Origin: Gemmatimonadales bacterium
Lineage (GTDB): Bacteria > Gemmatimonadota > Gemmatimonadetes > Gemmatimonadales > GWC2-71-9
DNA length: 64,000 nt
NCBI GenBank assembly: GCA_036279355.1
Contig: DASUJH010000051.1
Span: 1 to 64,000 of the forward strand
Direction of reading: 5' to 3'
Made by a program: the position numbers and the translations under genes. The notes under the pieces were generated by a model. It was not told where the DNA came from. It did not search any database and saw only the letters and a program-made list of their open reading frames with translations. Below are positions 1 through 64,000 of the stretch, in pieces. Every line of letters starts with the position of its first letter. Within the stretch, counting starts at the first letter, position 1.

Positions 1-1
1 C

Positions 2-238
2 TTGATGCAGTTTGGCGATTTTGAGAAAGGCCGACGCGCGCTCAAGGCGGCACTCCGCCTCGCTCACCGGCATCGGCTTCATGCTTGGTATTTCCGCATT
101 GAGCGCATCCTCTCCGATGCCGCCGATGGCATATGTCGGGAGTCTCTGTTCGTGCATCCGCAGTCTGACGACTGCGCGAGGGTGGTGGAGGTTCTGGAGC
201 TCAATCTCCGAGGGCAAGTTGCGCACGCAGCCGGGTAG
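2..238 (+). CDS. C-terminal end of an unknown helical (TPR-like) protein, 5' truncated
   Basis: The frame is open from the window edge to a TAG at 236-238, giving 78 residues. The first half is rich in Ala, Leu, Arg and His and looks like paired amphipathic helices (around ALKAALRLAHRHRLHAWYF), as in TPR or similar helical repeats. The end is a plain soluble tail. The TTG at the edge is unlikely to be the true start, so this is read as the C-terminus of a larger gene to the left. No catalytic motif is visible and no function is assigned. It converges on the small minus-strand lipoprotein that follows. Confidence 0.5.
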   Translation: MMQFGDFEKGRRALKAALRLAHRHRLHAWYFRIERILSDAADGICRESLFVHPQSDDCARVVEVLELNLRGQVAHAAG

Positions 239-275
239 GTGTGCCGGTGCACGATTGCCCCCGGAGCTTGGCCGC

Positions 276-413
276 CTAGTTCCGCGCGCCCTGGGTCTCG
301 CTCAGCGACGGGTGGGACGAGTCTGAGGGTCCGGTTGCATCATTGCGAGTGCATGCGCCCGCCAGGAGTGAGACGGTGAAGAGAACGAGTGCGATCGACG
401 CTTTGCGCGGCAT
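276..413 (-). CDS. Small lipoprotein, 45 residues
   Basis: A short minus-strand gene of 45 codons. ATG is the complement of 411-413 and TAG the complement of 276-278. A Shine-Dalgarno run (TTGGAGGACCCCC, read on the minus strand) sits just before the ATG. The protein starts MPRKASIALVLFTVSLLAGAC: a basic n-region, a hydrophobic core and a lipobox (LAGAC) with the lipid-attachment Cys at residue 21. A 24-residue hydrophilic Ser/Asp/Thr-rich tail follows. It should be exported and lipid-anchored. It is divergent from the AraC-type gene, and a copy of a repeated motif (507-522) lies about 95 bases upstream of its start, so it may be a target of that regulator. Its function is unknown. Confidence 0.72.
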   Translation of the reverse strand: MPRKASIALVLFTVSLLAGACTRNDATGPSDSSHPSLSETQGARN

Positions 414-506
414 GGGGGTCCTCCAAGGATGACCATGGGTTCGGTGGCACGGTCAATCTCGGAATCCCCGGCGCCCGTGTTCAGGCCTCGTTCGCGACAT
501 GTACGG

Positions 507-522
507 CCCCAAATGCGACACC
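507..522 (-). promoter_or_regulatory. Copy 1 of a TGTCGCA-WWY-GGGG motif, possible operator
   Basis: On the minus strand this reads GGTGTCGCATTTGGGG. It matches the copy at 1393-1408 at 14 of 16 positions and shares the TGTCGCA core and terminal GGGG with the copy at 1414-1429. It overlaps the chosen start codon of the AraC-type gene and lies upstream of the divergent lipoprotein, where an auto-regulatory operator would be expected. Binding by the neighbouring regulator is inference. Confidence 0.4.
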
Positions 523-1310
523 TGCTCCTCGCCGCCGTGGCGCCGCGGCGGCTCACGCGCCTCGGCGAGCTGGGGAGCGCGTACTGCGAGTGGATCGTCG
601 CATCGAGCTGGGCCGAGGCCGTCGCGAGCATCCGCCGCCACCCGGTCGAAATGGCGGTGGTAGATCCCCTCCTTGGAGGGCGGTCGGGTGCGCAGGAGAT
701 CGCGCGCCTGCGCGCCATGTTCCCCTCGCTGCCGCTGCTCATCTACACCGACCTGACGCCGCCGATGGCGAGCGCCTTGTTGCAGCTCGGCCGCGCGGGT
801 GTCACTCGCGCGCTGTTCAGCGGGATCGACGACGGGCTGGGAACGCTCCAGGCGGAAATCGGGCTCGAGCTGCATCGGAGCGCCTCGCGCCAGGTGATCG
901 ACGCGCTCGGCGGCGTCATCAACAACCTGCCCGCGAACATCCGGCTCGCGCTGCACGGCATGCTCAATCAACCCGGCGCCGCTCCAACCGTGGCCGAGTT
1001 GAGCCGCCGCGCGCGCGTCATCCGGCGCACCTGTGAGCGCTGCTTTACCCGGCGCGGTCTGCCGCCCCCGAAGACGGTCATTCTGCTCGCACGGCTGCTC
1101 TACGCCCACCGGCTGCTGCTCGACCCCGGCAATACGGTTGACGATGTCGCCGCGAAACTCGGCTACGGCAAGACCCGGACATTGCAGGCGCACTTGCGCT
1201 GGGTCTTCGGCATGACCGCCGGCGAGGCGCGCGCGGCTCTCACCATCGAGCAGGCGGCCGCCGCCGTCACCGATCGCTTCTTTCCCAAGCCGACCCGCGC
1301 CGCCTCCTGA
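513..1310 (+). CDS. AraC-type DNA-binding protein with receiver-like N-terminal domain
   Basis: A predicted transcription regulator of 265 residues. The first ~130 residues have the alternating hydrophobic-strand and helix pattern of a response-regulator receiver, including an Asp in AVVDPLLGG. The conserved receiver Lys is not evident (VTRALFSGIDD), so phosphorylation is doubtful. The last ~80 residues resemble an AraC/XylS helix-turn-helix pair (TVDDVAAKLGYGKTRTLQAH, then a WVFGMTAGEAR segment). The frame is open to an ATG at 429. I prefer 513 because the receiver-like strand starts there and because a 429 start would leave only 15 bases between two divergent start codons, taken up by the lipoprotein's ribosome-binding site. 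A nearby histidine kinase is not seen. Copies of a shared motif flank the gene. Confidence 0.75.
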   Translation: MRHLLLAAVAPRRLTRLGELGSAYCEWIVASSWAEAVASIRRHPVEMAVVDPLLGGRSGAQEIARLRAMFPSLPLLIYTDLTPPMASALLQLGRAGVTRALFSGIDDGLGTLQAEIGLELHRSASRQVIDALGGVINNLPANIRLALHGMLNQPGAAPTVAELSRRARVIRRTCERCFTRRGLPPPKTVILLARLLYAHRLLLDPGNTVDDVAAKLGYGKTRTLQAHLRWVFGMTAGEARAALTIEQAAAAVTDRFFPKPTRAAS

Positions 1311-1392
1311 CCCCTCCGGCGCTCGCCTCCACCGGCTCGTCGCGGGCGGAGCCACATCGGCGCCGGTCGCTGACAGTTTCAGAGTGACACAA

Positions 1393-1429
1393 GGTGTCGC
1401 AAATGGGGCCCTGCCTGTCGCATTCGGGG
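1393..1429 (+). promoter_or_regulatory. Direct repeat with 21-bp period, candidate AraC-family activator site
   Basis: TGTCGCAAATGGGG at 1395-1408 and TGTCGCATTCGGGG at 1416-1429 match at 11 of 14 positions and are spaced exactly 21 bp start to start, two helical turns. This is the usual arrangement for AraC-family dimers or two-motif monomers. The pair ends just upstream of where a -35 would fall for the -10-like TAACCT at 1456-1461, and that -35 region has no good match to consensus, as expected at activator-dependent promoters. Confidence 0.5.
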
Positions 1430-1455
1430 AGGTGATCTCCGCGCCCGCGCCGGGC

Positions 1456-1461
1456 TAACCT
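1456..1461 (+). promoter_or_regulatory. Probable -10 element for the 1502-2991 transcript
   Basis: TAACCT fits TANNNT. The -35 position (about 1432-1438) shows no consensus, and the 21-bp-spaced direct repeat lies directly upstream. The expected start is near 1468, giving a leader of about 34 bases that holds the AGGGAA ribosome-binding site of the next gene. Confidence 0.35.
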
Positions 1462-1501
1462 TTGCCGGTACGCCCCGCCCCGACTTCCGACAGGGAATTC
1501 C

Positions 1502-1864
1502 ATGCGCCTCACGCTCGTGTTGACCCTGGTGGCCGCTTGCGCCCCGGCGTCGGCTTCGGTGCCGGCCGCGGTGGCGCCAACGCGGTCCGCTCTGGATTCG
1601 GAGTCGGCCGGCGCGCAATGGCGCCGAGGCGCCCGTGACAGCGCGACAGCGGTTGCGGTGGCCTGTGAGATCCTCCGCGATCTGCGCGATGGCGCTCGAG
1701 CGCGGGATTGCCGAGTGGAGGGCTACCGCGACACCGCGGCGGCGTACGTGCTTCGCGTGCGCGAGATCGCCGAGGGCGCGGGGTCCGCGGACGCTCCCAT
1801 CTCCGAGGTGCGGCTCACCAAGGACGGCTTGAGCGCTACGCTCACCCGTATTCCCCAGCCTTGA
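1502..1864 (+). CDS. Small exported protein of unknown function
   Basis: 120 residues starting at an ATG with AGGGAA about 6 bases upstream. The N-terminus (MRLTLVLTLVAACAPASASV) is a short signal peptide. It may be cut after an Ala-X-Ala site, or lipidated at Cys13 since VAAC resembles a weak lipobox. The mature part is hydrophilic, with two close Cys residues (ACEILRD and RDCRVEG) that could form a disulfide, and a predicted beta-rich end. No known family is recognised. The stop overlaps the start of the HD-GYP gene by one base, so the two are co-transcribed, probably from the promoter region carrying the direct repeat. Confidence 0.6.
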   Translation: MRLTLVLTLVAACAPASASVPAAVAPTRSALDSESAGAQWRRGARDSATAVAVACEILRDLRDGARARDCRVEGYRDTAAAYVLRVREIAEGAGSADAPISEVRLTKDGLSATLTRIPQP

Positions 1865-2991
1865 TGGCCAGCACGTCAATTGCCGCCGGCGGGTACTTGC
1901 TGTTGGTCGACGCACCCGGCCGGGAGCGCGATGCCGTCGAATCGGCCCTGCGCGGGTTGAGTCACGCCGTCGAGGTCGCGGACACCGGCGCGCAGGCGAT
2001 GGCCGCGCTCCGCCACGCGAAGATCGCGTGCGCCCTCGTCGCCCTGATGCTGCCCGACATGTCCGGCGCCGACCTTGCCGGCTCCATCGGACGCTTGGAG
2101 CCCGGGGCCGGCGTCATCGTGCTCGGCACCCGGGACAGCGCGGAACTGGCCGTGCGGCTCCTGCACCAGGGCGCCGCGAACTATCTGGTGCACCCGGTCT
2201 CGCCCGCAGCGCTCGACGCTGCCGTTCGAGCCGCCCTCGAGCGCCGTCAGGCCCTGCTTGCCGATGCCGACCGCCGGCAGCGCCTGCATGCCGAGGTCGC
2301 CGCGCTCACGCTCGAGCTCCGCGCTGAACGCACGGCCGCCGCGCGCGTTTCGGTTTCCGTCCTCGAGTCGCTGGTCCAGTTGATGGAAAGGCGGGATGCC
2401 TTTCTCGCGGGCCATTCGGTGCGGGTGGGCCAGATTGCAGCGAGCCTTGCCGCGGAGCTCGGCCACACGGATGAGGAGATCGAGCAGGTGCGCGAGGCGG
2501 GCCGCCTGCACGATGTCGGCATGCTGTGCATCGGCGACGGCATCCTCGCGAAGAAGGGGCCGCTCACCGAGGAGGAGTTCGCGCAGGTAAGACAGCACGT
2601 CGTGATCGGCGCTGAACTGGTGGGGCGTCTGCCCGGCCTCGGGATCGTGAGCGCCGCAATCCGCGGCCACCACGAGAAATGGGACGGGACCGGGTATCCG
2701 GACGGCTTGAGCGGTGAGGCGATTCCCTGGGCGGCGCGCCTCATCGGCGCCGCCGAGATCTACGACGCGCTCACCACCAGCCGGCCATATCGCGAGGCGA
2801 CGACCGCGGCCGGCGCGGTTGAGCAGATGCGCGGGCTCGTGGGCCGTGCCCTGAGCCCGGAAGCGTTCGACGCGCTGGCCAACACCGTGGAGCGCCGGCG
2901 CGCGCTCGTGTTCATCGACGGCGGCCGCGACGAGGCGTTGCTTGCATCCATCGAGGGAAAGGACGTGCTCGGGGGACCTCCCGCGATGTGA
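1864..2991 (+). CDS. HD-GYP domain protein with degenerate receiver domain
   Basis: 375 residues. Residues ~8-125 form a receiver fold in which the phosphoacceptor position carries Ala (ALVALMLPDMSG, where a receiver has D before LMLP) and the conserved Lys is His (YLVHPVSP). It is therefore probably not phosphorylated. A linker helix follows, then an HD-GYP domain at ~170-345 with the HD pair (GRLHDVG), the HH pair and GYP signature (HHEKWDGTGYPDGL) and YDALTTSRPYR. Such domains usually hydrolyse cyclic di-GMP. The Lys that normally follows HDIG is Met here. The ATG overlaps the TGA of the exported-protein gene by one base. The input signal is likely a protein contact or ligand rather than phosphate. 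Confidence 0.85.
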   Translation: MASTSIAAGGYLLLVDAPGRERDAVESALRGLSHAVEVADTGAQAMAALRHAKIACALVALMLPDMSGADLAGSIGRLEPGAGVIVLGTRDSAELAVRLLHQGAANYLVHPVSPAALDAAVRAALERRQALLADADRRQRLHAEVAALTLELRAERTAAARVSVSVLESLVQLMERRDAFLAGHSVRVGQIAASLAAELGHTDEEIEQVREAGRLHDVGMLCIGDGILAKKGPLTEEEFAQVRQHVVIGAELVGRLPGLGIVSAAIRGHHEKWDGTGYPDGLSGEAIPWAARLIGAAEIYDALTTSRPYREATTAAGAVEQMRGLVGRALSPEAFDALANTVERRRALVFIDGGRDEALLASIEGKDVLGGPPAM

Positions 2992-3018
2992 CCGCGTCCG
3001 GCGGCTCACGTCGGCGAA

Positions 3019-3804
3019 TCACGGCCCCTCCCGCTTCACCTCTTCCCACATCCTGTCCAGCACCTCGAGCCCCGCCGAGTCGAGCGCGATCCCGCGCTCG
3101 GCGGCGAGACGCTCGACGGCGGTGAAGCGGTCGCGGAATTTCCGGTTGGCGCGATCGAGCGCCGGCCCCGGTGCCACGCCCGCCTTCCGCGCGAGGTTCA
3201 CCACCGCAAAGAGGAGGTCGCCCACCTCGTCAACCACCCGGTCGTGTGCCACGCCGTTGCTCCCCGGCCCGTGCGCCGCGAGCGCCTCCTCCACCTCCGC
3301 CAGCTCCTCGCGCACCTTTCCGATCGGGCCCCGCGCGTCGGGCCAATCGAACCCCACCGACGCCGCTCGCTCCTGGAGACGATGGGCGCGCAGAAGGTCA
3401 GGCAGCGATGCCGGGAGGCCATCCAGCACGCCACCGGCGCCGAGCCTTTCACGCCGCTTGAGCTGCTCCCACGGCTCGGGCGGGCCCAGATCGAACAGGT
3501 GCGGGTGGCGCCGGTGCATCTTGCGCTCCATCGTGTCCGCCACGTCGTCCGCGGTGAACTCGCCACGCTCCTCGCCCAGCACGAGCTGCCACGCGAGATG
3601 GAGCAGGAAGTCGCCCATCTCGTCGCGGATGCGCGCGGTGTCGTCGCAGGCCAGCGCCTGATCCAGCTCGAGCACCTCCTCGACCAGATACGGGCGAAGC
3701 GTGGCGCGCGTCTGCGCCCGGTCCCAGGGGCAGCGCGTCCGGAGGTCGCGCACCAGCGCCATCGCCCGCGCAAGCGGCCGCTTGCGCGCGGAATCGTGTT
3801 GCAT
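3019..3804 (-). CDS. mazG: Nucleoside triphosphate pyrophosphohydrolase MazG
   Basis: 261 residues, the usual length of full two-domain MazG. It hydrolyses NTPs to NMP and pyrophosphate. Two MazG repeats are visible: the first holds the EEVLELDQAL and RDEMGDFLLHLAW acidic helices that bind magnesium, and the second repeats the pattern with REELAEVEEAL and DEVGDLLFAVVNLARK. CPWDRAQTRATLRPYLVEE is the typical MazG opening. The ATG at 3804 was chosen because it sits just before the conserved start, although the frame is open to 3912 across the divergent alr promoter. It is divergent from alr with 32 bases between the starts. Confidence 0.93.
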   Translation of the reverse strand: MQHDSARKRPLARAMALVRDLRTRCPWDRAQTRATLRPYLVEEVLELDQALACDDTARIRDEMGDFLLHLAWQLVLGEERGEFTADDVADTMERKMHRRHPHLFDLGPPEPWEQLKRRERLGAGGVLDGLPASLPDLLRAHRLQERAASVGFDWPDARGPIGKVREELAEVEEALAAHGPGSNGVAHDRVVDEVGDLLFAVVNLARKAGVAPGPALDRANRKFRDRFTAVERLAAERGIALDSAGLEVLDRMWEEVKREGP

Positions 3805-3828
3805 CCATCCCTCGGCGTGGATTAAGAT
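3799..3828 (+). promoter_or_regulatory. Sigma-70-like promoter of alr, probably leaderless
   Basis: TTGCAT (3799-3804), an 18-base spacer and TAAGAT (3823-3828). The GTG start of alr is at 3837, only 8 bases after the -10, so transcription should begin at or within a base or two of the start codon. No ribosome-binding site precedes the GTG. Confidence 0.55.
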
Positions 3829-3836
3829 TCGCCCGC

Positions 3837-4925
3837 GTGACCACCACCATTTCATGCGAGACGGCCCGCGCCTGGGTCGACGTCGACCTTGGCGCTCTGG
3901 CCGCCAACGCAAAGACGGTCGCCGCGATCGCCGGCGGCCGCCTGCTTCCCATGGTCAAAGCTAACGGCTACGGCCTCGGCGCCATTCCCGTGGTGCAGGC
4001 ACTGGAGCCGCTCGAGCCGTGGGGCTATGGGGTCGCGAGCACGGTGGAAGCGGCGGAGCTGCGCGCCGGCGGCATCGCGCGGCCGATCGTGCTTTTCACG
4101 CCGCTGCTCCCGGCGTGGATCGACCGCTGCCTCGCGCTCGACGTCAGGCCGGCCATCGGCGACCTCGAGGCGCTCCGCGCCTGGACCGCACGCAGCGAGC
4201 GGCCGTTTCACCTGGAGATCGACACCGGCATGTCGCGCGCCGGCTTCCGGTACGACGATCCCGCGCTCAGGGATGCGGCGGGCGCCCTGCTCGACGCGGC
4301 GCCCGGCTGGGAGGGCGCCTTCACCCACTTCCATTCGCCCGGCTGCGAATCCGCCACCGAGTTGCAATGGGCGCGCCTCTGCGCCGCGCTCACCACGTTG
4401 CCGCGCCGGCCGGCCTTGGTACATGCCGCCAACAGCGCCGCCGCGGTGCGCGGGCGCCGGTACACGGCCGACCTCGTGCGTCCCGGAATCTTTCTCTACG
4501 GTGGAGGAGAGACGACGCCTTCGCCGCGCCCGGTGGCCGCCTTCCGCGCGCGCGTGGTGGCGCTCCGCCGCGTGGCTGCCGGCGCCACGGTGAGCTATGG
4601 CGGCGATTGGCGCGCCGAGCGCCCCACCACGATCGCGACGGTGGCCGCGGGCTACGCCGACGGCGTGGTGCGCGCGGAGGGGCGCCCGCGCCACATCGAG
4701 CTCAACGGCCGGCGCGTGCCGGTAGTGGGGCGCGTGGCGATGGACATGATCATGGTCGCGCTCGCCGACGACCATGCCGTGTCGCTGGGCGATATCGCGA
4801 CCATCTGGGGCGGTCTCGTGTCGCTTGACGAGCAGGCCCGCGCGACGGGCACCATTTCCTACGAGCTGCTCACCGCGCTCGGCCCCCGCGTGCCGCGCCG
4901 CTACGCGCCGGAGCCGCCGCGGTGA
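3837..4925 (+). CDS. alr: Alanine racemase
   Basis: 362 residues, normal for a PLP fold-type III alanine racemase, which makes D-alanine for peptidoglycan. The PLP-binding Lys is K41 in LPMVKANGYGLG. The opposing catalytic Tyr is Y254 in TVSYGGDW. DTGMSRAGFR and GRVAMDM are the other family signatures. It starts with GTG and has no Shine-Dalgarno sequence, consistent with the nearby -10 element. deoB follows with a 4-base overlap, so the two are translationally coupled. Confidence 0.95.
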   Translation: MTTTISCETARAWVDVDLGALAANAKTVAAIAGGRLLPMVKANGYGLGAIPVVQALEPLEPWGYGVASTVEAAELRAGGIARPIVLFTPLLPAWIDRCLALDVRPAIGDLEALRAWTARSERPFHLEIDTGMSRAGFRYDDPALRDAAGALLDAAPGWEGAFTHFHSPGCESATELQWARLCAALTTLPRRPALVHAANSAAAVRGRRYTADLVRPGIFLYGGGETTPSPRPVAAFRARVVALRRVAAGATVSYGGDWRAERPTTIATVAAGYADGVVRAEGRPRHIELNGRRVPVVGRVAMDMIMVALADDHAVSLGDIATIWGGLVSLDEQARATGTISYELLTALGPRVPRRYAPEPPR

Positions 4926-6091
4926 CGCGACGCGCCGCGATCATCGTCATCGACGGCCTCGGCATCGGCTCCGCGCACGACGCGGCGAGCTACGGCGACC
5001 TGGGCAGCGACACGCTGGGCAACGTGGCGCGCGCGGCCGGCGGCCTTTCGCTCCCGAATCTCGAGCGCCTCGGTCTCGGCCGCTGCGGAGACCTCCGCGG
5101 TGTGCGCGCGATCCCGAGCCCCACGGCGGCGTTCGGCATCGCCGAGCCGGCGAGTGCGGGCAAGGACAGCACCACGGGTCACTGGGAGCTGTGCGGCGTG
5201 CTGCTCGAGCAGCCGTTTCCGACCTACCCGCACGGATTTCCGGCGGAGGTCATTGACGAGTTCGCCCGCCGCACGGGACGCGGGGTGCTCGGGAACAGGC
5301 CGGCGAGCGGCACGGCGATCCTCGACGAGCTGGGCGCGGAGCATCGGCGCACCGGCAAGTGGATCGTCTACACCTCGGCCGACAGCGTCTTCCAGGTGGC
5401 GGCGCACGAGGACACGGTGCCGCTTGCCGAGCTCTACGCCGCCTGTGAGACTGCGCGGGCGCTGCTTCAGCCGCCGCACGCGGTATCGCGCGTCATCGCT
5501 CGGCCGTTCGTGGGGACGCCGGGTGCCTGGCGCCGCACCGGCGGCCGCAAGGACCTGAGTCTCCCGCCGCCGGGCCCGACGCTGCTCGATCATCTGGCGC
5601 GGGCGCATCAGCCGCGGATCGGCGTGGGCAAGGTGGACGATCTCTTTGCCGGCCGCCACATCTCCAGCATCCACGCGCCCACCAACGCTGAGGCGTACGC
5701 GCTCATCGAGGGCGCGCTGCTCTCGATGCATCGCGGGCTCCTGCTTGCCAACGTGATCGAGTTCGACCAGACCTGGGGCCATCGGAACGACGTGGCGGGT
5801 TTTCGCCGCGGGCTCGCCGAGCTGGACCGCGCGGTGCCGCGTCTTCTCGCCGGGGTTCGGCCGGATGATCTCGTTATCTTTACCGCCGATCACGGCAACG
5901 ATCCCACGACCCCGTCCACCGATCATTCGCGGGAAGTCGTCCCGCTGCTCGTCTACGGGCCCAAAATCCGGCCCGTGGCCCTCGGCCGCCGGAGCACGTA
6001 CGCCGACGTGGGCCAGACGGTCGCGGACTTTCTCGGTGTGGCGCCGCTCGCGGCGGGCGTCTCGTTTCTGCAAGAGGTGTGGAGTGAATAA
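4922..6091 (+). CDS. deoB: Phosphopentomutase
   Basis: 389 residues of the alkaline-phosphatase-superfamily mutase that interconverts (deoxy)ribose 1- and 5-phosphate in nucleoside salvage. The metal-binding Asp lies in VIDGLGIGSAHD. DTLGN, KDSTTGHWE (with the phospho-accepting Thr) and FTADHGNDPT with DHSREVVPLLVYG are DeoB hallmarks. It starts at a GTG overlapping the end of alr by 4 bases, and a lipoprotein gene begins at the base after its stop. Its grouping with alr rather than with nucleoside phosphorylases is unusual but has no clear functional meaning. Confidence 0.95.
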   Translation: MTRRAAIIVIDGLGIGSAHDAASYGDLGSDTLGNVARAAGGLSLPNLERLGLGRCGDLRGVRAIPSPTAAFGIAEPASAGKDSTTGHWELCGVLLEQPFPTYPHGFPAEVIDEFARRTGRGVLGNRPASGTAILDELGAEHRRTGKWIVYTSADSVFQVAAHEDTVPLAELYAACETARALLQPPHAVSRVIARPFVGTPGAWRRTGGRKDLSLPPPGPTLLDHLARAHQPRIGVGKVDDLFAGRHISSIHAPTNAEAYALIEGALLSMHRGLLLANVIEFDQTWGHRNDVAGFRRGLAELDRAVPRLLAGVRPDDLVIFTADHGNDPTTPSTDHSREVVPLLVYGPKIRPVALGRRSTYADVGQTVADFLGVAPLAAGVSFLQEVWSE

Positions 6092-7294
6092 GTGCTGAGG
6101 CACGCCGCGCTCGTGGTGGTGGCCATCGTGGCGTCGACCGCCTGCCAGGAGCAGCTCACGCAGCCGGCGAGCTGCCCCGAGCTGTGCCCGGGGGGCACGG
6201 CGGATGTAATCGAGGAGGTGCTCACCGCCACGCCGGGTGGCGATTCGACCTTCACCGGATACGCGCTCCGCGGGAGCGGGGCCGTGCTCCTCGTCTCGGC
6301 AGGCCTCCCCACCGCTCCCGACACCGACATCGCCGTCGTCCGCTTCGATCCGCGCGCCGACTCGGTCACCGTCGGCACGGCGCGCGTCCCCTATACCATC
6401 GATTCGATCGCGCTGGGCGTCGGCATCGTTCAGCGTGATACGACGGTGCGGCCGGCCAGCGTGCTCCTCTACCGGCTGCCGTCGACCATTGACACCACGA
6501 GCCTCACGTACGCGGGCGTGCACGCGCTGCTCACCCCATCGAGTCTTGTCGCGACGATCCCGCTTCCCGACACGCTCGTTCAGGGCAACGTGACGGCGGT
6601 GCTCAAGGGCGCGGCGCTCGCGCCGCTCACGTTCGGGCCGGCCGACGGCAACCGACTTGCACTCGCCGTGGTGCTGCAGGTGCCTTCGCCGACCGGCATC
6701 ACGATCGGCGTGGCGGAGAGCAATTTCGCGCCGACGTTCGTCACCTACGTCAAGCCGATGGTGGCGACGCCCCCGACGACAAGCCGCGCCGTCCTGCCGA
6801 CGATCGAGTTTAATTCCTGGGTGAGCAAGCTCAGCGGCCCGCCGCCGCCGGACCTGCTCTCGATTGGCAATGCGCCGTCCTCGCGCTCGCTCATCCGCTT
6901 TCCGTGGCCGCTCCGGCTGCGCGATTCGGTCGCGATCGTGCGGGCGACCCTCGAGCTCACGCCCGCGACGCCGGTGGTCGGGCTCAAGCCGTTCCCGGGC
7001 AACATCCAGGCGTTCGCCCTGGTGACCGATCTCGGTGCCAAGTCGCCGTTGCAGCCGCTCCCGGGAGACACGGTGATCGCCCGGCTGCCGCCCGGGTCCG
7101 GCACGGTCACGCTCGAAGTCGGACAGCTGGTGCGTTTCTGGCAAGGCACCATTCGGCGCCCTCCCGCGCTCTTCATCGCGGCGGACCCCGAAGCGGCGAC
7201 GTTTACGCAGGCGACGTTCGGTTCGACCCGCTCAGGCGTCCCGCCGAAGCTTCGCCTTTCCTATCTCCGCTCCTTCCCGTTCGAGAGGCCATAG
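6092..7294 (+). CDS. Predicted lipoprotein, DNRLRE-like fold
   Basis: 400 residues beginning at a GTG directly after the deoB stop. The N-terminus (MLRHAALVVVAIVASTAC) is a lipoprotein signal with the acceptor Cys at residue 18. The mature protein is rich in Thr, Pro, Val and Ser and appears all-beta. The last third (SLIRFPWPLRLRDSVAIVRA, then EVGQLVRFWQGTIRRPPALF) resembles the DNRLRE jelly-roll seen in secreted surface proteins. No enzyme motif is visible. The next gene, an outer-membrane protein, abuts it, and the two probably act together at the cell surface. Confidence 0.75.
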   Translation: MLRHAALVVVAIVASTACQEQLTQPASCPELCPGGTADVIEEVLTATPGGDSTFTGYALRGSGAVLLVSAGLPTAPDTDIAVVRFDPRADSVTVGTARVPYTIDSIALGVGIVQRDTTVRPASVLLYRLPSTIDTTSLTYAGVHALLTPSSLVATIPLPDTLVQGNVTAVLKGAALAPLTFGPADGNRLALAVVLQVPSPTGITIGVAESNFAPTFVTYVKPMVATPPTTSRAVLPTIEFNSWVSKLSGPPPPDLLSIGNAPSSRSLIRFPWPLRLRDSVAIVRATLELTPATPVVGLKPFPGNIQAFALVTDLGAKSPLQPLPGDTVIARLPPGSGTVTLEVGQLVRFWQGTIRRPPALFIAADPEAATFTQATFGSTRSGVPPKLRLSYLRSFPFERP

Positions 7295-8449
7295 GTGCGC
7301 CGGCTTCTGTTGTTCTCTCTCATCGCCGGGCTTTCTGCCGCGGCGCTGCCGCCGTCGGCGCAAGCGCAGTCGTCCGAGTTCGGCGTACGCGGGCTCGGCT
7401 TTCCCGGCCGCGAGCAGTCCGCGCGAGCGCTCGGCTCGGCGGGCGCGTTCGCGCTCTTTGACGGTGAGTCGAGCCTCGATCCCGCCTCGCTCGGCTATCT
7501 CACGAACCTCACAGCGGCCTTCACCGTCATGGCCGACTATCGTTCGTCCGACTCGCCGGCGGGCGCGGCCTCGATCCGCAACACCCGGTTTCCCCAATTT
7601 CTGGTGGGCGGCCCCATCAAGAACACGCCGCTCTGGGCTGCGCTCAGCTACTCGAACTACACGACGCGCGACTTCAGCCTCGTCCAGCCTTCCACGATCA
7701 CGCTGCGCGGCTTACCCGTGAACGTCGTCGACACGCTCGAGAGCCGCGGCGGCCTGAACGACATCCGCGTCGCCGTAGCATACCGGCCCGGGGCGCGCTG
7801 GGTGATCGGCCTCGCCGGGCACGCAATCACCGGCACCAACCGGCTCCAGTTCACCCGCGACTTTTCCGATACGCTCTACGCCACCGTGGCGCAACGCTCG
7901 GAGCTGTCGTTCCGGGGCGTGGGCATCTCGATCGGCGTGCTGGGTCAGCTCGCCCGCACGCTCGCCATCACGGCGATGGCGCGCACCGACGGGCACGTCA
8001 CGCTCGAGCGGGACTCGACCGACGTGGCGCCCATCGATCTGCCTCTTACGGTGGGCGGTGGGCTCCTGTGGCGCCCCACGGCCAAGCTCAGCGTCGCGAG
8101 CCAGGTGCGGGCGAGCAACTGGTCCACCTCGAGCGCCGACCTCGTCGGCCTGGGTGGTGTGGGCGCCAACAACACGCTCGAAGCATCCGCCGGCTTCGAG
8201 TACACCCCGAACCCCCGCAGGCCCGGGCGCCTCCCGCTCCGCCTGGGCGTGCGCTACGCCAAGCTGCCATTTCCGCTCGTGGCCGGAGCCAAGCCGAAGG
8301 AATACGGCGTCGCGATCGGGAGCGGCTTCAGCTTCGCCGCCGACCGCGGGGCGCTCGCGCTCGCCATCGAGCGCGCCTGGCGTTCGGGCGACCCCGGCTA
8401 TTCCGAGCACGCATGGCTGATCACGACCGGGGTGACCATCCGGCCCTGA
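7295..8449 (+). CDS. Predicted outer-membrane beta-barrel protein
   Basis: 384 residues with a clear signal peptide (MRRLLLFSLIAGLSAAALPP, then AQAQ for cleavage). The mature part has the FGVRGLGFPGREQSARALGS start, an ALFDGESSLDPASLGYL motif and many alternating amphipathic strands. This is close in style to PorV/FadL-like or UPF0164 outer-membrane proteins. It ends in strands finishing ITTGVTIRP rather than a terminal Phe. GTG start, abutting the lipoprotein gene. Transport of hydrophobic compounds or a role in secretion are both possible; the exact role is unknown. Confidence 0.7.
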   Translation: MRRLLLFSLIAGLSAAALPPSAQAQSSEFGVRGLGFPGREQSARALGSAGAFALFDGESSLDPASLGYLTNLTAAFTVMADYRSSDSPAGAASIRNTRFPQFLVGGPIKNTPLWAALSYSNYTTRDFSLVQPSTITLRGLPVNVVDTLESRGGLNDIRVAVAYRPGARWVIGLAGHAITGTNRLQFTRDFSDTLYATVAQRSELSFRGVGISIGVLGQLARTLAITAMARTDGHVTLERDSTDVAPIDLPLTVGGGLLWRPTAKLSVASQVRASNWSTSSADLVGLGGVGANNTLEASAGFEYTPNPRRPGRLPLRLGVRYAKLPFPLVAGAKPKEYGVAIGSGFSFAADRGALALAIERAWRSGDPGYSEHAWLITTGVTIRP

Positions 8450-8488
8450 AATGCGGCCCGATCCTTCCCGCCGTCACGACCCCCGGAG

Positions 8489-8494
8489 TATCTT
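8489..8494 (+). promoter_or_regulatory. Probable -10 element of miaB
   Basis: TATCTT ends 6 bases before the miaB ATG. TTCCCG at 8465-8470 with an 18-base spacer is a weak -35. There is no ribosome-binding site, so the transcript would be leaderless. Confidence 0.35.
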
Positions 8495-8500
8495 CTCCGC

Positions 8501-9814
8501 ATGCCTCCCCGGCTCTACATCGAGACCTACGGTTGCCAGATGAACGTGGCCGACACCGAGATCATCTTCGGGATCTTCGGCCGCGAGGGCTATGAGCGCA
8601 CCGACGAGCCGGGGGAGGCGGATGTGGTCCTGGTGAACACCTGCGCGGTGCGGGACAACGCGGAGCAGCGCGTCATCGGCCGGGTGGGCGAGCTGCAGCG
8701 CCACCGCCGTCCGGGCGGCGTGCTTGGCGTCGTGGGGTGCATGGCGCAGCGGCTCGGGCCGCGCTTGCTCGAGCAGGGCGGGCGGGTGGATCTCGTGGCC
8801 GGACCCGATTCGTATCGACGGCTGCCGCTGCTTCTGGGCCTCGCCCGGAGCGGCGAGCGGGTGAGCGACACGTCGTTTCGCGGGTGGGAGCACTACGAAG
8901 ACGTGCCAGCCGTGCGCGAGCCGGGCCCTGCCGCGTTCGTCACCGTACAGCGCGGCTGCGATTATAAGTGCACGTTCTGCATCGTTCCGTACACGCGCGG
9001 ACCGGAGCGCAGCCGTACTTTGGGCGGCGTGGTGGGCGAAGTGGAGCGGCTCGCGGCGGAGGGCGTCACCGAGGTCACGCTGCTCGGGCAGACCGTCAAC
9101 AGCTATTACGACGGCACCCATGATTTCGCGGACCTGCTGCGTGCGGTGGGCGGGGTGGACGGCATCCGCCGGGTGCGGTTCACCAGCCCGTACCCCACCG
9201 ACTTCACCGCCCGAGTGATCGAGGCGATGGCCCAGACCGCCGCGGTGTGCGAGCACGTGCACCTGCCGGTGCAGAGCGGATCGAACGCCGTGCTCCGCCG
9301 GATGCTCCGGCGTTACACCCGCGAGCGCTACCTCGAAGTGGTGGCCGAGCTGCGCGCCGCCATGCCGGGCATCACCTTCTCGACCGATATCATCGTCGGT
9401 TTTCCGGGCGAGACCGACGCCCAGTTCGAGGAGACGCTGTCGCTCGTCGCGGAGGCCGATCTGGACGATGCGTACACCTTCCGCTACTCGCCTCGCGAGG
9501 GGACGCCCGCCGTGCGGCTCCGGGAGGCCGTGCCAGGCGAGGTCGCGTCGGAGCGGCTCACCCGCCTCATCGACGTGGTGCGCCGGCAGGCGCGGCGGAA
9601 GAACGTGGCGCGCGTGGGCGAAACCCACGAGGTGCTTGTCGAGCGCCCGGCACGGCGGGGCGGTCTCATGCTCGGCCGCACCCGGCGCAACCATCTCGTG
9701 CTGCTCGAGCTGCCGGAGCACGCGGTGGGGGAATATCGACCGGTTCGGCTCACCGGCACCACCGGGTCCACGTTCACCGGTCGCGTCCTCACACCGGAGC
9801 TCGCCCTCCTGTGA
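8501..9814 (+). CDS. miaB: tRNA-2-methylthio-N6-dimethylallyladenosine synthase
   Basis: 437 residues. This radical-SAM methylthiotransferase modifies A37 of tRNAs reading codons that start with U. The N-terminal UPF0004 domain has the three cluster Cys residues C12 (YGCQMN), C48 (VNTCAVR) and C80 (VGCMAQR). The radical-SAM domain carries CxxxCxxC at C153, C157 and C160 (RGCDYKCTFC). The C-terminal TRAM domain begins near VGETHEVLVE. NTCAVRDNAEQ favours MiaB over MtaB or RimO. The following ComFB-like gene overlaps its stop by 4 bases. Confidence 0.95.
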   Translation: MPPRLYIETYGCQMNVADTEIIFGIFGREGYERTDEPGEADVVLVNTCAVRDNAEQRVIGRVGELQRHRRPGGVLGVVGCMAQRLGPRLLEQGGRVDLVAGPDSYRRLPLLLGLARSGERVSDTSFRGWEHYEDVPAVREPGPAAFVTVQRGCDYKCTFCIVPYTRGPERSRTLGGVVGEVERLAAEGVTEVTLLGQTVNSYYDGTHDFADLLRAVGGVDGIRRVRFTSPYPTDFTARVIEAMAQTAAVCEHVHLPVQSGSNAVLRRMLRRYTRERYLEVVAELRAAMPGITFSTDIIVGFPGETDAQFEETLSLVAEADLDDAYTFRYSPREGTPAVRLREAVPGEVASERLTRLIDVVRRQARRKNVARVGETHEVLVERPARRGGLMLGRTRRNHLVLLELPEHAVGEYRPVRLTGTTGSTFTGRVLTPELALL

Positions 9815-10104
9815 TCCACAACCTCGCCGAAGACCACGTGGCCGCCGCCTACGACGCGCTGCGGCACCATTTCCCAGACTTCTGCGGCTGCGATCTCTGC
9901 CGCGCGGACGTGATGGTGTACGCGCTCAACCGGGTGCCGGGGAGCTACGTCGCGACGCTCGAGGGATCGGTCGTGACCGAGGTGAACCTGGAGCGGGAGC
10001 AGAGTCGTGCTGCCATCGATGTGGTGGTGATGGACGGCTTGCGCCGCATCGCGCGTGCGCCGCGGTGCGGGCGGCGCGGCGCGCCGGGGGTGCGGCGCAC
10101 CTGA
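9811..10104 (+). CDS. ComFB-like (late competence) small protein
   Basis: 97 residues starting at a GTG that overlaps the miaB stop. The core HHFPDFCGCDLCRADVMVYA-LNRVPGSYV matches the ComFB family, whose clustered Cys residues (FCGCDLC) bind zinc. ComFB proteins are small, linked to competence and motility, and some bind cyclic dinucleotides. The tail is Arg/Gly-rich and overlaps no other gene. comEC follows after 19 bases, so the gene context supports a DNA-uptake role. The family call rests on the Cys/Pro pattern. Confidence 0.75.
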   Translation: MIHNLAEDHVAAAYDALRHHFPDFCGCDLCRADVMVYALNRVPGSYVATLEGSVVTEVNLEREQSRAAIDVVVMDGLRRIARAPRCGRRGAPGVRRT

Positions 10105-10123
10105 CGCCGGGGCGGGCGCGCTG

Positions 10124-12457
10124 GTGAAGGCCCGCCCGCCGATCCTCTTCACCGTGGCATTCGGGGCCGGTCTCGCGACCGGCCTTTTGCATTTTTGGGC
10201 GCCAGTCTGCGTTGCGGTGGTACTGCTCGGATGGATGGCGGTGAGCGGCGGCGGTTCGGCAGGACCGACCCCGGCGCCCCCCGCGGCTTCCATCCGCGCG
10301 GTGGCAGGCCTCCTGGCGGCAGCGGCCACACTCGGCGGCGTCGAAGCGGCCGTTGCTCTCGCGCGTGAAGCACAGGCGTGTGCGGTGCGGCTCCCTGCCG
10401 GCACGCTTTCGCTCCGCGTCCGCTTGCTGGAGCCGATCGACTCCGCGGGCGGCCAGGTGCGCGTGCGCCCCGTCTCCGCCGGCTGCGAAGGAGACGTGAC
10501 GGCGCGCTGGCCGGCGGCGCATGCCGCGGACGCCGGTGCCGAGGCGCGAGTCACCGCACGGTGGATCGCGCGGCCGCAGTGGTCGGGGCGGGGCGATGGG
10601 ACGCTCGTTGTGTCGGGCGTGCACGCGAGCGGCGCCTCGGTGCTCGCTTCCGGCGCTGCCGAGCGGCTCCGCTCCTGGGCCACAACCGCCGCGCGGAGGC
10701 TGTATGGCCCGCGCGCGGAGCTGGTCGAAGCGCTCGTGCTGGGCCGTAGAGTCGGCCTCGAGCCCGCCCTCCGGGACGACTTCGCGCAGTCCGGCCTCAT
10801 CCACCTGCTCTCGATCTCCGGCTTTCATGTGGGGCTCGTGGCCGCGTGGGTGGCGCTCGCCTGCCGTGCCGCCGGCATGCGTCGCGAGCGCGCGCTCCTC
10901 GCGGCGGCCGGCACCGCCGTGCTTTACGTGTCCTTCCTCGGCTGGCCCGCGCCCGCCACGCGCGCCGCCCTCCTCGCGGTGCTCGCCGCCTGGTGCCGCC
11001 AGCGCCAGCGGAACGTGCGGGCGAATCCGCTGCTCTCGGCCACCTGCCTAGCGGTGATGCTGATCGACCCGTGGGCCGTGCTGGACCTCGGTGCCTGGCT
11101 CTCGGCCGGCGCTCTCTGGGGCGCTGCGACCGCCACGCGCTGGAGCGACCGCGCGCTCGGCACGTCGTGGGGGTGGCGCGCGCTCTCCTCATCGATCGGG
11201 GCCACGCTGGCCACGGCGCCGCTCACGGCGGCGGCGCTCGGCACCGTCGCGCCGATCGGGATCGCGCTCAACTTCGCGGCGATCCCGCTCGCCGCAGTCG
11301 CGGTGCCCGGCGTGTTCGCGAGCCTGCTGCTTCTGCCCTTCGCGCCGGATGCCGCGGCGTCGCTTGCGGCCGGGGCGGGGCTCGGCCTCCATCTTATCGA
11401 GCTGCTGGCCGCCGTGGGCGCCGCGGTGCCGGGCGGCCACGTCGTGACGGAGGCGGGTCCAGGTGCGGCAGTCCCCTGGCTCCTGGCGCTCGCCGCCTTC
11501 CTCTGGGGCATGCACGCCCGCACTACGCGCGCGGAAGCGCTCCGCCGCTGGGCCTGGGTCGGGGCCTTCGCACTCTGGATCCCGCTGGCGCTGCAACTTG
11601 GCCGGCCGGCGGCTTATGGCCCTTCAGACCTCACGTTACATTTCCTCGACGTGGGGCAGGGAGACGGAGCGGTGTTGCGGACACCTCGCGGCCATTATGT
11701 CGTGGTCGACGCTGGTCCGGCCGGAGGGCATGGGGCAGGGGGACGCGCCGACGCCGGGCGCCGGGTGCTGGTGCCTTTTCTCGCCCGCGAGGGCGTGGCG
11801 GAGATTTCAGCGATGATCGTCTCCCACGCCCATGCCGATCATGTGGGCGGCGCCGCCGCGGTGCTCGACCGGTTTCATACCGACCTGGTCATCGAGCCGG
11901 GTGAGCGCTATGCCGATCCCGTGTACTATCATTTCCTCGATGCCGTCGCGGCCGATGGCGTGCCGTGGCGCCCCGGGCGCCCGGGCGATCGCTTCACCCT
12001 CGACGGCGTGAGCTTCACGCTGCTGCACCCGAACCCGGCGTGGCCGCACTGGGGCGAGGATCTGAACGAGGATTCGGTGGTGCTGCTGGTGCAATACGGC
12101 GGCTTCCGCGCGCTCCTTCCGGGCGATGCGGGTCTCGTGGCGGAGCACTGGCTGGCCGGGCGCGCGGGCCGAGTGGACTTTCTCAAGGTGGGCCACCACG
12201 GGAGCCGGGGTGCCACGGGCGATGCGTGGCTCGACGAGCTGCACCCCAAGGCAGCCGTGGTCTCGGTCGGCACGCACAACACCTACGGCCATCCCTCGGC
12301 CGAGGCGCTCGCGAGGTTGCGTGCGCATGGGGTGGCGGTCTGGCGCACCGACCAGGACGGCCAAGTGGATGTCGTCACCGATGGCGCCACGATGACGGTG
12401 CAGAGCCGCACGCGGCGGCAGGTTTTCTCAGTACAGGATTCGTTGGATGGAAGGTGA
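10124..12457 (+). CDS. comEC: DNA internalization channel protein ComEC/Rec2
   Basis: About 777 residues, typical for ComEC, the inner-membrane channel that takes up single-stranded DNA in natural transformation. N-terminal membrane helices and a DUF4131-like soluble domain (~50-170) come first. The competence domain follows, with [20 protein letters not shown] and many helices (~200-480). The C-terminal metallo-beta-lactamase domain starts at [10 protein letters not shown] and has the HxHxDH motif at H568-H573 ([10 protein letters not shown]). The start is uncertain: GTG at 10124 leads into the first membrane helix, and the frame is open to 10055. With the ComFB-like gene it suggests natural competence; comEA and type IV pilus genes are not in the window. 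Confidence 0.92.
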
Positions 12458-12461
12458 ACGC

Positions 12462-13541
12462 ATGCCGGACACACCCTCACCCGCGGAGCCGACTGTGCTG
12501 CCCACGCCATCCGTCACCACGATCGAGCGCTTCATCCTGGATCAGGAGAGCAAATACCCCGAGGCGACGGGCGAGCTCTCGAACCTTCTTTACGACATCG
12601 CGCTCGCCGCCAAGATCATCGCCGCCGCCATCCGCCGCGCCGGTCTCGTCAACATCCTCGGCACCATGGGCTCGTCCAATGTGCAGGGCGAAGAGCAGCA
12701 GAAGCTCGACGTCTTTGCCAACGAGACGATCAAGCAGTGCCTCAAGCATACGGGTCGCGTCTGCGCCATGGCGTCCGAGGAGGACGAGGATATCATCCCG
12801 ATCCCGCCCGAGTATCCCGCCGGCAAGTACACCGTGCTCTACGATCCGCTGGACGGTTCCTCCAACATCGATGTGAACGCGGCGGTCGGCACCATCTTCA
12901 GCATCTACCGTCGGGTGAGCCTCGAGGGCCGCGGCACCGTGGCCGACGTGCTGCAGCCGGGGTGCAAGCAGGTGGCGGCGGGGTACGTGATGTACGGCTC
13001 GAGCACGATGCTGGTGTACACGACCGGGCAGGGCGTGCACGGCTTCACGCTCGATCCCACGATCGGCGAGTTCCTGCTCTGCCATCCCAAGATCGTGACC
13101 CCGCGGGTGGGGAAGTACTACAGCGTGAACGAGAGCAACTTCGGGCGCTGGAGCAAGGGGATGCAGGCGGCGGTGCGTGCGCTCAAGGGCGATGCGCCCG
13201 ACCGGATCAAGCCCAAGAACAGCCGCTACGCCGGCTCGCTCGTGGCCGACTTTCACCGCAATCTCATCGCCGGCGGCATCTTTCTCTATCCGGCTGATTC
13301 CCGGAATCCGCACGGCAAGCTGCGCCTGCTCTACGAGGCGAGCCCCATGGCGTACATCGCCGAGCAGGCGGAAGGCTCGGCCACCGACGGCACGACGCGC
13401 ATCCTCGACATCATGCCGGACCGTCTGCACCAGCGCACGCCGCTCGTGATCGGCTCGCGGGAGGATGTGGGCTTCGTGGCCGACACGCTGCGCGAAGTGG
13501 CGCTGCGCCAGAGCGGGCCGGTGCCGACGCCCGCGTTGTGA
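12462..13541 (+). CDS. fbp: Fructose-1,6-bisphosphatase class 1
   Basis: 359 residues of the class I enzyme, the committed step of gluconeogenesis. The metal and substrate motifs are present: SEEDED (near residue 105), [18 protein letters not shown] from about D128, SNFGRWSKG, and the C-terminal [16 protein letters not shown]. The ATG at 12462 has AAGGTG at a good distance. An ATG 15 bases upstream in the same frame would overlap comEC. This enzyme, the PTS and the mutase fit growth on peptides, organic acids or propionyl-CoA sources with gluconeogenesis. Confidence 0.95.
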
Positions 13542-13565
13542 GCCGCGGCCGATGAGCGGCGCCAG

Positions 13566-15116
13566 GTGAGCGGCGAACGCAAGATCCTCTACGGCCCGGG
13601 CGACTGGACCGCCGACCCCGCGCGCGAGCTGGGCGCGCCGGGCGCCTTTCCATTCACCCGCGGCGTCTACCCCGCGATGTACACCGAGCGGCTCTGGACC
13701 ATGCGCCAGTACGCCGGCTTCGGCACGGCGGAGGAAACCAACGCGCGTTTCCGGCAGCTCCTCGCCGCGGGACAGATGGGCCTCTCGGTGGCATTCGACC
13801 TCCCGACCCAGATGGGGTACGACTCCGACCATCCGCTCGCGCGCGGCGAAGTGGGGCGGGTGGGTGTGGCGATCGACACGGTGGACGATCTCGCGCTCCT
13901 CCTTGACGAGATTCCGCTCGACCGCGTGTCGACCTCGATGACGATCAACGCCACCGCCGCCATCCTGCTCGCCATGTATGTGGTGGTCGGCGAGGAGCGC
14001 GGCGTGCCGAGGGCGCGGCTCACCGGCACGGTGCAGAACGACGTGCTCAAGGAGTACGTGGCGCGCGGCACCTACATCTATCCGCCCGGGCCCTCGCTCC
14101 GCCTTGCCGCTGACCTCTTCCGCTTCGTGGCTCACGAGGGGATGCGCTTCAATCCGATCTCGATCAGCGGCTACCACATGCGCGAGGCGGGGGCGACGGC
14201 GGTGCAGGAGGTGGGGTTCACGCTGGCCAACGCGCTGGAGTACGTGCGGGTGGCGCTCGCGGCGGGGCTCGCCATCGACACCTTCGGCCCGCGGCTCTCG
14301 TTTTTCTTCGCGAGCCACAACCATCTGTTCGAGGAAGCGGCCAAGTTCCGCGCGGCGCGGCGGCTCTGGGCCCAACTCGCGCGCGAGCGTTTCGGCGCGA
14401 ACGATGCCACGGCGCGGCTCCGCTTCCATACGCAGACCGGCGGCGTCACGCTCCAGGCGCAGCAGCCGATGAACAACGTGGTGCGCGTGGCGTACCAGGC
14501 GCTCGCCGCGGTGCTGGGCGGCACGCAGTCGCTCCACACCAACGGCTACGACGAGGCGCTGGCGCTCCCCACCGCCGAGTCGGCGACGCTGGCCCTGCGC
14601 ACGCAGCAGGTGCTGGGCTACGAGAGCGGCGTGGCCGATGTGGTCGATCCGCTCGCGGGGAGCTACTACGTCGAAGCGATGACCGACCGGATCGAGCGCG
14701 ACGCGCGCGCGTTGATCGAGGAGGTGGACCGGCTGGGCGGCGCCGCGGCCGCGATCGAGCGGGGGTTCTATCAGGAAGCCATTGCGCGGAGCGCCTACGA
14801 GATCCAGCGCGCGCAGGAGTCCGGTGCGCGCACCGTCGTCGGCGTGAACCGCTTCACCGACGACTCGGCGCCGCCCGGCATCGAGACGCCGAATTTTCCC
14901 GAGCTCGAGGCCCGCCAGCGCGAGCGGCTCGCGCGCACCAAGTCCGCGCGCGACGCCGGTGCGGTCGCGGCGGCGCTCGCCGCGCTCTCCACGGTCGCGC
15001 GCGGTGCCGGCCCGCTCATGCCACCCATCCTCTCCGCGGTGCGCGCGCGCGCAACGCTCGGCGAGGTGAGCGACGCGCTGCGGCTTGCGTGGGGCGTGTA
15101 CCGGCCGGCGGCGTGA
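13566..15116 (+). CDS. Methylmalonyl-CoA mutase, catalytic (large) subunit without B12 domain
   Basis: 516 residues, corresponding to the TIM-barrel substrate domain only. It starts ILYGPGDW and FPFTRGVYP, and has [52 protein letters not shown] and [17 protein letters not shown], the mutase fingerprints. The ~130-residue cobalamin-binding domain (DxHxxG) is absent, so it must pair with a separate small subunit encoded outside the window. It converts methylmalonyl-CoA to succinyl-CoA with adenosylcobalamin. GTG start 24 bases after fbp. Related acyl-CoA mutases (ethylmalonyl- or isobutyryl-CoA) cannot be excluded by eye. Confidence 0.88.
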
Positions 15117-15127
15117 CCGGCCCGATC

Positions 15128-15166
15128 GCTTGCGCGAGCACCACACTCGGCTAGCTTGCGCGAGCA
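15128..15166 (+). repeat. Two copies of GCTTGCGCGAGCA forming the kimA promoter
   Basis: GCTTGCGCGAGCA occurs at 15128-15140 and 15154-15166, 26 bp apart, and each copy is almost palindromic. The first supplies a -35-like TTGCGC (15130-15135). The second begins inside the -10-like TAGCTT (15152-15157) and ends on the A of the ATG. The 12-mer CTCGGCTAGCTT here is repeated exactly at the pyrR promoter. Confidence 0.5.
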
Positions 15167-17172
15167 TGGAAACCAGTCCGGCAGCGGACTCCGAGCCTCC
15201 GAGTCCCCCGCGCGAGCCGCGGCGCCTGAGGCAGCTCGTCTTCGGCAAGCCGCGCGATCTCGCGGATACCACGCTGATCCATCGGCTCTCCCTGATCCCG
15301 TTCCTCGCCTGGGTAGGTCTCGGCGCGGACGGGCTTTCTTCTTCCGCTTACGGTCCCGAAGAGGCGTACCGGGCGCTCGGAGAGCACACCTTCCTCGCGC
15401 TGGGCCTCGTTGTCCTCATGGCCACGACCGTGCTGCTCATCTCGGCCGCGTACAGCCGCATCATCGAGCAGTTCCCGAGCGGAGGCGGCGGCTATGTCGT
15501 CGCCACCAAGCTGCTCGGGCCCAAAGCGGGCCTCATTTCCGGCGCCGCGCTGCTGGTGGACTACGTCCTCACCATCACCACCTCGATGGCCGCCGCGGGC
15601 GACGCGCTGTTCAGTCTGGGCCCGGCGGCGTGGCAGCCGCTAAAGCTGCCGGTCGAGATCGCGCTGCTCGTGGCGCTCACGACGCTCAACATCCGGGGCG
15701 TGCGCGAATCGGTGATCGTGCTGCTGCCCGTTTTTCTCCTGTTCCTTGTCACCCACGTGCTGCTGATCGGCGGGGCGGTCGTGGCGCACCTGCCGGCCAT
15801 CCACAGCACCGCCGCGCACGTAGGGGCGGGCTACACCCACGCCATGCGTGCGCTCGGGGTGGGCGGCCTCATCCTAATCTTTCTCCGCGCCTACTCCCTG
15901 GGCGGCGGCACCTACACCGGCATCGAGGCAGTCTCGAACGGCCTGCCGATTATGCGCGAGCCGAGGGTGCGTACGGCCAAACGCACCATGGTGTACATGG
16001 GCGCATCGCTCGCCTTCACGGCCTCCGGCCTGCTCCTCTGCTACCTGCTCTGGCAGGTGACCCCGGTCGAGGGCAAGACGCTCAACGCGGTGCTGATCGA
16101 GCGGCTGGTGCGCGACGTGCCGCTCGGTGGCCTCTTCGTGGGGCTCACGCTCTTCGCCGAGGGCGCGCTGCTGGTGGTTGCCGCGCAAGCCGGCTTCATC
16201 GACGGGCCGCGGGTGCTGGCAAACATGGCCATCGATTCCTGGGTCCCGCACCGCTTTGCCGCCCTCTCCGACAGGCTCACCACCCAGAACGGCATTGTGC
16301 TCATGGGCGCCGCGTCGCTCGCCGCCCTGCTCTATACCCGCGGCGACGTGAGCCACCTTATCGTCATGTACAGCATCAACGTGTTCCTCACGTTCTCGCT
16401 CTCGATGTTCGGCATGCTGCGCCACTGGTGGCGCGTGCCTGGCGCAGCGGAGGCGCGGCGCCGGCGCCGGATTGCGCTGTTCGGCGCCGGATTCGCGCTC
16501 TGCGCGGGCATCCTCGGAATCACCGTGTTCGAGAAGTTTCTCGAGGGCGGGTGGGTGACTCTCACAGTGACCGGCCTCGTGGTGGTGCTCTGTCTCCGCA
16601 TTCGCGGCCATTATCGCTACGCGGCGCTCAAGATGGCGCAGCTGCACCGCGAGCTCGGCGACCTCCCCGCGCGCGAAGGTACGGCCAACCTCGGCGCACC
16701 CGACCCTGCGGCCCCCGTGGCTGGCGTACTGGTCGCGAGCTACGGCGGCCTCGGCATTCACACGGTGCTCAATATCTTCCGCGCCTTCCCCGGGCACTAT
16801 CGGGGTCTCGTCTTCATTTCGGTCGGCGTGGTGGATTCGGGCGAATTCAAGGGTGAGCACGCGGTAGACCAGTTGCGCGAGCGCACCGAGGCGATGGTCG
16901 CACGCTACGTGCGCTTTGCGCACGGGCTCGGAATCCCGGCGGCCGCGCGCTCAACGGTGGGCATCGACGCCGTGGCCGAAGCGGAGCAACTCTGCCTCGA
17001 GGTCGCGCGGGAATACCCCCGGATCACGTTCTTCGCCGGCAAGGTGATTTTCCAGCGCGAGCGCTGGTACCAGCGCCTGCTGCACAACGAGACCGCACTC
17101 GCATTGCAGAAGCGGCTGCATTGGGCGGGCAAGACTATGGTGACGCTGCCCGTACGCGTGCGCGAGGCGTAA
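15166..17172 (+). CDS. APC-family permease, KimA-like potassium importer
   Basis: 668 residues. A basic cytoplasmic N-terminus leads into about 12 membrane helices (residues ~50-490), with LSSSAYGPEEAYRALG in the first helix region and FPSGGGGYVVATKLLGPKAG, both typical of KUP/KimA-type APC transporters. A soluble C-terminal domain of ~170 residues follows, with an alpha/beta pattern as in KimA, a proton-coupled K+ importer. In Bacillus, KimA is controlled by a cyclic-di-AMP riboswitch; only 49 bases precede this gene, so no such riboswitch fits. An amino-acid transporter is the alternative. Confidence 0.8.
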   Translation: METSPAADSEPPSPPREPRRLRQLVFGKPRDLADTTLIHRLSLIPFLAWVGLGADGLSSSAYGPEEAYRALGEHTFLALGLVVLMATTVLLISAAYSRIIEQFPSGGGGYVVATKLLGPKAGLISGAALLVDYVLTITTSMAAAGDALFSLGPAAWQPLKLPVEIALLVALTTLNIRGVRESVIVLLPVFLLFLVTHVLLIGGAVVAHLPAIHSTAAHVGAGYTHAMRALGVGGLILIFLRAYSLGGGTYTGIEAVSNGLPIMREPRVRTAKRTMVYMGASLAFTASGLLLCYLLWQVTPVEGKTLNAVLIERLVRDVPLGGLFVGLTLFAEGALLVVAAQAGFIDGPRVLANMAIDSWVPHRFAALSDRLTTQNGIVLMGAASLAALLYTRGDVSHLIVMYSINVFLTFSLSMFGMLRHWWRVPGAAEARRRRRIALFGAGFALCAGILGITVFEKFLEGGWVTLTVTGLVVVLCLRIRGHYRYAALKMAQLHRELGDLPAREGTANLGAPDPAAPVAGVLVASYGGLGIHTVLNIFRAFPGHYRGLVFISVGVVDSGEFKGEHAVDQLRERTEAMVARYVRFAHGLGIPAAARSTVGIDAVAEAEQLCLEVAREYPRITFFAGKVIFQRERWYQRLLHNETALALQKRLHWAGKTMVTLPVRVREA

Positions 17173-17191
17173 TCGCTGGTATACCACCTGC

Positions 17192-17220
17192 TTGAACCCC
17201 TCTTCCGGCGCCGCTAAGTT
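17192..17220 (+). promoter_or_regulatory. Promoter of fmdB-argS
   Basis: TTGAAC (17192-17197), a 17-base spacer and TAAGTT (17215-17220). Transcription should start near 17227, leaving a leader of ~27 bases before the fmdB ATG. Confidence 0.55.
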
Positions 17221-17253
17221 TCCGCGCTGATTTCATTTACCGCCCCGAGCCCC

Positions 17254-17607
17254 ATGCCGACCTACGAGTACGTCTGCCCCGCCGGGCACGAGTTCGAGAA
17301 GTTCCAGAAGATGAGCGACCGACCGCGGGCCAAATGCCCGGTCTGCGGCCGCCCGGCCACGCGCCGGATGTCGGGCGGGGCGGGCCTCGTCTTCAAGGGC
17401 AGCGGCTTCTACATCACCGACTACGGCAAGGACGGCAAAGGCCCCCGCAAGGCGCCCGAGGGCGAGAAGGCGTCGGGCGAGAAGAGCGGCGGCGAGAAGG
17501 GCGCGAGCGACAAGCCGGCCGCGGAGAAATCCTCGGGCGAGTCGAAGAAAGGTGACGCCCCGGCCAAGTCCGAGTCGAAACCCGCGCCCAAGAAGGCCGC
17601 GGAGTGA
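17254..17607 (+). CDS. FmdB-type zinc-ribbon protein with charged tail
   Basis: 117 residues. The first ~55 form an FmdB/CxxC_CxxC_SSSS zinc ribbon: MPTYEYVCPAGHEFE at the start, KCPVCGRPATRRMSG in the middle, and GSGFYITDYG at the end. Only one of the N-terminal pair of Cys is kept (CPAGHEF, where CxxC is usual), with His as a possible fourth ligand. The last 60 residues are a low-complexity Lys/Glu/Ser/Pro/Ala tail. The family is small and probably regulatory, but its role is not established. argS overlaps its stop by 4 bases. Confidence 0.85.
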   Translation: MPTYEYVCPAGHEFEKFQKMSDRPRAKCPVCGRPATRRMSGGAGLVFKGSGFYITDYGKDGKGPRKAPEGEKASGEKSGGEKGASDKPAAEKSSGESKKGDAPAKSESKPAPKKAAE

Positions 17608-19247
17608 GCGACGTGCTCCGCGCCGAGCTGGCGCGCGCCGCCGAGCGTCTGGGCGCCGGTGGCATCGACTTCGTGCTCGAGCGCCCGCGCGATGCCGGCC
17701 ACGGCGATCTCGCCACCAACCTCGCCCTCGTGCTCGCCCGGCGCGACCAGGCGAATCCGCGTCAGGTGGCCGCGCGCGTGCTCCAAGAGCTGCACCTCTC
17801 GCGCGATCTCGTCGCCCGCACCGAAGTCGCGGGGCCCGGCTTCATCAACTTCTGGCTCGCCGAGGACGCGCTGGCGTACGGCGTGGCGCAGATCCTCGAG
17901 CACGGCGACGCGTACGGCCGGAGCGAGTTCGGCATCGGGCTCAAGGTGAACCTCGAGTTCGTCTCCGCCAATCCGACGGGGCCGCTCCACGTGGGCCACG
18001 GCCGCGGCGCCGCGGTAGGTGACGCCATCGCATCGCTCCTTCAGTGGACCGGCCACGCGGTTACCCGCGAGTTCTACGTCAACGACGCGGGCGTGCAGAT
18101 CGACCGGCTGGCGCAATCGCTCTGGGCCCGGGTGCAGCAGGCGCGCGGCCGCGACGCCGAGATCCCCGAGGGCGGCTATCACGGCCTCTATCTGGCCGAG
18201 GCGGCGGAGCAGGTGCTCCGGCGCGAGGGGCGGGACTTTATCGACCTGCCGGCGGAGGAGGGCATTCGCCAGTGCCGTGCGCTTGCGCTTGCGATGCAGC
18301 GCGAGGAGCAGGACCGGGACCTCGCCGACTTCGGTGTGCGCTTCGACGTCATCACCTCGGAGCGCGCACTCTACGAGGGCGGCCTGGTGGACGAGGCGCT
18401 CGTGCTGCTCGGGGAGAAGGGACTCACCTACGAGAAGGACGGCGCGCTCTGGCTCCGCACCACCCAGTTCGGCGATGACAAGGATCGCGTCCTCCGGAAG
18501 AGCGATGCATCGCTCACTTATCTCGTGCCGGACATCGCCTATCACGTGGACAAGCGCGCCCGCGGCTTCGATCGTGCCATCGACGTCTGGGGCGCCGACC
18601 ACCACGGCTACGTCCCCCGCATGCGCTCGGTGCTCTCGGCGCTCGGCCTGCCGCCCGAATTCTTCGAGGTGGCGCTCATCCAGCTCGTGAAGGTCGTGCG
18701 CGGCGGCGAAGAGGTGAAGATGTCGAAGCGCTCGGGCGAGTTCGTCACGCTCCGCGACCTGCTCGACGAGGTCGGCGCCGACGCCGCGCGCTACTTCTTC
18801 CTCATGCGCCCCGGCGATTCGCAACTCGTCTTCGACGTGGAGCTGGCCCGGCGGCAGACGGAGGAGAACCCGGTGTTCTACGTGCAGATGGCCCACGCGC
18901 GCCTCACCGGCATCTTCCGCACGGCGGGGCGCGAGCCGGAGACGGTGGCCGGACCGCTCGACCTCGCGGCGCTCCCGGCGCCGGAGGACAGCGAGCTGCT
19001 CAAGCGGATGGTGCGGTTTCCGGAAATCGTGGAGCGCGCCGCGCGCGAGCGCGAGCCGCACCGCATCACCAACTACCTGCAGGAGCTCGCGACCTCGGTC
19101 CACGGCTGGTATCACCACACCCGCGCGGTCGGCGCGCCCGAGGGCGCGCCCACCGAGCACGCGCGGCTCCTTCTTGCGCGCGCCGCGCGCATCGTCCTTG
19201 CCAACGCGCTCGCCGTCCTCGGCGTCTCCGCGCCCGACCGGATGTGA
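17604..19247 (+). CDS. argS: Arginyl-tRNA synthetase
   Basis: 547 residues, class I synthetase charging tRNA-Arg. The N-terminal Arg-tRNA-synthetase domain (~1-90) recognises the tRNA. The HIGH-type motif is HVGH from H129 in ANPTGPLHVGHGRG. A KMSKR motif is present at residues 372-376 (KMSKRSG), which many ArgS lack. The C-terminal DALR anticodon-binding helices occupy the last ~120 residues (ENPVFYVQMAHAR onward). GTG start overlapping fmdB; the kinase gene follows after 4 bases. Confidence 0.96.
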   Translation: MSDVLRAELARAAERLGAGGIDFVLERPRDAGHGDLATNLALVLARRDQANPRQVAARVLQELHLSRDLVARTEVAGPGFINFWLAEDALAYGVAQILEHGDAYGRSEFGIGLKVNLEFVSANPTGPLHVGHGRGAAVGDAIASLLQWTGHAVTREFYVNDAGVQIDRLAQSLWARVQQARGRDAEIPEGGYHGLYLAEAAEQVLRREGRDFIDLPAEEGIRQCRALALAMQREEQDRDLADFGVRFDVITSERALYEGGLVDEALVLLGEKGLTYEKDGALWLRTTQFGDDKDRVLRKSDASLTYLVPDIAYHVDKRARGFDRAIDVWGADHHGYVPRMRSVLSALGLPPEFFEVALIQLVKVVRGGEEVKMSKRSGEFVTLRDLLDEVGADAARYFFLMRPGDSQLVFDVELARRQTEENPVFYVQMAHARLTGIFRTAGREPETVAGPLDLAALPAPEDSELLKRMVRFPEIVERAAREREPHRITNYLQELATSVHGWYHHTRAVGAPEGAPTEHARLLLARAARIVLANALAVLGVSAPDRM

Positions 19248-19251
19248 CCTG

Positions 19252-20169
19252 ATGAGCCTGCTCGTCGTCGGCAGCATCGCGCTCGATTCCGTCTTCACGC
19301 CATTCGGCGAAACCGCCGACGCGCTGGGCGGCTCCGCCGTGTACTTCAGCGTGGCGGCCTCGCTGCTGGCACCGGTGGGGGTGGTCGGCGTGGTGGGCCG
19401 CGACTACCCGTGGGCCGAGCTCGAGCGCCTGGCACCGCGCGGCATCGACTGGTCGGGTGTCGAGCGCGCCGACGGCGAGAGCTTCCGCTGGAAGGGCAAG
19501 TATTCCTACGACCTCCAGAGCCGTGAAACGCTGGAGACGCGGCTCGGCGTCTTCGCGCAGTTCTCGCCCAAGCTGCCGGCTGGCTTCCGCTCGGCCGAAT
19601 ATCTCTTCCTCGGCAACATCGATCCCGACTTGCAGCTCGGCATTCTCGATCAGGTGGCGCGGCCCCGCCTCGTCGTGTGCGACACGATGAACTACTGGAT
19701 CCAGGGCAAGCGCGACGCGCTGCTCGGCCTGCTCGAGCGGGTCGACATCCTGATGGTGAACGACGGCGAGGCGCGCGAGCTGTCGGGCGACTGGAACGTG
19801 CACCGCGCCGGGCGCTGGATCCTCGGGCGCGGGCCGACGTCCGTCGTGATCAAGCAGGGCGAGCACGGCGCGCTCCTCATCGAGGCCGGCCGCACGTTCT
19901 ACGTGCCGGCGTTCCCGCTGGAGGAGGTCTTCGATCCGACCGGCGCGGGCGACAGCTTTGCCGGGGGGTTCATGGGCTACCTTGCGCGCGCCGGCGCCAG
20001 CGGCCGCGACCAGCTGCGGCGCGCCATGGTGTACGGCGCCGCCATGGGCTCCTACGCCGTGGCGAGCTTCGGCATCCGCGGCTTCGATGGCGTGACGATG
20101 TCAGACGTCGAGCGGCGGGTCCACGCCTTCCGCGATCTGACCCACGTGGTCCTGGCGGAGCCGGTGTGA
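19252..20169 (+). CDS. PfkB-family carbohydrate/nucleoside kinase
   Basis: 305 residues of the ribokinase fold. VGSIALDSVFTP opens it, GGSAVYFSVAASLL is the glycine-rich lid region, and DPTGAGDSFAGGFMGYLA is PfkB signature 2 with the catalytic Asp. The substrate cannot be read with confidence; adenosine, ribose and sugar phosphates are possible. The purM start overlaps its stop, and purine synthesis next door makes a nucleoside or ribose substrate attractive, but this is inference. An array of 8-bp repeats begins 5 bases after its stop. Confidence 0.85.
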   Translation: MSLLVVGSIALDSVFTPFGETADALGGSAVYFSVAASLLAPVGVVGVVGRDYPWAELERLAPRGIDWSGVERADGESFRWKGKYSYDLQSRETLETRLGVFAQFSPKLPAGFRSAEYLFLGNIDPDLQLGILDQVARPRLVVCDTMNYWIQGKRDALLGLLERVDILMVNDGEARELSGDWNVHRAGRWILGRGPTSVVIKQGEHGALLIEAGRTFYVPAFPLEEVFDPTGAGDSFAGGFMGYLARAGASGRDQLRRAMVYGAAMGSYAVASFGIRGFDGVTMSDVERRVHAFRDLTHVVLAEPV

Positions 20170-21218
20170 TCGGGGGCGGACAGGCGGACAGGCGGACAGG
20201 CGGACGCTACGCGGCGGCGGGGGTCGACTTGGCTGCGGCGGAAAGCGCCAAGGAGACGATCGCGCGGCTCGTCGCGGGGACGCGCACAGCGCTCAGCGTG
20301 GGCGAGGTCGGGGCGTTCGGCGGGATGGTGCGGGTGCCCGCCGGCATGCGGAAGCCCACGCTCGTGCTCAGCACCGACGGGGTCGGCACCAAGGTGCTGG
20401 TGGCGCTCGCGGCCCGGCGGCTCGGTGGCGTGGGCGAGGATCTCGTCAACCACAGCGTCAACGACATCCTGGTGCACGGTGCCGCACCCATCGCGTTCAT
20501 GGACTACATCGCGGGCGCGGGGCTCACGGTGGAGCAGACGGCCGAGATCGTCGAGGGCATCGCGCGCGGCTGCCGGGTGCACGGCATGGCGCTGGCCGGC
20601 GGCGAGACGGCGCAGATGCCGGGACTTTACGCGCCGGGCACGTTCGACCTGGCCGGGACCATCGTGGGCGTGGTGGAGGAGGACGCGGCGTTGCACGGCG
20701 ATCGGATCGTGCCGGGCGATGTGCTGCTGGGCTACGCCTCGACCGGGCTCCATACCAACGGCTACTCGCTCGCGCGCCGAGTGATCTTCGAGCAGGCGGG
20801 GCTCGCGCTCGACGACGTGCTGGGCGAGACCGGCATGACGGCGGCCGACGCGCTGCTCGCGGTCCACCGCAGCTACGACCGCAGTGTGAGACCGGTGCTC
20901 GACCGCGTGCACGGACTGGCGCATATCACGGGCGGCGGCATCGCGGGCAATCTGGTGCGGGTCCTGCCCGCCGCATGCGCGGCGACGGTGGACCCCGAGA
21001 GCTGGGAGTGGCCGCCGCTCTTTCGATACTTGAGCGAGGCGGGCGGGATCAGCACCGAGGAGATGCGCGACGTCTTCAACCTCGGTGTCGGGCTCATTGC
21101 CGTGCTGCCCGCGGACGCGGTGAGCGCCGCGCAGGCGGCGGCGCGCGCCGATGGGGTCGACACCTGGCCGTTGGGCGAGATCAGCCGTGGCCCACGCGCC
21201 GTGCGATTCGCCCGCTGA
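20166..21218 (+). CDS. purM: Phosphoribosylformylglycinamidine cyclo-ligase (AIR synthetase)
   Basis: 350 residues. It catalyses ATP-dependent closure of FGAM to AIR in purine synthesis. YAAAGVDLAAAESAKETI, STDGVGTKVLVAL, NHSVNDILVHGAAPIAFMDY, GETAQMPGLY and HITGGGIAGNLVRVLP are PurM signatures. The only start before the conserved YAAAGVD is GTG at 20166, overlapping the kinase stop. Codons 4-14 are then read through an 8-bp tandem repeat (giving QADRRTGGR), so the N-terminus is extended by repeat-coded residues and a change in copy number would shift the frame. Confidence 0.93.
   Translation: MIGGGQADRRTGGRYAAAGVDLAAAESAKETIARLVAGTRTALSVGEVGAFGGMVRVPAGMRKPTLVLSTDGVGTKVLVALAARRLGGVGEDLVNHSVNDILVHGAAPIAFMDYIAGAGLTVEQTAEIVEGIARGCRVHGMALAGGETAQMPGLYAPGTFDLAGTIVGVVEEDAALHGDRIVPGDVLLGYASTGLHTNGYSLARRVIFEQAGLALDDVLGETGMTAADALLAVHRSYDRSVRPVLDRVHGLAHITGGGIAGNLVRVLPAACAATVDPESWEWPPLFRYLSEAGGISTEEMRDVFNLGVGLIAVLPADAVSAAQAAARADGVDTWPLGEISRGPRAVRFAR
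20175..20206 (+). repeat. Tandem 8-bp repeat GGCGGACA, four units
   Basis: GGCGGACA occurs perfectly at 20175, 20183 and 20191, and as GGCGGACG at 20199. The array lies 5 bases after the PfkB stop and inside the 5' end of purM. A related 8-bp array follows the glutamine synthetase gene (61074-61105). Confidence 0.9.
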
Positions 21219-21232
21219 TCACGGATGGTAGC

Positions 21233-22195
21233 ATGCACTCGGCCCGATCGGGGATGCTCGTCGCGCTCGTTCTTGCCGCCGCCGCGCCCGCGCTCCGCGC
21301 CCAGAACGCCCGCTGCAATCCCTACTCGGGGCGCGCGCGCAATCTCTGCAACGCCGCCCTCGATGCCACCCATGCCTATCACCCGATCGTCGGGCTCTTG
21401 ACGAGCGGCGGCAATCCGGTGCTCGGGACATCAGGCGCCCTCGGCGGGCTCGGGCACGTCCAGCTCACGGCCCGGGTGAACGCGACCCACGTCGTGTTGC
21501 CGGACCCCAACTATGATGGGACGACCCGCACGGTCGGCCGGGGCGACGCGCTCTTCTTCCCCTCACCGATCGTGGAGGCCGCAGTGGGCCTCTATGGCGG
21601 CGGCCCCGGCGGATTCCTCGGCCTTGATCTGCTCGGCTCGGCCCAGTTGGTGCCGAGCAACGTGGTCGACAACTTCTTCGTGGATCCGGGCGCGCCGCGC
21701 ATCGGCAGCATCGCGCTCGGCTTCGGTGTCGGCGCGCGGATAAGCGTTCTCGACGGTCGCGGCGGCCGGCCCGGGGTGTCGGTGAGCCTCATGCGCCGGA
21801 TGATCCCCACGGTGCAGTACGGCAACGTGTCCGCAGGGGACATGTTCTCCTACGCGGCGGACATGCATGCCTGGAACGTGCGCGCGACGGTCGGCACCCA
21901 GGTGTCCGCGCTCACCCTTGCCGCCGGCCTGGGTCAGGACTGGTACAGTGGCAGCGCGCTGATCGAGTTCCGCGACCCGCTGTTGCCCGCGGCCCCGGCG
22001 CCGATCGGTTTCACGCTCTCCAGCGCCCGCACGATGGGCTTTGCGGACGCGGGACTCGACGTGGCGCACATCAAGCTCGTGGGCGAGGCCGGGTATCAGC
22101 TCGGCAAGGACGAGCACCTGGGCACGACGTTCACCGACTTCGATCCGTCGGCAGGCCGTTTCTTCGCCTCCGCCGGGCTCGCGGTCGCGTTCTGA
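21233..22195 (+). CDS. Exported protein, probable outer-membrane barrel
   Basis: 320 residues with a signal peptide (MHSARSGMLVALVLAAAAPA, then LRAQ for cleavage). Two Cys near the mature start (NARCNPYSG and RNLCNAALD) may form a disulfide. The rest alternates short glycine-rich strands (GGLGHVQLTARVNATHV, GFGVGARISVL) and ends in FFASAGLAVAF. A terminal aromatic after a beta-strand is typical of proteins folded by the BAM complex. The family is not recognised. It sits between purM and ribD, 3 bases before the latter, so it may be read into the riboflavin operon. Confidence 0.65.
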   Translation: MHSARSGMLVALVLAAAAPALRAQNARCNPYSGRARNLCNAALDATHAYHPIVGLLTSGGNPVLGTSGALGGLGHVQLTARVNATHVVLPDPNYDGTTRTVGRGDALFFPSPIVEAAVGLYGGGPGGFLGLDLLGSAQLVPSNVVDNFFVDPGAPRIGSIALGFGVGARISVLDGRGGRPGVSVSLMRRMIPTVQYGNVSAGDMFSYAADMHAWNVRATVGTQVSALTLAAGLGQDWYSGSALIEFRDPLLPAAPAPIGFTLSSARTMGFADAGLDVAHIKLVGEAGYQLGKDEHLGTTFTDFDPSAGRFFASAGLAVAF

Positions 22196-22198
22196 GCC

Positions 22199-23347
22199 GT
22201 GAACGAGCCGGCCGCCATGCAGCGCGCGCTCGAGCTCGCGTGGCGCGGATGGGGACGGGTACATCCGAATCCCATGGTGGGTGCGGTGGTCTTGCAGGGC
22301 CATGAACCGGTGGGCGAGGGCTGGCACGCGGAGTTCGGCGGCCCGCACGCGGAGGCCGCGGCGCTCGACGCGGCGGCCGGACGCGCGGCCGGCGGCACGC
22401 TCGTGGTGACGCTCGAGCCCTGCGCGCACGCCGGCAAGCAGCCGCCCTGCGTCGAGGCGATCCTGCGTGCGGGCGTGCGGCGGGTCGTGATCGCGGCGTC
22501 CGATCCGAATCCCGTCGCGGCGGGCGGCGCGGCGCGGCTCCGCGCGGCGGGTGTCGACGTGGAGATCGGTGTGCTCGGCGATCGCGCAGCCGCGCAGAAT
22601 GCCGCCTTTCTGCATGCACTGGCCGAACCGGCGCGGCCGTTCGTCGCGCTCAAGCTCGCGACCAGCATCGATTTCCGGATCGCCGACGCGGCAGGGCAAT
22701 CACGCTGGGTGTCGGGGCCGGACGCGCGCGAGTACGTCCACTGGCTCCGTGCGGGGTTCGACGCCATCGCCGTCGGCCTCGGGACCGCGCGCGCGGACGA
22801 TCCGCGGCTCACCGTGCGCGCGGCGCCGGGCGCGGCGCCGGGCGTGGCGAGCAGCGGCTCGCCCGACGCCGGCGTTCGACGCGGCATACTGCCCCGAGTG
22901 CCGCCGCGCCGCATCGTCTTCGATCGCGCGCTCGAGCTGCCCCTTGATCGCAACCTGGTCCGCACCGCGCGCGACACGCCAACCACGATCGTCGCCGAGC
23001 CCGGCGCGCCGGTTGCGCGGGAGCGCGCGCTCGACGCACTCGGGGTGCGGGTGCTCCGCGCGGCCAACGCGGCGGCCGCGCTCCGCGCCCTCCGCGCCGA
23101 CGGCATCGCCTCGCTGCTCGTGGAGGGCGGCGGACACCTGGCGGGCGCATTGCTCGCCGCCGATCTGGTGGACCGGTTTGTCTGGATCCAGTCGCCCATC
23201 TGGCTCGGCGCGCACGGCGTCGCGGCCGTCCACGGCCTCCCCGATGCGTCGATTAGCCACGCCGAGCGTTGGCGCTCCGTCGAGCGCCGCGCCCTGGGCG
23301 ACGACACCCTGCTCGTGCTCGATCGGAAGCCATGTTCACCGGCATAG
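22199..23347 (+). CDS. ribD: Bifunctional riboflavin deaminase/reductase
   Basis: 382 residues. It does the second and third steps of riboflavin synthesis: deamination of the pyrimidine and reduction of the ribosyl chain. The deaminase domain has the zinc motif H50-A-E52 with C75 and C84 (PC...PPC). The reductase domain (~150-375) has the KLATSIDFRIA start and LLVEGGGHLAGALL. GTG start; 16 bases overlap ribE. No FMN riboswitch is visible in the three bases upstream or in the preceding gene end, so control must differ from the classical rib operon. Confidence 0.94.
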   Translation: MNEPAAMQRALELAWRGWGRVHPNPMVGAVVLQGHEPVGEGWHAEFGGPHAEAAALDAAAGRAAGGTLVVTLEPCAHAGKQPPCVEAILRAGVRRVVIAASDPNPVAAGGAARLRAAGVDVEIGVLGDRAAAQNAAFLHALAEPARPFVALKLATSIDFRIADAAGQSRWVSGPDAREYVHWLRAGFDAIAVGLGTARADDPRLTVRAAPGAAPGVASSGSPDAGVRRGILPRVPPRRIVFDRALELPLDRNLVRTARDTPTTIVAEPGAPVARERALDALGVRVLRAANAAAALRALRADGIASLLVEGGGHLAGALLAADLVDRFVWIQSPIWLGAHGVAAVHGLPDASISHAERWRSVERRALGDDTLLVLDRKPCSPA

Positions 23348-23922
23348 TCACGGCGGTAGGCCGCCTGCGCCGCGCGGAGCCGGCGGAAGGCGGCGTCGAT
23401 CTCACGATCGAAGCGCCGTTCCCCGACCTCGTGCCGGGCGAGAGCGTGGCGGTGGACGGCGCTTGCCTCACGGTGGCGGAGTTCGGCGCGGATTGGTTCC
23501 GCGCCCACGTCGTGCGTACGTCGCTCGAGCGCACTCGCTTCGCGAGCGCGGCCGCGGGGCAGGCGGTCAACCTCGAGCGCGCGCTCCGGCTGGGCGACCG
23601 GCTCGGCGGCCACCTGGTGCAGGGGCACGTGGACGGAGTCGGCACCATCGAACGCATCGCCCAGCGTGACGATGCTCGCCTGCTCGACATCCGGGTGCCG
23701 CCCGAGGTGGCCGCGGTCTCGGTGCCGCTGGGCTCCATCACCGTGGACGGCGTAAGCCTCACGGTGAATGCCCGCCCGGCGCCCGGCATGGTCCAGGTCT
23801 CGCTGATCCCGTTTACCTTACAGCACACGACGCTCGGCGAGCGCAAGCCGGGCGACGCGGTCCATCTCGAGGGCGATACCATCGGGAAGTACGTGCAGGC
23901 ACTCCTCAAGGAGCGCGGGTAG
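23332..23922 (+). CDS. ribE: Riboflavin synthase alpha chain
   Basis: 196 residues, made of two lumazine-binding repeats: [12 protein letters not shown] with [13 protein letters not shown] in the first, and [15 protein letters not shown] with [11 protein letters not shown] in the second. It joins two dimethylribityllumazine molecules to give riboflavin. The ATG at 23332 lies inside the end of ribD, giving a 16-base overlap that suggests translational coupling. The frame is open further upstream, but MFTGI is the universal start. Confidence 0.95.
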
Positions 23923-23927
23923 GCCGC

Positions 23928-25133
23928 ATGATCTTCGGCACCATCGAACAGGCGGTCGAGGACCTCAAGAACGGCAAGCTCGTCATCGTGGCCGACGACG
24001 AGGACCGCGAGAACGAGGGCGATCTCGTCTGCGCGGCCGAGCTGGTCACGCCCGAGATGATCAACTTCATGGCGCAGCACGGCCGCGGCCTGATCTGTCT
24101 CGCTCTCACGCCGGAGCGCTGCGAGCAGCTCGGCCTGCCGCAGATGGCCCAGCGCAACACCGAGGAGCAGGGCACCGCGTTCACCGTAAGCATCGACGCC
24201 GAGCGCCGATTCGGCGTCACCACCGGCATCTCGGCCGCGGACCGCGCCACCACGATCCACGTCGCCATCAATCCGGCCACCGTCCCGTCCGACCTCCGCC
24301 GGCCCGGCCACATCTTTCCGCTCCGCGCCCGTCCAGGCGGTGTGCTTCAGCGCGTGGGCCAGACCGAAGCGAGCGTGGACCTGGCGCAGCTCGCGGGGCT
24401 CGTGCCCGCCGGCGTCATCTGCGAAATCCTCAGCGCCGATGGCTCGATGGCGCGCCGGCCCGAGCTCGAGCGCGTTGCCCGCGAGCACGGGCTCACGTTC
24501 ATCACGGTGGCGCAGCTCGTCGCCTATCGCCTCCGCACCGAGCGGCTGGTGCACCGCGTGGCTGAAGCGCGGCTCCCGACCGAGCTCGGCGAGTTCACCA
24601 TCATCGCGTACCGGAACGACGTCGATCACGCCGAGCACGTGGCCCTTGTCATGGGCGACGTGGCGGAGCAGCCCAATATCCTGGTGCGGATGCACTCGAA
24701 GTGTCTCACCGGCGACGTCTTCGGCTCGCACCGCTGCGACTGCGGCACCCAGCTCCACACGGCCATGCAGCTCGTCGGACGCGAGGGGCGCGGCGTCATC
24801 GTGTATCTCGACCAGGAGGGCCGGGGCATCGGTCTCCTGAACAAGATCCGCGCGTACGCGCTGCAGGACTCCGGCGCCGACACCGTGCAGGCCAACCAGC
24901 GGCTCGGCTTCCCGCCCGATCTGCGCAACTACGGCATCGGCGCGCAGATCCTCCGCGATCTCGGCCTCTCATCGATTCGGGTGATGACCAACAACCCGCG
25001 CAAGCTGGTCGGCCTCGAGGGATACGGGCTCGAGATCGTGGAGCGCGTCCCGCTCATCGCGAGCCCGACGCAGGCCAACCAGAGCTATCTCGACGTGAAG
25101 CGCGACAAGTTGGGCCATCTCCTTACCCACTGA
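23928..25133 (+). CDS. ribBA: Bifunctional DHBP synthase / GTP cyclohydrolase II
   Basis: 401 residues. The N-terminal half (~1-200) is 3,4-dihydroxy-2-butanone-4-phosphate synthase, with [15 protein letters not shown] and [11 protein letters not shown]. The C-terminal half is GTP cyclohydrolase II, with [21 protein letters not shown] holding the three zinc Cys residues, and [21 protein letters not shown]. Both halves keep their catalytic motifs. It makes both precursors of riboflavin, one from ribulose 5-phosphate and one from GTP. It lies 5 bases after ribE and 7 before ribH. Confidence 0.96.
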
Positions 25134-25140
25134 CGCCGCC

Positions 25141-25620
25141 GTGTCCCGCCTTTCCGGCCGCCTCCGCCCCGTGGGCAGGGTGGCGATCCTCGTGAGCCGC
25201 TACAACGAAGCCGTGACGACCCGCCTGCTCGACGGGGCGCTCGCCTGCTGCGCGGAGGCGGGAATTTCGGAGGGCCAGGTCGACGTGGTGTGGGTGCCCG
25301 GCGCGTTCGAGTTGCCGGTGGCGGCCGCGGTCGCGGCCGAATCCGGACGCTACGCCGCGCTCGTGGCACTCGGCGCCGTGATCCGTGGCGACACGCCGCA
25401 CTTCGAGTACGTCGCCGGCGCGGCCGCGCATGGCCTCGGCGAGATCGCCGTGCGCCACGGGCTGCCGGTCGGATTTGGCGTGCTGACCGTGGATACGCTC
25501 GAGCAGGCGATCGATCGCGCCGGCGGCCGCGCCGGCAACAAGGGGCATGAGGCCGCCGCCGCCGCGCTCGAGGCGGCTGACGTGGTCGCGCAGCTCAGGA
25601 GCATCCGTGCTCCGGACTGA
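25141..25620 (+). CDS. ribH: 6,7-dimethyl-8-ribityllumazine synthase
   Basis: 159 residues, the usual length. It condenses the ribBA and ribD products. SRYNEAVTTRLLDGALACCAE, VPGAFELPVAAAVAAES, LGAVIRGDTPHFEYV (with the catalytic His) and PVGFGVLTVDTLEQAIDRAGG with NKGHEAA are the family fingerprints. It starts with GTG. The last 14 bases overlap nusB, as in several bacteria where ribH and nusB are adjacent. Confidence 0.95.
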   Translation: MSRLSGRLRPVGRVAILVSRYNEAVTTRLLDGALACCAEAGISEGQVDVVWVPGAFELPVAAAVAAESGRYAALVALGAVIRGDTPHFEYVAGAAAHGLGEIAVRHGLPVGFGVLTVDTLEQAIDRAGGRAGNKGHEAAAAALEAADVVAQLRSIRAPD

Positions 25621-26020
25621 GACCCGGAGCCGCGCCCGCGCACTCCAGCTGCTCTACGCCTGGGAATTGCAGGGTGCGCCGCCCATGCCGGACATCGCGA
25701 GCGGGCTCGCGCGGCTCACGGGACCCGAGCCGCGGGTGCTGGATCGGGCGGAAGCCCTCGCCGAAGGCGTCGTCTCGCACGTGGGCACGCTGGACCGGCT
25801 CGCCTCGGACGCGGCGGAGCACTGGCGGCTCAACCGCATCGCCGCCGTCGAGCGGAACATTCTGCGCCTGGGCATTCACGAGCTGGAGCTGGGCGAGATT
25901 CCACCCAAGGTGGCGATCGACGAAGCCGTGCGGCTTGCCCGCTGGTTCGGGGGGGCGCGCGCGCCGGCCTTCGTGAACGGGGTGCTCGACCGCGTGGCCC
26001 ATACGCTCGGACGCCTGTGA
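25607..26020 (+). CDS. nusB: Transcription antitermination factor NusB
   Basis: 137 residues of the all-helical NusB fold, which binds boxA RNA with NusE (S10) for rRNA antitermination. RSRARALQLLYAWEL opens the protein. HWRLNRIAAVERNILRLGIHELE, PPKVAIDEAVRLARWFGG and FVNGVLDRV are diagnostic. GTG at 25607 was chosen because it gives the standard N-terminus and overlaps ribH by 14 bases. The glycosyltransferase gene overlaps its stop by 4 bases. Confidence 0.94.
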   Translation: MLRTETRSRARALQLLYAWELQGAPPMPDIASGLARLTGPEPRVLDRAEALAEGVVSHVGTLDRLASDAAEHWRLNRIAAVERNILRLGIHELELGEIPPKVAIDEAVRLARWFGGARAPAFVNGVLDRVAHTLGRL

Positions 26021-27147
26021 AGATCCTGCTCGTCAACTGGCAGGATCCGGAGAACCCGCACGCGGGCGGCGCCGAGCAACATCTGTTCGAGACCTTCGGC
26101 CGGCTCGCGGCGCGTGGCCATCAGGTACGACTCGTCTGCTCGGGCTGGCCGGGGGCGGCGCCGCGCGCCCTGATCCAGGGCATCGAGATCGAGCGGATCG
26201 CTGGCCGTCAGACTTTCGCGCTCGCGGGGCGCGGCGCCGTACGGCGCGCGCTCCGGGCGGCGCGGCCGGACGTGCTGGTCGAAGACGTAAACAAGCTGCC
26301 GCTCTTTACGCCCACGCTCACCGACATACCGGTGCTGGCCATGGTGCCGCATCTCTTCGGCGAGACCGCGTTCTCCGAGGCGTCGTGGCCCGCGGCCGCG
26401 ATCGTCTGGCTCGCGGAGCGGCCGCTCGCACGCCGCTACCGGCGCGCGTGGTTCCAGGCAGTGAGCGAGAGCACCCGCGACGACCTCGTGGCGCGCGGCG
26501 TCGCCGCCGAGCGGATTCGGGTCGTGCGGCCCGGAGTCGACAGCGTCCGCTTCACGCCGGAGTCGGACGCCGGACGCGCCGTCGGCGGGCGCACGGCGGC
26601 CCCTTCGTTCGTATATGTTGGAAGGCTGAAGCGGTACAAGGGAGTCGACGTGGCCCTGCGCGCGCTGGCGCTGGCCCGGCGCACCCGACCCGATCTTTCG
26701 CTCGACGTGGCCGGCGCGGGTGACTATCGCGCGGCGCTCGAGCGGCTCGCCGCCGGGCTCGGGCTCGGGTCCGCGGTGCGGTTTCGCGGTTACGTGAGCG
26801 AGGCGGAGAAGATCTCGCTGCTCCGACGCGCGTGGGCCAACGTGTTCGTCTCGCCCAAGGAAGGGTGGGGAATCACGGTGCTCGAGGCCGGCGCCTGCGG
26901 CACGCCGACGCTCGCATCCGACAGTCCGGGACTTCGTGACTCCGTGCGCGCCGGCGAGACAGGGCTGCTGGTGCCCCACGGCGACATCAGTGCGCTCGCC
27001 GGCCGCATGCTGGCGCTCGCCGGCGACGCCGAGCTGGTCGGGCGGCTGGGCGCGGCTGCCCGGAGATACGCCGAGGCGCATACCTGGGGCGCGGCGGCGG
27101 ATGCGACCGAACGGCAGTTGGAGGAGATCTCGAATGGAAGGAGCTGA
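26017..27147 (+). CDS. Glycosyltransferase family 4 (GT-B fold)
   Basis: 376 residues. MKILLVNWQDPENPHAGGAEQHL starts the acceptor domain with the Gly-Gly-Ala-Glu loop. SFVYVGRLKRYKGVDVAL begins the donor domain, and EGWGITVLEAGACGTPTLA is the nucleotide-sugar EX7E motif with both Glu. It probably transfers a sugar from an activated donor to a cell-surface glycan or lipid. No other glycan genes are nearby, so the acceptor is unknown. It starts at a GTG overlapping nusB and lies 2 bases before hpf. Confidence 0.87.
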   Translation: MKILLVNWQDPENPHAGGAEQHLFETFGRLAARGHQVRLVCSGWPGAAPRALIQGIEIERIAGRQTFALAGRGAVRRALRAARPDVLVEDVNKLPLFTPTLTDIPVLAMVPHLFGETAFSEASWPAAAIVWLAERPLARRYRRAWFQAVSESTRDDLVARGVAAERIRVVRPGVDSVRFTPESDAGRAVGGRTAAPSFVYVGRLKRYKGVDVALRALALARRTRPDLSLDVAGAGDYRAALERLAAGLGLGSAVRFRGYVSEAEKISLLRRAWANVFVSPKEGWGITVLEAGACGTPTLASDSPGLRDSVRAGETGLLVPHGDISALAGRMLALAGDAELVGRLGAAARRYAEAHTWGAAADATERQLEEISNGRS

Positions 27148-27149
27148 GC

Positions 27150-27464
27150 ATGCAGACGACCATCACGGCCCGGCACTGCGAGGTGCCCGAGGCGCTCCGC
27201 GCCCGCGCGACCGCCGTGGCTGAACGTTTGGCGGCGCGCGCCCGGCGCCCGCTCGAAGCTGCCGTCGTCTTTGCCGCCGACGGCGCCGTCCGACTGGTAG
27301 AATTGCGATTGCACGATGCGCGGGGAGACTTCCTCGTGGCCCACGGCGAGGCCGGCGACCACCGGACCGCACTCGACCGTGCGGAGGCCAAGCTCCGCCG
27401 GCAAGTGGAGCGAGCCACCGGCCGCCCGCGCCGGATTCACCCGCGACCCGCGCCGCCTGGCTGA
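27150..27464 (+). CDS. hpf: Ribosome hibernation promoting factor, short form
   Basis: 104 residues of the S30AE/HPF fold: QTTITARHCEVPEALRARAT at the start, and VELRLHDARGDFLVAHGEAGDHRTALDRAEAKLRRQ at the end, where the helices and basic patches that bind 16S rRNA sit. It lacks the C-terminal dimerisation domain of long HPF, so ribosome dimers would need another factor. Position just before hprK and the PTS mirrors hpf-hprK-PTS neighbourhoods in other bacteria. The hprK ATG overlaps its stop by one base. Confidence 0.87.
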   Translation: MQTTITARHCEVPEALRARATAVAERLAARARRPLEAAVVFAADGAVRLVELRLHDARGDFLVAHGEAGDHRTALDRAEAKLRRQVERATGRPRRIHPRPAPPG

Positions 27465-28426
27465 TGCTCCGTCTACGCGACTTCCTCACCCGCCGCGGCG
27501 ACCCGCTTCAGCTCGAGGCGCTCACCGGTGAGCTGGGCCTCGATCGCCAACTTCCCGCGGCCGAGGTAGCGAGCCCCGGCCTGGCGCTGGCTGGCTATAC
27601 CGGCCGGTTTGCGCCCCACCGGCTCCACGTACTCGGCGAGACGGAGATTACGTATCTGCGGTCGCTCCCGCCGGATGAGCGGCGCCAGCGCTTGCAGCAG
27701 TTCTTTACCTATGACCTCCCGTGCCTCTTCATCACCAAGGGCCAGGAGGTGCCGCAGGAGCTGCTCGAGCTGGCGAAGGAGCGGAGCGTGCCGGTGCTCC
27801 GGAGCCGACTCAAGACCAACGAGTTCTACCGCCGCATCAAGCCGATCGTAGAAGACGCCTTCGCCCCGCGGACCACGGCGCATGGCTCGCTCGCGGACGT
27901 CTATGGGGTGGGCCTGCTCTTCGTCGGGCGTTCCGGTATCGGCAAGAGCGAGTGCGTGCTCGATCTGGTCGAGCGGGGGCATCGGCTCGTGGCCGACGAT
28001 GTGGTGCAGATCACTCGCCGCGAGAATGACGTGCTGATTGGACGGGGCCACGAGCTGGCGGCGCACCACATGGAGATCCGCGGCATCGGCCTCATCGACA
28101 TCCCCGCGCTCTTCGGCGTGCGGGCGGTGCGCCAGCAGAAGCGGATCGAGGTCGTGGTACAGCTCGAGGACTGGGACACGGCCAAGGACACCGACCGCAC
28201 CGGGCTCGCCCGGGAGGAGGCAGTGATCCTCGAGGTGCCGCTGCCCAAGGTCGTGGTGCCGCTCAATCCCGGGAAAAACATCACCGTGATTTCCGAGGTG
28301 GTGGCGATGATGCACTTGCTGCGCTACTCCGGCGTCGACGTGGCCGCCGCCTTCAACGAGCGCCTCATCAAGCGGATGAAGGAGCAGCGCGGGGTGCGGG
28401 AATACCTGCAGAGTGACTATGAGTGA
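27464..28426 (+). CDS. hprK: HPr kinase/phosphorylase
   Basis: 320 residues, close to the usual length. It phosphorylates and dephosphorylates the regulatory Ser of HPr. The N-terminal domain occupies ~1-130. The P-loop is GRSGIGKS at 155-162 (K161), followed by ADDVVQI. RGIGLIDIPALFGVRAV and NPGKNITVISEVVAMMHLLR are the C-terminal signature regions. HPr in this cluster has the matching Ser (S50), so the regulatory pair is complete. In diderms without CcpA the output is usually control of PTS activity or of other partners rather than classical catabolite repression. Confidence 0.95.
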   Translation: MLRLRDFLTRRGDPLQLEALTGELGLDRQLPAAEVASPGLALAGYTGRFAPHRLHVLGETEITYLRSLPPDERRQRLQQFFTYDLPCLFITKGQEVPQELLELAKERSVPVLRSRLKTNEFYRRIKPIVEDAFAPRTTAHGSLADVYGVGLLFVGRSGIGKSECVLDLVERGHRLVADDVVQITRRENDVLIGRGHELAAHHMEIRGIGLIDIPALFGVRAVRQQKRIEVVVQLEDWDTAKDTDRTGLAREEAVILEVPLPKVVVPLNPGKNITVISEVVAMMHLLRYSGVDVAAAFNERLIKRMKEQRGVREYLQSDYE

Positions 28427-28832
28427 GGCGAGCGGGGCCATGCCGGCGCCCGGGGCGTCGAGCGGCGAGCTGCAGGGCGTCGTGGTCTGCCACGGCGCGC
28501 TGGCGGGGGCGCTCGTCGAGGCGGCCGAGTCGATCAGCGGCGTGTCCGGCGTGCTGGTGCCGGTCACCAACACGGGGTGCGACCGCGGCACGCTGGAGCA
28601 GCGCATCGTGGCGGCCGTCGGCGGCCGGCCAACGGTCGTGTTCGTTGACATGGCGAGCGGGTCGTGCCTCGTGGCGACACTTGCCCGGCTCCGGAGCGAG
28701 CTCGACGTGAAGGTCGTCACCGGGGTGAATCTCGCCATGCTGGTCGATTTCGTCTTTCACCTGGGCCAGTCGCCCGGCGAGGCGGCCTGCCGGGCGGCCG
28801 CCGCGGGCGGTAAGGCCATCCGGGTGCCGTGA
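28419..28832 (+). CDS. PTS mannose-family EIIA component
   Basis: 137 residues from the ATG at 28419, which overlaps the end of hprK by 8 bases. A GTG two codons upstream is also possible. The catalytic His is H25 in VVVCHGALAGALVEAAE, followed by GVSGVLVPVTN and VVFVDMASGSCLVA, as in the EIIA-Man fold. It would receive phosphate from HPr and pass it to the EIIB encoded next. It is a stand-alone EIIA, not fused to EIIB as in E. coli ManX. Confidence 0.88.
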   Translation: MSEASGAMPAPGASSGELQGVVVCHGALAGALVEAAESISGVSGVLVPVTNTGCDRGTLEQRIVAAVGGRPTVVFVDMASGSCLVATLARLRSELDVKVVTGVNLAMLVDFVFHLGQSPGEAACRAAAAGGKAIRVP

Positions 28833-29308
28833 TGCCGATCCTGCTCTACCGCATCGACGACCGGCTGATCCACGGGCAGGTGGTCGTGGGCTGGGGCGGT
28901 CGGCTCGCCATCGACGTCGTGGTCCTGGTGGACGACGCCGTCGCGGGGAGCCCGTGGGAGCAGGATCTCTATCGGATGGCGGCGCCGCCGGACCTCGAGC
29001 TTCGCTTTGCGACCGTGGCGGAGGCCGCGCCGGCGCTCGCCACGTGGCAAGCCGACTCGCGCCGTACGCTCGTGCTCACCGGCGACATCGCGACCATGTC
29101 GGCGCTGCGCGAGGCCGCGCCGGGCGGGATTGACGCGATCAATGTGGGGGGCATTCACCACCGGCCCGGCCGGCGGCAGCGGCTGCCGTACGTCTATCTC
29201 ACCGATGACGAGTTCGCCGCACTCCGGCGGATGGAAGCGGCCGGGGCCAAGGTCACGGCGCAGGACGTGCCCACGGCGGTCAAGGTGCCGCTCAAGGCGC
29301 TCGCATGA
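28832..29308 (+). CDS. PTS mannose/sorbose-family EIIB component
   Basis: 158 residues. The phosphorylated His is H14 in RIDDRLIHGQVVVGWGG, the invariant EIIB-Man/Sor start. VDAINVGGIHHRPG-type sequence (AINVGGIHHRPGRRQRLPYV) and YLTDDEFAALRRMEAAGA are also family-typical. It passes phosphate from EIIA to the incoming sugar. Its ATG overlaps the EIIA stop by one base; 24 bases separate it from EIIC. Confidence 0.92.
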   Translation: MPILLYRIDDRLIHGQVVVGWGGRLAIDVVVLVDDAVAGSPWEQDLYRMAAPPDLELRFATVAEAAPALATWQADSRRTLVLTGDIATMSALREAAPGGIDAINVGGIHHRPGRRQRLPYVYLTDDEFAALRRMEAAGAKVTAQDVPTAVKVPLKALA

Positions 29309-29332
29309 GCGGACTGGCACGAGTGCGCTAGC

Positions 29333-30013
29333 ATGATCGGCGCCGATCCTCTCGCGCTCATCGCATTGCTCGTGTGGGGCACGCTCGTGGGCCTCGACCT
29401 CGTGAGCGTCGGCCAGACTATGATCGCGCGGCCGCTCGTGGCCGGCACCGTGACCGGCGTGATTCTGGGCGACATCGGGGCCGGACTCCGCGTGGGGGTG
29501 CTGCTCGAGCTCTTCGCGCTCGACGTGTTGCCGGTGGGCGCGGCGCGTTATCCGGACTATGGGCCCGCGACCATCGCGGGCGTCGCGGTCGCCGCGGGCG
29601 CGCCGTGGGAGCTGAGCCTGGGCCTCGCCGGGACGGTGGGACTCATCATCGCCGTGATCGGTGGCTGGAGCCTCCAAGCGCTCCGCGGGATGAACGCCGC
29701 CGCGGTGCAGCGACATGCGGCGGCGCTCGCGGCCGGGGAGGAGCGCGCCATTCTCCGGGTGCAGTACGGCGGCGTGGCGCGGGACGCCGCGAGAAGCGCG
29801 CTGCTCACGGCGCTCGGGCTCGCCGCCGCCTGGGTCGCCGCCACGTTCGGCCGGCTCGACCGCCGCACGGCGGTGGCACTGAGTCTGACACTCGTCGGGG
29901 TCGGCCTCGCCGCCGCGCTCGGCGGCGCGCTCCGGAACGCGGGGCATGGCAACCGGCTCCGCTGGCTCGCCGCCGGAATCGTGGTTGGCTTGGCACTCGC
30001 GGTGCTCATATGA
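29333..30013 (+). CDS. PTS mannose-family EIIC membrane component
   Basis: 226 residues, somewhat shorter than typical EIIC-Man (~250-265). It is a multi-helix protein with DLVSVGQTMIARPLVAGTVT, GVILGDIGAGLRVGVLLELF and LPVGAARYPDYGPATIAG, the conserved channel region. Together with EIID it would form the sugar-translocating membrane complex. The substrate cannot be read from sequence. The EIID start overlaps its stop by 4 bases. Confidence 0.87.
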   Translation: MIGADPLALIALLVWGTLVGLDLVSVGQTMIARPLVAGTVTGVILGDIGAGLRVGVLLELFALDVLPVGAARYPDYGPATIAGVAVAAGAPWELSLGLAGTVGLIIAVIGGWSLQALRGMNAAAVQRHAAALAAGEERAILRVQYGGVARDAARSALLTALGLAAAWVAATFGRLDRRTAVALSLTLVGVGLAAALGGALRNAGHGNRLRWLAAGIVVGLALAVLI

Positions 30014-30744
30014 CCGGCGCCCGGCACGCGCTGCTCCGACTCTTCGCGGTGCAGGGGAGCTGGAACTACGAGCGGATGCTCGGGGTAGGCCTGGGCTACG
30101 CGGCGGAGCCGCTGCTCGAGGATCTCAAAGCCACCGACCCGGCGCGCTACCCGGGCGCCGTGAGCCGCTCGGCGGAGTTCTTCAACTGCAACCCGAACCT
30201 GGCGGGGCTCGCGCTCGGCGCGCTGGTCCGCGCCGAGTACGACGCGGCGCCGCCGGCCCAGATCAGCCGCCTTCGCACCGCGCTCTGCGGCCCGCTCGGC
30301 GCGCTCGGCGATCAGCTATTCTGGGCGGGGCTGCTGCCGGCGCTCATCGCCGCTGCGCTGGGCGCGCTCGCACTCGGCGCCGGCTGGTGGGCCGTCGTGG
30401 CCTTCTTTCTTGTGTACAACGCGGTGCGGTGGCGCACCGCGGTATGGGCGCTCCAGACCGGCCTCTCGGCCGGCATGAACGTCGGCGCGGCAATCGGCCG
30501 CTCGTGGATTCCCCGGGTCGTGGCCCGGGTCGGGCCCGCGGCCGGCTTCGCCGTGGGGCTCGCGCTGCCGCTGGTCGCCGCGTGGTTTCTCGAGCACTAC
30601 CGGCCCACCGCCGCACTTGCGGCGCTCGGGCTCACGGCGGGCGCGGTGGCCGGCGCGCGCTGGCTCGGGCCGCGCGTCACGGCCATCCGGATTGCGCTCG
30701 TGACGGTCGCTCTCACGCTGCTGTTCCGGCTCGTGTTCCCGTGA
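30010..30744 (+). CDS. PTS mannose-family EIID membrane component
   Basis: 244 residues, shorter than the usual ~270-300. QGSWNYERMLGVGLGYAAEP opens it, and RSAEFFNCNPNLAGLALGAL is the family core (FFN-x-x-P). ALCGPLGALGDQLFWAGLLP is the conserved GPlaGiGD loop, and C-terminal helices follow. EIID is unique to the mannose family and forms the membrane complex with EIIC. The HPr start overlaps its stop by 4 bases. Confidence 0.9.
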   Translation: MTGARHALLRLFAVQGSWNYERMLGVGLGYAAEPLLEDLKATDPARYPGAVSRSAEFFNCNPNLAGLALGALVRAEYDAAPPAQISRLRTALCGPLGALGDQLFWAGLLPALIAAALGALALGAGWWAVVAFFLVYNAVRWRTAVWALQTGLSAGMNVGAAIGRSWIPRVVARVGPAAGFAVGLALPLVAAWFLEHYRPTAALAALGLTAGAVAGARWLGPRVTAIRIALVTVALTLLFRLVFP

Positions 30745-31019
30745 CGACGCCGATCACGGAGCGGCAGGCAACGATCGTGAACCCGCTCGGGCTGCACGCG
30801 CGGCCCGCGGCGCAGTTGGTGCGGCTCGCCAGCACGTTCGACGCCGACATCCTCATCTGCAAGGACGGGCTCGAGGTGAACGCCAAGAGTATCATGGGCG
30901 TGATGATGCTCGCCGCCGAATGCGGCAGCGCGATCGTCATCCGCGCGAACGGCCCGGACGCGGACCGGGCGGTGCAGGCGCTGGCCGAGCTGGTGGCGGC
31001 CGGATTCGGGGAGATGTGA
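30741..31019 (+). CDS. ptsH: Phosphocarrier protein HPr
   Basis: 92 residues. The catalytic His is H19 in NPLGLHARPAAQLV. The regulatory Ser is S50 in NAKSIMGVMMLAA, which matches the HprK recognition site. HPr takes phosphate from EI and gives it to EIIA. Starts at a GTG that overlaps EIID; ptsI overlaps its stop by 4 bases. Order EIIA-EIIB-EIIC-EIID-HPr-EI in a single run makes this a self-contained phosphorelay. Confidence 0.95.
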   Translation: MTTPITERQATIVNPLGLHARPAAQLVRLASTFDADILICKDGLEVNAKSIMGVMMLAAECGSAIVIRANGPDADRAVQALAELVAAGFGEM

Positions 31020-32839
31020 GCGCGGCGCGGGTCGTCCGGGGCGTCGGCGTTTCGCCGGGCGTGGCGTGCGCGCCCGCGCTCATCGTGCGCCTCGACCTTC
31101 CCTCCATCCCGGACCGCACTGTCCCGCCCGAGCAGGTGGACACCGAGATCAGGCGATTGCGCCAGGCCGTCGCCGCGGTCGTAGCCGGCCTGGAGGAGTT
31201 GGGCCAGCGGGTCCTGCAGCGCGCCGGCCCCGAGGAGGCCCGGATCTTCGACGCGCAGATCGAGATGGCGAAGGACCCGGAGTTTCTCGCGTCGGTCGAA
31301 CAACTCATCCGCAACAACCGGCTGAGCGCCGAGAGCGCGTACGAGTTCAAGGCGCTCGAGGTGCGCGACGCCTGGTCCAACGCCACCAGCGCGCGCCTGC
31401 GCGACCGACTCGCCGACGTGAACGGCATCCAGCGCCGGATGCTGCTCCGCCTCACCGGCGCCGCCGACACCGAGATGGGGGACGTCGCCTCCGACGAGCA
31501 GGTCATCATCGTGGCGCGCGAGCTTGCCCCGGGGCTTACGGTCCAGCTCGACCGCGACCACGTCGTGGGTCTCGTGAGCGAAGAGGGCACGCGCACCTCT
31601 CACGCCGCCATCCTCGCGCACTCGCTCGGCATCCCCGCGGTGATGGGTGCGGTCGGCGCGCTGGCCCGGATTCCGAACGGCGCCGTCGTGCTGCTCGACG
31701 GGCAGGCCGGCACCATCACCGTCGATCCCACCGTCGGCGAGCTGGAGGACGTCCGCACCCAGGTGAGCCGGCGGCACCGGCTCGAGCTCGAGCTCGAGAG
31801 CGTGGCCGACAAGGCCGCCGTGACGCCCGAGGGGCGCCGCGTCATGCTCATGGGCAACATCGATCTGCCCGAGGAAATCGAGGCGGCTGTGCGCTTCGGG
31901 GCCGAAGGGGTCGGACTTCTCCGCACCGAGTTCCTGCTCACCGGCCGCACCAGCCTGCCCACCGAAGCCGAGCAGACCGAGTACTACCGGCGCGTGGCGC
32001 TCGCGTTCCGCGGGCGGCCGGTCATCCTGCGCTCGTTCGATCTCGGCGGCGACAAGTTCCCGGCATCGTTCCAGGCGCCCCAGGAGGCCAATCCGTTTCT
32101 CGGCTGGCGCTCGATCCGCGTCTGCCTCGACCAGCCCGAGATCTTTCGCCCCCAGCTCCGCGCCGTGCTCCGCGCCGCCGCGGACGGCGACGTGCAGCTC
32201 ATGCTCCCGCTCGTCACCCGCTACGAGGAGATCGTCGAGACCCGCGAGCTGCTCGCCGAGGAGGCGGCCGCGCTCCGCGCCGCGGGCGTGCGGGCGGCGG
32301 CCGCGGTTCCGGTGGGCGTCATGATCGAAACGCCGGCGGCCGTGGTGGTTGCCGACCGGCTCGCCGAGGTGAGCGCCTTCTTCAGCATCGGCAGCAACGA
32401 CCTCACGCAGTACACCCTTGCGGTGGACCGCGGCAACGCGCGCCTCGCGCACCGCTTCACCCCGTTTCATCCGGCGGTCGTGCGGCAGTTGCACGCGGTG
32501 CTCGAGTGCGGGCGCGCGGCGGGGCTTCCGGTGAGCATCTGCGGCGAAATGGCCTCCGATCCGCTCGCCGTGGTGCTGCTCGTCGGGCTCGGATACGATC
32601 GCCTGAGTGTGGCGCCGCCGTCGATACCGCTGGTCAAGTGGGTCATCCGCACGGTGCCCGAAGCCGCCGCGCGCCGCGCCGCCGACGCCGCACTGGCCGC
32701 GCCCACCGGCGACGCGGTGCTGAACGCGATCCGCGATGCCGTGCACGAGCACGTTGATCTCCGTCTGCTCGATCCCGCGGCGGCGTTGCCGCGCCGCGCA
32801 GGCGTCGCTACCTTGCCCCCCGGCCACGCCCCGGGCTGA
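31016..32839 (+). CDS. ptsI: PTS enzyme I (phosphoenolpyruvate-protein phosphotransferase)
   Basis: 607 residues, slightly longer than the ~575 norm. The N-terminal half has the phospho-His at H196 in [21 protein letters not shown]. The PEP-binding half has [50 protein letters not shown] and [10 protein letters not shown]. It transfers phosphate from PEP to HPr. The final ~30 residues are a Pro/Ala-rich tail. GTG start. metK follows after 43 bases without an obvious terminator. Confidence 0.95.
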
Positions 32840-32882
32840 CCGGACTGCCCGTCGACGACTTTCACCTCCGAGAATTCACGCT

Positions 32883-34106
32883 ATGGCGCGCTCCGAGCGA
32901 CATGTGTTCACCTCCGAATCGGTGACCGAGGGCCACCCCGACAAGGTGGCCGACCAGATCTCCGATGCGGTGCTGGATGCGATCCTCTTCAGAGACCCGA
33001 ACGGGCGGGTGGCGTGCGAGACGCTCGTGACCACCGGCATGGCCGTCGTCGCCGGGGAGATCACCACATCGACGTACGTGCACATTCCCGACGTCGTGCG
33101 CCGGACCGTCGAGCGTATCGGCTATACCGACGCCTCGTACGGCTTCGACTGCCGCACCTGCGCGGTGCTCGCCTCGATCGATCGCCAGTCGCCCGATATC
33201 GCGATGGGTGTGAACGCGAGCCGTGGGCACGACCAGGGCGCCGGCGACCAAGGCATGATGTTCGGCTACGCAACCGCCGAATCCCGCGAGCGCATGCCGC
33301 TCCCCATCGTGCTCGCCCACCGCATGACCGAGCGCCTCGCCGCGGTCCGCAAGGGGCTCAACGGTGTCGGGCCGGTCGACTGGCTCCGGCCCGACGGCAA
33401 GAGCCAGGTCTCCGTGGAGTACGAAGGTGATCGTCCCGTCGCGGTGCGCACCGTGGTGATCTCCACCCAGCACGCCGAGCGGGTGAACGGGCGCGAGCTG
33501 AGCCAGAACACGATCCGCGATCTCGTGGTGCGCGAGGTGATCCGGCCGGTCCTTGAGAAGCACGGGTTCGAGGGGCGCCGGGTGAACTATCTCGTCAATC
33601 CCACCGGGCGCTTCGTGGTCGGCGGCCCGCACGGTGACGCCGGCCTCACCGGACGCAAGATCATCGTCGACACCTACGGCGGCATGGCCCGCCACGGCGG
33701 CGGCGCGTTCAGCGGCAAGGATCCCTCCAAGGTGGACCGCTCGGCCGCCTACGCGCTGCGCTGGGTGGCCAAGAACATCGTGGAGGCCAAGCTCGCGCGC
33801 CGCGTCGAGGTGCAGGCCGCGTACGCCATCGGGGTGGCCGAGCCGGTGTCGGTCATGGTGGACACCTTCGGCACCGGCGTCCTGCCGGACCGCCGGCTCG
33901 AGCAGATCGTGCGAGAGGTCTTCGATCTTACCCCCCGCGGAATCATTGACACGCTCAAGCTCAAGCGGCCTATTTTCAGTCAGACGGCGACCTACGGACA
34001 CTTCGGCCGCAAACCCAAGGTGGTGCGGTACGGCGACCGCAAGGTGGAGCTGTTCACCTGGGAGCGGACCGATCGCGTGAAAGCGCTGCAGTCGGCCGCC
34101 CGCTGA
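32883..34106 (+). CDS. metK: S-adenosylmethionine synthetase
   Basis: 407 residues. It makes S-adenosylmethionine from methionine and [23 protein letters not shown] is the universal start, and [13 protein letters not shown] the ATP-binding motif. [18 protein letters not shown] is the P-loop-like segment. The ATG at 32883 gives the family N-terminus. No SAM riboswitch can be fitted in the 43-base gap. SAM supply relates loosely to MiaB here; placement after the PTS operon looks incidental. Confidence 0.96.
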
Positions 34107-34148
34107 CGCGTCGGCCTCGCGGCCGGCGGACGACTGGACCACGGACGA

Positions 34149-34640
34149 ATGATTGAAGTTACCGTAGCGCACCTGGGACTCGACCGGACCACCAACACGC
34201 CGGTCGTGATCCTGCGCGAAAAGGACGGCTCGCGCGTACTGCCGATCTGGATCGGCCCCGCCGAGGCCAGCGCGATCGCGATGGAGCTGCAGGGAATGAA
34301 GGCGCAGCGCCCGCTCACCCACGATCTGCTCAAGCAGGTGATCGTGAGCCTGGGCGGCGATCTCCGCCGCGTCATCATCAGTGCGGTCAAGGAAAACACC
34401 TACTTCGCCGAGCTGCTCATCCGGCGCGACGACCATGTGTACCAGGTCGACGCGCGGCCGTCGGATAGCATTGCGCTCGCGCTGAGACTCCGTGCTCCGA
34501 TCTTTACCAGCGATCAATTGCTGGATCAGAGTGGCGTCGAGACCGATGAGCCTGCCCCCGACCCGTCGCTCGAGGCGGATAAGCTGAAACACTACCTGGA
34601 GAAGATGGATCCGCAGGATTTCGGAAGATTTCAGCCCTAA
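34149..34640 (+). CDS. Bifunctional nuclease family (DUF151) protein
   Basis: 163 residues. The core fits the BFN/DUF151 family: VVILREKDGSRVLPIWIGPAEASAIA with the IWIG-x-x-EA motif, RPLTHDLL, and VDARPSDSIALALRLRAPIF. The first described member (Arabidopsis) acts on RNA and DNA, but the biochemical role in bacteria is little known. The C-terminus is acidic. A large 9-bp repeat array starts about 25 bases after its stop and lies within the next gene. Confidence 0.88.
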   Translation: MIEVTVAHLGLDRTTNTPVVILREKDGSRVLPIWIGPAEASAIAMELQGMKAQRPLTHDLLKQVIVSLGGDLRRVIISAVKENTYFAELLIRRDDHVYQVDARPSDSIALALRLRAPIFTSDQLLDQSGVETDEPAPDPSLEADKLKHYLEKMDPQDFGRFQP

Positions 34641-34641
34641 A

Positions 34642-35868
34642 GTGGGCGGCAAGGGAGCAAGGGACGCGGTAGTGGCGGTAACGGCGGTAAAGGCGGTAGG
34701 GGACTGCGCCGGCCGTGTCCTATTCCGCCTGACGGCCCGTTCCCCAAGCCCTACCATCTTTTCCGTCACTACCGCGCTTACCGCCTTCCTTACCATCCCC
34801 ACCGCCCGTGTCGCCGCTCAAACCTTAGCCGCAGGCCAGATCGTGACCGTGCAGCGCGGCGACACGGTGCCGGTGCCCGGCGCACGCGTTGTCCTGCACC
34901 GTGTCGGCCGCGCCGCCGAGGGACCGGTCGACTCCACCAGCTCCGACCCGGCTGGCCGCTTTCGCTTCCGATTCACCGCCGATACCACGTCTATCTACCT
35001 TATCAGTTCCCGCTACGCGGGCATCGAGTACTTCTCTCCCCCGGTCCACCTGAACCCCGCCCGCCCCGACACCGCGCTCAGGGTGGTCGTCTCCGACACG
35101 TCGAGCACCCAGCGCGTGGCGCTCGAGGCGCGCCACCTCGTTGTGGCCCGGCCCCGGTCCGACGGCAGCCGCGCGGTGCTCGATCTCATCGTGCTCAACA
35201 ACCGCGGCGACCGCACCCGCATCGCGGGCGATTCGCTCACGCCCACGTGGAGCGCGGCACTCCCCCGCGGCTCGCTCGGGCTCGAGGCGGGCGAGGGCGA
35301 CTATTCTCCCGACGCCGTGCGCCGCACCGGCGACCGGCTGCTCTTCTACGCCCCGATCCCGCCCGGCGAGAAGCAGATCGTGGTGGATTACGTGCTGCCC
35401 GCGGGACTCCGAAAGCTCGTGCTCCCGATGCGCCAGCCGGCGGAGCTGGTGAACGTGCTGCTCGAGGAACGGAAGGCGCAGGTGACGACGCCGAGTCTCG
35501 CGGTGGCGGACAGCGAGCTGATTCAATCGCGCACGTACTATCGGTGGACCGGCTCGCTCACGGCGGGCGATACGCTCCGGGTGGGGCTCCCCGGGAGCGG
35601 TGCCGTGCCCTCGTGGCTCTTGCCCGCGTTGGTGGCAGCCGTCGGACTTGCATTCGTGGTGGCCGCGGTGCGCCTGCTGCCGCGCCCGGGCGCGGCGGGC
35701 GCGCGCCAGCCCGACGTGCTGCTCGCATCACTCGCGCGGCTCGATGCCGCCTACGGCGGCCGCGAAGCCGAGGTGGCCCCCGTCGAGTGGGCGCGCTACA
35801 CGGCGGAGCGAGCGCGGCTCAAGGCGGCGCTCGAGGCTGCTCTTGCAACCATCCCGCAGGGCTCCTAG
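34642..35868 (+). CDS. Exported, C-terminally anchored protein; signal peptide coded by repeat DNA
   Basis: 408 residues from the GTG at 34642, although GTG at 34672 is also possible. A hydrophobic stretch TIFSVTTALTAFLTIPTARV-AAQ looks like a signal peptide and is coded by an inverted 9-bp repeat array. After it, a ~90-residue beta-sandwich (GQIVTVQRGDTVPVPGARVV, FRFTADTTSIYLISSRYAG) resembles carboxypeptidase-regulatory/peptidase-associated domains. A second beta domain follows. Near residue 335 a single membrane helix (SWLLPALVAAVGLAFVVAAV) precedes a cytoplasmic tail of ~50 residues. No enzyme motif is present. A role as an envelope accessory protein before the B12 uptake genes is possible but unproven. 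Confidence 0.7.
   Translation: MGGKGARDAVVAVTAVKAVGDCAGRVLFRLTARSPSPTIFSVTTALTAFLTIPTARVAAQTLAAGQIVTVQRGDTVPVPGARVVLHRVGRAAEGPVDSTSSDPAGRFRFRFTADTTSIYLISSRYAGIEYFSPPVHLNPARPDTALRVVVSDTSSTQRVALEARHLVVARPRSDGSRAVLDLIVLNNRGDRTRIAGDSLTPTWSAALPRGSLGLEAGEGDYSPDAVRRTGDRLLFYAPIPPGEKQIVVDYVLPAGLRKLVLPMRQPAELVNVLLEERKAQVTTPSLAVADSELIQSRTYYRWTGSLTAGDTLRVGLPGSGAVPSWLLPALVAAVGLAFVVAAVRLLPRPGAAGARQPDVLLASLARLDAAYGGREAEVAPVEWARYTAERARLKAALEAALATIPQGS
34665..34785 (+). repeat. 9-bp GGCGGTAAN tandem array and its inverted partner
   Basis: Forward array at 34665-34700: CGCGGTAGT, GGCGGTAAC, GGCGGTAAA, GGCGGTAGG. Inverted array at 34750-34785: CCCTACCAT, CTTTTCCGT, CACTACCGC, GCTTACCGC. Read on the minus strand the second array gives GCGGTAAGC, GCGGTAGTG, ACGGAAAAG, ATGGTAGGG. 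The arrays can pair as an imperfect hairpin with a ~50-base loop. Both lie inside the 5' end of the exported-protein gene. Confidence 0.85.
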
Positions 35869-36865
35869 GGTTCGACACCCTGAACCGGACGGCGCGATCC
35901 TTCGATCCCCGATTCCCCGGCTCTTCCGCGGCGCGTCCCGCCTCGGCGCGCCGCTTCTCGCCCTGCTCGGCGCGTCAATGCTCGGGTCGCTCGGCGCGTG
36001 CCATACAGCGCCGGCGCGCGTCGCCCGCGGCACGCCCATGGCGGACGACGGCGGCGATACGGTGCGGGTGGGTGTCCCGGCGCGCCGCATCGTCTCGCTG
36101 GTCCCCGCCATCACCGAGATGCTGTTCGCGATCGGCGCCGGCGACGCCGTGGTCGGCCGCACGACATGGTGCGACTACCCTGCCGCCGCTCTCAAGGTGC
36201 CGAGCGTGGGCGACGGCATCGATCCCAACCTCGAGGCCGTGGTCGCCCGCCGCCCGGATCTCGTTCTGCTCTACAGCTCCGGCCAGAATGTCGCCGCCCA
36301 CGAGCGCCTGGCCGATCTGGGCGTACCATCGCTCCGCCTCACCACCGATCATCTGGCCGACGTGCCCCGGCTGGCGCGCCTCCTGGGCCGCGTGACCGGA
36401 CACGAGCTCCAGGGCGACTCGGTCGCGCGCGCCTTCGAGGCGGCGCTCGCCGAGACTTCGGCGCCGCCGGGTGTGCATCCGCTGTCGGTGTTCTTCCTTG
36501 CCTGGACGCAGCCGGCAATGACGGTGGGGCGGGGGAGTTTTCTTACCGAGCTGCTCGCGCGCGCCGGCGCACGGAACGTCTTCGACGACGTCGCGCCGTC
36601 ATCGGCCGTGGTGAGCATCGAGGCGGTCGCCGCGCGCAACCCCGACCTGATACTGACCCTGGGTGCGGATGCCCCCTCGCTCGAAGGCCGGCCGGAATGG
36701 TCGGCCGTCGGGGCGGTGCGCGAGGGCCGCCTCGTACACATCGAAGGCACGGAGTTCTCCTGGCCGGGCCCCCGCTCGCCCGATGCGATTCGTGAGCTGC
36801 GCAGCGCTCTGGGCAATGCGCGCGCCGCCCATGCGGCGACGCTCTCCGCGGAGGTCGGCGAATGA
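35843..36865 (+). CDS. btuF: Periplasmic B12-binding lipoprotein, BtuF-like
   Basis: 340 residues if it starts at the TTG at 35843. No ATG or GTG gives a full signal peptide, and the ATG at 35978 is only eight codons before the lipobox Cys. The signal (ALLGASMLGSLGAC) ends at Cys53. The mature protein is a class III substrate-binding fold: RRIVSLVPAITEMLFAIGAGDAVVG, then ARRPDLVLL, and a second lobe with VVSIEAVAARNPDLILTLG. BtuF and siderophore-binding proteins share this fold. The facing B12-riboswitch-controlled receptor makes cobalamin the likely ligand. The start overlaps the previous gene. Confidence 0.78.
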   Translation: MQPSRRAPRVRHPEPDGAILRSPIPRLFRGASRLGAPLLALLGASMLGSLGACHTAPARVARGTPMADDGGDTVRVGVPARRIVSLVPAITEMLFAIGAGDAVVGRTTWCDYPAAALKVPSVGDGIDPNLEAVVARRPDLVLLYSSGQNVAAHERLADLGVPSLRLTTDHLADVPRLARLLGRVTGHELQGDSVARAFEAALAETSAPPGVHPLSVFFLAWTQPAMTVGRGSFLTELLARAGARNVFDDVAPSSAVVSIEAVAARNPDLILTLGADAPSLEGRPEWSAVGAVREGRLVHIEGTEFSWPGPRSPDAIRELRSALGNARAAHAATLSAEVGE

Positions 36866-37833
36866 AGTGGCCAACGCTGCTCCTCATCCTGCTGCTGCCA
36901 CTATGCCTGCTGGTCGGCATCTGGGCCGGACCGGTGCCCCTGGGCCCGCGCGAGCTGTGGGACGGCCTGCGCTACGCCAGCGCCGACACGGCACCCATCA
37001 TTCGCGAGCTGCGCGTACCGCGCGTGCTGCTCGCGTTTCTCGTGGGCGGGAGCCTCAGCATCACCGGTGCCGCGTTACAGGCGCTGGTGCGCAACCCGCT
37101 GGCCGACCCCTATCTCCTCGGCCTCTCGGGCGGCGCCGGACTCGGCGCTGTCATCGCCATCGCGGTGAACCCATCGTGGCCCTGGGCCGTGCCCGCCGCG
37201 GCGTTCGCGGGTGCGGCGGCGGCGGTCGGGCTGGTGTACCGGCTGAGTGCCGTGGCCGGGCGCCGGCTCGACCCCCGTGTGCTGTTGCTCGCCGGTGTCG
37301 TGGTCGGCGCCTTTGCCGGCGCGCTCATGACCGCCGTCGTGTCGCTCTCGAGTGCGAGCCAGCTCCGCCGCGCGTATCTCTGGCTCCTGGGCGGCTTCGG
37401 CGCGGCGTCGTGGCGCTCGCTCACCGTGTTCGCGGCCTATGCGGTGCTGCCGCTCGCCGCCCTCTTCCTGAGCGCGCGCGCGCTCGACCTGCTCTCACTC
37501 GGCGAGGAGAGCGCCAAGCACCTCTGGGCCGAAGTGGAGCGCGACAAGCGGATCGTGTACGTCGCCACCGCGCTCCTCACCGCGGCGAGCGTCGCGGTGT
37601 CGGGCGTGATCGGGTTCGTGGGGCTCGTGGTGCCGCACGCGGCGCGGCGCATCTGGACGCCGCTCCACCGCGAGCTGCTCCCGGTCGCGTTCCTGGGCGG
37701 CGGCATGTTCATGGTGCTGGCCGATGCGCTCGCGCGCACGGTGGTGCGTCCGCTCGAGCTGCCGGTTGGGGCGGTCACCGCGCTCGTGGGCGTACCGCTC
37801 TTTGCTGTTCTCTTACGCCGGACGCTTACGTGA
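36862..37833 (+). CDS. btuC: ABC transporter permease, BtuC/FecCD family
   Basis: 323 residues with about 9-10 membrane helices. RELRVPRVLLAFLVGGSLSI, GAALQALVRNPLADPYLLG and SGGAGLGAVIAIA are the FecCD/BtuC signature. SGVIGFVGLVVPHAARRIW is the cytoplasmic coupling loop that contacts the ATPase. It starts 4 bases inside btuF, and the ATPase starts 4 bases inside it. Iron-siderophore and B12 permeases cannot be separated by eye; context favours B12. Confidence 0.85.
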   Translation: MKWPTLLLILLLPLCLLVGIWAGPVPLGPRELWDGLRYASADTAPIIRELRVPRVLLAFLVGGSLSITGAALQALVRNPLADPYLLGLSGGAGLGAVIAIAVNPSWPWAVPAAAFAGAAAAVGLVYRLSAVAGRRLDPRVLLLAGVVVGAFAGALMTAVVSLSSASQLRRAYLWLLGGFGAASWRSLTVFAAYAVLPLAALFLSARALDLLSLGEESAKHLWAEVERDKRIVYVATALLTAASVAVSGVIGFVGLVVPHAARRIWTPLHRELLPVAFLGGGMFMVLADALARTVVRPLELPVGAVTALVGVPLFAVLLRRTLT

Positions 37834-38642
37834 TCCTCGAAGGCCGCGAGCTTACCGTGCGGTACGACGGCGCCTCGGTGCCGGCGCTCGACGGCGTATC
37901 GCTCCGCGTCACCCCTCGCGAGCTGCTCGCCGTCTGCGGCCCTAACGGCAGCGGCAAGACCACCCTGGTACGGGCACTCCTCGGCCTCGTGCCCCTCAAC
38001 GGTGGCGCCGCGCTGCTCGACGAGCGGCCGGTCGCCGAATGGCGCGGCGGCTCGCTTGCCAAGGTCGTGGGCGTCGTGGCGCAGCGCGAAGACATCGTTT
38101 TTCCTCTCACCGTCGCCCAGATGGTCCTGCTCGGTCGGTATCCGCACCTGGGGCCGCTCGCACCGGAAGGACCGCAGGACCGCGAGGCCGTGCTCAAGGC
38201 GCTCCGGCGTTGCGACGTCGAGCGGCTGGCCAAGCGGCGGGTCGACACCCTTTCCGGCGGCGAGTGGCAGCTGGTGCGGCTGGCGCGCGCGCTGGCGCAG
38301 CAGCCGCGCATCCTCGTGCTCGACGAGCCGACCGCCTCGCTCGACGTGCGCCACGAGATGGAGCTGTTCGAGCTGGTGCGCGGGCTGGTGCGCGACGGGC
38401 TCGCGGGTCTCGTCATTACCCACGAGCTCAACCTCGCCGCTCGCTTCGCGGATCGCATCGTGCTGCTTGACGAAGGGCGGGTGGCGGCCGAGGGGAGCCC
38501 CGCCGAGGTGTTTCGCAGCGACACGCTCGAGCGGATATTTCAGTGGCCGGTGTCGGTCGCCACCCTCCCCGACGGCTCGCCCCAGGTCGTACCGGAACGA
38601 AAGGTGGCAAGGACGGTAGAGGCGGTAAGCGAAGGGCGGTAA
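37830..38642 (+). CDS. btuD: ABC transporter ATP-binding protein, BtuD/FecE family
   Basis: 270 residues. Walker A is CGPNGSGKTT, the signature is TLSGGEWQLVRLARAL, Walker B is ILVLDEPTASLD, and the switch His lies in LVITHELNL. The signature has SGGEW where SGGER or SGGEQ is usual. GTG start. The last codons and the TAA are read from GGCGGTAA repeat units (ending AVSEGR). A 13-bp inverted repeat then spans to the stop of the converging receptor gene. Confidence 0.88.
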   Translation: MILEGRELTVRYDGASVPALDGVSLRVTPRELLAVCGPNGSGKTTLVRALLGLVPLNGGAALLDERPVAEWRGGSLAKVVGVVAQREDIVFPLTVAQMVLLGRYPHLGPLAPEGPQDREAVLKALRRCDVERLAKRRVDTLSGGEWQLVRLARALAQQPRILVLDEPTASLDVRHEMELFELVRGLVRDGLAGLVITHELNLAARFADRIVLLDEGRVAAEGSPAEVFRSDTLERIFQWPVSVATLPDGSPQVVPERKVARTVEAVSEGR

Positions 38643-38670
38643 GGGCGGCACCGTCGGTACCGCCCTTCGC
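38629..38670. terminator. Bidirectional hairpin between converging btuD and btuB
   Basis: GCGAAGGGCGGTA (38629-38641) and its exact complement TACCGCCCTTCGC (38658-38670) flank a 16-base loop. The stem covers the btuD stop and ends one base before the receptor stop, so it could end transcripts from both sides. There is no T-run on either strand, so ordinary intrinsic termination is uncertain. The stem contains a GGCGGTAA unit. Confidence 0.5.
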
Positions 38671-40698
38671 TCATCGATAGCTCGATGCGAGCCCCACCAG
38701 CAGTGTCCGCCCTCGCGCCGGGAATCCCGCTACCTGCTCGTAGTCCTTGTCGAATACGTTTTCCACCCTGAGCGTCACCCCAAGTCCGGGTGCGCGCCCC
38801 GCGCCGAGCAGGCGCACGTGGCCGCTCAGGTCGAGCGTCGCGTAGGCGGGAAGCTCGATGCGCGTGGTGGGTGTCGGGAATTGTGCGAACCGCAGATCGT
38901 CGCGCGCGCCGACCACCTCGAGCTCGGCGCCAAGCTGCGCCCGGGCCCGCGGGTCGGAATACGCCCGCAGCGTGAGCGCGTGGCCGGGCCGCCTGAGCAG
39001 CCGTTCGCCGGTGACAAAATTCGCGTCCGGCCCCGTGTCGAATCCGGCGTCAGTGACCCGCGTGTGCAGCCACGTATAGCCCGCCGTGAGACCCACCGGC
39101 CCGAGCCGCTTCAGGTCCACCGACGCTTCGATGCCTGATGCGTTTGCCGCCGCGATGTTGAAGTAGTTCGGTGCGCCCGGTGCTGGCGGCGCCCCCGTGA
39201 ACTGGATGAGATCGCGGAAGCGCTGCGCGAATCCGGTGATCGACAGCGTCACGTGACCGTGCAGCGCGTCCTGCTCGATCCCGCCCTCGAAGCTCTGGGT
39301 GCGTTCCGGCGCCAGGTTCGGGTTGCCCGTGGCGAACGGCCCCGTCGCGAAATTCTCGAAGAAGCTCGGCTCCTTGAACGCATTGCCCGCCGAGGCGCGG
39401 AGCCGCGTCGCGGGGGTCAGGAGCACGAGCGCGCTCGTGCGCCAGGTCCAGAAGTCGCCGAATCGGCTGTTCCGGTCGAGCCGTCCGCCGGCCGAGAGGC
39501 GCACGCGGCGCCCCGGCTCCGCCGACGCCTGCGCGTAAAAGCCCCAATCGTGCCGCGCGGCCGCGAACGTATCGGCCGTCGCGCCGAACCCGAAATCGGA
39601 CTCGTCGGTGCTGTGCTCGTGCTGGTGGTCGAGCGCGACGCCGGCCATGAGCGTCGTGCGCGGCAGGCCGGTGTAGAGCGCGCGCGCTTCGGCCGTCTCG
39701 CGGCGCACGCGCGCCCGGCTCGTCTCGACGTCCGCCGGCCCCGGCGGCGGGTCGGGCGTGTTGTCGAACCCGCTTCGCTCTGCATTCCGGCCGACGAGGA
39801 GCTGACCCTCGAGTCCCCGCGCAAGCCGCCGGGACACTTCGAGCGACACTGTCGTCGTGCGATCGGTGTTGAATTGGTTCCGATCGGTGAGTGCCCCGGT
39901 GAAATCGGTGGGGAAGGCGAACCGCCCGTCGGTGAACCGGAACGTGAGCGCCGCGTCGGTTTCCGCGTCCGGCCGGGCGCGAAGCCGCACGCTCGCCGCC
40001 GTGTTTCGGTACGCGTTGTTGAACGCGTATGCACCGTCGGTGGTGAGCCGTGAGAGCGAGCCCGACCAACCGAGCGCGGCGCCACCGGCGTCCGCGCTGC
40101 CACCGGTCCCCCCGTGCGCCGCGGCGCTCCACCGCACGGTGCCGAATGTGCCCGCCTCTGCGTCCGCGTCCACCCTGGTCGGGCCGGCGCCGTCGCGCGT
40201 GATGATCTGGACCACGCCGCTCACCGCGTCCGAGCCGTAGAGCACGCTCGCCGGACCGCGGAGCACCTCGATTCGCTCCACGTTGTCGGTCGTGAGCGAG
40301 GCGAAATCGTAGGCGCCCCCGGGCTGGTTCACGGGCACGCCGTCCACCAGCACCTTGGTGTAGTCGCTCTCGCCACCGCGGGTGAAGAGCGACGTCGCGG
40401 CTCCGAACGAGCCGCCCTGCACGAGATGCAGGCCGGGCACCTCGCGGAGGGCGTCGGCCACGAACGAAATGCCCTGCGCCCGGAGGTCGTCGCCCTTGAG
40501 CACGGTGAGCGTCGCCGAAAGCGACTCGGGTGGCACGGGATAGCGCGTGGCCGTGACCACGATCTCCGGCAGCGCGGCGGTGTCGCCGGGCACCTGGGCG
40601 CGGAGAATCGAAACTGGAACGATCAGACCCGAAACGAGCGATGCTGCTGAAGCGAGAACGAAATTGCGGACTGCGCGGCGGATGGATGGAGTCGCCAC
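38671..40698 (-). CDS. btuB: TonB-dependent outer-membrane receptor, BtuB-like
   Basis: 675 residues from a GTG at 40698 with a GGGGGAGGG ribosome-binding site. The signal peptide runs to ~30 (VSGLIVPVSILRAQ). The TonB box/plug follows: LPEIVVTATRYPVPPESLSA, then SLFTRGGESDYTKVLVDGVPVNQPGG and VERIEVLRGPASVLYGSDAVSGVVQI. A 22-strand barrel occupies the remainder, with FKEPSFFENFA, NLAPERTQSFEGGIEQD and the C-terminal VENVFDKDYEQVAGFPARGRT. The cobalamin riboswitch upstream and btuFCD facing it make vitamin B12 or a related corrinoid the substrate. It ends in SSYR rather than an aromatic residue. Confidence 0.92.
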   Translation of the reverse strand: MATPSIRRAVRNFVLASAASLVSGLIVPVSILRAQVPGDTAALPEIVVTATRYPVPPESLSATLTVLKGDDLRAQGISFVADALREVPGLHLVQGGSFGAATSLFTRGGESDYTKVLVDGVPVNQPGGAYDFASLTTDNVERIEVLRGPASVLYGSDAVSGVVQIITRDGAGPTRVDADAEAGTFGTVRWSAAAHGGTGGSADAGGAALGWSGSLSRLTTDGAYAFNNAYRNTAASVRLRARPDAETDAALTFRFTDGRFAFPTDFTGALTDRNQFNTDRTTTVSLEVSRRLARGLEGQLLVGRNAERSGFDNTPDPPPGPADVETSRARVRRETAEARALYTGLPRTTLMAGVALDHQHEHSTDESDFGFGATADTFAAARHDWGFYAQASAEPGRRVRLSAGGRLDRNSRFGDFWTWRTSALVLLTPATRLRASAGNAFKEPSFFENFATGPFATGNPNLAPERTQSFEGGIEQDALHGHVTLSITGFAQRFRDLIQFTGAPPAPGAPNYFNIAAANASGIEASVDLKRLGPVGLTAGYTWLHTRVTDAGFDTGPDANFVTGERLLRRPGHALTLRAYSDPRARAQLGAELEVVGARDDLRFAQFPTPTTRIELPAYATLDLSGHVRLLGAGRAPGLGVTLRVENVFDKDYEQVAGFPARGRTLLVGLASSYR

Positions 40699-40730
40699 GG
40701 TGCCCTCCCCCGAGGGTGTCGTGTGGCGCG

Positions 40731-40883
40731 CTCGCAGAGGTCTCCTGGCTTCGGGCCCCCGCTCGCCTTCCCAGCAGGCCGAGCCTGCCAGTGGCATGGT
40801 GAGCGAGGTGTCAGCGACTGTGCTGCGCCCGTTACAGTGGCGGGGCCGCGCCGGAGTTGCACCGGCTTCCGAGCGTCTGCGCT
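40731..40883 (-). ncRNA. Cobalamin riboswitch
   Basis: On the minus strand the conserved elements appear in order: GCCGGTGCAACTCCGGCGCG, GGCCCCGCCACTGTAACGGG, the inner GCCACTGG, GGGAAGGCGAGC, and the B12-box sequence GAAGCCAGGAGACC. GCGCAGA near 40877 and TCTGCG near 40735 can pair as P1. About 30 bases later CCCTC-GGGG-GAGGG can form a hairpin hiding the ribosome-binding site of the receptor, which suggests translational control. Binding of adenosylcobalamin should lower expression of the receptor. Confidence 0.93.
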
Positions 40884-40926
40884 CGCGTAAATCGTGAAGA
40901 AGCGAGACGATGATAGAATGCGCCGG

Positions 40927-40962
40927 GCGCCCGCGCAAGCGCCCGCGCAAGCGCCCGCGCAA
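40927..40962. repeat. Three perfect 12-bp repeats, GCGCCCGCGCAA
   Basis: GCGCCCGCGCAA is repeated at 40927, 40939 and 40951, with a decayed fourth unit after it. The array lies between the divergent btuB riboswitch and recO, in the region where both promoters must lie. Confidence 0.9.
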
Positions 40963-40997
40963 GCACCGCGCACCGGCTTGCGTGGTTCGGTCGGCGT

Positions 40998-41003
40998 TAT
41001 CTT
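40998..41003 (+). promoter_or_regulatory. Probable -10 element of recO
   Basis: TATCTT lies 5 bases before ATG 41009 and 8 bases before ATG 41012. No ribosome-binding site is visible. A -35 (TTGCGT at 40978) has only 14 bases of spacing, so the -35 is uncertain. Confidence 0.3.
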
Positions 41004-41008
41004 GCACC

Positions 41009-41770
41009 ATGATGCTCGTGTCCACGCCGGCCATCGTGCTCTCGGCCCTGCGCTACAGCGAATCCTCCAAGATCGTGCGGCTCGCCACCCGCGATTTCGG
41101 GGTGCAGAGCGCCATCGCCAAGGGCGCGCTCCGGCCGAAGAGCCGCTTCGGCGCCGCCCTGCAGTTCCTGAGCGATGGCCACGCGCAGCTGTACATGAAG
41201 GAGCATCGCGAGCTGCATACGCTGGCCGCTTTTGATCTTATCCGCGTGCCGGTGCCGCTCGCCGCAGACCTCGACCGCTACGCTGCCGCCTCCGCGCTCG
41301 CCGAGTTACTGCTCCGGTTCGCCCCGCCCGATCCACACCCCGCGAGCTACGACCTGGCCGCCGCGGCGCTCCGCGAGCTCGAAGCCACCCCGGCCGCGAG
41401 CGTCACCGCGATCGGCCTCCGCCGCCTCTGGCACCTGGTGAGTGTGCTCGGCTTTGCCCCGGCGCTCGAGACCTGCGTGCTTGACGGCGCGCCCGTGTCC
41501 GAGGAGGGTGAGCTCGCATTCAGTGCACGCGAGGGCGGCGCGCTCTGCTCCCGCTGCGCCGGGGCCCAGGACGTGACCAGGCTGCCCCCCGAGTCTCGGG
41601 CCGACCTTGCGGCGCTCCTCGCCCCGGATCTGCCGCTCCCGGTGCTCGACCTGCGCCATGCCGCCGCGCACCGCCGCCTGCTCGTCCGTTACGTCCGCCA
41701 CCACTTGGGCGAAGGCGCCGAGTTACCCGCGCTCGAGTTCTGGGCTCGCCGGCCTTGGGCCGCGGCATAG
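41009..41770 (+). CDS. recO: DNA repair protein RecO
   Basis: 253 residues. RecO loads RecA on single-stranded DNA with RecR. The N-terminal OB-fold begins VSTPAIVLSALRYSESSKIVRLATRDFG, and GALRPKSRFGAALQ follows. The helical middle domain is followed by the zinc Cys pattern TCVLDGAP and ALCSRCAG near 165-190. Two ATGs are adjacent (41009 and 41012). The frame is open upstream across the 12-bp repeat array, but those residues are not conserved RecO sequence. selB follows after 23 bases. Confidence 0.9.
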   Translation: MMLVSTPAIVLSALRYSESSKIVRLATRDFGVQSAIAKGALRPKSRFGAALQFLSDGHAQLYMKEHRELHTLAAFDLIRVPVPLAADLDRYAAASALAELLLRFAPPDPHPASYDLAAAALRELEATPAASVTAIGLRRLWHLVSVLGFAPALETCVLDGAPVSEEGELAFSAREGGALCSRCAGAQDVTRLPPESRADLAALLAPDLPLPVLDLRHAAAHRRLLVRYVRHHLGEGAELPALEFWARRPWAAA

Positions 41771-41793
41771 GCGCGCGACCACCCGCCACATCG

Positions 41794-43659
41794 ATGATCA
41801 TCGGCACCGCCGGACACATCGACCACGGCAAGTCCGCGCTCATCGCGGCGCTCACCGGCCGCACGATGGACCGGCTGGCGGAGGAGCGTCGGCGCGGCAT
41901 CACGATCGAGCTCAACTTCGCGCCACTTGAGCTGGGCGACGGCGGTGCGGCCGGTGTGGTCGATGTACCGGGGCACGAAGACTTCGTCCGGACGATGGTC
42001 GCCGGCGCATCCGGCTTCGACCTGGCGCTGCTCGTCGTCGCGGCCGACGAAGGCATCATGCCGCAGACCCTCGAGCACCTCGCCATTTTGGAGCAGCTCG
42101 GCGTGCCCGCGGCAATTCCCGTTATCAGCAAGTCGGACCTGGTCGAGCCGGAGTGGCTCGATCTCGTCTCCGCCGACCTGGCCGAGCGCCTCGGGCACTC
42201 GGCGGTGGCATTCGACGACCCTGTGGCGACCTCCGCAGCGACGGGCGCCGGTCTGGAAGAGCTGCGCGCGCGGATCCGGAGCCACGCGGGCCGCGTCGCC
42301 CCGCGCGCTGCGGATGATGCCTTTCGCCTCCCCGTGGACCGCGCGTTCTCCATCGCAGGGGTCGGCACCGTCGTCACCGGTACTGCCTGGTCGGGCTCAC
42401 TCGCGCTGGACGACGCGGTGCAGCTGCTGCCCTCCGGCGTCGAGGGCCGGGTCCGTTCGCTCGAGACCCACGGGCGCGCGCTCGAGCGGAGCGATCCCGG
42501 CGCCCGCCTCGCCGTTGGCATTGCCGGCCTCGACCGAGTCGAAGCGCGCCGGGGCGACGTGCTCGTCACCGCCGACTTGCCGTGGGCCCCGACCGACGTG
42601 CTCGACGTCGAGGTGACATTGCTCCCGAGCACCCCTCGCCCCCTTGCCGCCCGCAGCCGCGTCCGACTTCTCCTCGGCACGGCCGAGGTCATGGCGCGCG
42701 TGCTGCCGCGCGGCGCGGTGGCGCCGGGCGGCCGGGGGCTCGCGCGGCTTCGCCTCGAATCGCCGGTCGTGGCCCGCGGCGGCGACCGCTTCGTGCTCCG
42801 GAATTTCAGCCCGGTTACCACCATCGGCGGCGGCCGGGTCCTGGATCCGACACCGCCGGCCCGGCGCGCGGCCTGGCCCGCGGGGCTTGCGAGCGACGCG
42901 CCATCCGAGCGCTTCCATGCGCTGGTGGAGCGAAGGCCGCAGGGCTTCGATGCGGCGGCGGCACCGGTGCTCCTCGGCTTGCCGGCCCGATGGGCTGACG
43001 AAGTGGGGCGGCGCGACCAGCGGCTCCGCCGGGTGGGCGAGCACTGGGTACTTGCTCGAGCGTTCCGCGATGCCGAATCCCGAGCGCTCGAAGCGCTGCG
43101 CAATTTTCACCGGCGGCAACCCGCCGAGCGCGGCATGCCGCTCGAGACGCTCCGGCGCGCCCTCCGCGCTCCCGGCTGGCTGGCCGAAGCCGCGCTCGAC
43201 TCGCTCGCCGCCGACCGGCGGATCCGTGCCGTCCACGGCCTCGCAAGCATGAGCGGCTTCGAGCCGCGGGTCGAAGGCGGCGACGCGGAGGTCGATCGGC
43301 TGGTCGAGATCATCGATCGGGCCGGCGTGGCGCCGCCGAGTGTGCCCGAGCTCGAACGTGAGACCGGCCGGCGGGACGTGGCCACGATCCTCCGCCTTGC
43401 CACCGCCCGCGGCCGCGTCGAGCCGGTCGAGCGCGACCGCTACTACGGCACCGGCGCGCTCCGCCGATTCGCCGAGGTCCTGCGCGAGGTGGGCGCCGCC
43501 GGCGACATCCACCCCGCCGCACTTCGCGAGCGGCTCGGCATCAGCCGCAAGTTCCTTATCCCGCTCCTCGAGTGGGCCGACGCGCGGGGAATCACCGTGC
43601 GCACCGGCGACGCGCGCCGTCTCGCGCCGCGTGCCGATGCCGGACGTGGTTTTCCTTGA
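41794..43659 (+). CDS. selB: Selenocysteine-specific translation elongation factor SelB
   Basis: 621 residues. The GTPase domain has G1 GHIDHGKS (7-14), RGITIELNFA, DVPGHEDFV (G3) and ISKSDLV (G4), the pattern of SelB rather than EF-Tu. Beta-barrel domains follow, then a C-terminal half with winged-helix repeats (ERRPQGFDAAAAPVLLG onward, ending RLGISRKFLIPLLEWADARGI) that bind the SECIS RNA. It delivers Sec-tRNA to UGA codons. selA, selD and tRNA-Sec are not in the window. Confidence 0.92.
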   Translation: MIIGTAGHIDHGKSALIAALTGRTMDRLAEERRRGITIELNFAPLELGDGGAAGVVDVPGHEDFVRTMVAGASGFDLALLVVAADEGIMPQTLEHLAILEQLGVPAAIPVISKSDLVEPEWLDLVSADLAERLGHSAVAFDDPVATSAATGAGLEELRARIRSHAGRVAPRAADDAFRLPVDRAFSIAGVGTVVTGTAWSGSLALDDAVQLLPSGVEGRVRSLETHGRALERSDPGARLAVGIAGLDRVEARRGDVLVTADLPWAPTDVLDVEVTLLPSTPRPLAARSRVRLLLGTAEVMARVLPRGAVAPGGRGLARLRLESPVVARGGDRFVLRNFSPVTTIGGGRVLDPTPPARRAAWPAGLASDAPSERFHALVERRPQGFDAAAAPVLLGLPARWADEVGRRDQRLRRVGEHWVLARAFRDAESRALEALRNFHRRQPAERGMPLETLRRALRAPGWLAEAALDSLAADRRIRAVHGLASMSGFEPRVEGGDAEVDRLVEIIDRAGVAPPSVPELERETGRRDVATILRLATARGRVEPVERDRYYGTGALRRFAEVLREVGAAGDIHPAALRERLGISRKFLIPLLEWADARGITVRTGDARRLAPRADAGRGFP

Positions 43660-43685
43660 CATCGCGTGCGACCGCCGCCCATATT
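43656..43685 (+). promoter_or_regulatory. Promoter of the secreted-protein gene, -35 overlapping the selB stop
   Basis: Perfect -35 TTGACA (43656-43661), an 18-base spacer, and CATATT (43680-43685). The TGA of selB is inside the -35. Transcription should start near 43692, giving a leader of ~88 bases. Confidence 0.6.
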
Positions 43686-43779
43686 GCGCGACCCTCGTTA
43701 CAGATCCGAACTCCGCGTTCGAGCCCTTTCAGCCCGGAGGTGCATCCACCGTTCAACCCTTCGTTCGACAGGAGTCCCC

Positions 43780-44241
43780 ATGGTCCGCTTCAAGTGGGCG
43801 GGGTGGTGGCTCGGTATCATGTTGGTGGGTGCTAGCTCGCCGGCGGCCGCGCAGGTGCTGCTGCCACAGCCGAAGGTCGAGCTGAAGGACTACTACCCCA
43901 ATCCGTTGGGTGCGGCGACCACGATTCCGTTCGAAATCAGCCCGGAGCTGTGTGTCCGGGGTCATCAGCCGGTGGTCAGTCTCAGAGTTTTCAACTCGCT
44001 GGTGCAGGTAGTCGCGATTCCGGTTCTCGCCGACAGCAGCACCAGCGGCAAGGAAGACAGCGGTCCGGCGCTCGTGCTCCTCCGGCTTACCTGCGGTGAG
44101 CACCGGGCCTACTGGGATGGCAAATACCTGGACGGACGACGGGAAGCGGGAACGGGTGTGTACTACTACCAGTTGACGGTCGACGGCGAGCGATATACTC
44201 GCAAGATGATCGTCGCCCGCCGGATCGGCTCCCAACACTGA
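43780..44241 (+). CDS. Small secreted protein with FlgD-like Ig domain
   Basis: 153 residues. The ATG at 43780 has ACAGGAG at the right distance. The signal peptide is VRFKWAGWWLGIMLVGASSP-AAAQ. The mature part begins with DYYPNPLGAATTIPFEISPE, then VSLRVFNSLVQVV, and ends AYWDGKYLDGRREAGTGVYYYQLTVDGERYTRKMIVAR. This is the WDG...GxYxY pattern of FlgD Ig-like or type-A sorting domains. Two Cys (ELCVRG and LTCGEH) may pair. Here the domain is the whole protein rather than a C-terminal tag. A strong promoter precedes it and a strong hairpin follows, so it is a single-gene unit, probably well expressed. Confidence 0.75.
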   Translation: MVRFKWAGWWLGIMLVGASSPAAAQVLLPQPKVELKDYYPNPLGAATTIPFEISPELCVRGHQPVVSLRVFNSLVQVVAIPVLADSSTSGKEDSGPALVLLRLTCGEHRAYWDGKYLDGRREAGTGVYYYQLTVDGERYTRKMIVARRIGSQH

Positions 44242-44254
44242 GCACAGCCCACGT

Positions 44255-44286
44255 AAAGAGGCGGCCCCCGAGGGGGCCGCCTCTTT
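44255..44286 (+). terminator. Strong hairpin terminator after the secreted-protein gene
   Basis: AAAGAGGCGGCCCCC (44255-44269) and GGGGGCCGCCTCTTT (44272-44286) are perfect complements of 15 bases around GA. The stem starts with AAA and ends with TTT, the usual shape of an intrinsic terminator, although the T-run is short. Confidence 0.75.
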
Positions 44287-44385
44287 GCGTTTGCTCCGCA
44301 GCCTCCCCCTTGCCAACGTCGCCCGCTGGTCCAATGGTACAACATCCGGGGGCGGGGGCTCTCGGGCAGGCACTCGAGGGAGAAG

Positions 44386-47010
44386 ATGATTCGTCCGGAC
44401 CGATTGACCATCAAGGCGCAGGAAGCCTTTCGTGATGCGGGCGAGGATGCCCGCCGGCGGGGCAACCCCGTCATCAATGACGCGCACCTCTTCCTGGCGC
44501 TCCTCGACCAGGACGAGGGCGCGGTCCAGCCGCTCCTCCAGAAGGCTGGCCTCAACGTCGCGGCGTTGCGCGACGCCACCGAGCGCGAGATCGCGCGGTT
44601 TCCGACCCAGTCCGGCGGTGCCGAGCCCACGCTGAGCCGCGAGCTCAATCGGGTCTTCGACCGGGCCGAGCAGGAGGCCAGGTCGTTGGGCGACGCCTAC
44701 GTCTCCACCGAGCACCTGCTGCTCGCACTGGTGGACGAGCGGAACACCACCGCGCGCGCGCTCATCACCGGCCAGGGCATCTCGCCCGAGGATCTCCGCG
44801 CCGCGCTCGAGGGCGTGCGCGGCTCGCATCGGGTCACCGACCAGACGCCGGAGGAGAAGTACCAGGCGCTCGAGCGCTATACGCGGAACCTCACCGACCT
44901 GGCCCGCACCGGAAAGCTCGACCCGGTGATCGGGCGCGACGAAGAGATTCGCCGGGTCATGCAGGTGCTCTCACGTCGCACCAAGAACAATCCCGTCCTG
45001 ATCGGTGAGCCGGGCGTCGGCAAGACCGCCATCGTCGAGGGCCTGGCACAGCGCATCGTCCACGGCGACGTGCCCGAGGCGCTCCGGCACCGCGAGGTGG
45101 TGGCACTCGATATCGGCCAGCTCCTGGCCGGTGCCAAGTACCGCGGCGAGTTCGAGGAGCGGTTGAAGGCCGTGGTGAAGGAGCTTACCGCCAACGAGGG
45201 CCGGTTCATCACCTTCATCGACGAGTTGCACACGATCGTAGGCGCGGGCGCGGCCGAGGGTGCGGTGGACGCGAGCAACATGCTCAAGCCGCCGCTTGCC
45301 CGCGGCGAGCTGCACGTGATCGGCGCTACCACGCTCGACGAGTACCGCAAGCATATCGAGAAGGATGCGGCGCTGGAGCGCCGCTTCCAGCCGGTGCTGG
45401 TGCGAGAGCCGAGCGTGGCCGACACGATCGCGATTCTGCGCGGGCTCAAGGAGAAGTACGAGGTACACCACGGCGTCCGGATCACCGACAACGCGATCCT
45501 CGCCGCCGCCAGCCTGAGCGACCGCTACATCGGCGACCGCTTCCTCCCCGACAAGGCGATCGACCTGGTGGACGAGGCGGCGAGCCGGCTCCGCATCGAA
45601 ATCGACAGCCTGCCCCAGGAAATCGACGAGGTCGAGCGCCGGCTCCTGCAACTCGAGATCGAGCGCCAGGCGTTGGTCAAGGAGAAGGACAAGGCGGCGG
45701 TGGAGCGCCGCGAGGGGCTGGAGCGCGAGATCGCCGGGTTGCGCGAGCAGAGCGCCGCCATGAAGGCCCAGTGGCAATCGGAGAAGCAGACGATCGGCGA
45801 GCTCCAGTCCAAGCGCGCCGAGGTCGAGGCGCTCCGCGGCGAGGTCGATCAGGCGAGCCGCCGCGGCGACCTCCAGCGCGCCGCGGAGCTGCGTTTCGGC
45901 CGCATCCCCGAGCTCGAGCGCCAGCTCGCGGAGCAGGAGGCGCGGCTCCACGAGGTGCAGGGGCGCGCCCAGTACCTGAAGGAAGAGGTGGACGACGAGG
46001 ACATCGCGGAGATCGTGTCCCGCTGGACCGGCATTCCGGTGAGCAAGATGCTCGAGTCGGAGCGGGAGCGGCTCACCCGGCTGGAGGACGAGCTGGCGCG
46101 GCGCGTCGTGGGCCAGCGCGAGGCCGTGACCGCCGTAGCCAACGCGGTGCGCCGGAGCCGCGCCGGCTTGCAAGACCCCAATCGGCCGCTGGGCTCGTTC
46201 ATCTTTCTCGGCCCCACCGGTGTCGGCAAGACGGAGACGGCCCGCGCGCTCGCCGAGTTTCTCTTCGACGACGAGCGCGCGCTCGTCCGGCTCGATATGT
46301 CGGAGTACATGGAGAAGCATGCGGTGGCGCGGATGATCGGTGCCCCGCCCGGATACGTGGGCTACGAGGAGGGCGGGCAGCTCACCGAGGCGGTGCGCCG
46401 GCGCCCCTACAGCGTGATCCTCTTCGACGAGATCGAAAAGGCCCACCCCGACGTCTTCAACCTGCTGCTCCAGATCCTCGACGACGGGCGGCTCACGGAC
46501 AGCCAGGGGAGGGTGGTGGACTTCCGCAATGCCGTGATCATCATGACGTCGAACCTCGGCAGCCAGTACATCGTCGAGGCGGGCGCCGGCGTCACCGAAG
46601 AGCAGTGGGCGGCCATCGAGGAGCGGGTGCGGGACGAGCTGCGCAGAACCTTCCGGCCCGAGTTCCTGAATCGGGTGGACGACATCATCGTCTTCCGCCA
46701 GCTCACCCGGGAGGACCTGAACCACATCGTGGCGCTCCAGCTCGCGCGGATCGAGCGGATGCTGGCGCAGCGGCACCTGCACCTCCGGGTGACACCCGAG
46801 GCACGCGAGCTCCTGGCGAATCAGGGCTATGACCCGGTGTACGGTGCCCGTCCGCTCAAGCGGGTGCTGCAGCGCGAGCTGCAGAACCCGATCGCGCTGG
46901 AGCTCCTGGAAGGCCGGTTCCACGACGGCGACACGATCGTGGTGGCCCGCGAAGACGGCCGACTCCGCTTCGACCGCGCCACGTCGGAGGCCGGGGCCGC
47001 GGGTGCGTAG
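44386..47010 (+). CDS. clpB: ATP-dependent disaggregase ClpB
   Basis: 874 residues. The Clp N domain ([20 protein letters not shown]) is first. NBD1 has Walker A GEPGVGKT from G207. A long coiled-coil middle domain lies at ~410-530 ([20 protein letters not shown]), which separates ClpB from ClpA and ClpC. NBD2 has GPTGVGKT from G609. It dissolves protein aggregates together with DnaK. The ATG has GGGAGAAG upstream. I see no CIRCE element. TGGTACAAC at 44335-44343 resembles an extended -10. tadA overlaps its end by 8 bases. Confidence 0.96.
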
Positions 47011-47470
47011 GGGCACCCCGTCCCCCGCCGACCTCGCGGGCATGGAGGCGGCGCTCCGGCTGGCCCGCGCCGCCACGGTGCGTGCGGAAGTCCCGGTGGG
47101 GGCCGTCATCATCCGCGAGGGCGAGTACCTGGCCGAGGCGCACAACGAAACCGTGCAGCGCCGCGACCCCACGGCCCATGCCGAGATGCTCGCGATCCGT
47201 CGCGCGCTCGAGCGCGTGGGCGAGGACCGGCTGCTCGACGCGACGCTCTACGTCACTCTCGAGCCTTGCGCGCAGTGCGCGGGCGCCATCGTGCTCACCA
47301 AGCTCTCGCGCGTGGTCTTCGGCGCCTTCGACCCCCGCACCGGCATGGCCGGCTCGGTTTACGATCTCCTTCGGCATCCAAAGCTGAACCACGGCGTGGA
47401 AGTGCTGGGGGGCTTGATGGGTCAGGAGTGCGGCGAGCTCCTGTTACGGTTCTTCCATGCGCGCCGGTAA
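47003..47470 (+). CDS. tadA: tRNA adenosine deaminase TadA
   Basis: 155 residues. It makes inosine at the wobble position of tRNA-Arg(ACG). The zinc site is HAE ([12 protein letters not shown]) and PCAQC ([13 protein letters not shown]), and [23 protein letters not shown] is the family start. [14 protein letters not shown] and [20 protein letters not shown] are typical of TadA. It starts at GTG 47003 overlapping clpB, or at ATG 47042. The last codons (CGG TAA) belong to a CGGTAAAGGCGG repeat unit, and the next gene overlaps its end by 14 bases. Confidence 0.92.
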
Positions 47471-49418
47471 AGGCGGCTCGGGCACGCTGCCCGCCGCCAT
47501 CGGCGCGATCGGCTGGTGGTACCTCTTTCTCCTCATCCCCACGGTCGCGTTCCACGCCCATTTCCTGCGCGTGGGCGTCCGAGACAACACCTTCGGCGGC
47601 CTGCTCGACGCGGTCGCGCGGCGCGGGGGCGCGGGATGGCCGCGATCGGCCGCCGGCCTGCTGCGGTTTTTCCGCGCCGATGCCGTGGAGCTGGCGATCC
47701 TCGTCCCGGCCGCCTACCTGGTCGGGCACGTGCTGTTGCGGCTGCCGCGCGCCTGGGTGATCGGCGGGGGCACCTGCATCGCACTTCTGCTCCTGGCCGC
47801 CAACTATCTCGCGACGGTGGAAGTCCGCAGCCTCATCACGACCGAGCTCCTGGGCGAGAGCGTGAGCTGGGCGACGGGGCATCCGGATGTGCTCGGCCGC
47901 GTGGTCACGCCGCGGAAGCTCGCGCTTTTTCTTGTGCTGGGCCTCTGGCCCGTCGGGTTGCTGCTTCTCCTGCGCCGCCGCGATCGGCCGCGGTGGCCCC
48001 CGGCTCTCGATCGCGGGGCTGTGGCCCTGAGCGCGACGCTCGTCGGGGCGGCGCTGCTCGCGCCGGGGCCGGTGCTTGCGCCTTTCGGGAGCGAATCCAC
48101 GGCAGGGCGGGGCTACTGGGTTCAGACGGCGCTTGCGCTCTGGAACATCGATCGCCACGACGCGCAAAAGGTGCAGCCCGAAAGTCGCGGCCAGTTGCTC
48201 GCAAGGTATCGGGCCGTCGCCTACCCGGGTGGTCGCGCGCCGACGGCCGAGCCGCTGGTCCGGCTCGCGGCGGCCGACCTGGTTCCCCGCCACATCGTCG
48301 TGATCGCCCTCGAGACTGCCCCGCGCAAGTACTACCCGATCATCGATAACCCCGCATTTCCCGGATTCCTGAGGATGGGAAGGCACGGCATCGTTTCGGA
48401 ACACCACTACACCAACGGCCCGTTCACTACCCGGGCCATTTACGGGATCGCGAGCGGCACGTATCCCAAGCCGGGCCGATTCATCGTGGATTACGGCGAC
48501 TTTTCGACCGACGGCATCGCGGCCACGTTCGGGCACCGCGGCTATGAGACCACGTTCATCGATTCGTATCGCATCGAATGGGATGTGGGCGTGCAGAATC
48601 GTCGCGAGCTGATTGATCTCGGCTTCACGCGTCTGCTGGAGGCCTCCGTCCGCCGGGCGCGGGGTGAGTCGTACTTCGGTCTCCTCGCCGACCGCGAGCA
48701 CCAGGCCTTCGAGCGTGCCGCGGGCTGCGTCCTCGGCGCCCAGGCGCATGGTCGCAAGGCGCTGGTCCTGCTCGCGACGGCCCTCGGACATTTCGGTTGG
48801 CCGGCGCCGCCCGACCGGAGAGGCCGCCCGGCGGCCGAGCGGATTGGTGGGATTGCCCATGTGCTCGACGGGGAGATCGCCGGATTGCTCGACGCGTTCG
48901 ACCGGGCCGGCCTCCGCGACAGTGTCATCGTGGTGGCCGTCGGCGATCATGGGCTGCGCTATCTCGCGGAATTCCAGGCGGTGGGTGAGCCGATGCGCCC
49001 CGGCGACCTGGCGTTCAACGTACCCTTCCTGCTCTACGCGCCCGGGATCTTCCGGACCCAGGTTCGCCTGCCATACATCACGTCCCACATCGATATCGCG
49101 CCCACGCTATTCCAGCTCACCGGGATTGCCACCGACTCGCTGCTGCTCCACGGCGAGTCGATGCTGGACCGCCGGCTTCAGGACCGGGTCACGTTCATGC
49201 TCAACGCACAGCTGAGCCCGGTCGACGCGTTCGACTGGTACGGCCGGTTCGTCACGGTGGATCATCTGTCCGGCCAGGTCACCGTCGAACCACCGGCGCT
49301 TGGCGTCGCGGCTCCCGCAACGGTGGACCGGCGCCTCGCGGGCGCGTTTTCCGCGGCACTCCTCCAGCAGGCAGGCGATGCCTTCACGGCCACGGCGGCG
49401 TATTTTCTAAGGCGGTAA
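47457..49418 (+). CDS. LtaS-like sulfatase-fold phosphotransferase/hydrolase, membrane-bound
   Basis: 653 residues. Five or so membrane helices occupy the first ~210 residues. The extracellular part has the alkaline-phosphatase/sulfatase fold: HIVVIALETAPRKYYP with a candidate Thr nucleophile, HHYTNGPFTTRAIYGIASG, then VVAVGDHGLR (metal ligands) and SHIDIAPTLFQLTGI. This is the layout of lipoteichoic acid synthases and of the OpgB/MdoB and EptA-like enzymes. In a diderm it more likely modifies periplasmic glucans or lipid head groups. It overlaps tadA by 14 bases and its stop is in a GGCGGTAA unit. Confidence 0.82.
   Translation: MRAGKGGSGTLPAAIGAIGWWYLFLLIPTVAFHAHFLRVGVRDNTFGGLLDAVARRGGAGWPRSAAGLLRFFRADAVELAILVPAAYLVGHVLLRLPRAWVIGGGTCIALLLLAANYLATVEVRSLITTELLGESVSWATGHPDVLGRVVTPRKLALFLVLGLWPVGLLLLLRRRDRPRWPPALDRGAVALSATLVGAALLAPGPVLAPFGSESTAGRGYWVQTALALWNIDRHDAQKVQPESRGQLLARYRAVAYPGGRAPTAEPLVRLAAADLVPRHIVVIALETAPRKYYPIIDNPAFPGFLRMGRHGIVSEHHYTNGPFTTRAIYGIASGTYPKPGRFIVDYGDFSTDGIAATFGHRGYETTFIDSYRIEWDVGVQNRRELIDLGFTRLLEASVRRARGESYFGLLADREHQAFERAAGCVLGAQAHGRKALVLLATALGHFGWPAPPDRRGRPAAERIGGIAHVLDGEIAGLLDAFDRAGLRDSVIVVAVGDHGLRYLAEFQAVGEPMRPGDLAFNVPFLLYAPGIFRTQVRLPYITSHIDIAPTLFQLTGIATDSLLLHGESMLDRRLQDRVTFMLNAQLSPVDAFDWYGRFVTVDHLSGQVTVEPPALGVAAPATVDRRLAGAFSAALLQQAGDAFTATAAYFLRR
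47465..47476 (+). repeat. CGGTAAAGGCGG unit supplying the tadA stop
   Basis: Same element as GGCGGTAAAGGCGG at 49411-49424. Its TAA is the tadA stop codon, after a CGG (Arg) codon. Confidence 0.6.
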
Positions 49419-49424
49419 AGGCGG
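49411..49424 (+). repeat. GGCGGTAAAGGCGG unit supplying the stop of the LtaS-like gene
   Basis: Two 9-bp units; the TAA ends the gene after CGG (Arg). Identical in position and reading to the units that end btuD and tadA. Confidence 0.7.
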
Positions 49425-49470
49425 CCCACCTTTCAGCCGGCAGTCGACCGTTATACCCTTCCCCCTCCAA

Positions 49471-49557
49471 GGACAGGTGTCCGAGTGGCTGAAGGAGCCG
49501 GTCTCGAAAACCGGTATACCCGCGAGGGTATCGTGGGTTCGAATCCCACCCTGTCCG
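49471..49557 (+). tRNA. tRNA-Ser (anticodon CGA)
   Basis: 87 bases. Acceptor stem GGACAGG/CCTGTCC with G73, a class II long variable arm (TATACCCGCGAGGGTATCG region) and T-loop GGTTCGAATCC. The anticodon loop CTCGAAA has CGA at 49505-49507, reading UCG. CCA is not encoded. Confidence 0.97.
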
Positions 49558-49670
49558 CTAACCCGCCGTCTATTTATCCGCCCCGTCGGCATTTCATACA
49601 CCGGCCAGCCAACTGTTTCGCCTAGAAACACGACACTTGGCCCCGTGCCAACCTGCACACCCCGCTGGTG

Positions 49671-49699
49671 TTGCGCACCTGTGGTCCGGACCGTACATT
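49671..49699 (+). promoter_or_regulatory. Candidate susC promoter with palindrome in the spacer
   Basis: TTGCGC (49671-49676), a 17-base spacer and TACATT (49694-49699). The perfect 10-bp palindrome GGTCCGGACC (49683-49692) lies within the spacer, a position suited to a repressor or a spacer-binding activator. Confidence 0.4.
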
Positions 49700-50048
49700 G
49701 AGCCGTCTCCAATGAGCAGTTCGCGCCCAACGCGTCGCTCTTAGGGGTAAGTCTCCCCAAGAAAACCAATGATGAAAGGCACCCGCATCAGATCGGGGCA
49801 TTGTGCCGGTCGGCCGCTTGAAGTGAGCGCGCCGACGGGTTGAGCATATGTGGCCAGCGCCCCGGGATTTTCCCGGTTCGTCGGCCCACCGAATTCCCCG
49901 ACGGCGCGGTGGTCATGCCGTCTCAGGGACTCTTTCAGCAGCGCAGTATGGAGTTTCGCCGCCTTCCACTAGATGCCGATGAGCGGCCGATGGTTGCAGC
50001 CGGAGGCAACGTACCCGGTGTGCGTCGGTCCCAGTCGCGAATTCACGT

Positions 50049-50065
50049 CCGGACCTGAGGTCCGG
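50049..50065. promoter_or_regulatory. 17-bp palindrome CCGGACCTGAGGTCCGG in the susC leader
   Basis: CCGGACCT-G-AGGTCCGG is perfectly symmetric and shares the GGTCCGG half-site with the palindrome in the candidate promoter 360 bases upstream. It could be a second operator or an RNA hairpin. Confidence 0.4.
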
Positions 50066-50159
50066 CAGGGTGTTCCGCGGGCGGAGCATCGCCCCGGAGC
50101 TGTAGTCCGCAGGTGTGGTTCGTTTGGCAGTTTCGTTCCCAAGACCACATGGAGGAGGC

Positions 50160-53100
50160 ATGGCACCAGCACTTCGTCGGTTCTTCGCGAGCCTCGGAGC
50201 TCTGCTGTTGCTCCCCGCCGCGGGATTGATGGCCCAGCAGCAGGCGGCCGTCATTACCGGGACGGTGACGAGCGATAACGGGCGCCCGCTCGCGAACGCC
50301 ACAGTGAGCCTTACCCAGCTCGGGCTGGGTGGCTCGACCCGGGAGGACGGGCATTACACGATCCTCGTCCCCGCCAACCGGGTCAGCGGTCAGCAGGTGA
50401 CGGTCACGGCACGCGCGATCAACTACAAGCCGCAGACCACCACCGTCACTCTCGCCGAAGGTCAGATCACCCAGGACTTCTCGCTCGCCGCCAATCCCCT
50501 CCAGCTCGGTGAGCTGGTCGTGACCGGCGAGGGCACCACGAGCGAGGTGTCCAAGCTCGGCAACGTGCGCAGCAGCGTCTCCGGGCAGGAAATCACCCAC
50601 AGCCAGGAGCCGAGCGTCATCAACGCGCTCTCGGCCAAGGCGCCGAACGTGGTCGTCACCTCGTCGTCCGGCGACCCCGGTTCCTCGGCGTTCATCCAGA
50701 TCCGCGGTCCCCGCACCTATAGCGGCAGCACCCAGCCGCTCTTCGTCGTGGACGGGATGCCGGTCGACAACACCACGTACGCGACGTTCAACTTCGACGC
50801 GCTGGACGGCGAGGGGCCGATCACCGGCGGTAATACCCAGAGCCGTCTCACCGACATCAACCCGGCGGATATCGAGTCGGTCGAGATCCTGAAAGGGCCG
50901 TCGGCCAGCTCGATTTACGGCGCGTCCGCTGGCAACGGCGTCATCCTGATCACCACCAAGCACGGCCACGCCGGCCCGACCCGGTACTCCCTCCGCAGCT
51001 CGTTCGGCACCGACAACGCCAACAACTACATGACGCTGCAGCGGAGCTTCGGGCAGGGCACCAACAGTATCGCGCCGGCCCCGGGCGACTGCGACCGCAG
51101 CGGCGCGGCCATCTGCTTCCGGAGCTGGGGTCCGCAGCTCGCGGCGGGCACGCCGACGTTTGATCACGCGCGTGACCTGTTCACGACCGGGTTCAGCTCC
51201 GACCAGACGCTCACCATCTCGGGCGGCAACGACCGGACCACGTTCTTCATTTCCGGCAACAACCTGTATCAGAACGGCAGCGTGATCGGCAGCAACGACG
51301 TGCTGCGGCGGACCGCGGTCAAGCTGAGCGGCAGCCACCAGGCGTCGAACGCGATCAAGATCGGCGCGAACCTCAACTACTCCAAGACCGACGGCCGATT
51401 CATCGACCGCGGCAACAATACGAGCGGCATCCTGCTCGGATCGTACCGCACGCCGCCGGAGTACAACAACTTCGCCGATACCGCGACCACGAAGGTGGGT
51501 GCCACCAATCCGTCGTCGTTCATCATCCAGAAGCCGGACCCGGTGCTGGACTTCGGCAGCTCGCGGGTGTTCGACAACCCGGTGTTCGACATCAACAACA
51601 TCCTCGACCAGTCCTCGAACCAGCGGGTATTCGGTAACGCGAACATCGAGGCAAGCCTCGCCAGTTGGCTCAAGCTGAACGAGACGATCGGCACCGATTA
51701 CTACAACGACGACCGCGCCAATGCGCTGCCGATCAACGCTTCCTCGTTCCCGGCCGGCGACATCAAGAGCGGCAACATCACCAACTTCACGATCGACCAG
51801 GTGCTGACCGCCACCGCCACGTGGAAGAAGAGCGCCAACCTCGGCGGCACGTTCACCATCGGCCAGAACGTGAACGCCAACCGCCAGACCCTGCGGGGCA
51901 CCACGGGACGTGGGTTCATCACTACGACCCCCTTCAACCTGCAGAACACGGTTACGCGTGATCCGATCATCGATCAGCAGTTCAAGACCCGCACGGTCGG
52001 CTACTTCGGCCAGGCGACGTTCGACATCGCCAACCAGCTTTACCTCACCGGTGCGCTGCGGTACGACGGCTCGAACACGTACAGCCCCGATAACCGCTAC
52101 GCCTGGTTCCCCAAGGCGTCGATGGCGTGGAACTTCATCAAGGACCGCCCGACGTCGACGGTGAGCTACGCCAAGATCCGCGCCTCGTACGGTGAGGCCG
52201 GCGTCAACCCGCTCCCGTACGAGCTGCAGACGCTGGTGTCGCCGCAGGCCGGGTTCTTCTTCAACGGCGGCGTACAGGGTGTGGGCTTGAATCCGACCGA
52301 GAACGGCATCGGCGGCGTGTACACCCAGAGCACCAAGGGCGCCGACCAGTTGGTGCCCGAGCGCAGCAAGGAGTTCGAGACCGGGTTCGACGTGGGGCTC
52401 TTCGGCGACAAGTCCGACCTGAGCTTCACGTTCTATCAGGCCAAGACCGCCAATGTCATTCTGCCCTTCCCGTTGCCGCCTTCGACCGGCTTCCAGTTCC
52501 AGAACGCCAATGCCGGCCGCATCCGCAACCGCGGCATCGAGGTGAACCTCAACATCCGGCCGGTCACCAAGCGCGACTTTGCCTGGGACCTGGGCTTCCA
52601 GTTCGCCCGCAACCGGAACGACGTGCTGGGTCTGGGCGAGAATCCGCCCGACTTCCTGGAGCTGCCCGGCGCGTTCCTCGTGAGCCAGGGCCTTAGTGTG
52701 GGTCTGCCATACGGCTCACTCCGTGGCTCGGGCCTCATCCGTTGCGGTGTCTCTTCGTCCGGCGTGCTGCCCGACTTTGATGCGGCGTGCCAGGGCCAGC
52801 CCAAGGGCGCGCTCTACATCGGCGCCGACGGCTTCCCGATCCTGGATCCGAGCCCGACGATCATCGGCAACCCGAACGCCGACTGGACCGGCTCCGGCCG
52901 GACCTCGTTCCGGGTGAAGAATCTCACCCTGTCCGCCCTGGTCGACGTCCGCAACGGCGGCGACGTCTGGGACGGCACCCGCGGCGCCTTGTACAGCTAC
53001 GGCACGCACAAGGACACCGAGCAGCGGGCTTCGTGCACCGACCGGAACGATCCCACCACCTGCACCGGCAACGTGCACACGTTCGGCCAGGACTTCTGGT

Positions 53101-53462
53101 TCATCGGCCCGACGGTCGGGCCCGGTGCCGGAACCCCGGTCTCCATCGGCGAGGGTTGGTACCGCAACACGGGCACCACGTTCGCCGGCGACGATGGCGA
53201 CTTCATCGAGGATGGCGGCTTCATCCGCCTCCGCGAAGTGGCCTTGCAGTTGTCGCTCAATCAGCCCTGGGTGCGCAGGAGCCTCGGCCTGAGCAGCATC
53301 GACCTCCGGGTCGCGGGCCGGAACCTGCTGACCAGCACCAAGTACCGGGGCCTCGATCCGGAGACCAACCTGGGGCAGGCGCAGCAGGTGCGCCGCGGGC
53401 TCGACTACTTCAACACGCCCCAGAGCCGGTCGTTCAACTTCACCGTCACGCTTTCTCGCTAA
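50160..53462 (+). CDS. SusC/RagA-type TonB-dependent outer-membrane transporter
   Basis: 1100 residues. The ATG at 50160 has GGAGGAGGC before it. The signal peptide (FFASLGALLLLPAAGLMAQ) is followed by a carboxypeptidase-like regulatory domain (VITGTVTSDNGRPLANATVS) and the plug with LQLGELVVTGEGTTSEV, QIRGPRTYSGSTQPLFVVDG and DIESVEILKGPSASSIYGASA. The long barrel ends FNTPQSRSFNFTVTLSR. SusC proteins import oligosaccharides or peptides together with the SusD lipoprotein, whose gene starts 15 bases later. No degradative enzyme is encoded beside it, so the substrate is open. Confidence 0.95.
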   Translation: MAPALRRFFASLGALLLLPAAGLMAQQQAAVITGTVTSDNGRPLANATVSLTQLGLGGSTREDGHYTILVPANRVSGQQVTVTARAINYKPQTTTVTLAEGQITQDFSLAANPLQLGELVVTGEGTTSEVSKLGNVRSSVSGQEITHSQEPSVINALSAKAPNVVVTSSSGDPGSSAFIQIRGPRTYSGSTQPLFVVDGMPVDNTTYATFNFDALDGEGPITGGNTQSRLTDINPADIESVEILKGPSASSIYGASAGNGVILITTKHGHAGPTRYSLRSSFGTDNANNYMTLQRSFGQGTNSIAPAPGDCDRSGAAICFRSWGPQLAAGTPTFDHARDLFTTGFSSDQTLTISGGNDRTTFFISGNNLYQNGSVIGSNDVLRRTAVKLSGSHQASNAIKIGANLNYSKTDGRFIDRGNNTSGILLGSYRTPPEYNNFADTATTKVGATNPSSFIIQKPDPVLDFGSSRVFDNPVFDINNILDQSSNQRVFGNANIEASLASWLKLNETIGTDYYNDDRANALPINASSFPAGDIKSGNITNFTIDQVLTATATWKKSANLGGTFTIGQNVNANRQTLRGTTGRGFITTTPFNLQNTVTRDPIIDQQFKTRTVGYFGQATFDIANQLYLTGALRYDGSNTYSPDNRYAWFPKASMAWNFIKDRPTSTVSYAKIRASYGEAGVNPLPYELQTLVSPQAGFFFNGGVQGVGLNPTENGIGGVYTQSTKGADQLVPERSKEFETGFDVGLFGDKSDLSFTFYQAKTANVILPFPLPPSTGFQFQNANAGRIRNRGIEVNLNIRPVTKRDFAWDLGFQFARNRNDVLGLGENPPDFLELPGAFLVSQGLSVGLPYGSLRGSGLIRCGVSSSGVLPDFDAACQGQPKGALYIGADGFPILDPSPTIIGNPNADWTGSGRTSFRVKNLTLSALVDVRNGGDVWDGTRGALYSYGTHKDTEQRASCTDRNDPTTCTGNVHTFGQDFWFIGPTVGPGAGTPVSIGEGWYRNTGTTFAGDDGDFIEDGGFIRLREVALQLSLNQPWVRRSLGLSSIDLRVAGRNLLTSTKYRGLDPETNLGQAQQVRRGLDYFNTPQSRSFNFTVTLSR

Positions 53463-53477
53463 GGGCGGAGGAATCAG

Positions 53478-54872
53478 ATGTTCCGACTTTCGAAGCATCT
53501 CCTGACCGCCGCCCTCTGTGGGATTGCGGTCACCGGGTGCAGCGACTTTCTGAGCGGGCCGTCGGTGTCGACGGACCCGAACAACCCGTCGCAGGATCAG
53601 GCGACGGCCAATCAGCTATTCGCGGCATTCCAGGCGTCGCAGTACTCGACGTTCGAAGGGACGATGGCCTACACCGTCTGCATCTGGATGCAACAGTGCC
53701 TCGGCATCAACGGGCGCTTCCTGGAGCAGCAGGGCACCGACTACCAGATGGACGACGGAACGTTCGATGCCGCGTTCTTTGCGGTGTACCAGGGAGGTGG
53801 CTTGATCGATCTCCGAACGATCCAGGCCAAAACCGACAAGGTGGATCCGTTCTATAACGGAGTCGCCAAGATCTGGGAGGCGCTGATCATCAGCGAGGCC
53901 GCCGACAAGTGGGGAGATATTCCCTACTCCGAGGCAGTGTCAGCCGCCAAGACCCCCAAGCTGGACAAGCAGCTGGACGTCTATGCGGCGCTCGAGACAT
54001 TGCTCGATGCTGCGATTGCCGAGATTCCGGCTGACGGGGCTGGCGGACCGAGTGTGGTCGACTTTTCCTACGGTGGTCTCCCCTCGGCCCAGGCGCAGGC
54101 TGCCGCCTGGGTTGCCCTGGCCCATACGCTCAAGGCCCGCATTCTCCTTCACCAGGTTGCGGTGAATGGCGGGGCCAAGGCAGGCAACGCGTTCTATACC
54201 CAGATCGCTGTCGAAGCGGCGAAGGGTGTGGCCGTGGATGGCTCGCAGGACTTCAACGCCGTCGTGGGTGGGGCGGATCCGACCACGTCCAACGGCTGGA
54301 ACCAGTTCTTCAGCGTCAGCGGGTTCGGCTCGGATCTGATCGCGAGTAACACGCTGATCAACTTCATGAACGCGAACAACGACACTCGGCGGACGCAGTA
54401 CTTCGCCGCGCCGACGCCGACCCCGCTGGCCGCGCAGATCGATGGCAGCCCGCGGACCGCTCCGAATTTTGCGCAGCCGTGGGTCACCGGAGAGGAAAAC
54501 GCGTTGATCCTGGCGGAAGCCGAGCTGCTTCGGCCGGGCGGCAATCCCGCGCTCGCGGCCACGCTCGTCAACAACATCAGGACGGCGCATGGCGAGCCGG
54601 TGCTTGGGGCGGTCACGCTGCGCAATATCATCGAAGAGAAGTGGGTTTCGCTGTTCCAGAACTACGAGATCTGGAACGACTATAAGCGCACGGGGTGCCC
54701 CGACCTGACGCCGACGTTCAATGAGCCCAAGTTCGGCGGCCTCATCCCGCGCCGGCTCTTCTACGGACTGACCGAGGAGAGCAGCAACCCCAACATCCCG
54801 GACGTTGGCACGCAGCTCGCCAACGGGTTCCGCAACGCGAACGACCCGGGTCCGCAGACGTGCCCGCCCTGA
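53478..54872 (+). CDS. SusD/RagB-type nutrient-binding lipoprotein
   Basis: 464 residues. Lipoprotein signal MFRLSKHLLTAALCGIAVTGC with Cys21. The mature protein begins SDFLSGPSVSTDPNNPSQDQ and shows paired helices as in the SusD TPR fold: WEALIISEAADKWGDIPYSEAV, then AWVALAHTLKARILLHQV, and NALILAEAELLRPGGNP with EEKWVSLFQNYEIWNDYKRTG near the end. It caps the SusC barrel and captures the substrate. It forms a two-gene unit with susC, closed by a strong hairpin. Confidence 0.94.
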   Translation: MFRLSKHLLTAALCGIAVTGCSDFLSGPSVSTDPNNPSQDQATANQLFAAFQASQYSTFEGTMAYTVCIWMQQCLGINGRFLEQQGTDYQMDDGTFDAAFFAVYQGGGLIDLRTIQAKTDKVDPFYNGVAKIWEALIISEAADKWGDIPYSEAVSAAKTPKLDKQLDVYAALETLLDAAIAEIPADGAGGPSVVDFSYGGLPSAQAQAAAWVALAHTLKARILLHQVAVNGGAKAGNAFYTQIAVEAAKGVAVDGSQDFNAVVGGADPTTSNGWNQFFSVSGFGSDLIASNTLINFMNANNDTRRTQYFAAPTPTPLAAQIDGSPRTAPNFAQPWVTGEENALILAEAELLRPGGNPALAATLVNNIRTAHGEPVLGAVTLRNIIEEKWVSLFQNYEIWNDYKRTGCPDLTPTFNEPKFGGLIPRRLFYGLTEESSNPNIPDVGTQLANGFRNANDPGPQTCPP

Positions 54873-54914
54873 TCCTCGGGGTGGGATGCGGGAACCGGTA
54901 AACGCAGGTAGCAG

Positions 54915-54953
54915 AAGCGAGACGGTCCGCCTTCGGGCGGGCCGTTCTCGCTT
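54915..54953. terminator. Bidirectional hairpin terminator after susD
   Basis: AAGCGAGACGGTCCGCC (54915-54931), a TTCG tetraloop closed by C and G, and GGCGGGCCGTTCTCGCTT (54936-54953). Pairing is near complete with one bulge. The ends AAGCG/CGCTT suit termination from both strands between susD and the converging lipoprotein gene. Confidence 0.75.
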
Positions 54954-54968
54954 GCGGAGGTTTGGCGG

Positions 54969-55430
54969 TCAGTAAACGCTGACGGAGGATCGCGACAACT
55001 GGCTCTCCAGATGCCATTCGACCGACTCGCCGGGGAGGACCGTCAGCACGTCGGTCACCGTACCGGCGCCGGAGCCGACGGGATCGGCCACGAGGCGGAT
55101 GGCCCGGCCCTGGCCAATCATCCAGCGCGGAAGGACGAAGTTGCCGGTGGAGGCCGCCGTCACGTCGCCCACACGGGTAGATTCCCCGTCGTGCACCACG
55201 TACACCACCACGTCGAGCCAGTGGCTGTTCTGCACGATGAGCGCGATCGGCGTGTCCGGGTCAACGTTGGGAACGGTTTCCGGCGAGTTGTGGCCGCCGC
55301 ACGCTGCCAACCCCATGACCAGCGCCAGCGGCAGGGCGGTGCGGATCAGTGCGGCGCGCAGAGCGGCGGCCCGGAGCCGCCGCGGGCGGCGCTCGTCGCC
55401 GCGCCGGCCGGGCTGGGTGGACAGGAGCAT
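54969..55430 (-). CDS. Predicted lipoprotein of unknown function
   Basis: 153 residues from an ATG at 55430 with GAGGGG upstream. A long basic n-region is followed by TALPLALVMGLAAC and the lipid-attachment Cys44. The mature ~110 residues are beta-rich: DTPIALIVQNSHWLDVVVYVV, STRVGDVTAASTGNFVLPRW, then VEWHLESQLSRSSVSVY. This looks like a small beta-sandwich with no active-site pattern. It converges on susD and diverges from another lipoprotein gene, sharing a ~130-base promoter region with it. Confidence 0.72.
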   Translation of the reverse strand: MLLSTQPGRRGDERRPRRLRAAALRAALIRTALPLALVMGLAACGGHNSPETVPNVDPDTPIALIVQNSHWLDVVVYVVHDGESTRVGDVTAASTGNFVLPRWMIGQGRAIRLVADPVGSGAGTVTDVLTVLPGESVEWHLESQLSRSSVSVY

Positions 55431-55558
55431 TGAGGACCCCTCGAATGGGTCGTATCGTTCAGCCGTGCATTCAACATGGGCTGGCACGTCACCGGCGTCC
55501 AGAGCTTGGCGCGCGCCGGCTGCACGCCTCAGTACCTACTTACGAGCGGGAGGAGCAC

Positions 55559-56026
55559 GTGGTCTTAATCTGTCGTGGCGCGGCTCGCGCCATTGCCATC
55601 GCCGCCGGTATCACGGCTGCGGCCGGCTGCTATCGCTACGAGGCGGTCACGGGGCCGGCCCCGGTTGCTGGACAGGACATCCGCGCCGACCTCTCGTCTG
55701 CAGGCACCAGCCAGGTTAGAACCCATTTCGGACCCAACGTCGCCCAAGTCGACGGCAAGGTGCTCGACATCCGGTCGGATACCTTGCTCCTGGCCGTCAC
55801 CGCCGCGCGCACGCAGGACGGGTTCACCATCGAAGTGCCGAGTGACACCGTGGCGCTGCCCCGCGCGGCGGTAACATCCGTCTCCAAGCGCAGCTTTGCG
55901 CTTGGCCAATCCGCTCTGGTCGGCGGACTCCTGGCGGGCGGAGCAGTTGGCGCGGTCGCGATCCTTGGCTCGAGCGATGCCGGCGGGTTCAGCCAACGGC
56001 CACCGGGGCCCGTTTCGGGAAAGTGA
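55559..56026 (+). CDS. Predicted lipoprotein with glycine-rich hydrophobic segment
   Basis: 155 residues from a GTG with GGGAGGAG upstream. The signal (AARAIAIAAGITAAAGC) ends at the lipid Cys24. The middle is a small beta domain: VDGKVLDIRSDTLLLAVTAA and TIEVPSDTVALPRAAVTSVS, which resembles an LSM/SH3-like barrel repeat. A Gly/Ala segment (SALVGGLLAGGAVGAVAILG) near the end could insert in a membrane. The function is unknown. cysK follows after a hairpin and is probably transcribed separately. Confidence 0.7.
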   Translation: MVLICRGAARAIAIAAGITAAAGCYRYEAVTGPAPVAGQDIRADLSSAGTSQVRTHFGPNVAQVDGKVLDIRSDTLLLAVTAARTQDGFTIEVPSDTVALPRAAVTSVSKRSFALGQSALVGGLLAGGAVGAVAILGSSDAGGFSQRPPGPVSGK

Positions 56027-56033
56027 CCGGCGC

Positions 56034-56089
56034 TTGACTCGCCTTCCGGGCGCTCGTAAGGTGGGATGTCACCGACGGACATCCCACCT
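56034..56089 (+). promoter_or_regulatory. cysK promoter overlapped by a 31-bp inverted repeat
   Basis: TTGACT (56034-56039), a 17-base spacer and TAAGGT (56057-56062). The inverted repeat AGGTGGGATGTC (56059-56070) - 7 bases - GACATCCCACCT (56078-56089) is perfect over 12-base arms. It covers the -10 end and the expected start (~56069). This is either an operator for a repressor or a terminator for the upstream gene. It ends 11 bases before the ATG. Confidence 0.5.
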
Positions 56090-56100
56090 GCGAGGCCCCC

Positions 56101-57096
56101 ATGCCCCACGGCACCATCTATAGGAACGTTACCGAGACCGTCGGCAACACGCCGCTGATCTATCTCAACCGATTGGCCGCCGGCCTCCCGGCCCGCGTCG
56201 CCGTAAAGCACGAGGGCTTCAATCCGTTCAACTCGGTCAAGGACCGCATCGGCATGGCGATGATCCAGGACGCCATCGACGCGGGACGCCTCCGACCGGG
56301 GATGATCATTGTCGAGCCCACAAGCGGCAACACCGGAATCGGGCTCGCCTACGTGGCCGCTGCACTCGGCTATAGCTCCATCTTCACCATGCCGGACACG
56401 ATGACTGCCGAGCGGCGCAACATGCTCCGCGCTCTGGGCGCGAAGGTCGTGCTCACCGAGGGCGCCAAGGGGATGAAGGGCGCCATCGCACGGGCCGAGG
56501 AGATCCTCGCACGCCTGGGCGACAAGGGCTGGATGCCGCGCCAGTTCGATAACCCCGCCAATCCCGCCATCCACTACCGCACCACCGGCCCCGAGATCTG
56601 GGCCGACACTGCTGGCGCGGTCGACATTTTCGTGTCGGGCGTCGGCACCGGAGGTACGATTACTGGTGCCGGTCGCTACCTGCGCGAGAAAAAGCCGAGC
56701 ATCCGTATCGTGGCGGTCGAGCCGGCCGAGAGCCCGGTCCTCTCCGGCGGTGCGGCGGGGCCGCACAAGCAGCAGGGGCTCGGCGCCGGATTCATTCCCA
56801 ACATTCTCGACACCGGGATTTACGACGACGTAATTCAGGTGACGAACGGAGATGCCATCGCCACCACGCGCCGCCTGGCCCGCGAAGAGGCGATCTTTGC
56901 CGGCATCTCGACGGGCTCGATCACTTGGGCGGCGCTCGAGCTGGCACGGCAGGCGGCCAACGCGGGCAAGCTGATCGTCTCAATCGGCTGCGATTTCGGC
57001 GAGCGCTATCTCTCGAATCCCGTCTATGCCGATCTGCCCGACCGGGGCGACGCCGAAATTGACGCAGCGCTCGGCATGCAGCCGGCGATGGCCTGA
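56101..57096 (+). CDS. cysK: Cysteine synthase A (O-acetylserine sulfhydrylase)
   Basis: 331 residues. It makes cysteine from O-acetylserine and sulfide. GNTPLIYLNRL, the PLP Lys K47 in FNSVKDRIGMAMI, PTSGNTGIGLAYVAAALGY, GTGGTITGAGRYLREKKP and EEAIFAGISTGS are typical of CysK. The alternative, cystathionine beta-synthase, is less likely because no CBS domain pair follows. An unusual promoter-spanning inverted repeat precedes it. Confidence 0.92.
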   Translation: MPHGTIYRNVTETVGNTPLIYLNRLAAGLPARVAVKHEGFNPFNSVKDRIGMAMIQDAIDAGRLRPGMIIVEPTSGNTGIGLAYVAAALGYSSIFTMPDTMTAERRNMLRALGAKVVLTEGAKGMKGAIARAEEILARLGDKGWMPRQFDNPANPAIHYRTTGPEIWADTAGAVDIFVSGVGTGGTITGAGRYLREKKPSIRIVAVEPAESPVLSGGAAGPHKQQGLGAGFIPNILDTGIYDDVIQVTNGDAIATTRRLAREEAIFAGISTGSITWAALELARQAANAGKLIVSIGCDFGERYLSNPVYADLPDRGDAEIDAALGMQPAMA

Positions 57097-57164
57097 GGCC
57101 AGGCACGCATGCCCCGGACGCACCGCGCATGACGCGATGCGCGTGACGCAAAGCGCCTGACCCC

Positions 57165-58373
57165 GTGCACGTCGTCGTAATCGGCGCCGGCGCGTTCGGC
57201 GGATGGACGGCGCTGCACCTGCGTCGAAATGGCGCGCGGGTGACGTTGCTCGACGCGTGGGGCCCGGGCAACTCGCGGGCAAGCTCGGGCGGTGAAACCC
57301 GCGTCATCCGGCTCATCTACGGCGGCCAGCGCCGTTACGTCGAGCTCACCATTCGGGCTTTCGAGCTCTGGTGGCAGCACGAGGAGCGCTGGCGGCACCG
57401 GCTCTACCAGCGCACCGGTGCGCTCTGGCTGTTCGGGGAGAATTGCCCCGACGGAGACGCCTACGCCCGTAATGCTCTCCCGCTCATCGACGATCCCGAT
57501 TTTCGCATCGCCAAGATCCCGCTCGAGCAGCTTCGGGCGTCCTATCCCGCCATATCCACCCACGGGCTTCGGAGCGCGTTCTTCGAGCACGAAGCGGGAT
57601 ATCTGCTGGCGCGCGATGCGTGCGCCGCCGTCTGCGAGGGATTTGTGGCCGAGGGCGGCGAGTACCGGCGCGAGGCGGCACGGCCGGGGCGCATCGCGGG
57701 AGGCGCAATGCACGCGGTGATGCTGGGCGGAGGCGCCACGCTCCGCGCCGATGCGTTCGTGTTCGCCTGCGGGCCGTGGCTCGGCCGGCTCTTTCCCGAG
57801 GTGATCGGCGACCGGATCCGGCCCACCCGGCAGGAGGTGCTATTCTTCGGCACGCCGCCGGGCGCCGCGGCGTACGACGAATCTTCGCTCCCGGTCTGGC
57901 TCGAGCATGGCGAGCGGTTCGTCTATGGCATCCCCGGCGACGGGCGCCGCGGCTTCAAGCTGGCGGATGATACGCGCGGCGGCCCGATCGACCCCACGTC
58001 GGATGATCGCGTGGTCTCGCCCGAGGCGGTGGCACGGGCGCGGGCGTTTCTCGCGCGCCGGTTCCCGGCGCTCGCGGCGGCACCGCTCGTCGAATCACGG
58101 GTCTGCCAGTACGAGCAGACGCCCGACGGCGACTTCATCCTCGACCGGCACCCCGCGGCCCATAACGTCTGGCTCGCGGGCGGCGGGTCGGGTCACGGGT
58201 TCAAGATGGGCCCGGCGGTCGGCGAGCTGGTGGCGCGGATGGTGCTCGGGCGGGCCGAGCCGGAGGCGGAGTTCGTATTGCGGCGCTTGGTACCGGGTCA
58301 GACTGTTCGGACCGGGGCTGCGACGGGTCCATCGAGCCCGTCGCGCCTTGCAGCCGAAACCAGTCGACCGTAA
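57165..58373 (+). CDS. FAD-dependent amine oxidase, sarcosine/N-methyltryptophan oxidase type
   Basis: 402 residues of the DAO family. The FAD-binding start is VVVIGAGAFGGWTALHLRR, then SGGETRVIRLIYG. The segment VCQYEQTPDGDFILDRHP has Cys314 at the site where monomeric sarcosine oxidase binds FAD covalently, and GGGSGHGFKMGPAVGEL follows as in that enzyme. It probably oxidises an N-methyl or secondary amino acid, producing peroxide. GTG start, 68 bases after cysK. Its last 173 bases overlap the converging VKOR gene on the other strand. Confidence 0.85.
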   Translation: MHVVVIGAGAFGGWTALHLRRNGARVTLLDAWGPGNSRASSGGETRVIRLIYGGQRRYVELTIRAFELWWQHEERWRHRLYQRTGALWLFGENCPDGDAYARNALPLIDDPDFRIAKIPLEQLRASYPAISTHGLRSAFFEHEAGYLLARDACAAVCEGFVAEGGEYRREAARPGRIAGGAMHAVMLGGGATLRADAFVFACGPWLGRLFPEVIGDRIRPTRQEVLFFGTPPGAAAYDESSLPVWLEHGERFVYGIPGDGRRGFKLADDTRGGPIDPTSDDRVVSPEAVARARAFLARRFPALAAAPLVESRVCQYEQTPDGDFILDRHPAAHNVWLAGGGSGHGFKMGPAVGELVARMVLGRAEPEAEFVLRRLVPGQTVRTGAATGPSSPSRLAAETSRP

Positions 58374-58767
58374 CGGCGATCGCGCAGATCACGATGGCAA
58401 TCGCGTTCACCGCGCACCAGGGGCAAAAGCTGCGGAGCGTCACGAACTCCGCGTACTTGAGGCGGATGGTGAAGAGCAGGGCGGGGTAGATGAGCGCCAT
58501 CATGGCGAGCGCAGGCCAGCGTGCGCGCACGAACCTGGGCTGGAGCGAGATGAGGCTCAGCACGACGATGGCCGCGTAGCCGAGTGCGCCGATGAGCGCG
58601 ACATCTACGCCCAGGAAGGAGCCCGCGGCGCTCGTCTGCACCGTCTCGCAACCACCTCCGTTGGCGCAGGCCAACTGTCCCACCAGCCCGAGCTTCCAGA
58701 GGTGCAGGTAGAGCGCCACCAGCCCTGATATCAGACTGGCCAGCGCGATCGTCATGCGGGCCTTCAT
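58201..58767 (-). CDS. Vitamin K epoxide reductase (VKOR)-family membrane protein
   Basis: 188 residues. Four or five membrane helices. The loop Cys pair is C34 and C40 (ACANGGGCETV), and the quinone-site pair is C115/C118 in SFCPWCAVNAIAI. FLGVDVALIGALGY is the family motif between them. VKOR re-oxidises DsbA-like thiol oxidases and passes electrons to quinone, making disulfides in the periplasm. The last ~44 residues are a Pro/Ala/Ser tail coded antisense to the end of the oxidase gene; no stop occurs earlier. No DsbA partner is in the window. Confidence 0.88.
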   Translation of the reverse strand: MKARMTIALASLISGLVALYLHLWKLGLVGQLACANGGGCETVQTSAAGSFLGVDVALIGALGYAAIVVLSLISLQPRFVRARWPALAMMALIYPALLFTIRLKYAEFVTLRSFCPWCAVNAIAIVICAIAVTVDWFRLQGATGSMDPSQPRSEQSDPVPSAAIRTPPPARPARAPSAPPARRPPGPS

Positions 58768-58910
58768 CGATACCTCGGTTCAGCGGTTCGCGTCACTGGG
58801 TCGGCACGTGATCGGGACGGCCTGAATGAATATGCGCCTTCCGGCCCGATGATGTATTTTGTCTCGTTCCCCGAGCCCTTGGCCCACTTTCGCATGAGGT
58901 AGCACCGCCC

Positions 58911-61067
58911 GTGAGCAACCCTCGCAACGGCGCCCGGCCCGGCACCGCCGCGGCCGATCGGGTCGACAGCATCTTCGGCAGCGACACCTTCTCGCGCGCC
59001 AACATGCGGCAGCGGCTCCCGAAGGAGACCTACCGCAGCCTGATCCGCACCATCGATCGGGGCGAGCCGCTCGACCCGCAGGTGGCGAGCGTCGTCGCCG
59101 CCACGATGAAGGACTGGGCCATCGAGAACGGAGCGACCCACTACACCCATTGGTTCCAGCCGCTCACCGGCCTCACGGCGGAAAAGCACGACTCGCTCAT
59201 CTCGCCCGACGGCAACGGCGGCGTGGTGTTCAACTTCTCCGGCACCGAGCTGGTGCAGGGCGAACCCGATGCGTCGAGCTTTCCCTCGGGCGGCCTCCGC
59301 GCCACCTTCGAGGCCCGCGGCTACACCGCGTGGGACGCCACGAGCCCCGCGTTTCTCATGCGCAATCAGAACGTGGTGACGCTCTGCATTCCGACCGCGT
59401 TCGTCTCCTGGACCGGCGAGGCGCTCGACACCAAGATACCGCTGCTCCGCTCGATGGAGGCGCTCTCCAAGCAGGCGCTCCGTATCCTCCGGATCTTCGG
59501 CACCGACGAGGGCATCTCGCGGGTGTTCACCACGGTGGGACCCGAGCAGGAATACTTCCTGGTGGACCGCGAGATTTTCTTCCGGCGCCCCGACCTCGTC
59601 ACCTGCGAGCGCACCGTATTTGGCGCCAAGCCGCCCAAGGGCCAGCAGCTCGAGGACCACTACTTCGGCAGCATTCCGCCGCGGGTGCTCGGGTTCATGG
59701 GCGAGGCCGAGGGGGAACTTTATCGCCTGGGCGTCCCGGTCAAGACCCGGCACAACGAGGTGGCGCCCGGCCAATACGAAATCGCGCCGCTTTTCGAGGC
59801 GAGCCACATCGCGAGCGACCACCAGATGGTGGTAATGGAAACCCTCAAGCGCGTCGCGCTCCGGCACGGGCTGGTGGCGCTGCTGCACGAGAAGCCGTTC
59901 GCCGGTGTGAACGGGTCGGGCAAGCACAACAACTGGTCGATGTCCACCGATACCGGCGTCAACCTGCTCGACCCGCGCGACGAGACCCACACCAATCTCG
60001 AGTTCCTGGTCTTCCTCTGCGCGGTCATCCGCGCGGTCGATCTCCACGCCGATCTGCTCCGGAGCTCGATCGCCTCCGCCGCGAACGACCACCGGCTCGG
60101 CGCCAACGAGGCGCCGCCGGCCATCATCTCGATCTTCCTCGGCAGCATGCTGACGGACATCCTGGCGCAGATCGAGAAGGGCCAGCCCAAGCGCACGCTG
60201 CGCGGCGGCACGCTCGATCTGGGCGCGCGCACGCTGCCCCAGCTCCCGCGTCACTCGGGCGACCGCAACCGGACCTCGCCCTTCGCGTTCACCGGCAACA
60301 AGTTCGAATTCCGCGCCGTGGGTTCGAGCCAGAGCATCGCGTGGCCCAACACCGTGCTCAACACGATCGTGGCCGAGTCGCTCGACTACATGGCGACCGA
60401 GCTGGAGCGCGCGCTCGGCGCCAAGCCCACGGCGGCCAAGCTGCAGACGAGCGTGCTGGCCCTGCTCAAGCGCACCATCAAGGCGCATAAGCGCGTCATC
60501 TTCGACGGCGACAACTACGCGCCCGAGTGGCACGAGGAGGCCAAGCGGCGCGGCCTCCCGATGCTGCAGGATTCGGTCGAGGCCTTCCCCGTGCTCAAGG
60601 CGAAGAAGAACGCCGACCTCTTCAAGAAGTACGGCGTGCTCAACCGGGCCGAGGTCGAGTCGCGCGTGCACGTGACGGTCGAGAAATACGTGAAGCAGCT
60701 CGTGATCGAGGGCGAGACGATGGTCTCGATCGCACGGACCCAGATCCTGCCGGCGGCGCTCGCGCATCAGGAGCGGCTGGCCCGGGCGGTGGCCGCGACG
60801 GAAGGCGCCGGCGTCCGCACGCCGGACGGTCAGGCGGCGCTACAGAGTTTCGTGGAGCGGGTGGGGGAGCTGCGTAACGCGGCGGCCGATCTCGAGCGCG
60901 CGCTGGGCGAACATCACGACGATCCGATGCGTCACGCCCAGCAGATCAAGGCATCGGTGAAGCCGGCCATGGCGCGCCTTCGGGCGGTGGTCGACGGGCT
61001 CGAGACGGTGGTGAGCGCGGATCTCTGGCCGCTGCCGACGTATCGGGAGTTGTTGTTCTTGAAGTAA
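58911..61067 (+). CDS. glnN: Glutamine synthetase type III
   Basis: 718 residues, the length of GSIII. The N-terminal GSIII domain begins around [102 protein letters not shown] and [16 protein letters not shown] are diagnostic. It assimilates ammonium into glutamine. GTG start with GAGGTAG upstream. It is divergent from the VKOR gene. No PII or adenylyltransferase gene is near; GSIII lacks the adenylylation system of type I. Confidence 0.95.
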
Positions 61068-61073
61068 GGGGCG

Positions 61074-61105
61074 GGCGGACAGGCGATCGGGCGGTCGGGC
61101 GGGCA
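61074..61105. repeat. 8-bp repeat array after glnN
   Basis: GGCGGACA, GGCGATCG, GGCGGTCG and GGCGGGCA in tandem, beginning 6 bases after the glnN stop. Inverted matches (CTGACCGCCCGTCCTCCCGCC, about 61154-61174) lie between this and the stop of the converging gene, so RNA from either strand could fold into a stem. Confidence 0.7.
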
Positions 61106-61172
61106 GTGAGCCAGGCAATTCAGCACCGCATACCTGCCGACTCAGTTGCCCTCTGACCGCCCGTCCTCCCGC

Positions 61173-61628
61173 CTACTTCGGCCAGCCGCGCGGGCGCTCG
61201 CGAGTGAGTAGAAAGAGCTCGGTGGGACAGGCTGCCGGCGTGATCACTCCGGCCATTGCCTGAAAGGCGGCGGCGTCGCCAGCGTTCGCGCCGGGATCGA
61301 AGTAGACCGCCATCGCCTCCACGAGCGGCGGCCGGTCGGGGCGCTGCAGCTCGTCGGGGTCGGGCTCGGTCAGCGCCTCGCGGCACTCGAGCGTCACCCG
61401 CACCGCGCCGTCGAGCCAACAGGGGAGCCCCGCCAGGTCCCGCAGCAAGCGCTCGGTCAGCAGAAAACTCTCGCCACCCTGGGTCACGCAGCCAAAGCGG
61501 AACCGGCCGCGCTCGTTGCGCCGGTGGATGACGGCACCCCACCGGAACGCGGGCCGCTCGTTCACGTGCCAATCCATGACTCTTACGAGTTGTTCGCGCA
61601 GCGCTTCGACGACGAGGGGGGACTGCAT
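61173..61628 (-). CDS. Hypothetical protein
   Basis: 151 residues from the ATG at 61628 (the frame is open to 61718). The sequence has a mix of helices and strands: MQSPLVVEALREQLVRVMDW, then RWGAVIHRRNERGRFRFGCV and LPCWLDGAVRVTLECREALT. It has no signal peptide or membrane segment, so it should be cytoplasmic. A Cys at three scattered positions is not a clear metal site. I do not recognise the family. It converges on glnN and is upstream of, and divergent from, tRNA-Ser(GGA). Confidence 0.55.
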   Translation of the reverse strand: MQSPLVVEALREQLVRVMDWHVNERPAFRWGAVIHRRNERGRFRFGCVTQGGESFLLTERLLRDLAGLPCWLDGAVRVTLECREALTEPDPDELQRPDRPPLVEAMAVYFDPGANAGDAAAFQAMAGVITPAACPTELFLLTRERPRGWPK

Positions 61629-61930
61629 AACACGACGCTCCGGCAAGATGTTGCCCGTCGAGGGGCCGCAACCGGGTCGGCGCGCCAAGTTCAGCATAAG
61701 GCGGGCCATTTGTTGCACGCGGGCCCGGGCCGGCTCTTACTCGTTGAATAATCCCATCTTTCATCGCCCTTAGTCGTGCCGTGAGTCACACGCCGGCAGC
61801 CTCTCCGGCCACGCCGGCCGGGCGTTTCTCCACGCGCGGAATCGGATTGCGACGCGGTACCGCCGGATGGCGGGGCGACGCTCCGCCGCCGGATATAGAT
61901 TGTGGCGCGGCTCACGCCGCTTACCCATCG
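61629..61930. other. 302-base region before tRNA-Ser(GGA), no gene seen
   Basis: Open frames here overlap the tRNA or lack any start signal and are dismissed. TATAGA at 61894-61899 could be the tRNA -10, with a leader of ~25 bases; no -35 is clear. The start and promoter of the hypothetical minus-strand gene must also lie here. Confidence 0.4.
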
Positions 61931-62018
61931 GGACAGGTGGCCGAGTGGTTGAAGGCGCACGCCTGGAGAGCGTGTAAACGTCAAAAGCGTTTCGCGGGTT
62001 CGAATCCCGCCCTGTCCG
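61931..62018 (+). tRNA. tRNA-Ser (anticodon GGA)
   Basis: 88 bases. Acceptor stem GGACAGG/CCTGTCC with G73, identical to that of the other tRNA-Ser, and a long variable arm. The anticodon loop CTGGAGA has GGA at 61965-61967, reading UCC and UCU. T-loop GGTTCGAATCC. CCA is not encoded. Confidence 0.97.
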
Positions 62019-62047
62019 TTGCGAAGCCCGGCAACCTCGGCTAGCTT
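62019..62047 (+). promoter_or_regulatory. Promoter of pyrR-pyrB-pyrC, near-leaderless
   Basis: TTGCGA (62019-62024), a 17-base spacer and TAGCTT (62042-62047). It begins at the base after the tRNA. The ATG at 62060 is 12 bases after the -10, so the leader is only ~6 bases. CTCGGCTAGCTT is identical to the kimA promoter. A PyrR-type attenuator cannot fit. Confidence 0.6.
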
Positions 62048-62059
62048 CCTCTCCCCGAG

Positions 62060-62590
62060 ATGCCAACCCGGACCCTCCTCCTCGACGACCGCGCAATCGG
62101 CCGCGCTTTGGCGCGCATGGCATCGGAAATTGTCGAGCGCTGCCACGGGACCGAGGACCTCGTGCTCGTGGGCATTCAGCGCCGCGGCGTGGAGCTGGCG
62201 AGCCGGCTCACCGGGCTCATCGGGCAGGGCGAAGGTGCCGCCGTTCCGGTGGGCAAGCTCGACATCACCCTCTATCGCGACGATCTCCAGACGGTGGGCC
62301 CCCGGCCCGTGGTCGGCGAAACCAGCCTGCCGGACCTCGACGGAAAGACCGTGGTGATCGTGGATGACGTGCTCTACACCGGGCGCACGGTGCGCGCGGC
62401 CCTCGACGAGTGCGCCGACTTCGGGCGGCCCCGCCGCATCCTGCTCTGCGTGCTGATTGACCGGGGCGGGCGTGAGCTGCCGATCCAGGCCGACATCAGC
62501 GGCGCGAGTGTGACGACCACCGCGGGCGACCGCGTGGACGTCTTCGTGAGCGAGCTCGACGGCCGCGATGCCGTCGAGCTGGTGCGGTGA
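62060..62590 (+). CDS. pyrR: PyrR: pyrimidine regulator / uracil phosphoribosyltransferase
   Basis: 176 residues. The PRPP-binding loop is [19 protein letters not shown], and [17 protein letters not shown] with [10 protein letters not shown] are PyrR signatures. PyrR binds pyr leader RNA and ends transcription when UMP is high, and many members have weak uracil phosphoribosyltransferase activity. With no attenuator possible in the ~12 bases between the -10 and its ATG, it may bind a site elsewhere or act in the RNA of the operon itself. pyrB starts 4 bases later. Confidence 0.93.
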
Positions 62591-62594
62591 CGCC

Positions 62595-63560
62595 GTGACC
62601 TCCGCGGCCCTCGGCAAGGACCTGATCGGGCTCGAGCACCTGACGCCCGCGCAGCTCGAGCTGATCCTCGACACCGCCGAGCCGTTCAAGGAAGTGAGCG
62701 AGCGGCCGATCAAGAAGGTTCCGGCGCTCCGCGGCAAGACGATCGTCAATCTCTTCTTCGAGCCGTCGACCCGCACCCGGATCTCGTTCGAGTTTGCCGA
62801 GAAGCGGCTGAGCGCGGACACGGTGAACGTGTCACCGCAGGGCTCGTCCGTCTCCAAGGGCGAGACACTGGTCGACACCGCGCGCAACCTCGAGGCGATG
62901 CGGATCGACATGGTGGTGATCCGGCACGGCGCGTCGGGCGCGGCCCAATTCCTGGGCTCCCGGATCCGGTCCAACGTCATCAACGCGGGCGACGGCAAGC
63001 ACGAGCACCCGACCCAGGCGCTGCTCGACATGCTCACCCTGCGCGATCATTTCGGGCGCCTCGCGGGGCTCAAGGTCGCGATCTGCGGCGACATTCTGCA
63101 CAGCCGGGTGGCGCGGAGCAACATCTGGGGACTCCTCAAGCTCGGCGCCCAGGTGGGCGTCTGCGGTCCCGCCACGCTCCTGCCTCGGAACATCGAAGCG
63201 CTCGGCGTCGCGGTACTGCCGCGGATTGAAGACGCGATCCAGTGGGCCGACGCGCTCAACGTGCTGCGCCTGCAGCTCGAGCGGATGCAGACCGGGTTCA
63301 TTCCCTCTTTGCGCGAGTACAATCGGGTCTTCGGTGTCACCAGCGAGCGGCTCGCGCGGGCGCCAAAGGATCTGCTCATCCTCCACCCGGGCCCGATGAA
63401 CCGCGGCGTCGAGATCGACAGTGACGTCGCCGACGGCCCGCACAGCGTGATCCTGCCGCAGGTGACGAACGGCGTCGCGGTCCGCATGGCGGTGCTCTAC
63501 CTGCTGGCGGGCGGCGCGCCGGACTGGGCTCAGGCGGCCGGCCGCGGGGAGGACCATTGA
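62595..63560 (+). CDS. pyrB: Aspartate carbamoyltransferase catalytic subunit
   Basis: 321 residues. It makes N-carbamoylaspartate. The carbamoyl-phosphate loop is [13 protein letters not shown], and [44 protein letters not shown] and [12 protein letters not shown] are family motifs. The GTG at 62595 gives a short N-terminus before [16 protein letters not shown]. The TTG start of pyrC overlaps its stop by 4 bases. No pyrI regulatory subunit is seen, as usual with PyrR-type operons. Confidence 0.95.
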
Positions 63561-64000
63561 GCGGGATTCTGATCCGGGGCGGGCAGGTGATCGATCCATC
63601 ACGCGGCGGCGCCGTCGCGGACGCGGCGGCCAACGGCGTGGCGGACGTCTATCTGCTGGACGGGCGGGTCGAGGCGGTCGGGCGAAACCTTGGGGGAGCG
63701 AGCGGCATCGCGGGCGCGATGGTGGTGGACGCGACCGGCCAGGTCGTGTGCCCCGGCCTCATCGACGTGCACGTGCACCTGCGCGAGCCGGGACAGGAGG
63801 ATCTCGAGACCGTGGCGAGCGGCTCGATGGCCGCGGCCGCCGGCGGGTTCACCGCGGTCTGCGCCATGCCCAACACCGATCCCGTCTGCGACAACCAGGG
63901 CGTCGTGGGCTTCATCAAGGCGCAGGCGCAGCGCGCGGGCAAGGCGCGGGTCTATCCGATCGGCGCCATCTCGCTCGGGCAGAGGGGGCAGCAACTGGCG
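63557..64000 (+). CDS. pyrC: Dihydroorotase, 5' part, cut by the window end
   Basis: 148 codons are present, starting at a TTG that overlaps the pyrB stop by 4 bases. [19 protein letters not shown] is the class I dihydroorotase start. The zinc pair is H72 and H74 in [14 protein letters not shown], and [18 protein letters not shown] follows. It closes carbamoylaspartate to dihydroorotate. The carboxylated Lys and the rest lie beyond the window. A dihydroorotase-like pseudo-enzyme can be excluded so far because the two first zinc ligands are present. Confidence 0.92.

Follow-up and report, generated by a model that had tools for sequence, protein, structure and literature searches.

A palindromic repeat element as the probable source of a signal peptide in a Gemmatimonadales bacterium

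Introduction

Previously, the same kind of event as the one analyzed here was described for the palindromic element RU-2 (YPAL) in YPO1552 of Yersinia pestis (Delihas 2007, PMC2759123; reviewed in PMC2229807). RU-2 is a 168-bp MITE with one main case, which has neither a short-unit array nor an array logic, whereas the case described below extends to several lineages and, within one genome, to four genes, and displays a common hydrophobic frame. Rickettsia palindromic elements (RPE) are likewise palindromic repeats that lie in frame inside protein genes and are kept as peptide segments. However, they are about 105–150 bp long, possess defined terminal repeats and have been reported inside conserved proteins, not as export signals. 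A further resemblance is found to REP sequences of the GTAG/CGTC families, which are dispersed palindromes, mostly intergenic and in some cases located within genes. REP sequences measure 20–40 bp, carry an unpaired GTAG/CGTC tag and are often accompanied by a RAYT, whereas the stem of the present element is a tandem 9-bp array of up to about 165 nt. No GTAG/CGTC tag was seen on reading the copies, which separates them from REP. The only Y1-transposase (Y1_Tnp) gene has no units within its 1.5 kb flanks, so that the RAYT association of REP is likewise missing and RAYT-driven mobility is not supported.

Beyond Delihas 2007, the open-licence literature yielded no direct precedent for palindromic repeats or repeat-coded signal peptides in Gemmatimonadota. 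What is new in comparison with the precedents is that the event recurs over several genes as well as lineages, that the repeat has an array structure, and that a simple reason can be given at the codon level.

Gene organization at the bfn junction

The analyzed window, a stretch of 64,000 nucleotides, belongs to a genome of 3.25 Mb in 60 contigs (97.5% complete). It contains on the plus strand a gene of the bifunctional nuclease family (bfn, 34149–34640; Pfam BFN_dom, E = 3.2e-41), which ends with the stop codon TAA at 34638–34640 and adjoins the gene under study on its upstream side in the orthologues examined. The following open reading frame (34642–35868, plus strand), running from GTG 34642 to the stop at 35868, codes for a 408-residue protein of exported type. 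It is composed of an N-terminus coded by the repeat element, a weak CarboxypepD_reg-like domain (residues 69–140; Pfam E = 2.5e-4, under the gathering cut-off) and a C-terminal hydrophobic segment, WLLPALVAAVGLAFVVAAVRLL (35610–35682, plus strand), read off the translation as a putative membrane anchor. The protein is termed exported because its orthologues carry a clear signal peptide and because it has this C-terminal hydrophobic segment itself. Relatives are present in 230 of 250 genomes of the order, and the named neighbors are Gemmatimonadales metagenome assemblies.

The start codon is uncertain, candidates being GTG 34642, GTG 34672 and a non-canonical codon within the end of bfn. In 59 of 67 orthologues the gene after bfn lies in the +1 frame, which is open through the end of bfn (34588–34642 and equivalents). 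Start codons were counted at this junction and its equivalents in L006–L077 and L093–L141: 29 of the 67 orthologues lack ATG, GTG and TTG from 75 nt before the bfn stop to the hydrophobic region (h-region), and all 29 have ATT, ATC or CTG codons there. Judged from these sequences, non-canonical initiation or a +1 frameshift at the junction is possible.

Structure of the repeat element

Positions 34643–34807 (plus strand) are occupied by a single member of a dispersed family of palindromic elements, as supported by folding and by a covariance model. The forward arm (34665–34699, plus strand) consists of GGCGGTARN units and reads DAVVAVTAVKAV; the units GGCGGTAA, GGCGGTAA and GGCGGTAG start at 34674, 34683 and 34692, preceded by a degenerate unit at 34665. 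It is followed by the core GGGACTGCGCCGGCCGTGTCC (34700–34720, plus strand; read as GDCAGRV), which resembles the core of other copies (GGACTCGGCCGGCCGAGTCC type), and by the inverted arm of degenerate NYTACCGCC units (about 34721–34807, plus strand), whose outer part reads IFSVTTALTAFLTIPTA and contributes the h-region. The inverted array is more degenerate than the forward one. Positions 34665–34689 and 34752–34776 are 80% complementary over 25 nt, and folding of the strand gives a single long hairpin with a raw energy of −87 kcal/mol. Within the window GGCGGTAR occurs 15 times against 3.1 expected, a number reached by none of 100 shuffles.

The covariance model R1, built from nine other copies with the bfn-junction copy left out, matches 34672–34778 with rough E-values of 3.3e-5 (minus strand) and 5.5e-4 (plus strand). 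The locus thus has the common core between complementary 9-bp arrays that marks the GGCGGTARN element, and it is matched by a model from which it was absent. TRF did not report the arrays at 34643–34807 because they are short and imperfect, and Rfam gave no match at this locus. Given the core between the arrays and the R1 match, the arrays are the two arms of one decayed copy of a genome-wide palindromic element.

Throughout the genome, the family consists of dispersed palindromes in which GGCGGTARN units are followed by a core near GGACTCGGCCGGCCGAGTCC and then by NYTACCGCC units. Nine clear copies can be aligned. Within copies the arms covary, with 13 both-side changes against 5.6 in shuffled sets (0/500), which also exceeds slid registers; one arm is therefore a copy of the other, as opposed to two arrays of independent origin. 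Gene calling around the copies places them mostly between genes, as for the copy at C24:39015, which reads KGGRGGKDGKGGKNCAGRVLTAFTILTASTAHA. Like the MITE/RPE class, the family is palindromic, dispersed, and found both between genes and in frame inside genes. Array ends vary among copies, and a sister species in which the site between bfn and the downstream gene is empty was not found. A histidine kinase gene, an AAA ATPase gene and a DNA polymerase III-like gene match by pattern only; they were excluded as copies because they are absent from the model list.

Putative signal peptide encoded by the element

The initial annotation had proposed that the hydrophobic core of the exported protein is the reading of the inverted array and that the residues before it are the reading of the forward array. 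In the frame of the gene, residues 43–55 (TTALTAFLTIPTA, 34768–34806) are indeed the inverted array read as CTT-ACC-GCC (Leu-Thr-Ala), and residues 10–19 (VVAVTAVKAV, 34669–34698) are the forward array. However, the latter do not directly precede the hydrophobic core, as about 23 residues from the element core and the inner arm lie in between.

The hydrophobic core of the putative signal peptide spans residues 39–52 (IFSVTTALTAFLTI, 34756–34797, plus strand). Its most hydrophobic uncharged 12-mer, IFSVTTALTAFL, has a mean Kyte-Doolittle value of 1.88, which is at the low end; the best 12-mer is less hydrophobic in 8 of 66 other orthologues. Cleavage is predicted at A59|Q60 (ARVAA|QT, 34816–34821, plus strand), matching the Ala-Gln motif found there in most orthologues. 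By a simple rule the traits of a Sec signal peptide are present, namely Arg25, Arg29 and Arg33, the hydrophobic stretch and VAA|Q, suggesting that the element-coded N-terminus would direct Sec export and be cleaved at this site. The stretch ahead of the h-region is unusually long, with 38 residues from GTG 34642, two of them Asp.

The frame is uninterrupted over the whole 165 nt of the element, up to the conserved Ala-Gln motif. Translation from a start behind the arrays, which would contradict an element-coded signal peptide, was checked as well: between the element and GTG 34843 there is no ATG, GTG or TTG, and this next start corresponds to residue 68, inside the mature part. Starting there would therefore cost the conserved Ala-Gln cleavage motif.

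Comparison with orthologues

The comparison comprised 67 distinct bfn junctions, this one and 66 other orthologues, mostly from draft or metagenome assemblies. Draft assembly could distort palindromes; independent genomes agree, however. Such arrays are lacking in 63 of the 66 other orthologues, where hydrophobic signal peptides of unrelated sequence stand at the equivalent place. The initial annotation had counted orthologues of this kind against its reading, but they are what is expected if the export signal was replaced here. Hence the replacement proposed in the initial annotation is supported. Since both arrays belong to a single copy of an element that occurs genome-wide, insertion or seeding with later degeneration explains more than the local repeat expansion to which the replacement had been ascribed.

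In the 62 measurable array-less loci (L073 could not be measured), the signal peptide ends 40–95 nt past the bfn stop, with a median of about 52. The four longest distances are those of the four loci with palindromic arrays, which had been called by reading before the distances were ranked: L132 (106 nt), L056/G057 (112 nt), L058/G172 (122 nt) and the present locus (178 nt). The array of L132 consists of GGCGGCAAG-like units and reads GTGGKDGKGGN...SLAAFAVLTAF, that of L056 has GGAAAGG-like units and weaker arms (MAGKVGR...FFLILPILPFLP), and that of L058 is built from the 8-bp unit GGCGGTAC. A maximum-likelihood tree of 72 orthologues requires four separate array gains, a number forced by the supported branches alone.

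Further genes with element-coded signal peptides

Three more genes for exported proteins in the same genome begin with a copy of the element. In the gene for MltG/YceG (C2:97297; Pfam E = 1.1e-83) the element, matched by R1 with E = 3.1e-4, reads VGGKKGGGRVRTASTALTASFAALTVLTSC. In the gene for a DUF4139 protein (C59:24577; weak Pfam match) only the inverted arm is recognizable, and the reading ends in SILSAFTALTACLVTPLTAQ. In the gene for a substrate-binding (SBP) lipoprotein (C24:173715–174773; SBP_bac_6, E = 1.6e-16) it reads MKGGNGGRGRKGGRVWWTLVAALAASLGC. The frame common to the cases in this genome is CTT-ACC-GCC (Leu-Thr-Ala), in the SBP gene Leu-Ala-Ala, and in two of the three genes the lipobox cysteine directly ends the element-coded stretch. 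In relatives of the three proteins, about 19 for each, the signal peptides are unrelated and free of this element, though one SBP relative (L225) reads the array-like ALAALTALRALAALTALTA. Accordingly, the repeat-coded signal peptide at the bfn junction is not unique, being joined by three genes of the same genome and by the same junction in three lineages.

The coding capacity of the family was assessed with a rule of our own with a single threshold, by which a frame is signal-peptide-like if an uncharged 12-mer of mean hydropathy ≥ 1.5 follows a net positive stretch. Seven such frames occur in twelve copies against 0.8 expected from dinucleotide shuffles, and none of 300 shuffled sets reaches seven. 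Three of the seven belong to signal-peptide copies (bfn junction, MltG and SBP), and the remaining four to intergenic copies.

Long palindromic arrays with different units (GCGGATTG, GCGGAATG, GCAGAGTT) are also found in N-terminal windows of mltG (G009, G014 and G018) and of the SBP gene (G014, G032 and G036). For four gene families, a palindrome score of at least 16 was obtained for 8 of 126 N-terminal windows and for none of 378 gene-body windows; since N-terminal windows take in intergenic DNA, where palindromes are commoner, these counts indicate co-location and not selection. The decayed bfn-junction copy scores 11 and so does not contribute to the eight. Several of the arrays with different units code mainly for the n-region. 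At mltG and SBP gene starts of other genera, arrays of GCGGATTG, GCGGAATG, GCAGAGTT and GGTGAACG were observed in L170, L172, L174, L224, L230, L235 and L237.

Origin of the signal peptide

Copies of the element are mostly intergenic and fold strongly, and the Pfam match of the protein starts only at residue 69. The element might thus be an intergenic hairpin, acting as terminator, mRNA stabilizer or spacer, with translation starting downstream, for instance at GTG 34843, and the signal peptide lost. This is improbable, because the frame is open across 165 nt up to the conserved Ala-Gln, where orthologues have a signal peptide, a start at 34843 forfeits the aligned residues 56–67, and the same layout in two other genes leads straight to the lipobox cysteine. 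Even less credible, to the point of being negligible, is convergence, by which selection for h-regions rich in Leu, Ala and Thr in a GC-rich genome would have produced array-like DNA by chance: Ala/Leu-rich h-regions are common among the orthologues, but complementary arms, a common core, the model match and intergenic copies of the same sequence argue against it.

Growth of the arrays in place, by slippage or template switching from a small ancestral palindrome in the signal peptide and with no mobile element inserted, is unlikely too, yet the most serious of these alternatives. The signal peptide of the closest orthologue (L007/L102) has, by eye, a small palindrome, GCGAAGGC/GCCTTCGC, and the units vary by lineage (8-bp GGCGGTAC, GGAAAGG-type, GGCGGCAAG). 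However, the family core CTGCGCCGGCCG-GTCC is common to this copy and to unlinked loci, which is unexpected from local growth.

Most probably, then, a copy of the element occupies the junction between bfn and the downstream gene and has replaced the ancestral signal peptide, with the palindrome, in register, coding for the new one. The dispersed element would have been inserted or seeded there and would have degenerated afterwards. Its 5′ arm and core would be read as the long N-terminal stretch with Lys and Arg, and its 3′ arm, in the CTT-ACC-GCC frame, as a hydrophobic core of Leu, Thr, Ala, Phe and Ile that ends just ahead of the Ala-Gln cleavage motif. As AAG (Lys) is the reverse complement of CTT (Leu), an arm of GGC-GGT-AAG and its inverse read Gly-Gly-Lys...Leu-Thr-Ala. 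In general, the Lys, Arg and Gly codons of a purine-rich arm become Leu, Phe, Ala, Thr and Pro codons in its reverse complement, so that a palindrome in register would have the order of n-region and h-region, and being a palindrome, the element could provide it in either orientation. Since nearly every sequence of such composition is tolerated as a signal peptide, insertions may survive and recur.

More tentatively, palindromic short-unit arrays might provide Gemmatimonadota with a lasting supply of new signal peptides, drawn upon repeatedly and from unrelated units, although we would stop short of calling this probable. If true, an in-register insertion at a gene start could serve immediately as an export signal. 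A non-coding repeat seems to have been reused as a protein targeting signal, which offers a concrete route from selfish or structural repeat DNA to a part of a protein. Its stages are visible as intergenic copies with ready frames, near-perfect arms (SBP, MltG) and a decayed copy (bfn junction). How signal peptides arise and are replaced thereby becomes open to testing. For annotation, this implies that repeat-coded N-termini in such genomes can be real.

Other repeats in the window and the genome

A weak second copy lies in the window at 38619–38684 (R1 E = 0.14/0.23). Its forward arm codes for the C-terminus and stop (EGR*, CGG-TAA; within 38600–38664) of an ABC ATPase gene ending at 38642, and array-supplied stops likewise occur upstream of the MltG and SBP genes. 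An element-like palindrome is situated in DNA polymerase I (PolA), between the 5′-3′ and 3′-5′ exonuclease domains (L216, C56:65610), and a weak one inside an RpoN-like protein (L218, C7:64844). In ribosomal protein L5 (L033, C45:44354), the Gly-Lys-rich N-terminal extension GGKGGKDGKGGKGAGQKGG reads a GGCGGTAAG array. The window further contains an exact short tandem array at 20175–20205 (GGCGGACA × 3.9) and a cobalamin riboswitch on the minus strand at 40740–40870.
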